A stretch of 42,682 nucleotides of DNA from Candidatus Martarchaeota archaeon (GTDB taxonomy: Archaea > Micrarchaeota > Micrarchaeia > Micrarchaeales > CABMGC01): contig JAMCYP010000010.1 in NCBI GenBank assembly GCA_023476545.1, positions 1 to 42,682 of the forward strand, given 5' to 3'. Positions 1 to 42,682 of this stretch are shown piece by piece; within the stretch, counting starts at the first letter, position 1, and each line of letters opens with the position of its first letter. The translations under genes and the position numbers were made by a program. The notes below the pieces were generated by a model. The model saw only the letters and a list, made by a program, of their open reading frames with translations. It was not told where the DNA came from and did not search any database.

Positions 1-2
1 AA

Positions 3-554
3 ATTGCCGTTCCGTTTTCCAGGGAGCTTGCAGACGGGATAGATGGATACGAAATAACCGAATTCCGCAGAGTGCGCGGCACACTGCAGTTTTATTGTAT
101 GTACGAACTTCCCGAAGGAGGTGTAGATCATGTAAGGGTGGACATTGCGCCAAAACGTCTGCTCATAGCAAAACCTGTAGAAAACGGAACGGCAATTTCG
201 GAATTCACGCACGCATCGGTAAGCGGCGTAACGGTATACTCGATTGAAGATCTGACCGCGCGCAAGCTAAACGCGCTTGCAGATAGAGGAGAGGGCAAAG
301 ACGTGTACGATGTATACATAGCCTTGCCACTATGTTCCAAAAAAGTTCTTAGAAAGGCAATTGCCCTAATGCTTCAATCTGAGGGCGCCCACGGGGGCGC
401 GGAAGAGTTCATGCAAAATATGGTTGGCAGCCTTGAAAAAGTCGATTCTGGGAAACTTCGTAACCTCACCAACCCCTTCATACCTGTTCCACACAGACCC
501 AAGAACTGGGAGGAGCTTAAAAAAGACCTTCTCGCAAGGCTCGGCGATTTGTGA
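3..554 (+). CDS. Nucleotidyltransferase AbiEii/AbiGii toxin-like protein (5' truncated by window edge)
   Basis: Frame stays open to the window edge upstream of the listed GTG start; motif KLNALADRGEGKDVYDVYIAL resembles the AbiEii family K..A...R...KD.yD motif. Confidence 0.6.
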   Translation: MAVPFSRELADGIDGYEITEFRRVRGTLQFYCMYELPEGGVDHVRVDIAPKRLLIAKPVENGTAISEFTHASVSGVTVYSIEDLTARKLNALADRGEGKDVYDVYIALPLCSKKVLRKAIALMLQSEGAHGGAEEFMQNMVGSLEKVDSGKLRNLTNPFIPVPHRPKNWEELKKDLLARLGDL

Positions 555-563
555 AGTGGTACC

Positions 564-648
564 GCATTTCCCTGAACTTGGTCAAATGCGACAGGTTCAG
601 GGCCTGTTTCCCTAGTGGTTGCAAGGGTTCAAATCCCTTCCCCCCGCA
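564..648 (+). tRNA. tRNA-Leu(CAG)-like sequence lacking a matching 5' acceptor strand (degenerate, partial or intron-disrupted)
   Basis: Anticodon arm ACAGG-TTCAGGG-CCTGT (anticodon CAG), long variable region, T-arm AAGGG-TTCAAAT-CCCTT, C-rich 3' acceptor CCCCCGCA. Possible D-stem GCAT/ATGC. The 7 nt expected for the 5' acceptor (AGTGGTA) do not pair with the 3' strand. Confidence 0.5.
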
Positions 649-702
649 TCTTCTGCATATCGCTATAAATCTTTCCGTCGTATCTGAGTATGGTGCACGT
701 AA

Positions 703-954
703 ATGGCCAAGGACTCTTTCGATCGGATGCTAGCTTATAACGCAAGGCACGGTGGCTGGATTGTATTCAGGTCTGTGTACTGGGCGATATACCTTCTGCT
801 GCTCGGCCTATTCCTTGTATACTACAGCGTAAACAACATAGCGGTCTCGCTCCAGAGCTTCCTGGGATGGGCGTTCACGATACTCGCCGTGATGGTGATA
901 ATCTATGGCGCCGTAGAAAGCCTGCACCACAAGCTGATGCGCAAGTACGGCTGA
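703..954 (+). CDS. Small two-TM membrane protein
   Basis: 83-aa ORF with two hydrophobic segments; TATA-like 'ctataaat' about 35 nt upstream. Confidence 0.65.
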   Translation: MAKDSFDRMLAYNARHGGWIVFRSVYWAIYLLLLGLFLVYYSVNNIAVSLQSFLGWAFTILAVMVIIYGAVESLHHKLMRKYG

Positions 955-1030
955 ACCGTCGGGCTTATTATTAAGCTTGGCGTATGATAGATTCTGAATC
1001 CTCAATGCACAGGGACTAGGTTTAGGTTAA

Positions 1031-2341
1031 ATGGTCAGGCTGCCAAACATCTACCACCACAAGAACCTCAAGCTACTGATAGCGGTGCCCCTGATCCTCA
1101 TGGTCATAGGCCTCTTCTTCTCGAGCCAGATAACTCTGGACACGTCCCTGCGTGGAGGTGTCAGCATAATAATACAGACCAATACCACACTCAGCAACTC
1201 GGCGCTCGCAAGCGAGATAAGCTCGTCGCTGCACGTTCAGGCTCCGCAGATCGCCACGAGCCCAGGCGGCCTGCAGATAACCCTTCCGATAAACCAGAGC
1301 CTCGCCGACGCGGACTCCTACCTGATACAGTTCTACAGCGAGAAGAGCAACTACTCCAACTATCTCGTCAACGCCACATCGCTCAGCATCGCCTACCAGC
1401 AGAACCAGAGCCAGGCACTGCTGCAGCAGATAAGGCGGGTGAACGCCGAGGTGAACACCTCCCTTGCCGGAATGCAGGCCGCGCTCGGCGGAGAGCTGAC
1501 TGTGCTGCGGCCTTTCGGCGTGCAGACGAACTCTACCAACTCTACAGACCCTACCGCACTGCAGCAGACTGCCGAGTCAGCATTCAGCACCGCAAGCGCA
1601 CAGTACCAGAACAGCACCATCGCCGCGCTTCACAACATCGTGCCCTTCACCTCTTACTCGTACCAGCAGGTTACTCCGACGCTCGGCCAGTTCTTCCTCG
1701 GCGAGCTCGCGAACACGATAATAGTCGCTTTCGTGCTGGTCTTCTTCATAGTGCTCTTCATCTTCCACTCTGACCTTAACTTTTCCGTCACGTACGTCAA
1801 GATAGCAGCGTTCGCCGTTGCCACCGCGCTTATCTTGTTCGCCGTCCCGCAGCTGCTCTCATCCCTCTCTATCTCTACCCTGACCCTCGTTCTGCTGGTC
1901 ATCGTATCCGCCGTGGTGATCTTCTTCACACCGATACCCTCCATGGCGGTCGTCTTCGGCGCAGCGAACGACATAATCATAGCGCTGGGAGCGATGGGCC
2001 TCTTCCACATACCGCTCGGCGTGGCCAGCGTAGCAGGCCTGCTCATGCTGATCGGCTACTCGATTGACACGGACGTGCTCGCGGCCATACGCATACTCAG
2101 GCGCGGCGAAGGAACACCAGAAGACCGCGCATACTCATCAATGCGCACCGGAGTAACGATGACCGCTACTGCGATAGTCTCGTTCGGCGTGCTCTTCGCG
2201 ATATCAGTCATAGAGTACGTGCCAACGTACTACGAGATAGCGGGCGTGGTGCTCTTCGGCCTCATCGGAGACATAGCCACAACCTGGCTCGGAAACGCAT
2301 CGATGATACTGCTTTACAAGAAGAAGAAAGAGAGGATCTGA
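1031..2341 (+). CDS. secF: Protein translocase subunit SecF
   Basis: LRGGVSI near N-terminus and GYSIDTDVLAAIRILRR motif in a multi-TM protein; adjacent to secD. Confidence 0.88.
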   Translation: MVRLPNIYHHKNLKLLIAVPLILMVIGLFFSSQITLDTSLRGGVSIIIQTNTTLSNSALASEISSSLHVQAPQIATSPGGLQITLPINQSLADADSYLIQFYSEKSNYSNYLVNATSLSIAYQQNQSQALLQQIRRVNAEVNTSLAGMQAALGGELTVLRPFGVQTNSTNSTDPTALQQTAESAFSTASAQYQNSTIAALHNIVPFTSYSYQQVTPTLGQFFLGELANTIIVAFVLVFFIVLFIFHSDLNFSVTYVKIAAFAVATALILFAVPQLLSSLSISTLTLVLLVIVSAVVIFFTPIPSMAVVFGAANDIIIALGAMGLFHIPLGVASVAGLLMLIGYSIDTDVLAAIRILRRGEGTPEDRAYSSMRTGVTMTATAIVSFGVLFAISVIEYVPTYYEIAGVVLFGLIGDIATTWLGNASMILLYKKKKERI

Positions 2342-3949
2342 ATGATAACCGACTACCTGAAGGACTTCAGGATATCCCTCCTGGTCGTGCTGATAGCCGC
2401 GCTAATAATACTCGACATACTCTTCGGCGGACCGCACATACTCCACCTGGGAGTCGAGTTCATCGGCGGCACCCAGATACCTGTGCAGCTGGAGCACAGC
2501 GTAAATCCCAGCACGATGGGCAACCTGCTCACGATACTGCAGGAGCGCCTATCTACCTTCGGGCTGAAGCAGATAACCGTGGAGGGCATAGGTACTTCGG
2601 AGGTCTACGTCACAATACCTTCGGTATCGCCGAGTGAGGTTCAGAGCACCATCTCCGTGATCGAGAGCCAGGGGGTCTTCCAGGGAATTGTCAACGGCAG
2701 GGAGGCGCTCAACGGTTCAGGGCTACTGAGCGGCAGCATAGGAGCGTCGCAGCCAGTGGCGTCTGGTGGCAACGTTTCCTGGGCCGTCAGCTTCTTCGTT
2801 ACGCAGCAGGCAGCGGTAAAGTTCTCGAAGGTGGTCTTCGGACAGGGCAACCAGCCGCTCTACATGTTCCTCGACAGGCCCAACGGAGCGATAGTACTGT
2901 TCAACGCCTCGCTGTTCCAGAGCACGTCGTCTTCCGGAGCAAACCAGACAGCAGTGCTGCAGGCGATGCAGCTCGCAGCCGACTTCGGCAATGCAACCCT
3001 GCCAATAGAGATATACAATCCGGACCTCAGCAACGTCGCCTCTGTGGAGTCGTTCTTCTCGGTCAACCGCGGAAGGTACCAGAGCGTCATACTCCCGATT
3101 AACGCGCCGCAGTCGCTGGTGGCAAACCTCACCTCGCAGAACTACACTCTGGATTATGTCACCCCGCTTAACCTCACTCCTGTAATAACGGTCAACCTGC
3201 AGGGCACCACGCAGCAGACGATAGTGAACTCGTGGCCTGCCGTCGGCCTGCTCTCATCTCCGATACTCAGCCCTGGCATAACCAACGGGTCGGTAAGCCA
3301 GAGCTACCAGATAAGCGGCTTCGCTCCCCCGACTCTCTCGCCGAGCGCGCAGCTCGCCTACGCGACCAACCAGTCGAACCAGATAGCGAGCATACTCAAG
3401 GGAGGCGCGCTGCCGGTGCACGTCATCGTGGGCACCCCGACGACAATACCTCCCACTCTCGGATCTCACTTCGAACTGATAAGCGCATTCGCGCTGCTGG
3501 CCGCAATAGCCGCTGTCTCGATAACCGTGGCGATAAGGTACAAGAGACTCTTCCTAGTCGTGCCAATAATATTCACAACGCTTGCCGAACTCTTCATCAT
3601 ACTCTCCATCATAGGCCTCATCGGCACGATAGATCTCGCGGCAGTTGCCGGAATGATAGCGGTAATCGGAACGGGAGTCGACGCGCAGATAATCATAACC
3701 GACGAGATACTGGTCACCGGAGCGGAGCACACGCTGAAGCTCAAGCTCGGCAACGCGTTCTTCATAATATGGGCCGACGCGGGACTGCTTGTCGTGGCGA
3801 TGCTCCCTCTGCTCTTCTCTACAACGCTCATCACCATAATAGGCTTCGCCGAGTCAACCATACTCGGCGTGCTCTTCGGAGCATTCATCACCAGGCCTGC
3901 TTACGGTTCAATAATCTCTAAGCACTACTCTAAGCAGGAGACGAAGTAA
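2342..3949 (+). CDS. secD: Protein translocase subunit SecD
   Basis: GVEFIGGTQIPVQL and GTGVDAQIIITDEI motifs; start codon abuts the secF stop. Confidence 0.88.
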   Translation: MITDYLKDFRISLLVVLIAALIILDILFGGPHILHLGVEFIGGTQIPVQLEHSVNPSTMGNLLTILQERLSTFGLKQITVEGIGTSEVYVTIPSVSPSEVQSTISVIESQGVFQGIVNGREALNGSGLLSGSIGASQPVASGGNVSWAVSFFVTQQAAVKFSKVVFGQGNQPLYMFLDRPNGAIVLFNASLFQSTSSSGANQTAVLQAMQLAADFGNATLPIEIYNPDLSNVASVESFFSVNRGRYQSVILPINAPQSLVANLTSQNYTLDYVTPLNLTPVITVNLQGTTQQTIVNSWPAVGLLSSPILSPGITNGSVSQSYQISGFAPPTLSPSAQLAYATNQSNQIASILKGGALPVHVIVGTPTTIPPTLGSHFELISAFALLAAIAAVSITVAIRYKRLFLVVPIIFTTLAELFIILSIIGLIGTIDLAAVAGMIAVIGTGVDAQIIITDEILVTGAEHTLKLKLGNAFFIIWADAGLLVVAMLPLLFSTTLITIIGFAESTILGVLFGAFITRPAYGSIISKHYSKQETK

Positions 3950-3959
3950 AGCGATTCTC

Positions 3960-4589
3960 ATGAAGCACTGCCCCATCTGCAACAGGTCCAGCGACGAAGC
4001 CAGGTTCTTCGGCGAGTTCTGCGAGTTCTGCGCCGGAAAGAAACTGCGCGAGCGGCTGTCCTCCAACGCAGAGATCTCGCTCTGCAGGGACTGCGGCAGG
4101 ATAAAGGTCGCAGGCGTCTTCGTCCCGAACACCGAGGCAAACGTGCAGCGCCAGCTCTCCATACTATTCAAGCCCTACCTCATACGCCTGGTGCACCACA
4201 GCAACGGCATAGCGCGCGTGCAGGTCACCGACGAGAAGAGGGAGGGCATGACCATAGAGCACAACGTGCACGTGAAGATGCTGAAGCTTCTGTGCGACGA
4301 CGACGCGAAGAAGCGCGCGGGGTACTACGAGGCCGTGGTGCAGCTGCGCGGAGAAGAGGGCAAGGTCTCGAGGATGGCTGCAGCGCTGGAGAGATACCTG
4401 GAGAAGAACGACGCGTTCATAACCAAGAGCGAGGTCAAGGAGCACGGGGTGGACCTGTATGCAAGCAACAAGAAGACCGCTTTCGCCTTCATCAGCAGCA
4501 GGCACCTGAAGTTCAAGGGGTCGTACGAGCTGCACGGGGAGAAGCGCGGCAAGCGCCTCTACCGCAACACCTACTTCATAACGTTATGA
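3960..4589 (+). CDS. NMD3-family protein (60S export-factor homolog)
   Basis: N-terminal CPIC..C..FC and CRDCG zinc motifs followed by an NMD3-like body. Confidence 0.8.
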   Translation: MKHCPICNRSSDEARFFGEFCEFCAGKKLRERLSSNAEISLCRDCGRIKVAGVFVPNTEANVQRQLSILFKPYLIRLVHHSNGIARVQVTDEKREGMTIEHNVHVKMLKLLCDDDAKKRAGYYEAVVQLRGEEGKVSRMAAALERYLEKNDAFITKSEVKEHGVDLYASNKKTAFAFISSRHLKFKGSYELHGEKRGKRLYRNTYFITL

Positions 4590-4636
4590 TGTCGCATTTC
4601 CACACATAGCACAGTTCCAAACATATGGAAACAGCT

Positions 4637-4686
4637 CTACGCTATTTGCGTTAGACCACTACGTATCTTTAAATACGTTAGCGTAG
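4637..4686 (+). promoter_or_regulatory. Nested inverted repeats over the AT-rich promoter of the adhesin gene
   Basis: Outer CTACGCTA (4637-4644) / TAGCGTAG (4679-4686); inner ACGTAT (4661-4666) / ATACGT (4673-4678) around CTTTAA. Confidence 0.5.
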
Positions 4687-4742
4687 ACAATCTATCATAA
4701 GTACAGTATATTACAGTAATTATAGTGCTCTTATAGGGGCTA

Positions 4743-7388
4743 TTGATGGCTAATCGATCCAGGCGAAGGGTGCATAAAGCCGCAAGCAGCAAGAAGGCGC
4801 AATCTGCGCTAGAGTATCTGCTTACCTACAGTTGGGCCATCCTCCTTGTGGCGATCGTAATAGCGGTATTGTACCTCTTTGTATTCGCACCGTCATCGAT
4901 CACGCCAACCAGCTGCTCTTTCACCGGAGGCGCATACTGCCAGGACCTTGTCTTCGGATCCAATACAGCGCAGACAACCATAGCCCTCTTTCTCACAAAC
5001 ACTCAAACGTTCGCGATAGCATATCCTGAGGTGAGCGTGAACTACAGCACGACTCATGCATCAGCCTCATGCTCCCCGAACCTTGTGCTCCAGGGTGGCG
5101 CGATAATCTGTAATGTCAACGTGCCAATAACAGCAATCGCACTTGGATCGCTCGCATCAGGCAAGATAACACTCAGCGCGATACCCTGCTCCAGCGCCAA
5201 CCTGACCGCCTGCGCTTCAGGCCAGAGGCAGTCGTTCAGCGGAACCTTCAATACGCACGTCTCTCCGCTTCTCTCTTCCACTCCTTCTACAATCTCGCTC
5301 ACTGTCCAGAACTCCTCTCAAGCTGCAACCGGTAGCAATAACAAGGACAAGCTCACGGCTACGGTAAAGCTCCTTGGCAGCCCGATAAGCGGCGCGACGG
5401 TGAACTTCACCGCATCTAACTCGTTCGCTACCATTGTACCGTTAATAACGACCACCGGCAGCGACGGAAACGCTACGGCATACGTCTACAGCTCTCAGTC
5501 CGGCAACACGATAGTCACAGCTAGCTTCGCAGGCGAGTCCGCAAATGTTATGGTATCGTTTGTCACCCCGGCCAGTGGGACCGTAGGTCTCTCACAAGAC
5601 GTGGTCAATCTGGTCTGCTACAGCGGCAACAGCGGCACCTATGTGATTTCTGTAGACGGAAAGGAGTACACGTGCTCGCAGCTTCCACTCCAGCAGGAGT
5701 TCAACCCTGGCTCGCAGCACACATACGCATGCTTGACTCCGATATCGGGCCCTGCAGGAACCAGATACACATTCCTGTCGGCAAGCGGCTGCGGCGCAAG
5801 CGGCCAGAGCGGCACGTTCACTGTAGGATCTGCGGGGTCTAGCTGCACAGTATCTTGCGACTACTCTACACAGTACTACCTAACCGAGTCTGCCAGCCCA
5901 AGCGCAGGCGGCACGGTCTCACCCGGCAGCAACTGGTTCAACAACAACAGTCAGGTATCGATAAGCGCCACACAGAATTCCGGATATATATTCGTATCAT
6001 GGTCTGGCACCGGTTCCGGGGCGTACAGCGGCACATCAACTACCAATACGCTGACGATTGGCAACCCGGTCTCAGAGCAGGCGAACTTCCAAAGCACCAC
6101 GACTACGTCAACCAGCACCACTTCCTCTACCTCCACAACCACATCTACAACCACTTCCACAACTACCAAGACAACCAGCAGCACATCCACTACAACCTCC
6201 ACCACTTCCTCCACTTCCACTTCCACTTCCACCTCCACCTCAACCACCACGACAGTCGCCTGTACCAGTGGGGTCTACAATCCAAACCTCGAAACAGGCT
6301 GCAACGGTAACTCAAACAACTACTTCGAATACTACTGCAGCAACGGCACATCTGCTGGCTGTGATTCAGGCGGGTTTAAAAACAGTTGCACTCCTACAGG
6401 TTGCCAGTATGCCGCTCCCGTAACAACAACCACTTCCACCTCCACCTCCACTTCCTCTACATCCACCACCTCTACGTCCACCACCTCCACCTCCACTACC
6501 ACAAAAACCACGACTGTAGCTTCCACCACTTCTACGACCTCTACGACTACATCATCAACAAGCACTGTGGTAAACAACTCGGTCTATCCTGGGACCAATA
6601 TAACGATGGCAAATGGCACAGTGGAGAGCGCCGAGAGCGTAAAGCCAGGTGCGGTGATACAGTCCTATGACTTCATGACGCACAGCATTGTGCCTTCAGT
6701 GGTTAGCTCGGTGCTAACCCTGACTGCAACCAATAAGTACACGTTCAACAACGCACTCAATGTTGACAGCAATGAGATAATGTACATAAATGGCAGATGG
6801 GCCCGCGCCAGTTCTGCCAAGGTAGGCGACAGCCTCTTCGACCCATTGACAAACTCCAACATAACCATAACCTCGTTGCAGATAACAGACTACACCACGC
6901 CGCAGATAGTGTATGACTTCGTGGGTTCGCCTTTCAACAACTATATTGCTGACGGCTATCTCATCGATGTAGCAAGCACCTCGCCTAACTCTGTGAGCGG
7001 CGCGAGCTATGTTACCCTGGCCAACGGGACGCCAGAACTTGTTTCCCAAGTCTTGCCAGGCACCGTCGTGCTGGGATACGACACCCAGACCGGAAAGGTG
7101 GTGCCTACGATAGTTACTGGAATATACGCGAGAAACTCGGGGCCTAAAGGCAACGAGTACATAATAAACAACGGGGCGCTTGTGGTGGATTCGGGAGAGC
7201 CTCTTTTGATCAACGGCCACTATGAACTGACTTTGCAGCTTCGAATCGGAGACAAGCTGTACATGCCGCTGCTGCATAAGGCGGTTAACGTAACCAGCAT
7301 TCAGATAATAAATGGCACATTCACATTCTACGAGTTGCTGACTACTCCAACCAAGAACTTCATAGACAACGGCTACGTCGCTACATGA
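4743..7388 (+). CDS. Pilin-signal adhesin: class III signal peptide, Ig-like (Big_1) and InlB B-repeat-like domains, Thr/Ser linkers, two C-terminal Hint-like domains
   Basis: N-terminus KKAQSALEYLLTYSWAILLVAIVIAVLYLFVF is a class III (type IV pilin-like) signal. ATVNFTAS..TGSDGNATAYVYSS resembles Big_1. GGTVSPGSNWFNNNSQVSISATQNSGYIFVSWSG resembles an InlB B-repeat. Hint-like repeats lie at 6579-6980 and 6990-7388. ATG at 4746 may be the true start. Confidence 0.8.
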   Translation: MMANRSRRRVHKAASSKKAQSALEYLLTYSWAILLVAIVIAVLYLFVFAPSSITPTSCSFTGGAYCQDLVFGSNTAQTTIALFLTNTQTFAIAYPEVSVNYSTTHASASCSPNLVLQGGAIICNVNVPITAIALGSLASGKITLSAIPCSSANLTACASGQRQSFSGTFNTHVSPLLSSTPSTISLTVQNSSQAATGSNNKDKLTATVKLLGSPISGATVNFTASNSFATIVPLITTTGSDGNATAYVYSSQSGNTIVTASFAGESANVMVSFVTPASGTVGLSQDVVNLVCYSGNSGTYVISVDGKEYTCSQLPLQQEFNPGSQHTYACLTPISGPAGTRYTFLSASGCGASGQSGTFTVGSAGSSCTVSCDYSTQYYLTESASPSAGGTVSPGSNWFNNNSQVSISATQNSGYIFVSWSGTGSGAYSGTSTTNTLTIGNPVSEQANFQSTTTTSTSTTSSTSTTTSTTTSTTTKTTSSTSTTTSTTSSTSTSTSTSTSTTTTVACTSGVYNPNLETGCNGNSNNYFEYYCSNGTSAGCDSGGFKNSCTPTGCQYAAPVTTTTSTSTSTSSTSTTSTSTTSTSTTTKTTTVASTTSTTSTTTSSTSTVVNNSVYPGTNITMANGTVESAESVKPGAVIQSYDFMTHSIVPSVVSSVLTLTATNKYTFNNALNVDSNEIMYINGRWARASSAKVGDSLFDPLTNSNITITSLQITDYTTPQIVYDFVGSPFNNYIADGYLIDVASTSPNSVSGASYVTLANGTPELVSQVLPGTVVLGYDTQTGKVVPTIVTGIYARNSGPKGNEYIINNGALVVDSGEPLLINGHYELTLQLRIGDKLYMPLLHKAVNVTSIQIINGTFTFYELLTTPTKNFIDNGYVAT
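6098..6249 (+). repeat. Low-complexity Thr/Ser-encoding linker 1
   Basis: Degenerate ACN/TCN triplets encoding TTTTSTSTTSSTSTTT... Confidence 0.85.
6424..6564 (+). repeat. Low-complexity Thr/Ser-encoding linker 2
   Basis: Degenerate ACN/TCN triplets encoding TTTTSTSTSSTSTTSTST... Confidence 0.85.
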
Positions 7389-7398
7389 GGTTGTTTAT

Positions 7399-8187
7399 AT
7401 GAGCTCAGATACGCAGGTTAACGATGGGCAGGAAGCAGCTTCGGGCATGCAAGCCGGCGCTTCCAAGGCGAAGCGTGCCTCCCCTTATTCAGGCCACAGG
7501 AGCATGTGGATCACGGTAGCAATTGTAGCGCTGATAATCGTCATAGCAGGGGCAACTTCGCTGCTTTACAACTCCGCCCCGCAGCCAAATGCCACTTCCG
7601 CCTCTACATCTGTTCCCACCACCGTGCCTCCGCAAAACAGCTTCTCTCCATTTCTAGTTAGCCTTGCGGATCAGCAGAACGCCTTATTCTCTGTACCTTC
7701 CAGCCCGCAGATGCATCTGTATCTCAACAACACTTCCCCTGACTCCGTTCTAAGCCAATACGGCCTTAATTTCACTGCTTCGCTCCTCGCATCGCAGACT
7801 CTTGCGCCCGCCTCATACGTGTTGAGCGTGCCATCTGAGTATGCCAACATGACCTCCCCGATGATAGTTTCTCTCAGCGCCCAATCATACTCTGGAGCGG
7901 CTGCGGCCAGGTCTGGCTATCTGAGCGTGCTCACCGAACTCCACAACTCTACGGCCATGAACGCCAGTGGAACAACACTCCTGTCAGCGAAGAACCTTAG
8001 CGATTTTGGAAACGCATCAGTCTTCTCGAGCGCTCTCATATACGGCCTAGACGAGTATAGCATATACTTCGTGTACGGCAACTATACCGTATACGCGTCA
8101 ACCTTCGGCAATGCTAACAGCCTTAGCGCAGGTTACATATACAACATATCCTCGCGCATCTATGGCCAGATGCTGAACTCGACGTAG
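7399..8187 (+). CDS. Membrane-anchored extracellular protein, unknown function
   Basis: Charged N-terminus, one TM (MWITVAIVALIIVIAGATSLLY), Ser/Thr/Asn-rich ectodomain with many NxS/T sequons. Confidence 0.7.
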   Translation: MSSDTQVNDGQEAASGMQAGASKAKRASPYSGHRSMWITVAIVALIIVIAGATSLLYNSAPQPNATSASTSVPTTVPPQNSFSPFLVSLADQQNALFSVPSSPQMHLYLNNTSPDSVLSQYGLNFTASLLASQTLAPASYVLSVPSEYANMTSPMIVSLSAQSYSGAAAARSGYLSVLTELHNSTAMNASGTTLLSAKNLSDFGNASVFSSALIYGLDEYSIYFVYGNYTVYASTFGNANSLSAGYIYNISSRIYGQMLNST

Positions 8188-8196
8188 TGATGTTGC

Positions 8197-8874
8197 ATGA
8201 GGCATAATCAATCTGTCAGGAATAAGGCTCTACTTATGCTTGGCTGCACCCTGTTCTCGGTTGTCATAGCCACCGTGATAATCGCTACCGCTTATTTCAG
8301 CGGGCCGAGGCTTACTGGTTTCGTAAACGCAAATCTCCGGCTCTCTGACATCGCGTCGGCCACTGGCGTTAACTATACTGCCATAAAGATCAACAACGTA
8401 TCGTCATTCGCCGGCAGCCTGTCTGGCGAAGGCTATAGAGCGCTGTCAATTTCTGAGTTTGTTCTCAATACGACAAACCATACCATTTCTTACCCAACCA
8501 TAGTTACGTCCGCGCTATACTCTCTTTCCAATGACACTGCGGCTAATCAGACAGAGCAGAGTGTGTTGTTCGTCGCCAACCAGATGCAGTCATCCATATC
8601 CGGCAGGTTCTACGGCAACACAAGCGTATTCAACTACTCGTATTCGGGGGAGACGGCGCGCATGTACAACATCTTCTCCATAGCGGTGATAAACGCGTCT
8701 AATGCAGTGCTGCCTGATGTAGCCGCTTATCCTGTGTACCAGTACTCTGTCGCGTTTCAGTACAAGAGCTATGTGGCCTTCATCACACTCAATGGCTACT
8801 CAAACCTGTCCTCCTACTACTCCGAAACCCTTGCCAAAGCGCTATTCAGGAACATGATAGACTCAAGGATCTGA
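8197..8874 (+). CDS. Membrane-anchored extracellular protein, unknown function
   Basis: One N-terminal TM, sequon-rich ectodomain; 9 nt after the preceding gene. Confidence 0.7.
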   Translation: MRHNQSVRNKALLMLGCTLFSVVIATVIIATAYFSGPRLTGFVNANLRLSDIASATGVNYTAIKINNVSSFAGSLSGEGYRALSISEFVLNTTNHTISYPTIVTSALYSLSNDTAANQTEQSVLFVANQMQSSISGRFYGNTSVFNYSYSGETARMYNIFSIAVINASNAVLPDVAAYPVYQYSVAFQYKSYVAFITLNGYSNLSSYYSETLAKALFRNMIDSRI

Positions 8875-8965
8875 ACCCTCAGTGGCTTCCTCCCCTGCTT
8901 CCTTCTCCGCATCAGATGATTGGCTGGCTGGGGGTTCTGTGCTATCGGGATAATGCGCCTGGAAG

Positions 8966-10642
8966 CTAATGCCCGTTTTTGATCTCCCGCATCGCTACGT
9001 ACAGCAGCAGCATTCCTATTATCAGTGCTGCCGCCCCAAACTGTGTACTGTACGCTGTCCCCTTCTTGGGCCCTTCCACCTCACCTCCAGTTCTTGCAGT
9101 CTGCGCGGTCGGGGGTGGCGCGCTGGTCGTCGCTGTGCTTGTGGCCACGGTGCTGGTTACATGGACCGAATTGACGTTTGATCTGTTCGTTATGGATGAA
9201 AGACTTGATTCGATTGGCCTGGCGAAGTTTACGAACGAGACGTTGTCAAGCGTTATTGTAGAATTGAAGGCGTCTATTGCATAATTGCTTGCGTTATCCG
9301 CTATAAAAGTACTGTTGTACACGCTCACGTTCGAGTTGTTGGAGAATAACCCATTTCCGCGCACCCTGCAGTTCTGCAAAAGCACATTGGCGCTTGATTT
9401 CACTGAGAAACCCACGTCGCTTGTGTTTACCGACCCCCCCTTGCAATCTACGGTTATATCACTGCCCCTCACCTTTACCCCTACAGCACAAGTCTGGTTC
9501 GTGTGCCAGAACACGTTCACCTCATTAAGTGTGTTGAATGCAAACGGATAGTAGCCTGGCATATACACCGCCTGCGTTCCATCAGCGCAGTAAGGGATTC
9601 CGACCCCATACGCTATGCTTGTCGAGTTCTCGTGTTCGTATGGAGTGTCCAACAGGAGAATGAATGCGTGGATGCCGGGAAGCATTGACGTTGCCTTGTA
9701 ACTCAGCGTCCCGTTTGTCAAGTTGAAGAATGTAGCAATAACAGAGGCATTTGGATCGTTTTGCCAGCCGTTCAGCAACCTGAACTTGGAGTATGGAGTT
9801 TCATTGTGAAAGATGATGCTAAAATTGTACGTTATGTTCGTACCTGCTGGAAAGAACGTATACGGAGCCAACCGAGGCCTTATGTAAGTCGGCCTGAACG
9901 TTGTCCCAGAGGTGGCGTTGAAGGACGTGGAGGCTATCATGTCGTCGCCTATGTAAGGGGTGTAGAACGTGTACGGGTTGAAACTTCTGGTTCCCGCTTT
10001 GCTTACCTCTTCGCCTTCAACAGGATAGTAGCTGCTCCCGTTGCTGCTGTTCTCTGGGTAGATCGTAGGGTAATAGACTCCAAAACGCGGCAGGCTGTAG
10101 TTGGCTTGTGCTGCCGCATCTGAAAGTTGCGTTGGGGTCTCGCCCTCGTTTATTACTCCCGGATTCGCATCCACCAGGGCTTTCGGGACGATCTGCACAA
10201 ATCTTGCTATGGAATAATTATGGTCGTTTGCGTAAACCAGAAGGTGGAAGTAGTTGCCCACGCCTACGTTGGAAGAGTTGTCAGAGAAGCCAAGAGTGTA
10301 GTTGCCGGTAACGTTCACAAGGTTGTTCTGAGCATCGTGCAAACTGAATACGTTCCCTGATATGGTACAATTGGTGATCGTGTTGTTGTACGTCTCATTC
10401 CCGAACACTATCGATGTCGCCAGCGAGATTGCGTGACTGCCGCAGGCTAACGTGCTGTTTTGTGTGCCATCAGCGAAAACAAAAGGGCTTCCTGACAAAA
10501 TGTTTCCTGTAAGCACGTATCTGGTATTGGATAAATTGAGGTTTGTTGAGCGTCCAATGGAGTACTCGTTCGCCTGAGTCGTGCCAACTGCAATCAGAAG
10601 TATCAACAAAATTGTGAAAGCTGCGCGCATTTTAATCAGCAT
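8966..10642 (-). CDS. Secreted/anchored surface protein, probable parallel beta-helix, C-terminal TM
   Basis: Signal peptide MRAAFTILLILLIAVGTTQA; repeats such as ITVDCKGGSVNTSDVGFSVKSSANVLLQNCRVRGNGLFSNNSNVSVYNSTF; C-terminal TM. Confidence 0.7.
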   Translation of the reverse strand: MLIKMRAAFTILLILLIAVGTTQANEYSIGRSTNLNLSNTRYVLTGNILSGSPFVFADGTQNSTLACGSHAISLATSIVFGNETYNNTITNCTISGNVFSLHDAQNNLVNVTGNYTLGFSDNSSNVGVGNYFHLLVYANDHNYSIARFVQIVPKALVDANPGVINEGETPTQLSDAAAQANYSLPRFGVYYPTIYPENSSNGSSYYPVEGEEVSKAGTRSFNPYTFYTPYIGDDMIASTSFNATSGTTFRPTYIRPRLAPYTFFPAGTNITYNFSIIFHNETPYSKFRLLNGWQNDPNASVIATFFNLTNGTLSYKATSMLPGIHAFILLLDTPYEHENSTSIAYGVGIPYCADGTQAVYMPGYYPFAFNTLNEVNVFWHTNQTCAVGVKVRGSDITVDCKGGSVNTSDVGFSVKSSANVLLQNCRVRGNGLFSNNSNVSVYNSTFIADNASNYAIDAFNSTITLDNVSFVNFARPIESSLSSITNRSNVNSVHVTSTVATSTATTSAPPPTAQTARTGGEVEGPKKGTAYSTQFGAAALIIGMLLLYVAMREIKNGH

Positions 10643-10679
10643 GGCTTACTACAACGTAAATTCTTATATCGTTGATTGG

Positions 10680-12941
10680 TCACGTTACGTTTAGGTACGA
10701 GCACTCAGAAGAAGGTATGCTTATCACCGTGGAGTTGACAACTCTTTCCTGGCGCATCGAAAGCGTATTGTATAAGGCGCCCCAACCTCCGAACAGCGTA
10801 GTGTTCTGGTACGTTGCAAAGTAACCTCCGCATATCTTGATCTGCTTGCCGGTTACATTGGCCCGCGGAGTTATGTTCCAGCTGACGCGCAGGTATCTGC
10901 TTCCGTTTTCATAGAGAAGTTGGTGAGGCTCACCCAATTGGCTCACAAAATAGTTCCAAGGCCCATTGTTCTGATCATAAAGCGTACCGCTCTGGTTTGA
11001 CAGCTCCACTCCGAAATAGTGCACATTTATCAGGGGCGCGCCCAGGTAGTAAATGGTCGCGTTGTTCTGGTACCACTTGAATTCGCCAACGAAGGTTACG
11101 TTTATCCTTACTGTTTCTCCCGGATTCGCCGAGCTCCTGTTAAGCGAGACATCCACGCTGCTGACATTATTGACCGTTACAAATCCAGACACCTGTCCGG
11201 TAGTCTGATTGCGATAGCCAGTCCCGGTAAGGTTGAAGTAATTCAGCTCTCCCGGAAGGGCCTGGCCGGTTGTGGTGATGGTCGTGTTTATCTGGGATCC
11301 TGCTTGCTGTCCCCGTGTGGAATTAGTCTCATTTACTGGTATGTAGTATAGTTTTGCGCCAAATGGGTTGGACATGGTTATCGTTTCAGGTAATGGGTAT
11401 GGATATTTGGGAATCAGCACCAGCTGCCAGTTAGGGCAGTACCTCTGCGGGTCTGGCGTGTAATCGAGGTTGAATACGCTCATGTTCTTCGGTATCATCA
11501 CATACGAGCCCGCGGGTATGTTTGAACAGTTCTGAATTGAGTCATACGCATAGATTCTGTTGATGTTTCTGAACTGCATATACGAGTCAATATTGGAGAA
11601 GCCGGACATGCGGTATATGCTAGTGGTGTTTGGTATAGTACTCAGGTAGTTGGCGATGACCACTTGGTCGTACCTCTCATACGATAGCGTCTGGTATTGG
11701 TATATGTTCAAAGGCACAGAGGTGGCTATCAGGAACACAACAACAAGGCACACAGCAACAACCGCAGCGTACCGCTTTACCTTCCTCTTGGTTCTAAGCA
11801 CACTGGACAGCGCTATGCCTATTGTGACCACGAGGGGCACGGGAAGCAATAGGAGGAACCGTTGCAACCGGTATGAGAGGAGGTAGACAAAGGGAGACAA
11901 GCTCACGTGCATCGGTCCGAACTCGAGGTAGAGGAACCCCGCCACGAACCAAAGAAGAGGATAGTAGGCGCCTTTCGTCCGCCTGAAACCTACGCACAAA
12001 GCTGCTATGACAAAGGCATAGAAGTAGAAGCCCATCTGGGTGTTGTAATTGTTGACATACGTTGCCCACAGCTGCTGGAATATGTTCAGCCCTCCTCCGT
12101 TCAGCGCGCTCTGAGCTATGGATACCAGCTGATACGGAAACATTGCCGAAATGTAGAATCCCGGGTCTGTATTCGTGGATGGTATGGTGTTCTTCTGCCC
12201 CACAGCGCTATAGAAATTAGAGTTTGTGGTCAGCGTTACGAAAGGGTTGGTACCGGTAAAAGAGTTGAAGAATACAAGGAGGCCGCCTGCCGCAAGCATG
12301 CCGATGAAAAGATAGTACGCAGACCTGTCAAGTTTCTTCCTTGCAAACTCAAGCAGAAGGTAGAGAAGCGCGACAAAGATTATGATTCCGCCTTCTGGTG
12401 TAACCAGAGGGGAGGCGACCAGGGCGGCTCCTGCAAGAGCGTAGAGCCTCTTCGAGCTCCGGTTTCTGGCCATAAGCAGCAGCAACATGGCCAAAGAGGT
12501 CACGAACATCATTGTTATGTCATCGCTCACCGTGGCCCCTAGTTCTACGGCCATTGGGAAGAAGGCGAGCAGCAAGGCTGATATGAGCCCCGCTCTCTCA
12601 TCGTACAGTTCCCGGCCCAGGTAGAACGCCACCACTACTGTCAGCGAGAAAGCAAGTATGTCCCACGCAGAGCTGGTGTACATACTCACCCCGAAGATGG
12701 CGTAGAAGAAGGAGATCGGCAGGAACTGGAGTATGCGCACGCTGAATATGAACTGGCTCTGCTGGAAGGTTCCGGCGAGCACAGAGTGCGCAAGGTCAAG
12801 GTATGTTGTATCGTCGCCGTAGAAGGACGGGCCCCCTACAAAGGTCAGCGAGTATATCAGCGTGTACAGCACTATGACCGCAAGCAGCAGGTAAGGGAGA
12901 CTTTTCCTGAATCTCCCTCCCTTCTTCAAAAGGTTCATCAA
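10680..12941 (-). CDS. Multi-TM glycosyltransferase (PMT/ArnT-like, GT-C fold) with C-terminal ectodomain
   Basis: GPSFYGDDTTYLDLAHSVL and GRELYDERAGLISALLLAFFP motifs, many TMs, sequon-rich C-terminus. Confidence 0.7.
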   Translation of the reverse strand: MMNLLKKGGRFRKSLPYLLLAVIVLYTLIYSLTFVGGPSFYGDDTTYLDLAHSVLAGTFQQSQFIFSVRILQFLPISFFYAIFGVSMYTSSAWDILAFSLTVVVAFYLGRELYDERAGLISALLLAFFPMAVELGATVSDDITMMFVTSLAMLLLLMARNRSSKRLYALAGAALVASPLVTPEGGIIIFVALLYLLLEFARKKLDRSAYYLFIGMLAAGGLLVFFNSFTGTNPFVTLTTNSNFYSAVGQKNTIPSTNTDPGFYISAMFPYQLVSIAQSALNGGGLNIFQQLWATYVNNYNTQMGFYFYAFVIAALCVGFRRTKGAYYPLLWFVAGFLYLEFGPMHVSLSPFVYLLSYRLQRFLLLLPVPLVVTIGIALSSVLRTKRKVKRYAAVVAVCLVVVFLIATSVPLNIYQYQTLSYERYDQVVIANYLSTIPNTTSIYRMSGFSNIDSYMQFRNINRIYAYDSIQNCSNIPAGSYVMIPKNMSVFNLDYTPDPQRYCPNWQLVLIPKYPYPLPETITMSNPFGAKLYYIPVNETNSTRGQQAGSQINTTITTTGQALPGELNYFNLTGTGYRNQTTGQVSGFVTVNNVSSVDVSLNRSSANPGETVRINVTFVGEFKWYQNNATIYYLGAPLINVHYFGVELSNQSGTLYDQNNGPWNYFVSQLGEPHQLLYENGSRYLRVSWNITPRANVTGKQIKICGGYFATYQNTTLFGGWGALYNTLSMRQERVVNSTVISIPSSECSYLNVT

Positions 12942-13034
12942 ATTCTACTTTATGCCGCTTTTGAGGTTTTTAATCCTTTCTTGCGCTCCAGCATGAACGT
13001 TAATTTTAAGAATCTGCTCGGCATGTAGTACCGC

Positions 13035-13721
13035 ATGAAGGCAGTCATACTCGCGGGCGGCTACGGGAAAAGGCTCATGCCTCTCACGAGCGTGAATCCC
13101 AAACCGTTGCTTGACGTTGCAGGCAAGCCAATCATAGACTGGCAGATCTCCTGGCTGAACAGGTCCGGAATAGACTCGTTTGTCGTGCTGTGCGGCTATC
13201 TGAAGGAGAAGATAAGATCGCACATGAAGATTCTCAAGAAAGAGTTTGACATAGACGTTGAGCTGGCGATAGAAAGCACGCCCCTCGGGACCGGAGGCGC
13301 CTTGAGGAACGCGAGGAAGAGCATAGGGGACGAGAGATTCATCGCTATAAACGGCGATGTCATAACAAACCTGGATGTGGGTAAACTAAAGCTCGGAACC
13401 GCGGTCGCAACCATCGCCCTAACGCAACTCCGTAGCCCGTTCGGAATAGTTAGGTCAGCAAGCGGAAAGGTACGCAAGTTCGACGAGAAGCCCTACATAA
13501 AGAACTATTGGATAAACGCCGGCGCGTACCTCATGAATGACGAGATATTCGACTATCTACCTAGAAAGGGAGACATAGAGCGCACAGCCTTTACCGTGCT
13601 GGCTGAGAGGAAGATGCTTAACGGCACCCAGTATCGGAATGTATATTGGCACTCAATTGATTCGATAAAAGACCTCGAAGAAACGAGCAAGGACGTGCGC
13701 AGGGGCGCCCTCAGGAGATAG
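13035..13721 (+). CDS. Sugar-1-phosphate nucleotidyltransferase
   Basis: MKAVILAGGYGKRLMPLTSVNPKPLLDVAGKPIIDW signature. Confidence 0.88.
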   Translation: MKAVILAGGYGKRLMPLTSVNPKPLLDVAGKPIIDWQISWLNRSGIDSFVVLCGYLKEKIRSHMKILKKEFDIDVELAIESTPLGTGGALRNARKSIGDERFIAINGDVITNLDVGKLKLGTAVATIALTQLRSPFGIVRSASGKVRKFDEKPYIKNYWINAGAYLMNDEIFDYLPRKGDIERTAFTVLAERKMLNGTQYRNVYWHSIDSIKDLEETSKDVRRGALRR

Positions 13722-13767
13722 AACGATCCCGAGGCAAGTTTTTAAACCTCAGAGCAGAAGTAGTAGC

Positions 13768-14421
13768 GTGCAGGACTTCAAACCTTTCAAAGAGGACGTG
13801 ATGCTCAGCCGCCGCACCTTCTCCGCAGAGGAGCTGCAGGGCAAAGAGAACTATCAATACAGGAAGTTCATGCTCGATGTGGATCCCGAGAAGTTTGTAT
13901 CAGACTTGAGGAACCGTGCGGGAGATCTGGGATACATCTTCGATTTCAAACCTCAAAACCGCGCAAAGATCACGGAGCCTGAAGGAGAGACGCGCATAAA
14001 CCTGCCTGTTCTTGCTACGAGGACCAGCAAAAGACGAATGTTGAGTCTGAAGAGGGTTCTTGCGGTAGGAGTCACAATAACCGGAGCAGGTCTGCTGGCG
14101 CTCTTCCTGAACCTGGCTCTTGGTGTTCTGATATTCGGGCTGGGAGAGCTATCATTCATCTCGTGGCTGCAGAGGCAGAGAGCCCTGAATGCGGCCAAGA
14201 AGCCGTTGGACGTGCACAAGATGTGGCTCTTTCTGGAAGGCACAACGCATCCAGCTGACGTATTGCCTGGAGAAGAGGGCGCGCACACCGCAAACATGCG
14301 CAGAGTGTCTGAGATAACTCTGCATCTGGCCGGAGAATCAGACAGGGGAGTGAAATATATGCGCGAGGATATCACGAAGTTTATCCGTTCCATAGACAGC
14401 ATGTACCCTTCGCACGCCTGA
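13768..14421 (+). CDS. Membrane protein of unknown function
   Basis: 217-aa ORF with a central hydrophobic hairpin (VLAVGVTITGAGLLALFLNLALGVLIFGL); 'tttttaaac' TATA-like upstream. Confidence 0.6.
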   Translation: MQDFKPFKEDVMLSRRTFSAEELQGKENYQYRKFMLDVDPEKFVSDLRNRAGDLGYIFDFKPQNRAKITEPEGETRINLPVLATRTSKRRMLSLKRVLAVGVTITGAGLLALFLNLALGVLIFGLGELSFISWLQRQRALNAAKKPLDVHKMWLFLEGTTHPADVLPGEEGAHTANMRRVSEITLHLAGESDRGVKYMREDITKFIRSIDSMYPSHA

Positions 14422-14433
14422 TGTGCATCAGTA

Positions 14434-14469
14434 GTGGCGGAAGCACGGGGCATCTCACGTAAGGTGAGC
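14434..14469. repeat. Candidate degenerate copy of the tRNA-Val-associated repeat
   Basis: Reverse strand ACCTTACGTGAGATGCCCCGTGCTTCC versus ACCTTAGCAAGCATGACCTGTGCCTCC at 15268-15309: 18 of 27 positions identical without gaps. Confidence 0.35.
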
Positions 14470-14622
14470 TTCCCTCTCCTTTTGGCAACCCTTCCGAATA
14501 AGCCCAGATTCGATTTTTAATGCCAAGATTTATTATCAGGTTAAAGCAGAATAGAGTGAGTTATACGGAGCAAACTGATTCCGCTACCTGCGGTTTCGCT
14601 TGTTGCTTGAATTAGCTATTGC

Positions 14623-15261
14623 GTGTTGGTAATGAATGAAGTGGTTTTAGAGTCAAACGTTAAAAGAGGCCTGCTCACCAAGAACGGAGAAGAGGTAGAA
14701 AGACAGGTTAGAGATCTCTTTGGTCTCAAAAGGTCGAAGCATCCGCATTCCTCAAAACCAGATATATTGGATTTCACGGAAGGAGTGGTCGGCGAGGTTA
14801 AGTCCTTCAAAAAAGGAAGCCGCGTCCTGCTGTATGTAGATCAGGTAAGGCGCTATCTGGAACTCGCAGACGAGATAAACGCTACCGGTTCGCTTGATGG
14901 AATGAAGACCAAAACAGAACCAGTCTATTTCGTGGTCGTCTTCGATTACGAGAACCAAAAGATAACAGACATCTATAAGCTTGACAGGGAAAAACTAGAA
15001 AAGGTTCTCGAACGCCAGACCAAGAACCAAAAATGGAACATTGTCAACAAGAGGATTTTGAGAGAGTTGCGTATGCTCAACGACGCATCCCAAACTCTCC
15101 TTGAAGACGCTCCTAGAGACGAACTGGCGTCAGATGTCCTGAGAGGCAACCCCAGAGGGGAATACACAAGGTTAAACAAAGCGGAACTTGACCAACTTTG
15201 CCCAAATGTCTCAGATATCTCTGATACCCCTGATACAAACCACATGACACTGCATTCCTAA
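14623..15261 (+). CDS. PD-(D/E)XK nuclease-like protein
   Basis: KPDILDFTEGVVGEVKSF fits PD..(E)xK; GTG start at 14623 or ATG at 14632. Confidence 0.55.
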   Translation: MLVMNEVVLESNVKRGLLTKNGEEVERQVRDLFGLKRSKHPHSSKPDILDFTEGVVGEVKSFKKGSRVLLYVDQVRRYLELADEINATGSLDGMKTKTEPVYFVVVFDYENQKITDIYKLDREKLEKVLERQTKNQKWNIVNKRILRELRMLNDASQTLLEDAPRDELASDVLRGNPRGEYTRLNKAELDQLCPNVSDISDTPDTNHMTLHS

Positions 15262-15267
15262 ACTAGC

Positions 15268-15309
15268 GTGGAGGCACAGGTCATGCTTGCTAAGGTTCGC
15301 TGGAGAAAC
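15268..15309. repeat. tRNA-Val 3'-end-containing repeat, copy A
   Basis: GTGGAGGCACAGGTCATGCTTGCTAAGGTTCGCTGGAGAAAC; first 13 nt identical to the 3' end plus flank of tRNA-Val (16825-16837); remainder shared with copy B. Confidence 0.85.
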
Positions 15310-15359
15310 AATATTATTTGATATTAAACACAACATTTTGCATTTATTGATAGCAATCT

Positions 15360-16031
15360 CTATTGCAATAGCTTAAGTAGTTCTATCGCCCTTTTGGGAT
15401 TGCCCCTTCCAATTGGAAAATAGCAGGGAATTACTTCTGTTTTGGCAGAACCCACCTGCAGTTTATATGCCCTTAGTTTCTGCTCCCGAATTGAACTTTT
15501 ATAATATTCGAACAGCTTTATGCCCCGTTTTGTTAGATTTGTGAATGGAATTGCACCGAAAGTAACCACGCGTTCTGGGTTGACTAATTCTATCTCTCTT
15601 TCCAGAACCGGCAAAAATAACTTTATCTTCTTCGAATCGGGAAGAGCAGCATTTTGTCCAGTCCACTTGACTATGTTTGTTAAGTAAACACGCTCTTTCT
15701 TTAAAAACTGCAATAATTCATTTGTAAATTCCACAGACCATCTTGATGAAACATTTATTCTGTCAATCAAACTCTGATTAAGCAAGTCTGCTTTATAGAA
15801 AATCCTCCAAATTTGTTTAGTTCCTATAAAAGGGAACCGCGGTCCCTGCCAATCAGCCTCGGAGCTTATGTTTCGCACAGTGGGATTGATGAAAACAAAC
15901 ATAATCCTGGGGTTGTGAGTTTCTCCATTACCCAAAATAGGCATGAGCTTATTCTCTGGAAAATTCGTTCTATTGATTTCTTCAACATAGCTCCAAAGTT
16001 CATCAAGATTACTGCAGTTTCGGAGTTTCAT
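15360..16031 (-). CDS. Uracil-DNA glycosylase superfamily-like protein
   Basis: PRIMFVFINPTVRN...W.GPRFPFIGTKQIWRI and C-terminal PCYFPIGRGNPKRA. Start MKLRNC chosen because a TATA-like TTTATATA lies ~20-25 nt upstream; the longer ORF start reads through repeat B. Confidence 0.6.
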   Translation of the reverse strand: MKLRNCSNLDELWSYVEEINRTNFPENKLMPILGNGETHNPRIMFVFINPTVRNISSEADWQGPRFPFIGTKQIWRIFYKADLLNQSLIDRINVSSRWSVEFTNELLQFLKKERVYLTNIVKWTGQNAALPDSKKIKLFLPVLEREIELVNPERVVTFGAIPFTNLTKRGIKLFEYYKSSIREQKLRAYKLQVGSAKTEVIPCYFPIGRGNPKRAIELLKLLQ

Positions 16032-16080
16032 ATAACATAAATGTTCTTTCAGCGTATATAAACCTATAAGAAAAAAAGAC

Positions 16081-16121
16081 TTGGAGGCACAGGCCATCCT
16101 TGCTAAAGTTCGGGGAGAAAC
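16081..16121. repeat. tRNA-Val 3'-end-containing repeat, copy B
   Basis: TTGGAGGCACAGGCCATCCTTGCTAAAGTTCGGGGAGAAAC; near-identical to copy A with one small gap. Confidence 0.85.
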
Positions 16122-16142
16122 GATGTCAAACGACGGTAAGTG

Positions 16143-16757
16143 CTATTTTTTGACCGCAGTAACTACATAGTGTTTATTTGTGGTATCCAAATGCATTTCC
16201 TTAATGTTAAAGCCCTTGAAAAATTTCTTGATTAATGGTTCATTAAAGTAAAAGTGCGGCAGCCCCTTTTCATCGCCATCTAAAGGAAGATAAGTTCTAA
16301 AATCTACTCTCTTAAAGTGGTGTCCTTGAGTTTTTCCTTTAGGAACTGTGAAGAACAAAATGCCATTCTTCTTTAGAACCCTTTCTACCTCTTTTATCAC
16401 TTTTCTTATCCTCTTGGGATAATTATGGTGTAAGACTTGAGTTGAAATCTCTGCATCAAAAAAGTTGGTCTTATAAGGGAACCTGTTATTCATATCATAA
16501 ATCCTTGCATGCGCCTTGAGGTGTTCTTTTCTGAGCCATTGTCTGACAATCTTTATGCCTGTCGGTGAGGGGTCAAATCCATAAACATCAAATCCATTCC
16601 TTGCCAGATAAATTAAATGTCTTCCAGTCCCACAACCGATATCTAAAACTTTCTTCACATGTTTTCTCCGAAACAAGCCCACAAGCTTTGGCATATCCTT
16701 CTGGGGTTTTAGAAAGTATTTTCCCTTCTTTTTATATACTTCGTCCCATGCAGCCAT
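16143..16757 (-). CDS. Class I SAM-dependent methyltransferase
   Basis: VLDIGCGTGRHLIYLARNGFDVYGFDPSPTGI motif I and following motifs. Confidence 0.85.
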   Translation of the reverse strand: MAAWDEVYKKKGKYFLKPQKDMPKLVGLFRRKHVKKVLDIGCGTGRHLIYLARNGFDVYGFDPSPTGIKIVRQWLRKEHLKAHARIYDMNNRFPYKTNFFDAEISTQVLHHNYPKRIRKVIKEVERVLKKNGILFFTVPKGKTQGHHFKRVDFRTYLPLDGDEKGLPHFYFNEPLIKKFFKGFNIKEMHLDTTNKHYVVTAVKK

Positions 16758-16825
16758 GTTTATCCCATTACTCGATATCGTTTAATGCTGTTTAAGAAGC
16801 GAATTTCATGTTCGATGGAGTTACG

Positions 16826-16896
16826 TGGAGGCACAGGGAATCGAACCCAGGCCTTCAGCGTGTAAAGCTGACGTCCTACCATTAGACTATGCCTCC
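16826..16896 (-). tRNA. tRNA-Val(TAC)
   Basis: GGAGGCA/TGCCTCC acceptor, anticodon loop TTTACAC, GGTTCGATTCC T-arm, discriminator A. Confidence 0.95.
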
Positions 16897-16899
16897 TTG

Positions 16900-18114
16900 C
16901 TATCTCTTGCTTCTGCAGAACTCATTAAGCTTTGTTATCGCTTCTCCGAGCACGCGCTTGGGAGGCAGCGAGACTATCCTTATGTGGCCAGGAGTCCCGA
17001 ATCCGGAGCCGCGCGTGAGCTGCACATACTTGGTCTTCAGCAACGTGTCAACAAACTCCTTGTCGTTCCTGAAGTGAAGTTGTTTCAGGTCAACCTTCGG
17101 AAAGATGTAGTATGCGCCTCTGGGCCTCACTGTGCTCAGGCATCTGTTCTCTCCCAGAAGCTTTACGGCAAAGTTCACACGTTCCTCTATTTCACCTACC
17201 ATCTTGCGTATCGCCCTGTTGTGCTCAGTTACGTTGTTCATTCCTTCTGCTACCGCGTACTGCGCAGGCGCATTGGCAGATACCCTTACTGAGGCAAAGT
17301 CCGCAATCTTCTGCTTGAGCGCCAGGGATACTTTGTCATCCTCCGGAACGATCGCAAATCCTATCCTGAAGCCTGTGGCATCGAAGTTCTTTGATGCGCC
17401 GTTGAGTATCACGTGTGGCATGCCCCTCGCAAGCTGCGCCACGCTGGTGAACTTGGCGCCGTTGTACACTATCTCATCATAAATCTCGTCGCTCACGAGT
17501 ATCAGCTTATGCTCGTTTGCAAGGTCGACAATACCTTCCAGCGTCTTTCGGTTGAGGACCGTGCCCGTAGGATTGTTCGGATTGGTGAGCAGCACGTACC
17601 TTATCCTCGCCTTGTGCTTGAGCTTCTTCACATGCCTCTCCAGCTCGTCCACGTCTATGCCCCAGCCATCGTTCTCCTTGTAGTCGAGCAGGTACTCCTG
17701 CCCGCCGGCCAGCCCTATGTACGGTATGTACTGCGTGTAGTAAGGCTTGAACACTATCGCGCGGTCCTTGGGGTCGATGAGTGCAGCGTTGAGCATGTAG
17801 AGCGCCTCGGATACGCCTGCAGTAACTACGATGTCCTCCTCGCCGAGGTCCAGGCCGTACATGCGCCTGTACCTGCCCATTATGGCAGCGGTCAGCTCCT
17901 TAGCGCCCCTTGTCTCAGTGTAGTGGGTCTTGTTATCGGATATTGCCTCAATGTATGCGTCTTTGATGTACTCTGGAGTGGGAAAGTAGACTGCGGGGTC
18001 GCCCCTGTTCAGCTTTATTATCTCCCTGCCCTTTCTCTCCAGCGCTTCGGCTATGGCATCGTCTTCTTCGAGCGGGTTAACCGCGTACCTGCTTCTTTCG
18101 GAGAGTATCGGCAT
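16900..18114 (-). CDS. Pyridoxal-phosphate aminotransferase class I/II
   Basis: LTNPNNPTGTVL, SDEIYDEIVY and NGASKNFDATGFRIGF (PLP-lysine region). Confidence 0.9.
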   Translation of the reverse strand: MPILSERSRYAVNPLEEDDAIAEALERKGREIIKLNRGDPAVYFPTPEYIKDAYIEAISDNKTHYTETRGAKELTAAIMGRYRRMYGLDLGEEDIVVTAGVSEALYMLNAALIDPKDRAIVFKPYYTQYIPYIGLAGGQEYLLDYKENDGWGIDVDELERHVKKLKHKARIRYVLLTNPNNPTGTVLNRKTLEGIVDLANEHKLILVSDEIYDEIVYNGAKFTSVAQLARGMPHVILNGASKNFDATGFRIGFAIVPEDDKVSLALKQKIADFASVRVSANAPAQYAVAEGMNNVTEHNRAIRKMVGEIEERVNFAVKLLGENRCLSTVRPRGAYYIFPKVDLKQLHFRNDKEFVDTLLKTKYVQLTRGSGFGTPGHIRIVSLPPKRVLGEAITKLNEFCRSKR

Positions 18115-18148
18115 GCTTACAGGAACCGCTACTCTTGCAAGGCTTAAA

Positions 18149-18817
18149 TTACTTAGCGGTGAGTTTCGCCTTCTCTATGTAAAATATGCCATTGGTACCA
18201 GATACCTCAATGCGCGAGCTCTCCACCGTTATGCTCTTCTTGAAGAGCGGGGCGTCAAGCACGAACGTCTCAGCCTCGCCTCCCTCGAATAGCATGTTTA
18301 TCCCGTGCTTCCTGTTGGCTACTTTGAGGTGTTCTATCATTCCGCTGTCGATTCGCTCGCCGAGCAGCGACGTCTCGAGCCCTTCTGCCGAGACGGACGT
18401 GAGTATGACGTTGTACCTGGACGCCAGCTCATTCAGCTCGTCTAGCGGGTCGATGTGCCAGAGGGGCGCGATGTGCTCTATGCCCAGCCTTGAGGTTATC
18501 TCGTTGATCCTATCTGCCTGGTACCTGCTGTATGTCGCTCCCGTCACCAGCAGCTTCACGTCGTTGTCCACCAGCGCCTTCTCGAGGTCCCCGAGCTCCT
18601 CCTCCTTCTTTCCTTCAGTGTCCGCGAAGACATGTCGCGTGCCCAGCGCCTCGGCCTGCATCTTCGTCATGTCCACGTTGGGATAGTGGAACATGTAGCT
18701 TTCCCTGTTGGCGCTACGCATCGTTATAAGCAGGTCGATCTCCGCTCCCAGCGCCACCGCCTTGTGTAGTGCTAGAGTGGAGTCCTTGCCGCCGCTGAAC
18801 AGGCAGGCGTTCGTCAT
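18149..18817 (-). CDS. Dph6-like ATP-pyrophosphatase (diphthine-ammonia ligase family)
   Basis: N-terminal LFSGGKDSTLALHKA PP-loop; YSRYQADRINEITSRLGIEHIAPLWH. Confidence 0.85.
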   Translation of the reverse strand: MTNACLFSGGKDSTLALHKAVALGAEIDLLITMRSANRESYMFHYPNVDMTKMQAEALGTRHVFADTEGKKEEELGDLEKALVDNDVKLLVTGATYSRYQADRINEITSRLGIEHIAPLWHIDPLDELNELASRYNVILTSVSAEGLETSLLGERIDSGMIEHLKVANRKHGINMLFEGGEAETFVLDAPLFKKSITVESSRIEVSGTNGIFYIEKAKLTAK

Positions 18818-19431
18818 GCATTCTGCCTTTCTATCTTCTTCTTCACGTGCTTGAGCGCTGAGAACATGTCGCGTTCCATCTCGTCAAGCCTGAAAGATAT
18901 GTAAGCGCCCTCCTTCTTAAGTCGCGGCAGGAGTATGTACTCCAACGCGTTGACCCTCCTCTTCACCCTGTCTATCTCGAGTATGAGCCTCTTGAGGCTC
19001 TGCTCCCTCTTCGCCGTGTCTATGATCATCTCCTTGACGCCGGAGAAGGCGTAGCTGACATCGCTGACCGCGGTGCTGCTATGGAGCAACACCTGCGCCT
19101 TCTGCTGATTCTGAACGTTCTCTATCTCCGGTATCCTTACGCCCATTACGTTCTTCACGCCCACTCTTACCTCCGAGGAGTCCATGGCGTAGAGGCTCGC
19201 CTGCTCCAGCTCGAAGTCGCCCGCGAACGTGGACGCGAGCACGGTTGTCTTGTATGCCGCCTGTAGCATCTCGTGCAGTCTCTTCCTGTCGCTCTTCGAC
19301 TCCTTGAGCATCGAGAAGAACTCCAGAACAAGGGCCTCACGCTTTCTCTTCAGCAGGTCGTGCCCCTTTGCCGCAAGCTTCGCGCTCTTCCTGACGTTTA
19401 TCAGGTTCATCCTTGTCGGGTTTCTGGCCAT
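18814..19431 (-). CDS. atpD: A/V-type ATP synthase subunit D
   Basis: Subunit D-like sequence (NPTRMNLINVRKSAKLAAKGHDLLKRKREALV) in operon position after B. Confidence 0.9.
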   Translation of the reverse strand: MARNPTRMNLINVRKSAKLAAKGHDLLKRKREALVLEFFSMLKESKSDRKRLHEMLQAAYKTTVLASTFAGDFELEQASLYAMDSSEVRVGVKNVMGVRIPEIENVQNQQKAQVLLHSSTAVSDVSYAFSGVKEMIIDTAKREQSLKRLILEIDRVKRRVNALEYILLPRLKKEGAYISFRLDEMERDMFSALKHVKKKIERQNA

Positions 19432-19434
19432 CCA

Positions 19435-20943
19435 CTACCTCTTCTTTCTCCTGCCTCCTGACTTTTTACCCGCTGCCTTCTTCGCGGGCTGTTTCTTCTC
19501 CTCCTTCTCTTCCTCTCTCTTGGTCTCTGCGCTTGCCTTCGGGCTTTCTTTCGGCGCCGAGCCCCTGTGCTTGAAGTGATACTTGCTTATGTGCTCGCTC
19601 TTTATCCTCGTGAGCTCGCCTTCAGGCAGTTCGGAGAGCAGCTTCCATCCTATGTCCAATGTGTTTTCTATGCTCCTGTCCTCATCCTCTCCTTGCGCAA
19701 GGAACTCTTTCTCGAAGTCGTCACCGAATTTCAGGTATAGCTTGTCCGTCTCGCTGAGCGCCTCTGTGCCTATGATCGCGCTCAGGCTTCTCGATTCCTG
19801 CGCTCTAGCGTACGCTCCGTAGAGCTGGTCGGCCACACCCCTGTGGTCCTCCCTTGTCTTGCCTGCTCCGATTCCGTTGTTCATAAGCCTCGAGAGCGAG
19901 CCGAGAGGGTTGACCGGCGGGTAGAGGCCCTTGTTGTTCAGCTCCCTGCTCAGGAATATCTGGCCCTCGGTTATGTAGCCGGTAAGGTCAGGTATCGGAT
20001 GCGTGATGTCGTCGCCAGGCATCGTGACGATGTTGAGCTGCGTTATGCTGCCCTTCCTTCCCTCAGCTATTCCCGCCCGCTCGTAGATGCTGGCGAGGTC
20101 GGTGTACATGTAGCCCGGGTATCCTCTCCTTCCAGGAACCTCCTCCCTTGCGCTCGCCATCTCTCTCAGGGCCTCGCAGTAGTTGGTCATGTCAGTGAGC
20201 ATGACCAGCACGTGCATGCCTTTGTCGTAGGCGAGAAACTCAGCAGTTGTCAGTGCGAGCCTCGGCGTGAGTATCCTCTCTATGCTCGGATCGTCTGCCA
20301 GGTTCATGAACGCCACGGTCCTCTTGAGCGCTCCGGTCTTCCTGAAGTTCTCGATGAAGAACGAGGCGTCGTCGTAGGTTATGCCTATTCCCGCGAACAC
20401 TACAGCGAAGTTCTCCTTGCTTCCGACGACCTTTGCCTGCCTAGCTATCTGCGCCGCGAGCCTGTTGTGTGGCAGTCCCGAGCCGGAGAAGATTGGAAGC
20501 TTCTGGCCCCTGACCAGCGTCATGAGGCCGTCTATGGATGATACGCCCGTCTGTATGAAGTCGCTGGGCATGCGCCTAGCTGTGGGATTCATGGGTTCGC
20601 CATTTATGTCGCGCTCCTTCTCCACCGCGAAGGCCGCGTTTGTGTCCTTTGGCTTGCCCTGGCCGTTGAACACCCTGCCTAGCATCTCCTCGCCCACCCC
20701 GAGCTTGAAAGTATCGCCGGTGAACCTCACGCTGGTTGACTTTATGCTTATCCCGCTCGTGGGTCCGAACACCTGTACCACCGCATATGTGTCAGCGGTC
20801 TCTATGACCTGGCCCAGCCTCTCCTCCCCCGAATCAAGCCTTATCTTCGTGATCTCTCCGTAGCCCGCGTTCTTTATCGCGTTGACAACCAGAAGCGGTC
20901 CGGATACTTTGCCAAGCGTCCTGTACTCTGTCTCGAACTTCAT
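19435..20943 (-). CDS. atpB: A/V-type ATP synthase subunit B
   Basis: [17 protein letters not shown] and [37 protein letters not shown]; long Lys-rich C-terminal tail. Confidence 0.93.
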
Positions 20944-22718
20944 GCCTTCACCTCTTCCTCCATGCCGTGCTCCGCCACGAGCTTCTTGAACTGCGACTCT
21001 ATCTGCTCGTTTATCTTCCCACCCTCTGCATCTATCTTCTCTTCCGGTATCTCCTTCATCCTTGAGATCTCCTTCACCACGTCGAGCTCCAGAGAGTTCT
21101 CGGCGCTAACTCCCTTCCGCGCAGCCTCCTCCGCTTTGTCCCCGAAGTGCAGCATGGTACCTATCATGATGTTCTGCTTCTTCAGGCTCGTGAAAGCGTC
21201 TACTGGATCGAATGCCGACTGCCTCAGGAAGTTCTCCCTCACCATCCTTCCCACTCCGAGCAGCACGCGTTCCGTGTCAGGCAGCGCGTCCTCCCCCACC
21301 AGCTGCACTATGTCCTTCAGCTCAGCCTCCTTCTGCAGCAGCGCCTGCGTCCTGTTCCTGTTGGATGTGAAGTCTTCTCCTATGTTCTTGTCGTACCAGC
21401 CCTGCAGCGCCCCGGTGTAGAGCGAGTAGCTGCTGAGCCAGTTTATTGATGGGAAGTGCCTCGAGCTTGCGAGCGCGGCATCAAGCGCCCAGAACGTCTT
21501 GACCACCCTGAGCGTGCTCTGCGCCACCGGCTCTGACAGGTCTCCTCCCGGAGGGGAGACTGCGCCGACCACAGTCACAGATCCGATTCCGCCGTCAAGG
21601 GTCTTCACGCGTCCTGCTCTCTCGTAGAACTCTGCAACTCTCTTTGGAAGGTATGCGGGATAGCCTTCCTCTCCTGGCATCTCCTCCAGCCTTGTGGATA
21701 TCTCCCTCATCGCCTCTGCCCACCTTGATGTGGAGTCTGCCATGAGCGCCACGTTGTATCCCATGTCCCTGAAGTATTCGGCTATGGTTATGCCAGTGTA
21801 GATGCTGGCTTCCCTGGCAGCCACGGGCATGTTGCTCGTGTTGGCTATCAGTACAGTTCGTTCCATTAGCGGCCTGCCGGTGGTCGGATCCTTCAGCTCG
21901 GGAAACTCCGTAAGCACATCTGTCATCTCGTTGCCTCGCTCACCGCATCCCACATAAACGACCACGTTCGCGTCAGAGTACTTGGCCAGGGACTGCTGCG
22001 TCACAGTCTTTCCGCTTCCGAACGGTCCAGGTATGCCAGCGGTCCCTCCCTTTGCGACAGGGAAGAGCGTGTCTATCACCCGCATTCCTGTGATAAGGGG
22101 CACCTCGGCAGCTATCTTCTCCGCATATCTCGCAGCCTGTCTTACGGGTCTCTTCTGCAGCATGCTCACCTTTGCCATGCCCCTGCCTGTCTTCACCACG
22201 GCTACGGTATCCTCAACGCTCATCTTTCCTGATTTTATGCTCTCGATTCTGCCGTTGACTCCCTGCGGCACCATTATGTAGTGCTTTATCAGCGGCGTCT
22301 CCTCCACGTATCCGATTATCGTGCCCTCTGTGACACGCGCGCCCTTCACCGCCTTCTTGTCCGCGTGGAACTGCCACTTCTTCTTCCTGTCTATTGAGTT
22401 TACGTCGCTGCCCCTCCTGATGAAGATGCCAGTCTTCGCCTTTATCATGTTGAGCGGTCGCTGCACCCCGTCGAATATCTGCGAGAGTATGCCCGGGCCC
22501 AGCTCAACTGAGAGCTGCGTGTCCGTAGATACCACCTTCTCCCCAGGCCTGACCCCGTTCGTGTCCTCGTACACCTGTATTATCGCGCGTTCGCCCTCAA
22601 GCTTTATCACCTCCCCTATGAGCTTTGCGCTTCCTACCCGCACCACGTCGTACATGCTGGCGCCGAGCATCTCCTTCGCTACCACGAGCGGTCCCGATAT
22701 TCTCTCTATTATTCCCAA
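20940..22718 (-). CDS. atpA: A/V-type ATP synthase subunit A
   Basis: Walker [13 protein letters not shown] and [16 protein letters not shown]; no intein insertion. Confidence 0.95.
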
Positions 22719-22726
22719 AACATCAC

Positions 22727-23080
22727 CTAACTCTTTGTCCTGTCCTGCAGTATGTCCACGCCCACGGCCCTGAGTATCAGACGCCTCAGTGTGTCTTCGC
22801 CTCCCTCCTTCTCGTTGTAATCGGCCACGGATACGACCAGCGGATCAAGCGAGTTGTCTATCCTGTACCTCGTCCTCCTGTCAGTTATCGACTCAGCCAC
22901 GCCCTGCGAGATCACTATTATGCCAACGTCGTCCCTGTCCAGCATCGCGTTCATCCTCCGCTCCGCATCCTCCTTGTCCTTCACCGTATGGCTCTCGCTG
23001 ACCCCGGCAAGCTTCATGCCTAGAGGCAGCACCTCGCTGCCAAGCACCACTATCTTCTTGTTCTGCATCACTTGAGCCAT
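22727..23080 (-). CDS. atpF: A/V-type ATP synthase subunit F
   Basis: Size, sequence and operon position. Confidence 0.8.
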   Translation of the reverse strand: MAQVMQNKKIVVLGSEVLPLGMKLAGVSESHTVKDKEDAERRMNAMLDRDDVGIIVISQGVAESITDRRTRYRIDNSLDPLVVSVADYNEKEGGEDTLRRLILRAVGVDILQDRTKS

Positions 23081-24132
23081 GATATCATTCCCTTTATCTC
23101 CGTGTCGCTGAGCCCGTAGCTCCTGCCCTTGATCAGTATCCTCAGCGTGAACACCTCCACCTCCTTGAGGTAGAGGAACGCAACCAGCGCCCCGAAAGAC
23201 AGCACGCTGTGCCTTACGCTGCGCAGCGCCTTCCTGAATATCTCGTTAAGCATCGCAATCTCGAATATCATGAGCGGCTTGGTGCCGCTGGCTGCGTACT
23301 CTGCAGCCGCCTGCTTCAGGCCGAATGCCTTCGCGGACGCGGCAAGCTCTCCCGCGTCCTTCGCATCCTTGAACAGCTTCTCCAGAGCGCCTGTCTGCAT
23401 CGTGCCGTTTGGCAGGATGCGTCCCGACACAACGCTGAAGTCCAGCCTGTGCTTCTTCGCTTCGAGCAGCAGGAGCACGTTCCTCATGTCTATCCTGCTC
23501 CTTATGAGTCCCGCAGCTTCGCGGTCTATGGTAGAGAGCCTCTGTATCGTGCCTCCCAGCTTCAGGTAGTAGCTCTGCTCAAGCGCCGCGTTGGCCTCGA
23601 CAACGCTGTGCGAGCGCTTGTAGGCATCGAGGGCGCTGTCAAGCATCTCGGCGTATGGCGTGTGCAGCGTGAGCCAGGCTATGGCCTCATCCACGCTCTT
23701 TGCTGCTGTAGCCTCCTTCGCGATGCTGAGTCCGGCGTACTTGGTGTCGATTATGTACTCTGATACGTCTTCGTATCTCTTCTTTGAGGCCACGGCCTCA
23801 AGCATGACCTTTATGTTGCCTATGTCCCACTCGCCGACTATCGCTATCATTATGGCCCGTTGGTCCTTCGGCGCTATTGAGATGAGCTTGCTGATCTCCT
23901 TTCCGAGGTTCTTGCTCAGGGCAAAGTCCACAAGCGTTCCCATCGCCTTCACCCCTCCGAACCTCTCCACGTCCGACTTGTACTCGGTCTGCAGCAGCAT
24001 CGCGGCTATGCTTCCGGGATCCTTTGCAGCGAGCATGCGTTCAAGCGTCTCCCTGCTCACGAGCTTAGACTCCATCGCCTTGACCCTCGTATTCGAGTAT
24101 GCGTACTTCATCGCGTCCTTGAGTCCTGGCAT
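23068..24132 (-). CDS. atpC: A/V-type ATP synthase subunit C
   Basis: YAYSNTRVKAMESKLVS start and operon position. Confidence 0.85.
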   Translation of the reverse strand: MPGLKDAMKYAYSNTRVKAMESKLVSRETLERMLAAKDPGSIAAMLLQTEYKSDVERFGGVKAMGTLVDFALSKNLGKEISKLISIAPKDQRAIMIAIVGEWDIGNIKVMLEAVASKKRYEDVSEYIIDTKYAGLSIAKEATAAKSVDEAIAWLTLHTPYAEMLDSALDAYKRSHSVVEANAALEQSYYLKLGGTIQRLSTIDREAAGLIRSRIDMRNVLLLLEAKKHRLDFSVVSGRILPNGTMQTGALEKLFKDAKDAGELAASAKAFGLKQAAAEYAASGTKPLMIFEIAMLNEIFRKALRSVRHSVLSFGALVAFLYLKEVEVFTLRILIKGRSYGLSDTEIKGMISWLK

Positions 24133-24134
24133 GC

Positions 24135-24740
24135 CTATCTTCCCCGCTTCCTCCCTGTGCGCCTGACCGCAGGAACGTGTGCCTTGAAGGCCTCTTCCAG
24201 GAGCATCGTCTCTATCTCCTGCCTGTTCTCCTCGAACAGCCCGTCTATAGTTGCGCTTATCCTTATGCTTCCGCTTCTGTTGCTGAGCTCCACTCCGTTG
24301 CCCGCGTTCCCATACTTAATCCTGCCGCCGAAATCCCTGACCTGCTTTGCCTCCTTCCTTCCGATCATCAGGGTGAGTTCGCCTTCAGGTGCTATGGACC
24401 TGGCTTCGTGCACCGCATTCTCGATGAGCCTGGAGTAGCCCGCCTTCTTCACCCTCTTTATCACCAGCGCCTTGAGCTTCACCATCGCATGCCGCATCGC
24501 CTTGTTCCTTGCCTCGAGGAGCGCGCTCCTCTCCTGCAGCTCTATGCTCTCGTTCTGCTCGGCATCCATCTTGCTTATCTCGGCGTTCGTGGATATCTCT
24601 GCAGCCTCGCGTATGTTCTTTGCCTTGGACCTGGCATCGTCGAGCGTCTTCGCAGCCGCTTCCCTGCCCTTGCCCTCGATCTCGCTGGCTCTGCTCTCCG
24701 CGTCCTCGAGTATGTGCTTCTCCAACCTGTCCAGGGGCAT
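24135..24740 (-). CDS. atpE: A/V-type ATP synthase subunit E
   Basis: Coiled-coil N-terminus and operon position. Confidence 0.8.
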   Translation of the reverse strand: MPLDRLEKHILEDAESRASEIEGKGREAAAKTLDDARSKAKNIREAAEISTNAEISKMDAEQNESIELQERSALLEARNKAMRHAMVKLKALVIKRVKKAGYSRLIENAVHEARSIAPEGELTLMIGRKEAKQVRDFGGRIKYGNAGNGVELSNRSGSIRISATIDGLFEENRQEIETMLLEEAFKAHVPAVRRTGRKRGR

Positions 24741-24747
24741 CGCACAC

Positions 24748-24984
24748 CTAGATTAGGCCGGCAGCCAGCATTATCAGTATAGCTACCACGAAGCCGAATA
24801 TGAGCAGCGTCTCCGGCAGCACGAGGAACAGCAACGCCATTCCAAGCTGATCAGGCTTCTCCGCTATCAATCCGAGTCCCGCAGCTCCTATCGCTGACTG
24901 TGCAACTCCTGTTCCTACCGCGCCTCCGAGTATTGCGACTCCGGCGCCCACGGCCGCTATCGCGGCCTCGATTCCTATTGTCAT
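24748..24984 (-). CDS. atpK: A/V-type ATP synthase subunit K (c-ring proteolipid)
   Basis: Gly/Ala-rich two-TM hairpin with ion-binding Glu in LPETLLIFGF. Confidence 0.92.
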   Translation of the reverse strand: MTIGIEAAIAAVGAGVAILGGAVGTGVAQSAIGAAGLGLIAEKPDQLGMALLFLVLPETLLIFGFVVAILIMLAAGLI

Positions 24985-26885
24985 GATTGGACCTCTTTAG
25001 TATAACGCCTTCTGTAAAAGAAGGGCTTGAACTTCACACCCCCGCCAGTATAGAACTTGGAGAAGAACTCAACGAAGTTGAGCCTCGCCCCCTGTACCAA
25101 TCCTTCGAAGATTCCGAGGATCATGTTAACGAAATGCAGCAATATAAAGATTGCTGAGGTGAGAAGGAACGGGAGTATGCCGGCGGCCAGCGACGGGGTG
25201 AACGTCTTGTCTATCAGCAGCGCGAGTATCACGCTTGCAAGCCCGAAACCCATTATCCTCGCGTAGCTGAGGGGGTGCGAGATGAGGCTCACCACCTCCG
25301 TAGCCTCGACTCCGCTGAGCGCGATTGTGGCTACCAGCGCGACAATGCCAACTCCGGTCGCAATCGCGGTCACGGTTCCGTTGAACATGCCAAGGAGGCC
25401 TCCGCTCACCGCTACGGTGCCAGCCACTATGGCGACCACCGAGGTGAGCTTCGCAATCGCCAGCTTCTTGTGTCCGTGTTCCCTGCTGTTCACGAATCCG
25501 AAGAGCAGGCCCACTATCACCTGCGCGAGCCCGAAGAGCACGGTTACCCCCAGCACGAGCGGCGTATCCTTCAGCCAATCGAAGCCGTAGAAGCCTGGCA
25601 GCAGGTATTGGTTCAGCCCGAACCCGAAGTACTGGTTTGATAGGAAACCGAAGAAGATGATCGCTGCGGCGCATATCTCCCATACCTTGGCAACGCTGTT
25701 CATGAGAGTGTCTGGCTCTGTCCGCTTGTCTATGAACCATGCGAAGAGCAGCGACACTATTCCATATCCGACATCGGATACCATCAGTCCATAGAATATA
25801 GGAAACGAGATTATGAAGATCCACGTGGGGTCGAGCTCGTCGCTGCGTGGCAGGGAGAAGAACTCCATCAGGTTGTCGAACGGCTTCAGGAACGCGGGCC
25901 TGGAGACCAGCGTGGGCGCCAACTCATCCGAGTCCATGGCCTCCATGGCGAACGCGCCGCGTGCCGTCCTCTCCATCTCTGCCTCTATCTCCACGTATCT
26001 CCTCTTCTCTATCCATCCCTCTACCACGAACGCCGACTCGGTGCGCTTGAAGTTTATTCCGGCGCCCGCCCTCTCCGCCTCTACTGTAAGCATCTCCAGC
26101 GTGCTCTCAATGCGGTGGCGGTCTTCGCGCGCGCGTGTCTCGAGTTTGGCGACAGCCTTGCGCCTCTCTTGCTCCCGCCCTGTTCTTGTGCGCACAAGGC
26201 GCTCGACAACCTTCTCCGGAGTGGAGTTGAAGTCTGCGCCGTATATCTCTATCTTCCTGACGCCAGGCACATGCTCCAGTCCGTCAAGCGCCTTGGCATC
26301 ATTCTTTTCGTAAGCAATCAGCACCGCCCTGCCGCTCTTGCTTTCGTTCTCTATCACCTCATACCTCTCCCGCAGCTCCCTTAGCGGCGCAGCAGCCTTC
26401 CTGAGCGCCTTCTTTCCGATCACAAACGCCTCATATGCCAGCGTCTCCCCTCCGAGCTTTGAGAAGTCTATCCCTGAGCCGAAGAAGAGCGATGCTGTTT
26501 TTATCTCTGACTCGAGCTTCGCGGAGTCGTCGTCTATGACCTTTATTTCCTCGTCCAGTGCCAGCGTGTCATCTACAGCCTTGAATCCGCTGGCCTGGGC
26601 CAGCAGCGCGTGCAGCTTCGGCTGCGTACTTATCTCACGAGCCCGCTTCTCCACGGCCTTCTTCGCATATCCCTGCAGGATTGTCATGGCGGAACTGTAG
26701 CGCACTATCTGTTCCGATATCTCTGGAAGGGACTCCTCGGGCACGTCGTCCGCAATCTCGAGCTTGCTCTTCCTTATGTCTATTACGCCCAGGTGGTGCA
26801 GCTTTCTGACGATCTCCTGCCTGCGGCTGCGCAATCCAACGAGCCTTATCTTCTGCATCTTCGCTGTGCGGAACACTCTAGGCAC
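24981..26885 (-). CDS. atpI: A/V-type ATP synthase subunit I
   Basis: Long cytoplasmic N-terminus plus multi-TM C-terminus; FPIFYGLMVSDVGYGI and PLSYARIMGFGLA. Confidence 0.9.
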   Translation of the reverse strand: MPRVFRTAKMQKIRLVGLRSRRQEIVRKLHHLGVIDIRKSKLEIADDVPEESLPEISEQIVRYSSAMTILQGYAKKAVEKRAREISTQPKLHALLAQASGFKAVDDTLALDEEIKVIDDDSAKLESEIKTASLFFGSGIDFSKLGGETLAYEAFVIGKKALRKAAAPLRELRERYEVIENESKSGRAVLIAYEKNDAKALDGLEHVPGVRKIEIYGADFNSTPEKVVERLVRTRTGREQERRKAVAKLETRAREDRHRIESTLEMLTVEAERAGAGINFKRTESAFVVEGWIEKRRYVEIEAEMERTARGAFAMEAMDSDELAPTLVSRPAFLKPFDNLMEFFSLPRSDELDPTWIFIISFPIFYGLMVSDVGYGIVSLLFAWFIDKRTEPDTLMNSVAKVWEICAAAIIFFGFLSNQYFGFGLNQYLLPGFYGFDWLKDTPLVLGVTVLFGLAQVIVGLLFGFVNSREHGHKKLAIAKLTSVVAIVAGTVAVSGGLLGMFNGTVTAIATGVGIVALVATIALSGVEATEVVSLISHPLSYARIMGFGLASVILALLIDKTFTPSLAAGILPFLLTSAIFILLHFVNMILGIFEGLVQGARLNFVEFFSKFYTGGGVKFKPFFYRRRYTKEVQS

Positions 26886-27204
26886 CGAGTATCAGTTCTG
26901 CGGCCTTCTTCGCCACTGCTTCAAGGACGCGTGCGCTTATCTTGGTCTTCTCCACCTTCCTTGCCTCTTTTTCTATCTCCTGCATCCTCTTCTGCATGGT
27001 CCTCTTCCTTTTCTCCGCAGCGTCTTCGAGCATCGTGCGTCTCTTCTCTTCCGCAGTTATCTCAGCCTCATCCAGGGTCTCCCTCGCCTTCTCCACGGCG
27101 TCGTCAGCGTGCTTCCTTGACCTGCTCTCAGCGCTTGCGATTATATCCTTGGATCTTGACTCCGCTTCCTGAATCCTGGTTATGGCCTCCATTCCTGACT
27201 TCAC
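26878..27204 (-). CDS. atpH: A/V-type ATP synthase subunit H
   Basis: Short coiled-coil protein at the head of the operon. Confidence 0.75.
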   Translation of the reverse strand: MKSGMEAITRIQEAESRSKDIIASAESRSRKHADDAVEKARETLDEAEITAEEKRRTMLEDAAEKRKRTMQKRMQEIEKEARKVEKTKISARVLEAVAKKAAELILGA

Positions 27205-27241
27205 GCACTTCCCCCGACAAATAAGCAGAATTATTTCGAAC

Positions 27242-27907
27242 CTAGCTCTTATTAGGCTTTACGTAGCTACTTGGGCAGATGTCCTTCAACACGCAACGAC
27301 CGCACTCCCTGTTCCTGGCCTTGCAGGTATCCCTGCCGAGCTCTATCAGCGTGTTCGATATCCTTCCCCAGTCTCTCTTCGGGTATGTGCGCAGCAGCGC
27401 CATCTCTGTTTTGTACGGATCCCTGCTTCGAGAGAAGCCTAGTCGCCTGGCGACCCTGCCCGCGTGCGTGTCCACCGCGATGCCCTCATTTATTCCATAT
27501 CCCTCGTTCAGCACCACGTTCGCCACCTTCCTGCCAACGCCTGGCAGTTCCATCATCTCGTCCAGCGTTTTTGGAACCCTGCCGTGGAACCTCTCCACTA
27601 TCATCCTGGCAGACTTCCTCAGGTGCCTGGCCTTTGTCTTGTAGTAGTTCATGCCTCTCAGGTACCGCCTGAGAGTTGCAGGATCGGCGTGCGCGTAGTC
27701 TTTGAAGGTATGGAACCGCCTGAACAGCATCTGAGTCGTCTTGTTGGTCTGCACGTCGGTAGATTGCGGCGATAGGAGCACCGCGACAAACAGGTGCGTC
27801 ATGTTCCTGTGCCTGAGCTGCGTGTGAATGCCATATCCGTATCTTTTCGAGAGGCGTCGGAGCACAAGCCTCGCGTACTCTGCACCGGGCATAAGGTCAT
27901 AAAGCAC
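27242..27907 (-). CDS. nth: Endonuclease III (DNA-(apurinic/apyrimidinic site) lyase)
   Basis: HhH LPGVGRKVANVVL, VDTHAGRVARRLG and C-terminal Fe-S cysteines. Confidence 0.92.
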   Translation of the reverse strand: MLYDLMPGAEYARLVLRRLSKRYGYGIHTQLRHRNMTHLFVAVLLSPQSTDVQTNKTTQMLFRRFHTFKDYAHADPATLRRYLRGMNYYKTKARHLRKSARMIVERFHGRVPKTLDEMMELPGVGRKVANVVLNEGYGINEGIAVDTHAGRVARRLGFSRSRDPYKTEMALLRTYPKRDWGRISNTLIELGRDTCKARNRECGRCVLKDICPSSYVKPNKS

Positions 27908-27934
27908 AGGTTTCCAAATAATAAAAGGGTTTCC

Positions 27935-28756
27935 TTGACAAGAAAACCGGCCGTCGCTGGCACGTTCTACCCTGCGGACCCTGGAGAGCTAGAGGCCCTG
28001 ATATCGAAGCAGATGCTCAAGACCGATACTACAGCACTCTCAGAAAGCAAGGCGTTCGTGGCTCCGCACGCAGGCTACCAGTTCTCAGGCCAGGTGGCCG
28101 CGCATACATACGCCGCACTGCAGCAGGCGCATGCGAAGAAGAGGTTCGACACTCTTGTCATAATAGGTCCGAACCACACAGGCTACGGCAGGCCGATAGC
28201 GGTGTCGCTCGAGGATTGGCAGACTCCGCTTGGCGTCGTCAAGAACGACAGGGAACTTTCGGAGACGATAGCCAACCTACCTGACATGTACGCAGACGAG
28301 ATAGCGCACGCTTTCGAGCACTCGGTGGAGGTGCAGCTTCCGTTCATACAGAAGACAATAGGGGAGATGAAGTGCGTGTTTGTCTGCATGGGCGATCAGT
28401 CGTATGAGTCGTGCATAGCACTGACAAACGCGATAGTCTCCGCGGCGAAGAGCAGGAAGAGGAACATAACGATAATCGCAAGCTCGGACTTCAACCACTA
28501 TGAGCCAGCGACCGTCGCCAAGAAGAAGGACGCTCCGGCGATCGACGCCGCGCTGAAGCTCGATCCCGAGGGTTTCCACGAGCTCATTCACAAGAACAAC
28601 GACAGCGCATGCGGCTTCGGCCCAGTGACCGTGGCTGCTATGTTTGCCAGGAGGAGCGGGGCGAGGTCAGGCATGCTGCTCAAGTATGCAACATCAGGCG
28701 ACACTACAAACGACTACAGCTCAGTGGTCGCATACGCAAGCATAGTCTTCGGCTAG
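27935..28756 (+). CDS. MEMO1 family protein
   Basis: RKPAVAGTFYPADPGEL, APHAGYQFSGQVAA, IIGPNHTGYG, ASSDFNHYEP; TTG start at 27935 fits the conserved N-terminus better than the listed ORF start. Confidence 0.88.
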   Translation: MTRKPAVAGTFYPADPGELEALISKQMLKTDTTALSESKAFVAPHAGYQFSGQVAAHTYAALQQAHAKKRFDTLVIIGPNHTGYGRPIAVSLEDWQTPLGVVKNDRELSETIANLPDMYADEIAHAFEHSVEVQLPFIQKTIGEMKCVFVCMGDQSYESCIALTNAIVSAAKSRKRNITIIASSDFNHYEPATVAKKKDAPAIDAALKLDPEGFHELIHKNNDSACGFGPVTVAAMFARRSGARSGMLLKYATSGDTTNDYSSVVAYASIVFG

Positions 28757-28794
28757 GGTGGCTGAGTTCTCCACCTTCTCTCTCCTCCTTTCGT

Positions 28795-29844
28795 CTATCC
28801 TAGCAGCTTCTCGTAAACTCTCAGCGTCTCCCTGACCGTGCGTTCCCAGGTGAAGCTTCGTGCGTAGCTAATCGCGCGCGGAGGAGCGGGCGTCGGATCC
28901 TTTGCAAGCTCGAGCGCCTTCTTCACCACCTCAGCTTCTGTGCCCGCGAACGTATACTTCTTCACCTCATCCGGTATGCTGCTGCCCTTCAGCGTGAGCA
29001 CGTTCGTTCCAGAAGCCAGCGCCTCCAGTATCGGTATCCCGAAGCCCTCGTGCTTCGTGAGCTGCAGATAGCCGGCCATCTGCGGCAGGTATCCTGATAT
29101 CTCGGTGGTAGTGGACATGCGGTGAAGCACCACGTTCCTTGACGAGAGCCTTCTGAAGTACCTGATCGCTATCCCTAGCTGCTCCGCCGCGCCCTGGCTG
29201 GGCGTGAAGATGTGTAGCTTCGAGTCGCTGCTCTCTGCTATCCTGTTGAAGACCTCGAGCAGCCCCGTGAGGTTCTTGTGCTTGAGGTGTATCGAGCCGA
29301 CGTACGCGAAGTCCTTCCTGTCTCCGTTCCACACCCTGTTCCTTAGGAACTCCGGGTTCACGCCAAGCGGCGTGACCGCGTAGCGTTTGCCGCGTTTGTA
29401 CGCCTTCTCGCTCCTCATGTGTGCCTTCAGCTCGGCAAGCGTCTGCGTGGAGTTGCAGAGATTGGCGTCGCTGCTGGAGTAATTGGACAGCGCCCATCTC
29501 CTTATCATGGAACTGGCCACGTTGAAACGTTCGGAGAGCTTAGGCTTTGATCTCGCCTGCCTCTCCTCATCGTACTTGGTGAAGAGGCGCATGTCGTGCC
29601 ACATTATCGCCATCTTCGCCTTTCCCTTGTCAATGTTGGCCACATCGGGATACATCAGGTGAACAATGTCGGCGTCCCTGGCCTTTATGTTGAAGAACGC
29701 TCTCACGGGCCGCGGCGTCTTGCCCGTGGCTATCGTCCTGACATCAGCAAGCTTCCTCAGCCCATTGTAGAGCTCGTAGGAGTACCGGCTTATGCCGTCT
29801 CCTGCGCTGAAGTCGAAGTCATGGCCAACGAGGAGCACCTTCAC
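28795..29844 (-). CDS. Glycosyltransferase family 4
   Basis: SAGDGISRYSYELYNGL and HEGFGIPILEALASGTNVLT. Confidence 0.88.
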   Translation of the reverse strand: MKVLLVGHDFDFSAGDGISRYSYELYNGLRKLADVRTIATGKTPRPVRAFFNIKARDADIVHLMYPDVANIDKGKAKMAIMWHDMRLFTKYDEERQARSKPKLSERFNVASSMIRRWALSNYSSSDANLCNSTQTLAELKAHMRSEKAYKRGKRYAVTPLGVNPEFLRNRVWNGDRKDFAYVGSIHLKHKNLTGLLEVFNRIAESSDSKLHIFTPSQGAAEQLGIAIRYFRRLSSRNVVLHRMSTTTEISGYLPQMAGYLQLTKHEGFGIPILEALASGTNVLTLKGSSIPDEVKKYTFAGTEAEVVKKALELAKDPTPAPPRAISYARSFTWERTVRETLRVYEKLLG

Positions 29845-30002
29845 GCTATCGGTAATAGTCGGCGACTAACCTTTTTATTCCGTGCGTTCCAACGGACCGC
29901 TCACAAAGCAGCACTTTGACGGTAACAGCTCCGCAACTTCGTCTTCTGTCGCACATCCTGCTGACGTATTTAAACTGGGCTTTTCAAGTATGCTGGATTG
30001 AA

Positions 30003-30182
30003 ATGGTTGTAAAGGCAACAGACCATGCCCAGCCCATAGCCGACTATGAGGTGGGTGGAATTGGTCTGCTGAAACGCGGAAGGAAGTCTCTTCCCGAGAT
30101 AAGCAAAAGGGTCACAGAGAAGACGGCGGACGACAGCTTTAACAGGCACCCGCTCTGGCCTGGCGTGAAGCGCAACATGTAG
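30003..30182 (+). CDS. Small basic protein, unknown function
   Basis: 59-aa ORF MVVKATDHAQPIADYEVGG...; 'tatttaaac' TATA-like about 30 nt upstream. Confidence 0.55.
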   Translation: MVVKATDHAQPIADYEVGGIGLLKRGRKSLPEISKRVTEKTADDSFNRHPLWPGVKRNM

Positions 30183-30256
30183 CGGCGGCCGGCACTTACC
30201 CAGAATGTGAGCTCAGCGCAAGCGCTTAAAAATACTTAAACCATAGCTATTAGCGT

Positions 30257-30328
30257 GCCCCAGTAGCTCAGTGGCAGAGCGCCAGTTTTGTAAACTGGAA
30301 GTCGAGGGTTCAATCCCCTCCTGGGGCT
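30257..30328 (+). tRNA. tRNA-Thr(TGT)
   Basis: GCCCCAG/CTGGGGC acceptor, anticodon loop TTTGTAA, GGGTTCAATCCCC T-arm. Confidence 0.95.
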
Positions 30329-30437
30329 GGACTCATAAATCTTTATCTCTTTTAGGGAGAAACTTTTGAGTTCAACTCCCTTTCAGAGCCAAACAACGAG
30401 TGCTGGTCGGCGCGCGAGCGTTTCTTAAGCGGGGCGC

Positions 30438-31445
30438 TCACTCCCACTTCACCACCAGATAGTTTGTCTTTATGTCTAGATTCCTAAGCGGGAGCATGCC
30501 CTTCAACACCTTCACTATTCTGGCCTGTTTGATCGCGACCTTGTCTCTTTCGTATATCTTTTTGTGCTTGTTTACCGCGTTGCGCAACGCCTCGCTCTTG
30601 CCATTGAAAATCCCCATGATGAAGTTGCCGTAGCTGCCCGTAAGCGGAGCGGACAGCTGGAAGGTGTCAAGCAGCGGCATGTCCTTGTCGGCGTTAATAA
30701 GTACCGCCCTATCCTGCGCGGCTCGTTCCTCGTAGTTTGGGGTTATGTAGTTCCAGAACTCGAAAAAGATGAGTATATAGCTCTGCGGCGGTCTCTGAAC
30801 CGCGATGGTGAACCTCTTTATTATGCCGGACTTTTTAAGCTTGAAAACCTTGTACCTGACAGTGTCCTCGTTCATGTTCAGCTGCCTTCCCAACTCGCTG
30901 TAGCTCATCCTGGAGTCCTTGTTGAGCAGGCGAAGGAGTTCGCGGTCACTACTGTCTATTTTCATTTCTTTCCTTATGTCATAGACGAAGCTGTCGTTCA
31001 AGGGAACATAGCCAAAATTGAGGAACGAGATGTCAGAAGGCTTCATGTTGGGCGTGTACGGAGAAAGCACCTCTGCCAAGTGCGTTTCCCAAACGATGTA
31101 GTCAATGGGATTGCTCGCCGTGGCTATCACGACAAGGTCGAAATCTCCTTCGGTTAGGTAGACGTCGTGCACGTACTTCTCCTCCTTGGCGAACAGATCC
31201 TCCAAGACCCCGAGCTTGGGCTTTTTCGGAAGCTTTATGGCGATGACATGCCTGTCCAGAGCGCCAAGCGTGTTGAGATCTACCTCCAAGGTGAACCTAA
31301 TGTCCAGCTCCTTGCTCATCACGTCCACGAGCTTTCCTGCAGTGACCCTCGAGCACTTTGCGATCTTCGCAAGGCGCGTTACGGAAGCGCGCGAGTCGCT
31401 GCTCAGTTCTCTCAACATCAGCTTCTCACGCATGCCGAAGTTCAT
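30438..31445 (-). CDS. Double Lrp/AsnC-type transcriptional regulator
   Basis: Two winged-HTH-like segments (MREKLMLRELSSDSRASVTRLAKIAKCSRVTAGKLV; SSDRELLRLLNKDSRMSYSELGRQLNMNEDTVRYKVFKLKKSGIIKRF), each followed by an effector-like region. Confidence 0.7.
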   Translation of the reverse strand: MNFGMREKLMLRELSSDSRASVTRLAKIAKCSRVTAGKLVDVMSKELDIRFTLEVDLNTLGALDRHVIAIKLPKKPKLGVLEDLFAKEEKYVHDVYLTEGDFDLVVIATASNPIDYIVWETHLAEVLSPYTPNMKPSDISFLNFGYVPLNDSFVYDIRKEMKIDSSDRELLRLLNKDSRMSYSELGRQLNMNEDTVRYKVFKLKKSGIIKRFTIAVQRPPQSYILIFFEFWNYITPNYEERAAQDRAVLINADKDMPLLDTFQLSAPLTGSYGNFIMGIFNGKSEALRNAVNKHKKIYERDKVAIKQARIVKVLKGMLPLRNLDIKTNYLVVKWE

Positions 31446-31514
31446 GCCTTACTATTGCGTGTCAAGGTATATATGCTTTACATTATACGAAAAATCTGCA
31501 AATAAATTTAGTTT

Positions 31515-32846
31515 ATGGAAAGTATTAAATTCCTGAGAAAGACATCGGTTATTGGTGTGATGGACACAAAACGCAAGGGCTTCCTTGTGCTTGCCGTGCT
31601 GGTACTTGAATCGGTATTCGTGCCGATAGCACTGGACGTCGGCGGCCTGCAGATAGGCGTTGCGCCTCTCCTGCTGTACTCGTTGCTCATAGCGAGCGGA
31701 ATAGGAGCGCTCGCGTCCTACCTTGATGATCGAGGTAGGGGTTTTGTCGAACTCTTTTCCAGGAAGATGTTCCTGCCCATGCTTGCGGCTGGTTTGCTGG
31801 GGTACGCAGCGACAATGCTGCTGCAGGGTCTCGGCACAGTCGGCACCAACCCAAGCGTAAGCGCAGTGGTGTGGAGGAGCTGGGTGATAATGCTGGCGAT
31901 CCTTACCCCGGTGATGCTGAGGCAGAAGGTCACGAGGAAAGAGTACTTGGGAATAGGCTTGGGAATGCTCAGCGTATACATTGTGATGACGGGTGGCACC
32001 CTTGTCGGCATAAATGCGCAGGAGGCGCCCTTCATTGCTATGCTTCTCTTGTCAGGCTTCGCGATGACCGTCTCGACGCTCCTTATGAAGAGATACAGCG
32101 CGAGCACCACCGGATTCAACCTGCTCGCTGTGCTGGCGTCGCTGTTCTTCATGGCGTTCTTTGTCTTCGCTTATCATCTGAACATTTCGGTCAGCCTTTC
32201 TAACTCTACAATCCTGTCCATCCTGCTGCTTGGCGTTATGGAAACCGGGCTAGGCGCGATACTTTACTACGAGGCGTTCAAGCGCCTGAACAATGCGTTC
32301 GTGGGCGGCGCGATGCTCTCCGTTCCCCTGCTCACCGTCCTTTTCTCGGCTGTGATGGTAGGCACCCCTTTCGCGCCTTATTACATAGTCGCAGCCGCGC
32401 TGCTGGGCGCGGCAATGTTTGTGCTGAGAGATCAGCCATCGGAGGCTCCCCAGCACATAACGTCGTCTGATGTGCTGAAGGGTCTGTGGATGTTTGACAT
32501 AACGAGCGCGTTCGTGGACAATAAATCCGAGGAGATAAACGGCTACATACGGGGTGACAACAGGGCGCTGGCAATCAAAATAAGAGACGGGACCGGCTCG
32601 AATGCGCACGACATGGAACCGCATGCGGACGAGAGCTGCTTCATTTTCACCGATAAGAAGCCTCATCCGAGGGTCAGCGAACAGGAAATCCTCTTCATAA
32701 AAGAGATGATGGGTGTTGAAAACGGCGAAACGGCGGTAATCGGCATAGGTGACACTTCGCAGATAGAATCGGCTTTTGCCGGGATTTACGAGGACAGCAC
32801 GGGAGCTCATTTTACTAAAACCGAGAAATCTGATAATAAAATTTAG
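31515..32846 (+). CDS. EamA/DMT-type transporter with ~110-aa C-terminal soluble extension
   Basis: About 10 TMs with internal duplication, then VLKGLWMFDITSAFVDNKSEEINGYIRGDNRALAIKIRDG... Confidence 0.7.
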   Translation: MESIKFLRKTSVIGVMDTKRKGFLVLAVLVLESVFVPIALDVGGLQIGVAPLLLYSLLIASGIGALASYLDDRGRGFVELFSRKMFLPMLAAGLLGYAATMLLQGLGTVGTNPSVSAVVWRSWVIMLAILTPVMLRQKVTRKEYLGIGLGMLSVYIVMTGGTLVGINAQEAPFIAMLLLSGFAMTVSTLLMKRYSASTTGFNLLAVLASLFFMAFFVFAYHLNISVSLSNSTILSILLLGVMETGLGAILYYEAFKRLNNAFVGGAMLSVPLLTVLFSAVMVGTPFAPYYIVAAALLGAAMFVLRDQPSEAPQHITSSDVLKGLWMFDITSAFVDNKSEEINGYIRGDNRALAIKIRDGTGSNAHDMEPHADESCFIFTDKKPHPRVSEQEILFIKEMMGVENGETAVIGIGDTSQIESAFAGIYEDSTGAHFTKTEKSDNKI

Positions 32847-33025
32847 AATACGGAAATACTTATTAAGGAGGAGACACATATTAGATAACGGTTGGGGAAA
32901 AGGATGCGGGTCTCAAGGAGGGGAGAATGTTTTTCTAACAAGGCGGACCGCAAGCTTTCTCTGGCTATCCCATCACCCTGGGCGTGTCAAATTACGGCGC
33001 GCCCTTCTGTTTAAGCGGCGCCGAA

Positions 33026-33193
33026 ATGAACTATAATAGGTACATCAAAGGCAGGATGCTGGACATAAGTTACACCAGAAGCAGGATTGGAAGGCTGTTC
33101 AGCGTGTTGAGCGACGGAGACTATGACAATCTCCAGAAGCTTCTGCAGGAAGCCGAGGGCGTGCTGAAAAAATACATTGTGGGAGGGGAATGA
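33026..33193 (+). CDS. Small hypothetical protein
   Basis: ATG ORF of 55 aa MNYNRYIKGRMLDISYTRSRIGRLFSVLSDGDYDNLQKLLQEAEGVLKKYIVGGE. Confidence 0.45.
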   Translation: MNYNRYIKGRMLDISYTRSRIGRLFSVLSDGDYDNLQKLLQEAEGVLKKYIVGGE

Positions 33194-33194
33194 C

Positions 33195-33323
33195 TTGGAG
33201 AAACGGGACTGGCTGCTGAAAAACAGCGAGGTGGGGAAAGAGGAACGCGCGCGGGAGTCTAGAAGGCCTGTGAAATGGATTCTGGAAAGGCCCAACGTCT
33301 GGCGCGTGGTTTACGCTGACTAG
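33195..33323 (+). CDS. Small hypothetical protein, TTG start
   Basis: 42-aa ORF LEKRDWLLKNSEVGKEERARESRRPVKWILERPNVWRVVYAD directly after the previous ORF. Confidence 0.3.
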   Translation: MEKRDWLLKNSEVGKEERARESRRPVKWILERPNVWRVVYAD

Positions 33324-33407
33324 CCAAAGTTGGCCAGCAATTCGGCGACTTATGTTTGTCGCCCACCCTGCCCATCTGGCCGACGGCTAAATCAGAGCTG
33401 TCATGTT

Positions 33408-33474
33408 GAGGGTGCGCGGAGCGCTGGATGATGACGGAACTCCTCCGCTGACTGCGTTGCTGCCGCGCACCTTC
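33408..33474 (+). ncRNA. Kink-turn hairpin, candidate structured leader or sRNA
   Basis: 12-bp lower stem GAGGGTGCGCGG/CCGCGCACCTTC (one G-U); C box ATGATGA (33428-33434); D box CTGA (33448-33451); closing stem CGGA/TCCG; 3-nt GAT loop. Confidence 0.55.
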
Positions 33475-33487
33475 ATTCACGATTGAG

Positions 33488-35452
33488 GTGGCATGTAGAA
33501 TGAAGGAAAAGACGGTCGAGAAAACTGAGAAAAGCGAACGAACGGCAAGTACCACACTCACTGAGGAGAAGACAAGGGCGCTTGAGGCAATCTCGGCCGA
33601 TCTCAGGAGAGGGATCTATGAGACCGTAAAGACGGCGGGCAGCGGCCATCTTGGAGGCACGTCGTCCTCTGTGGAGCTCATGACGGTCCTGTATTTCGGA
33701 GACATACTGAAATACGACATCGCGAATCCCGGGCATCCAGACAGGGACAGAGTACTCGTGAGAGGGCACCTGGGCCCCCTCAGGTATAACCTGTTCGCAC
33801 TACTCGGGTGGGTCAGGGAGGAGGAACTCAGGACGTACAGGCAGCTAGGTTCCAGACTCCAGGGCCACGAATCTATGGAGCTTGTGCCGGGCGTTGACAT
33901 CACGCCCAGCGGCTCTCTGGGAATGGTGCTTTCGTACGGCGTGGGCAGTGCGTACGCCGCGAAAAACATGGGCAAATCGTTCAAGACCTATATTTTCCTC
34001 GGAGACGGGGAGGAGGAGGAAGGAAACGTCAGCGAGGCGGCGAGGCACGCTGGCAGGCTTGACCTTGACAACATAGTCTGCATAATAGACAAGAATGAAA
34101 AGCAGCTTTCAAGACCCACCAGGGATGTCGATGGCTCAAACACAAGGAAGATGTGGGAAGCATATGGCTGGGAAGTTAGGGAGATCAAGGATGGCAATTC
34201 CGTGAGGGATGTCCACGAGGTTCTCAGCGGGCTGGATAACATAAACAGGCCCACCCTGGTCATAGCCCACACGATAAAGGGCAAGGGGCTCGGAGGAGCG
34301 GAAGGCAACTGCTGCGGCTACCACACGATAAGCAGCTGCCCGCCAGATGCGCTGGCCAAGGCGATAGAAGAGCAGGGCGGGCTTGTGCTGGGCATGAACG
34401 TGGACGTGAAGTCCGCTGCCAAGGGCCTTGCGCGGAAGCTTGAGGCACCAGAACTTAAAGTCGAGAAAACAGATGCAGGTGACTTCAGCCTGCGCATAGG
34501 AGAAAAGAAAGGGGACATCCCTTCCGCGCTTAAGGACTGTACGAGGCTGCTCGCCGAGGAGGCGTCGAGGCAAGGGATACGGCTCTATGTGATGACTGCG
34601 GACATGCTCCGGGCAGACACGATTCCGACCTACGGATTTGGCGAAAAAGCGAAGTACATCGATGTGGGGCTGCGGGAGCAGCATCTGTTTGCAATGGCGC
34701 ATGGGATTTCGCAAACTGACTCAGACTCGCGCATCGTGATATTTCCGGGAGAGCAGTTCATGTACCGCGCCGCCGACCAGCTCAACGCTATGGCTCAGGC
34801 TAGGACGAAGGCGGTAATCATAGTAACCAAGTGCGGACTCTCCGACAACCACAACGGTTCGACGCACCAGTCTGTCGGCCAGCCGGGCATGTTCCTGACG
34901 ATGCCGGGGCTTAACTTCTTCGAGCCAGCGGACGCTACAGACCTGTACGGCTGCATGGACTATGCGTTCTCCAAGTATCCCGGACTAACTTACATCAGGC
35001 TCAACGATGTTCCGATAAAGCCGCTGAACGCCGAGAAGAGGAGCCTGAGTTGGTATGTGGCCGACAAACCGCAGGCTAGGCCCGACATAGTTTTCGTGGC
35101 AAGCGGTTTCCCTGTTTCCAAAGCGGTTGAAGCGAGCGCGAAGCTTAACGAGAAAGGAATAACCGCAAAGACCATCAACGTAGTAAATCCGATGGCGCTG
35201 GACGAGGCGTTTGTCAGCGAGCTCGAGCCCGGAAAGCCGGTCCTTACGCTGTACAACGGACATCCGGACGTTCTGAAGCAGAAGGTGGCTGCGAAAGTGA
35301 TGGAATACGATTCCAATAGGCCCTCGGCGATAGTGGGTCATGGGTTCGAGCTCGGCACTTCGGGCAAGCTCAACGATCTTCTGCGCCACTTCAAGCTCGA
35401 TGCCGACGGGATAGCGGGGCTTGCGGAAAGCATCGTTTCCGCGAAGAGATGA
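33488..35452 (+). CDS. Transketolase, full length (N- and C-halves in one chain)
   Basis: SGHLGGTSSSVELMTVLYF, thiamine-diphosphate motif GDGEEEEGNVSEA, C-terminal FGEKAKYIDVGLREQHLFAMA; likely ATG start at 33500. Confidence 0.9.
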   Translation: MACRMKEKTVEKTEKSERTASTTLTEEKTRALEAISADLRRGIYETVKTAGSGHLGGTSSSVELMTVLYFGDILKYDIANPGHPDRDRVLVRGHLGPLRYNLFALLGWVREEELRTYRQLGSRLQGHESMELVPGVDITPSGSLGMVLSYGVGSAYAAKNMGKSFKTYIFLGDGEEEEGNVSEAARHAGRLDLDNIVCIIDKNEKQLSRPTRDVDGSNTRKMWEAYGWEVREIKDGNSVRDVHEVLSGLDNINRPTLVIAHTIKGKGLGGAEGNCCGYHTISSCPPDALAKAIEEQGGLVLGMNVDVKSAAKGLARKLEAPELKVEKTDAGDFSLRIGEKKGDIPSALKDCTRLLAEEASRQGIRLYVMTADMLRADTIPTYGFGEKAKYIDVGLREQHLFAMAHGISQTDSDSRIVIFPGEQFMYRAADQLNAMAQARTKAVIIVTKCGLSDNHNGSTHQSVGQPGMFLTMPGLNFFEPADATDLYGCMDYAFSKYPGLTYIRLNDVPIKPLNAEKRSLSWYVADKPQARPDIVFVASGFPVSKAVEASAKLNEKGITAKTINVVNPMALDEAFVSELEPGKPVLTLYNGHPDVLKQKVAAKVMEYDSNRPSAIVGHGFELGTSGKLNDLLRHFKLDADGIAGLAESIVSAKR

Positions 35453-36729
35453 TGGACTTGGCCGGAGAGAAAGACGCGAATGGGAGAAGGGAGGAAAGAT
35501 ACATAATCGACAGTTCCCGCGCAGGGGAGTTCACCGGCCTGATCAGGCCATTCTCGGAGCCGCAGACATTCGTGGACAGGTACGCCCACACAATTTATTT
35601 CAACAACCAGGAACACGAGCTGCCGTTCGAGGTTCTGATAAGGGCGAGAAGGTACGCGGACGGACACCTCGACGGCCATATAGACATGGAGACCGCCTTC
35701 ACTAGAGAAGTGAAGGTGGAGATTGAGCCAGGCAACACTGAGAAGGAGAGAGAGGCGGGCACATTTGGAAGCATCATGGCTGAAAATGCCAAGATCACAA
35801 AAGTTCTCTCAAATCCGATAACCTCGCCTTTAGTGCCGTATGTCGCGACGAGCTATGAAAGAACCCATTATGGAGTCGGGGATGGCTGCAGGGTCACGGT
35901 TGACAACGATGTGAGGTATTACGTAATGGAAGGGCTTACAGCCATTCCGATGGCGACGGAAGACGGGACAAGAGTAGAGGTCAAGACGCAGAACGGATAC
36001 GGCAACGCGGCAGCCACGAAGATCAAGGAAGCCCTGGCTGCCGTGAACGCCGAGCCCATAATCCAGAAGAAGGTGGCTGCGTACAACCTGCTTTGCGAGC
36101 ACCTGAGGAGCAGATCAGGCGCAAGACCCCCGGCATACGAAATCGAGATAGAGTCGAAGCTCTTGCTAAGCGGAGAGCACCAGTATGTGATACACAGCCT
36201 GAAGGGGGATTTCCTCAGCGGCGCGGTGAACGATTTCGAGATATTCCCGGAGATGCCGCACACGCTCGAACGGGGCAAGATCTACAGATACCTCTTTGCG
36301 GACGATGGAGTGATAAGGAGGATAAACAAAGGAGAAGGCCTGGATATGACGTACACAACGAAAGGCGGACGCGAAATCGTCGATGATGCCTTCGGGCTCG
36401 GATGCATTGTAAAGAGGAGGGAAACGGAGCGGGCCGTACCCGCAAGCTTGGAAAGAACAGTCGGCAGATCGCTCGAAAGGAGGAGGAAATACATAGTGGT
36501 GAGAAAGAAGTCAACAGGCGACACCTATTCCGTACAAGTGGACGTGTCGGCCTATGAACGCGAACGCATGTTTCAGGTGGAGATAGAGGGGTTGGCTCCC
36601 GATTCGCCGGGCGCGGCGAGCAGGACCGCGGAAGACGTGGCATTGCTTACCAGATTCGCGGTACGGAAGTATCCGTTCCTCAGCCCAACGAAATTGACAA
36701 AGGAGGAGTGGCTGCGCAGCATTTCTTAA
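35449..36729 (+). CDS. Tandem CYTH/VTC-like (triphosphate tunnel fold) protein
   Basis: N-half VPYVATSYERTHYGVGDGCRVTVDNDVRYY...RVEVKTQNGYG; C-half AYEIEIESKLLL...RKYIVVRKKSTGDTYSVQVDVSAYERERMFQVEIEGL; 4-nt overlap with transketolase. Confidence 0.55.
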   Translation: MMDLAGEKDANGRREERYIIDSSRAGEFTGLIRPFSEPQTFVDRYAHTIYFNNQEHELPFEVLIRARRYADGHLDGHIDMETAFTREVKVEIEPGNTEKEREAGTFGSIMAENAKITKVLSNPITSPLVPYVATSYERTHYGVGDGCRVTVDNDVRYYVMEGLTAIPMATEDGTRVEVKTQNGYGNAAATKIKEALAAVNAEPIIQKKVAAYNLLCEHLRSRSGARPPAYEIEIESKLLLSGEHQYVIHSLKGDFLSGAVNDFEIFPEMPHTLERGKIYRYLFADDGVIRRINKGEGLDMTYTTKGGREIVDDAFGLGCIVKRRETERAVPASLERTVGRSLERRRKYIVVRKKSTGDTYSVQVDVSAYERERMFQVEIEGLAPDSPGAASRTAEDVALLTRFAVRKYPFLSPTKLTKEEWLRSIS

Positions 36730-36754
36730 TATAAGGTTCGATATATGATGACTG

Positions 36755-37396
36755 GTGAGCGAATTGGCTGAAAATGGTCATGAAACTATTGAAGTGGGCG
36801 GTCGCAAAGTGGAGGTGGAATACTCCAGAAGAGGACACGGACTTGGGGTAGTTCTTTCCCACGGCATGTACAACGATATGCACACGAGCATAGTGGAGAA
36901 ACTCTTCGCCAAGCTTAGCAATGATTACGATGTCCTGAGGTTCAACTTTTCTTTTGCCGGTAAACCAGAAGACATGGATGCCGAGCGAAGCGTGGGGGAG
37001 ATGGAGGCCGCCATCGGCTTCCTCGGAAGCAAGAAGACGGCTCTGGTAGGCAAGTCCTTCGGGGGCTACATATCCTCCCTAGAGGCAGCCAGAGGCAGAT
37101 ACAGCGTACCAAAAGTTGTAGCGCTTGGCTATTCGCTGCACGAGGAAGGAAAGCCTTCGAGCGTCTTCGACCTGAACGGCGTCAAAGATATGAAGCCCTC
37201 GTTTGTGATAATAAAGGGCAGCGAGGATCCTTACTGCGACGTAAGCATTCTGAAGGAGCGTCTGCCGAAATGCAAGCTATACACAATAGATAATGCGGAC
37301 CACTCTTTCAAGCCGGTTTCCGGCATAGGCGATAGAGATGCAAACGAGGAGAAGGTCATTTCAATTGTTTTAAAGGAACTGGAAGGCGCGGCTTAA
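36755..37396 (+). CDS. Alpha/beta hydrolase (KANL3/Tex30-like)
   Basis: VVLSHGMYNDMHT, nucleophile elbow GKSFGG, late Asp and His motifs. Confidence 0.75.
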   Translation: MSELAENGHETIEVGGRKVEVEYSRRGHGLGVVLSHGMYNDMHTSIVEKLFAKLSNDYDVLRFNFSFAGKPEDMDAERSVGEMEAAIGFLGSKKTALVGKSFGGYISSLEAARGRYSVPKVVALGYSLHEEGKPSSVFDLNGVKDMKPSFVIIKGSEDPYCDVSILKERLPKCKLYTIDNADHSFKPVSGIGDRDANEEKVISIVLKELEGAA

Positions 37397-37401
37397 ATTT
37401 C

Positions 37402-37438
37402 AAAAGGAGGCGTCGCTTCCGATGAGCGCCTCCTTTTT
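37402..37438 (+). terminator. Hairpin plus T-run
   Basis: 11-bp perfect inverted repeat AAAAGGAGGCG/CGCCTCCTTTT, 14-nt loop, T-run. Confidence 0.6.
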
Positions 37439-37461
37439 CTTCCCACTCTACATCAATCATA

Positions 37462-37535
37462 ACTAGTATTAGATAAAACAAAACAATTCAGGGGCTATCT
37501 TAAATTGAAGAAAAGTAAGTGCAACAAATACTAGT
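37462..37535. repeat. Inverted repeat at the start of the AT-rich patch
   Basis: ACTAGTATT (37462-37470) / AATACTAGT (37527-37535), perfect 9 bp. Confidence 0.55.
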
Positions 37536-37585
37536 ACAAAAAGAATTTTCTCAAATATTCTCATTACTTGAGATAGTTTACTTCG

Positions 37586-38011
37586 TTGTTTAACAGAATT
37601 AGTCAGAGGTACGTTGAGTCTCACGATATTCCTTCAAGCATAATGAGGCATTCAAAAGTAAGGATTTTAAGCTTCACTTTTACAATATTGTTGGAGGAGA
37701 AGTTGTTCCTATCTAAAAAGTTATCAATAGCAGGGATCATTTCTCTAATTCTAATGTTTGTGTTTATATTTGCTCACAATACTCTGTTAGTAGGGATTTT
37801 TGGATTTTTCTTCTTCGTTTTCTTAATAGCGGCGTGGGTTGCTACTGTTCCTGAACGAGGAGGTGTTATGGCATGGCTTCATAGACGTAAAGAAGAGCAA
37901 GCGGATTATGATGAACGTGTAAGAAAGAAAAGAGAAATGGAATCGGATGCTTATCATAAAAGAAAAGGCGAGATTGAGGCTGAAAAAAGGTTCGGGCGAA
38001 GTGATTGGTAG
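37586..38011 (+). CDS. Two-TM membrane protein with charged C-terminus
   Basis: AT-rich 141-aa ORF overlapping the next gene. Confidence 0.55.
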   Translation: MFNRISQRYVESHDIPSSIMRHSKVRILSFTFTILLEEKLFLSKKLSIAGIISLILMFVFIFAHNTLLVGIFGFFFFVFLIAAWVATVPERGGVMAWLHRRKEEQADYDERVRKKREMESDAYHKRKGEIEAEKRFGRSDW

Positions 38012-38484
38012 ACACATCCAGTTTCATATTACCATTCTTTGATGCGGATACAGTATTCTTTATACTCTTATTTGGGTTTCTCTTCTTTCAACTTGCTTAT
38101 AGATTATCAAAAAAAGATAGAGAAGGAAAAATTTCAGACATAGAAAAGTTATTTTGGTTTGCCATCTTTGGTCTTCTCTTATATGGTACTCTTGCATTCG
38201 GAACGACGACTTCTGTTTATAATGTGATAAACTCTAATCCAAAAGGAGCAATTATCCTCTCATTCATACATGCCCCATTTTATAGCGAGTTCTTTAACTT
38301 AGGCGGAATAGTAAACTTGCTTGGAACTTCGCAAAACATTCTTGGATATGACCTAATTAATAACATCATAGAAATGCTTATCGTCACGTTTGTCTTATTT
38401 TTAGGGTTTATTTACCTACTGAAGGAACACATTCTCAAAGAAGAAAAAGGCAGCGATAAAATCAGACTTCGTCGTACAACATAG
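38005..38484 (+). CDS. Multi-TM membrane protein, unknown
   Basis: AT-rich 159-aa ORF, several hydrophobic segments. Confidence 0.55.
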   Translation: MVDTSSFILPFFDADTVFFILLFGFLFFQLAYRLSKKDREGKISDIEKLFWFAIFGLLLYGTLAFGTTTSVYNVINSNPKGAIILSFIHAPFYSEFFNLGGIVNLLGTSQNILGYDLINNIIEMLIVTFVLFLGFIYLLKEHILKEEKGSDKIRLRRTT

Positions 38485-38487
38485 TTT

Positions 38488-39201
38488 TCATTTTAGCCAC
38501 TCATCAAACCATGCTATCATTAGTGTCGTAGCTGTTTGTAATGCGCCTTTATCAGAATACACGTGGCCGGTGCCTTCGATAATTTCTAGTTTCTTACGCT
38601 CAGACTTAATGTGCTCAATCAACTCTTCACTCTGCCTGAAATCTACCGTTTTATCCTTATTTCCATGGAATACCAGTGTCGGGCAAGTTATTTTTTCTGC
38701 TTCTTTGTAGACATCATACTTCTTAGCGTCTTCTAGAGCTGACTGATTAATACCTGCTTTTTCTAGGTTCTTGAGTTGTGAAACTGCCGATTGAATTACA
38801 AGCGCTTTTATTCTAGGATCTTTTGAGGCTGCATAAAGGATAGCTGTTGTGCCACCAAGAGAGTGCCCGGTTAAACCAATCTTGTTTTTGTTAACGTAGG
38901 GCAGAGAAGCAATGAAATCTATTGCAAACCTAGTGGTTTCTATCTGCTGAGTCATAGTCATATTTTCGATTTTGGGCTCGCTCAGGTTGTTTGGCCTATT
39001 GTAAAAATCAAATTGCAGTGCGACAAACCCACTCTTCATAAGCGCGTTACACATATATTGATTTTTAGTTTCGTGTATACCGCCAGACATGCCATGAAGC
39101 AATGCAACCGCAGGGAATGCGCCTTTGCCATCAGGCACATAAACAAGTCCGCTTAATTTTTCACCTTTACTGTTTTTGAAATATACTTTTTCAATTTTCA
39201 T
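38488..39201 (-). CDS. Alpha/beta hydrolase (dienelactone hydrolase/prolyl oligopeptidase-like)
   Basis: ALLHGMSGGIHETKN, GLTGHSLGGTTA, HGNKDKTVDFRQSEEL, GTGHVYSD. Confidence 0.85.
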   Translation of the reverse strand: MKIEKVYFKNSKGEKLSGLVYVPDGKGAFPAVALLHGMSGGIHETKNQYMCNALMKSGFVALQFDFYNRPNNLSEPKIENMTMTQQIETTRFAIDFIASLPYVNKNKIGLTGHSLGGTTAILYAASKDPRIKALVIQSAVSQLKNLEKAGINQSALEDAKKYDVYKEAEKITCPTLVFHGNKDKTVDFRQSEELIEHIKSERKKLEIIEGTGHVYSDKGALQTATTLMIAWFDEWLK

Positions 39202-39330
39202 TCTTAATCATCATTTGCAAGCCTGCCTTTCACATCAAATTAATCTCACCAAAAGGATAAATTCCTTTACTTTCTATCTGTCGTCGGCGCCAATATGGCA
39301 AATCGAATAAGCCCCACACAAAATCAGGCA

Positions 39331-39347
39331 CTCCCTCCTGGGGCTGG
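39331..39347 (+). repeat. tRNA-Thr 3'-end copy 1
   Basis: CTCCCTCCTGGGGCTGG; CCCTCCTGGGGCTGG is a 15-nt exact match to the tRNA-Thr 3' end plus 2 nt of flank (through 30330). Confidence 0.8.
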
Positions 39348-39398
39348 GAGAAAAACGAGTGGGGAGTTCCAACGTGGTTTGGGGAAGGTTTTTATATC

Positions 39399-39415
39399 AG
39401 TAAGACTATCTTACT
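39399..39415 (+). promoter_or_regulatory. TA operator palindrome just downstream of the TATA box
   Basis: AGTAAGA-CTA-TCTTACT, 7-bp perfect arms; TATA-like tttttatat immediately upstream; antitoxin ATG at 39419. Confidence 0.65.
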
Positions 39416-39418
39416 ATT

Positions 39419-39694
39419 ATGGAAACCGAAACTATCCAGTTGACTAGAGCCAGTTCAAAGGGGCAAATAGTAATACCAACGAAAATGAGAAAACGCCTTA
39501 ACATAAGGGAAGGCAGCCTCTTCTTGATTTCCTCCGAGAAGGGAGTAATTGTCATGAAAAAGATAAGCACGAAAATAAACCCTGAAGATTTGAAGACAAT
39601 CAGACTGGTGGAGGAAGCCTGGAAAGATATAGAGGAAGGAAGATACAAAGTCTTCTCTGCCGCCGCTTTTTCTAAAGAGCTGGCTAAATGGTAG
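39419..39694 (+). CDS. AbrB/MazE-type antitoxin
   Basis: LTRASSKGQIVIPTKMRKRLNIREGSLFLISSEKGVIVMKK. Confidence 0.88.
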   Translation: METETIQLTRASSKGQIVIPTKMRKRLNIREGSLFLISSEKGVIVMKKISTKINPEDLKTIRLVEEAWKDIEEGRYKVFSAAAFSKELAKW

Positions 39695-39945
39695 GCATAA
39701 CTAAGATAGTGCCTGCCGAGAAATTTGAGAAAGACGTGAGGAAGATCAGAGATAATAGCGTAAAAGCCAGAATATACACCGAGGTGGAGAAGATACGAGA
39801 AAATCCTGAGGTCGGTAAACCACTGAAATACGGATTGAAAGGCGAGAGAACCGTCCGAATACACCCGTACAGACTCATTTATTCGGTAGTGGGGGATAAA
39901 CTGATACTGCTAAGATTTGAACATAGAGGAAAAGCATACGACTAA
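39688..39945 (+). CDS. RelE/ParE-type toxin
   Basis: FEKDVRKI...KIRENPEVGKPLKYGLKGERTVRIHPYRLIYSVVGDKLILLRFEHRGKAYD; overlaps antitoxin. Confidence 0.88.
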   Translation: MVGITKIVPAEKFEKDVRKIRDNSVKARIYTEVEKIRENPEVGKPLKYGLKGERTVRIHPYRLIYSVVGDKLILLRFEHRGKAYD

Positions 39946-40008
39946 TGCCTTTGTTATCAAACGCTATCGTTTGCTAGCGAAATGGATGCTCACTCAAAGC
40001 GCGCAGGA

Positions 40009-40022
40009 CTCCTGGGGCTGGA
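40009..40022 (+). repeat. tRNA-Thr 3'-end copy 2
   Basis: CTCCTGGGGCTGGA, 14-nt exact match to tRNA-Thr 3' end plus flank (30319-30332). Confidence 0.75.
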
Positions 40023-40078
40023 TATTCAGAGGTACGAAGCACTTCCCCCACAAGGGGCATAAGGCAGAAGATGGAAAG

Positions 40079-40534
40079 ATGGTACTGATGCGGGACTATA
40101 TGAGGAACGGAGAATACAGGCTTTCTAGGGTGCTGGCTTACACAGGGAGAGAGAGCGAAGAACAACGGTCTTGGCTGCTCAGAGTTTCATTCTTTTTCTG
40201 TTCATTGTGCTTTTGTTGCAGGCGCTGGCCAGGCGCGCGCGTCTCCAAGGGAACCCTTGTGTTTGAGATGCAGCAAACAGTGATCAATTCCACAACACAC
40301 GATGCCTGGCATTTCACCAACGAGACATGGCGTATGCAGGCAACGTGTCAGCGATGTCTGGAAAGGGGTGAAGACCTGAACTTCACAGGAGTGAACTTCT
40401 TTTTTCAGAATGGCACCGCAATACAGGGATGTCCTGCGGCCTATAGCTTCTTGCTTGTGGCAGGCGCCAAACCTCTGTCTTCATGCATCAGCGCAAGCGG
40501 AAACTACACAGTTTTCGGCTACGCCCCTGGGTGA
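40079..40534 (+). CDS. Hypothetical extracellular protein (possibly frameshifted)
   Basis: NxS/T sequons and paired cysteines; N-terminus uncertain. The listed ORF start at 39917 overlaps the toxin and reads through tRNA-Thr copy 2. Confidence 0.4.
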   Translation: MVLMRDYMRNGEYRLSRVLAYTGRESEEQRSWLLRVSFFFCSLCFCCRRWPGARVSKGTLVFEMQQTVINSTTHDAWHFTNETWRMQATCQRCLERGEDLNFTGVNFFFQNGTAIQGCPAAYSFLLVAGAKPLSSCISASGNYTVFGYAPG

Positions 40535-40572
40535 ACCGAAGAGCCGTATTTTTAAATCCGTAATGTAGAAGG

Positions 40573-40980
40573 TTGATGAAGGATGCAATGCGTTTGAAAG
40601 AACGGTTAATCTTGCTGGGCGTATTGGCGCTGGCCATGGCTATCCTGGTTGCCATTAACGCATCAGGCATAGCTCTGATTCTTTTGATCGTATTTCTGGC
40701 GGTCTCTGGAATATATGCAGCGTGGGTGCTCTTCCTGATACTGTGCGTCATAATAGGAATAGCGTTCCTGATCGTGGCTTCGGCGTTCCCTGAAGTAACC
40801 GCGCTTTGGCCTATAGTGCCAATCGCAGCCGTGGGTCTGACGCTCTATAGGATGTACCAGCTCGGCGAGGAACCCACAGGAGTCTCGCTCACTGGAAAGG
40901 AGAGTGAAAAGCAGAAACGCGCGCGTGCGTATGCGGACAACGTGCTCAAAGAAGCGAAGGAAAAGAAGGGGAAGGGCTAA
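40573..40980 (+). CDS. Membrane protein with charged C-terminal tail
   Basis: Three to four TMs; 'tttttaaatcc' TATA-like about 25 nt upstream. Confidence 0.65.
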   Translation: MMKDAMRLKERLILLGVLALAMAILVAINASGIALILLIVFLAVSGIYAAWVLFLILCVIIGIAFLIVASAFPEVTALWPIVPIAAVGLTLYRMYQLGEEPTGVSLTGKESEKQKRARAYADNVLKEAKEKKGKG

Positions 40981-41005
40981 CAAGTCACTTTGAGAAAAAT
41001 GCGAC

Positions 41006-41233
41006 TCAGCCGTACATCTTCTTCTTCAGCCAGTACCCATATACGATGTAGCCCGCAATGAAGAAGATGAATATTAACCCAAAGAGTTCGCCGCTGAAGA
41101 CTTTGGATGAAAAGCCCCAAAGATCAAATACTAGAACAAGTAGCCAGATGAAGTAAAAATACCTTGTGACTATTCTCTTTATGTCAGCCATTACGACACT
41201 TCCATCAGAATGATGATGAGTCGAACGCCACAT
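41006..41233 (-). CDS. Small two-TM membrane protein
   Basis: 75-aa ORF with two hydrophobic segments. Confidence 0.5.
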   Translation of the reverse strand: MWRSTHHHSDGSVVMADIKRIVTRYFYFIWLLVLVFDLWGFSSKVFSGELFGLIFIFFIAGYIVYGYWLKKKMYG

Positions 41234-41272
41234 TATTTAAAGCTTATTACTAAGTGAACATGAAGCGAATCC

Positions 41273-41560
41273 ATGGCGGGCACTATCACAGAAGAACAAG
41301 CAAAACAAGTGGCTTTAGAATGGGCATCTGCCGCTATCGAGAAGCTTAATGCAGAAACCCATTCCAACTGCAAGGATGCGAAGATTGTATCGAGGGCAGC
41401 TTACGACGAGGACCTGCGCATCTACGATGTGGTGGTGGAATTTTGGTGCCGGTCCATAGTCTTCGGCAAGAGATACGTATATAGACTGAGCATAGGCGCA
41501 AACGGAAAGGTCCGGGATGCAAAGTACATAGATGAGGGAGTGGACATCCCATCCCAATAG
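41273..41560 (+). CDS. Small hypothetical soluble protein
   Basis: 95-aa ORF following an AT-rich promoter-like segment. Confidence 0.55.
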   Translation: MAGTITEEQAKQVALEWASAAIEKLNAETHSNCKDAKIVSRAAYDEDLRIYDVVVEFWCRSIVFGKRYVYRLSIGANGKVRDAKYIDEGVDIPSQ

Positions 41561-41598
41561 CAGGTTCAGGTTCGCTAAGGAAGCTTTTTAAATCTTGT

Positions 41599-42321
41599 TT
41601 GGGAAAGCTATTTTGGATTATTATGGGTGGCATGGACGAGATTAAAAAGTGGCTTGAGCCGAAAGAAAGTCTGCTTTTCTATTGCGACGGTGCGGTCGAA
41701 GGTCATGTGAATAAATTTGGTCAGAATCCTTTTCCGAATCCCAACGTGCAAGGCGGAATGATCCCTGGAAAGACCGCAATAACCGACCTGCGTGTTTTTG
41801 GAGTATCTGGAGGAGTGCTCGGGGGAGGAAGGATGATGTTTGAATGGATAACAGACTATACTTATGCGACAGCCAGGGTGAAGGGCAACCTGCAGTACGA
41901 AGGAAGAGCAATTCCGAAGGGCAAGTCGCCGAAAGATCTCGGCTCTATGAAGAACCCATTCGGAGGCGGGAGCTTGCAAGCCATAATCCATGTCGCCTCA
42001 GATGCTGAGCTCGTGACAAGGAAATCCCTAATCTCCACGGATCATACGATTGGCGTCAACGTGGCGATGCTACGAACGGGGGTGGCTAAGATGAAAGCTG
42101 ATCATCCGTTGCTGTCAAAGGTGGGGATGATGGGCACACACTTCTATGAACTGCACGAACTGAAATTCAACAAGCCGGTGGTAAAGGAAACCGGATCAAG
42201 CGAGGAGAATGTGAGCAACGCGTACGATGTGGTGCTTGCGGTTGTACAGAAGCAGTTGAGATCAATGAGCACTGACAAGATAGACAAGCTCTACTCGCTC
42301 GCAGAAAACACATCAGCGTAG
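41599..42321 (+). CDS. Hypothetical protein, possible PH-like fold
   Basis: Long ORF with TATA-like 'ctttttaaat'; start more likely 41623 or 41632. Confidence 0.55.
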   Translation: MGKLFWIIMGGMDEIKKWLEPKESLLFYCDGAVEGHVNKFGQNPFPNPNVQGGMIPGKTAITDLRVFGVSGGVLGGGRMMFEWITDYTYATARVKGNLQYEGRAIPKGKSPKDLGSMKNPFGGGSLQAIIHVASDAELVTRKSLISTDHTIGVNVAMLRTGVAKMKADHPLLSKVGMMGTHFYELHELKFNKPVVKETGSSEENVSNAYDVVLAVVQKQLRSMSTDKIDKLYSLAENTSA

Positions 42322-42494
42322 ATTCGCGCAACGGCTTCCCGAATACTTGATATCAAGGATTCCGATGCCCTATCACTGGTAACCTCCTGGGCTTATGTTT
42401 TCTGGCCAACACCAAGTGTTATATACAAAGACGTCAAAGGGAATATGTAAAATAATTGAGAAAAATACCTTTTTCCTTATTTTTCGGTGTAAGA

Positions 42495-42682
42495 TTGACA
42501 GAGTTTAGAGAGATGAATTTGAAGCCCGAGCTGACTGAGTCCCTGAAAAGAATCGGGTTCGTCACTGCCACGGAGGTGCAGGAGAAGGCGATACCGGAAT
42601 TGGTGAAGGGCAGGAACCTTGTTGTTAGGGCCAAGACAGGAACTGGGAAGACGGCGGCGTTCCTTGTCACGAGCTCAGCATC
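42495..42682 (+). CDS. DEAD-box RNA helicase (3' truncated by window edge)
   Basis: GFVTATEVQEKAIPELVKGRNLVVRAKTGTGKTAAFL (Q motif plus Walker A); TTG at 42495 or ATG at 42513. Confidence 0.85.
   Translation, partial: MTEFREMNLKPELTESLKRIGFVTATEVQEKAIPELVKGRNLVVRAKTGTGKTAAFLVTSSA

Follow-up and report, generated by a model that had tools for sequence, protein, structure and literature searches.

Tandem one-gene units at the tRNA-Val(TAC) gene of a Micrarchaeota genome, probably inserted site-specifically as cassettes without an integrase

The DNA analysed here, referred to as the window, is a stretch of 42,682 nucleotides from Candidatus Martarchaeota archaeon (contig JAMCYP010000010.1). Three one-gene units are arranged in tandem behind the tRNA-Val(TAC) gene (16825..16896, minus strand; ARAGORN and Rfam), which is their attachment site. 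These units are probably cassettes that lack an integrase of their own and were inserted site-specifically at this tRNA by a tyrosine integrase supplied in trans. The insertion and the modularity of the units are well supported, and the locus appears to be one instance of a cassette-like system at several tRNA genes of the lineage.

The 3' end of tRNA-Val(TAC) (16826-16837, minus strand) reads TGGAGGCACAGG on the plus strand, and this exact 12-mer recurred at 16082-16093 and 15269-15280, in agreement with the initial annotation, which had described a repeat of 12-13 nt of the tRNA end near 16081 and 15268. All remaining matches in the window carried two mismatches or more. At both distal copies the core was followed by an arm (16094-16121 in the first att copy, 16082..16121; 15281-15309 in the second, 15269..15309; both on the minus strand), and the two copies, reported to share 28 or so extra nucleotides absent from the tRNA, were 90% identical over 31 nt and extended to GGAGAAAC with a 1-nt indel. 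The fused sequence of core and arm had exactly two copies in the 760-kb genome, both in the window, and no further copy in 78 genomes of the family with up to three mismatches allowed. Occurrence of the repeat at many loci unrelated to tRNAs, which had been named as evidence against insertion, was thus not seen in the genome or in the 78 relatives. A weak third core copy, CGGAAGCACGGG, matched 9 of 12 positions at 14438-14449 (minus strand, CCCGTGCTTCCG), slightly offset from the boundary previously placed at about 14434. In alignments this degenerate copy fell opposite the tRNA end of two relatives, G019 and G020, and it is read as the junction with the old chromosome.

The core copies delimit units of 744, 813 and 831 bp with a single gene each, matching the earlier description of three one-gene units of about 0.75-0.83 kb. 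Unit 1 (16082..16825, minus strand) and unit 2 (15269..16081, minus strand) each consist of a gene, a distal arm and a core, while unit 3 (14438..15268, minus strand) has one gene and the degenerate distal core. The GC content of units 1, 2 and 3 was about 0.38, 0.38 and 0.45, respectively, against about 0.50-0.55 in the flanks, and the two units nearest the tRNA are therefore richer in AT than their surroundings, as had been noted. Position, GC content and the decay of the outermost core together suggest an order of insertion in which unit 1 would be the newest and unit 3 the oldest.

Unit 1 carries a SAM-dependent methyltransferase gene (16143..16757, minus strand; 204 aa; PF08241, 3.6e-21) and unit 2 a gene of the uracil-DNA-glycosylase (UDG) superfamily (15360..16034, minus strand; 224 aa; PF03167, 4.3e-11), which is weakly family-4-like and had NCBIfam matches far below the cut-off. 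The latter gene was taken as 15360-16034 because the longest open reading frame starts within the repeat. A single homologue of the UDG protein was present among 301 genomes of the phylum, at 57% identity and in another family, with no Val core nearby, and no unit related to the window genes is known at tRNA-Val in other genomes of the family, the UDG gene being the one tested. Both of these assignments from the initial annotation were borne out by Pfam. The third, a nuclease-like gene (14623..15261, plus strand), was not, as the 212-aa product had no family match in Pfam at the gathering cut-off, NCBIfam or PADLOC. Its fold model was too poor for use (mean pLDDT 37), and residues picked out by eye (...PDILDF...GEVK...) could represent a PD-(D/E)XK motif.

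Beyond unit 3 the chromosome continues with genes for a 217-aa protein (13768-14421, plus strand) and an NTP transferase (13035-13721, plus strand), located +2407 and +3107 from tRNA-Val. The relative G019 has the same neighbours directly behind its tRNA-Val, with the 217-aa homologue at +39 (only 32% identical to the window protein) and the NTP transferase at +796 (75% identical). The window locus carries about 2.3 kb extra between the tRNA and these common neighbours and thus represents a net insertion relative to G019, which agrees with the expectation that the units would be absent in some relatives with an intact tRNA end. The arrangement in G020 was similar and was considered as a second empty site, a weak candidate since both neighbours were just about 27% identical. 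The neighbourhood of tRNA-Val and an aminotransferase gene was kept in most family loci inspected.

The pattern extended to other tRNA genes of the genome, of which all but 340 bases of contig C25 was covered, together with two congeners (G016 and G017) in their entirety. The 5 kb downstream of each of the 34 tRNAs was searched for the 13-nt 3' end of that tRNA with one mismatch allowed, which gave 11 copies against 0.31 expected from a control with the ends of other tRNAs. One of these was a tandem tRNA-Gly, leaving ten, and another, at tRNA-Thr(CGT), sits in a dispersed repeat. The tRNAs with units were those for His, Ser, Gly and Asn, the last with two in tandem, together with Val(TAC), Val(CAC) and Val(GAC); a weaker example was seen at Pro. 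Most tRNA-end copies shared only 12-24 nt with the tRNA, and the cargo of the small units included Fic/Doc, PIN, HicA, HepT with an MntA-like partner and YafQ/ParE-type toxins. Almost no such units were present in G016, while G017 had its own set.

Copies at tRNA-Thr(CGT) and tRNA-Thr(TGT) were set aside as units, the distal copies of both being within one 104-bp repeat. This repeat occurs in the window (39242-39345) and on contig C9 (29716-29831) at 99% identity, with a copy of 89% identity in G017. It contains TGTCGTC and shares its terminal CCCTCCTGGGGCT with the tRNA-Thr 3' end. It is located downstream of tRNA-Thr in both copies of the genome itself and near tRNA-Pro in G017. A separate observation was made at tRNA-Arg(GCG) in G017 and G016, where partial copies of about 44 nt were found 745 and 1457 bp downstream; these may be insertion traces of another kind or truncated tRNA genes.

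Arrays at tRNA-Val recurred in the family. At least 14 of the 79 family genomes, which are drafts, partly incomplete, and include relatives picked by locus rather than at random, had two to three exact same-strand copies of CCTGTGCCTCCA spaced 0.6-8.6 kb apart at tRNA-Val, while the reversed pattern, used as a control, gave about 6 matches over all genomes combined; mismatched cores were assessed case by case. The majority of units were 0.5-1.5 kb long and contained one gene or a toxin-antitoxin pair but no integrase. Intact genes or gene pairs were found in many units of 0.5-1.3 kb.

One unit of 1.0 kb with a gene for a 207-aa protein could be followed between genomes. Its DNA in G041 matched that in G043 at 92.7% identity, and identity to the G047 copy was about 77-83%. 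The protein was 83% identical between G041 and G047 against 51% for the aminotransferases encoded by the flanking gene. Core-like ends were located at about -278 and +100 of the gene in G043, G038 and G066, whereas the left core was at -381 in G047, which has an extra stretch, and the right core at +93 in G067. Counted from the tRNA, the unit occupied the first position in G041 and G043, the second in G066 and G067 and the third in G038, and this occurrence of one unit in different array positions gives further support to the successive insertions proposed in the initial annotation. Homologues of at least 78% identity were present in 13 genomes, and in ten of these the gene was no more than 3 kb from a Val core. 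Three others in the collection of contigs (L223-L225) had the gene with no cores nearby and with homology confined mainly to the coding part, and the cargo therefore also occurs outside such units. The structure model of the 207-aa protein was too poor for use, and pattern-based scans of viral contigs found no homologue of this protein or of the integrases and no match to the pattern of arm and core. A unit with an ATPase gene behaved in a similar manner: G014 and G039 share it at 90% identity, whereas their flanking genes are 48.5% identical.

Arm motifs were shared among units with unrelated cargo, which supports the suggestion that the 28 nt common to the window copies act as an attP arm. 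In eight of 24 tRNA-Val units, both window units among them, GAAC preceded the core by exactly 18 nt, against a maximum of five in 2000 shuffles; seven of 19 remained when L217_u1, whose arm resembles that of L197_u2, and the integrase elements were left out. The GAACCTA arm at this position was common to units with different genes, the cargo of the eight GAAC units comprising a methyltransferase, UDG, YafQ/ParE-type, Fic and ATPase genes, and none of the eight had a match to the integrase queries or an integrase open reading frame. No integrase-bearing element with a GAACCTA arm was found, and those that occupy this tRNA (L046, L203, L205) had different arms. On the other side, GACGACA was present in the P' arms of 11 of 42 units, compared with a maximum of eight in 200 random samples of unit interiors. 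In G000, G016 and G017 the only tRNAs with the motif at 70 nt or less from their 3' end were those that bear units, a count that includes Thr(CGT), which has the P'-like motif; for G016 this was 0 of 36. The P' arms of the window units themselves had no GACGACA.

Contig ends at the tRNA gave a hint of variation within populations. Both G066 and G067 have one contig that ends in tRNA-Val and another that starts with a unit, and the two share an overlap of exactly 127 nt whose end lies 1 or 5 nt beyond the core. In G028, G037 and G043 the distance between the end of the core and the end of the contig that bears the unit was 126, 125 and 140 nt. Such an exact 127-nt overlap is expected where assembly paths with k=127 fork at the tRNA end, the assembler settings (k=127 or k=141) having been deduced from contig names and lengths. 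Read as forks, these contig ends suggest that the sequence continues in more than one way among the sampled cells, and they may have other causes.

None of the integrases of the genome was located in the window, in agreement with the initial annotation, which had found none in the units. The genome has three tyrosine integrase genes elsewhere, on contigs C6, C23 and C25, and all three show the catalytic pattern R/HxxR/Y. Two of these genes lie in integrase-bearing elements, one of 3.0 kb at tRNA-Val(GAC) (C6, 7241-10280) and one of 4.6 kb at tRNA-Val(CAC) (C25, 4208-8763), each with a duplicated tRNA end that extends past the tRNA. The C23 integrase, compared with the sequences of solved structures, was most like XerC/XerA and less like IntI4. 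Tyrosine integrases were present in 57 of the 79 family genomes and serine recombinases (PF00239) in three of the 79, the latter being absent from this genome. Arrays without a detected integrase occurred in G001, G038, G055 and G072, which are incomplete genomes. Some tyrosine integrases near tRNA-Val, on contig C14 of G040 and in other relatives, had an in-frame stop, which suggests decay of integrase elements.

These observations are best explained by a unit in which one gene lies between a P' arm and a P arm, the latter followed by a 12-nt copy of the tRNA end. The core of a putative circular form would recombine site-specifically with the tRNA end, and each insertion would rebuild the tRNA and move the earlier unit outward, so that the newest unit adjoins the tRNA. 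With no recombinase gene in any of the three units, a tyrosine integrase would have to be supplied in trans, and its action on the window units is the simplest inference. The successive one-gene insertions first suggested for this locus are supported by the absence of the insert in G019 and by units built in the same way elsewhere, both at further tRNAs and in further genera.

It is plausible, although unlikely, that the units are instead remnants of integrase-bearing elements from which the integrase and most genes were deleted after insertion. Integrase-less integrated archaeal elements have been attributed in a review to such loss after integration (PMC8371274), and the use of the same tRNA by integrase-bearing elements in relatives, the broken integrases there (G040) and the decayed third boundary of the window are all consistent with that history. 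Deletion would however have to account for the 207-aa unit, which retains about 1.0 kb and both ends across genera and array positions, for one arm common to units with unrelated genes and for the intact genes or gene pairs in many small units. Exchange by DNA uptake and homologous recombination in the array region, without site-specific recombination, is very unlikely. The tRNA and the conserved flanking gene offer homology for exchange of a whole array, but the units end on a 12-nt core too short for this, their order differs across genera and the pattern is repeated at several different tRNAs.

Duplicated tRNA fragments or chance repeats with ordinary genes between them can hardly be credited, even with truncated tRNA copies in relatives such as those of tRNA-Arg in G016 and G017, since the similarity to most tRNA ends is limited to 12-24 nt, the arms recur between units despite having no relation to the tRNA, the copies are far above the permuted control and G019 lacks the insert. 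An integron array proper (CALIN), built of cassettes with attC sites, would likewise give tandem single-gene cassettes without an integrase, and integrons have been reported in Archaea (PMC9668308), but it can practically be dismissed as the boundary is a tRNA end rather than an integron core and none of six sequences had single-strand folding better than shuffles (z -0.4 to 1.6).

The cassettes proposed here resemble several known systems without coinciding with any of them. Arrays of integron cassettes and CALINs, including archaeal ones (PMC9668308), also contain single genes or toxin-antitoxin pairs with no integrase in the array, and the newest cassette is expected nearest the platform. 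In Micrarchaeota, a tRNA gene serves as the platform, attC hairpins were not found and the C23 integrase, by its matches among solved structures, appears nearer to XerA than to IntI. Cis-mobilizable elements (CIMEs) and accretion arrays at the 3' ends of tRNAs or other genes share attL and attR, the lack of recombinase and transfer genes and tandem placement at one site, and the window units likewise have att sequences at both ends and no such genes. CIMEs are however regarded as what is left of conjugative or mobilizable elements, while the Micrarchaeota units are near-minimal, constant in size across genera and have arms common to unrelated cargo. The system works like a cassette system and is filed neither as an integron nor as a CIME.

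Islands at ssrA in Dehalococcoides are tandem and bounded by copies of the RNA-gene 3' end, next to which lies a conserved motif that the gene itself lacks. Fifteen of 31 are without an integration module (McMurdie et al. 2011, PMC3146451), and this lack in about half of the islands is paralleled by the Micrarchaeota units, which are likewise without an integrase. The islands differ in carrying many genes and in using the serine recombinase DsiB and a single tmRNA gene (PMC3146451), whereas the Micrarchaeota have many single-gene units of 0.5-1.5 kb at several tRNAs and tyrosine integrases in their genomes. Archaeal integrative elements targeted to tRNAs (PMC8371274) share the duplicated tRNA 3' end, tyrosine integrases and tandem integration, and the window locus has the intact tRNA and the duplicated distal end of such elements but not an integrase of its own; its units also contain no viral or plasmid genes. 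A literature search gave no paper on such units in Micrarchaeota, which is not proof of novelty.

A broader reading, possible though not quite probable, is that Micrarchaeota have an integron-like system with tRNA genes as docking sites, in which one or a few tyrosine integrases encoded elsewhere load cassettes at several tRNAs and shuffle them there and between genera. The cassettes of such a system may be defined by a tRNA end and common arm motifs and may carry single genes and toxin-antitoxin pairs as cargo, a suggestion we hold equally tentatively. If true, genomes near 0.8 Mb would use tRNA genes as sockets to gain or swap single genes, with no need for the recombinase to move with them, a cassette capture parallel to that of integrons. 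This would account for the toxin-antitoxin and other accessory genes behind tRNAs in these genomes and would provide a testable route of gene exchange for ultra-small archaea.
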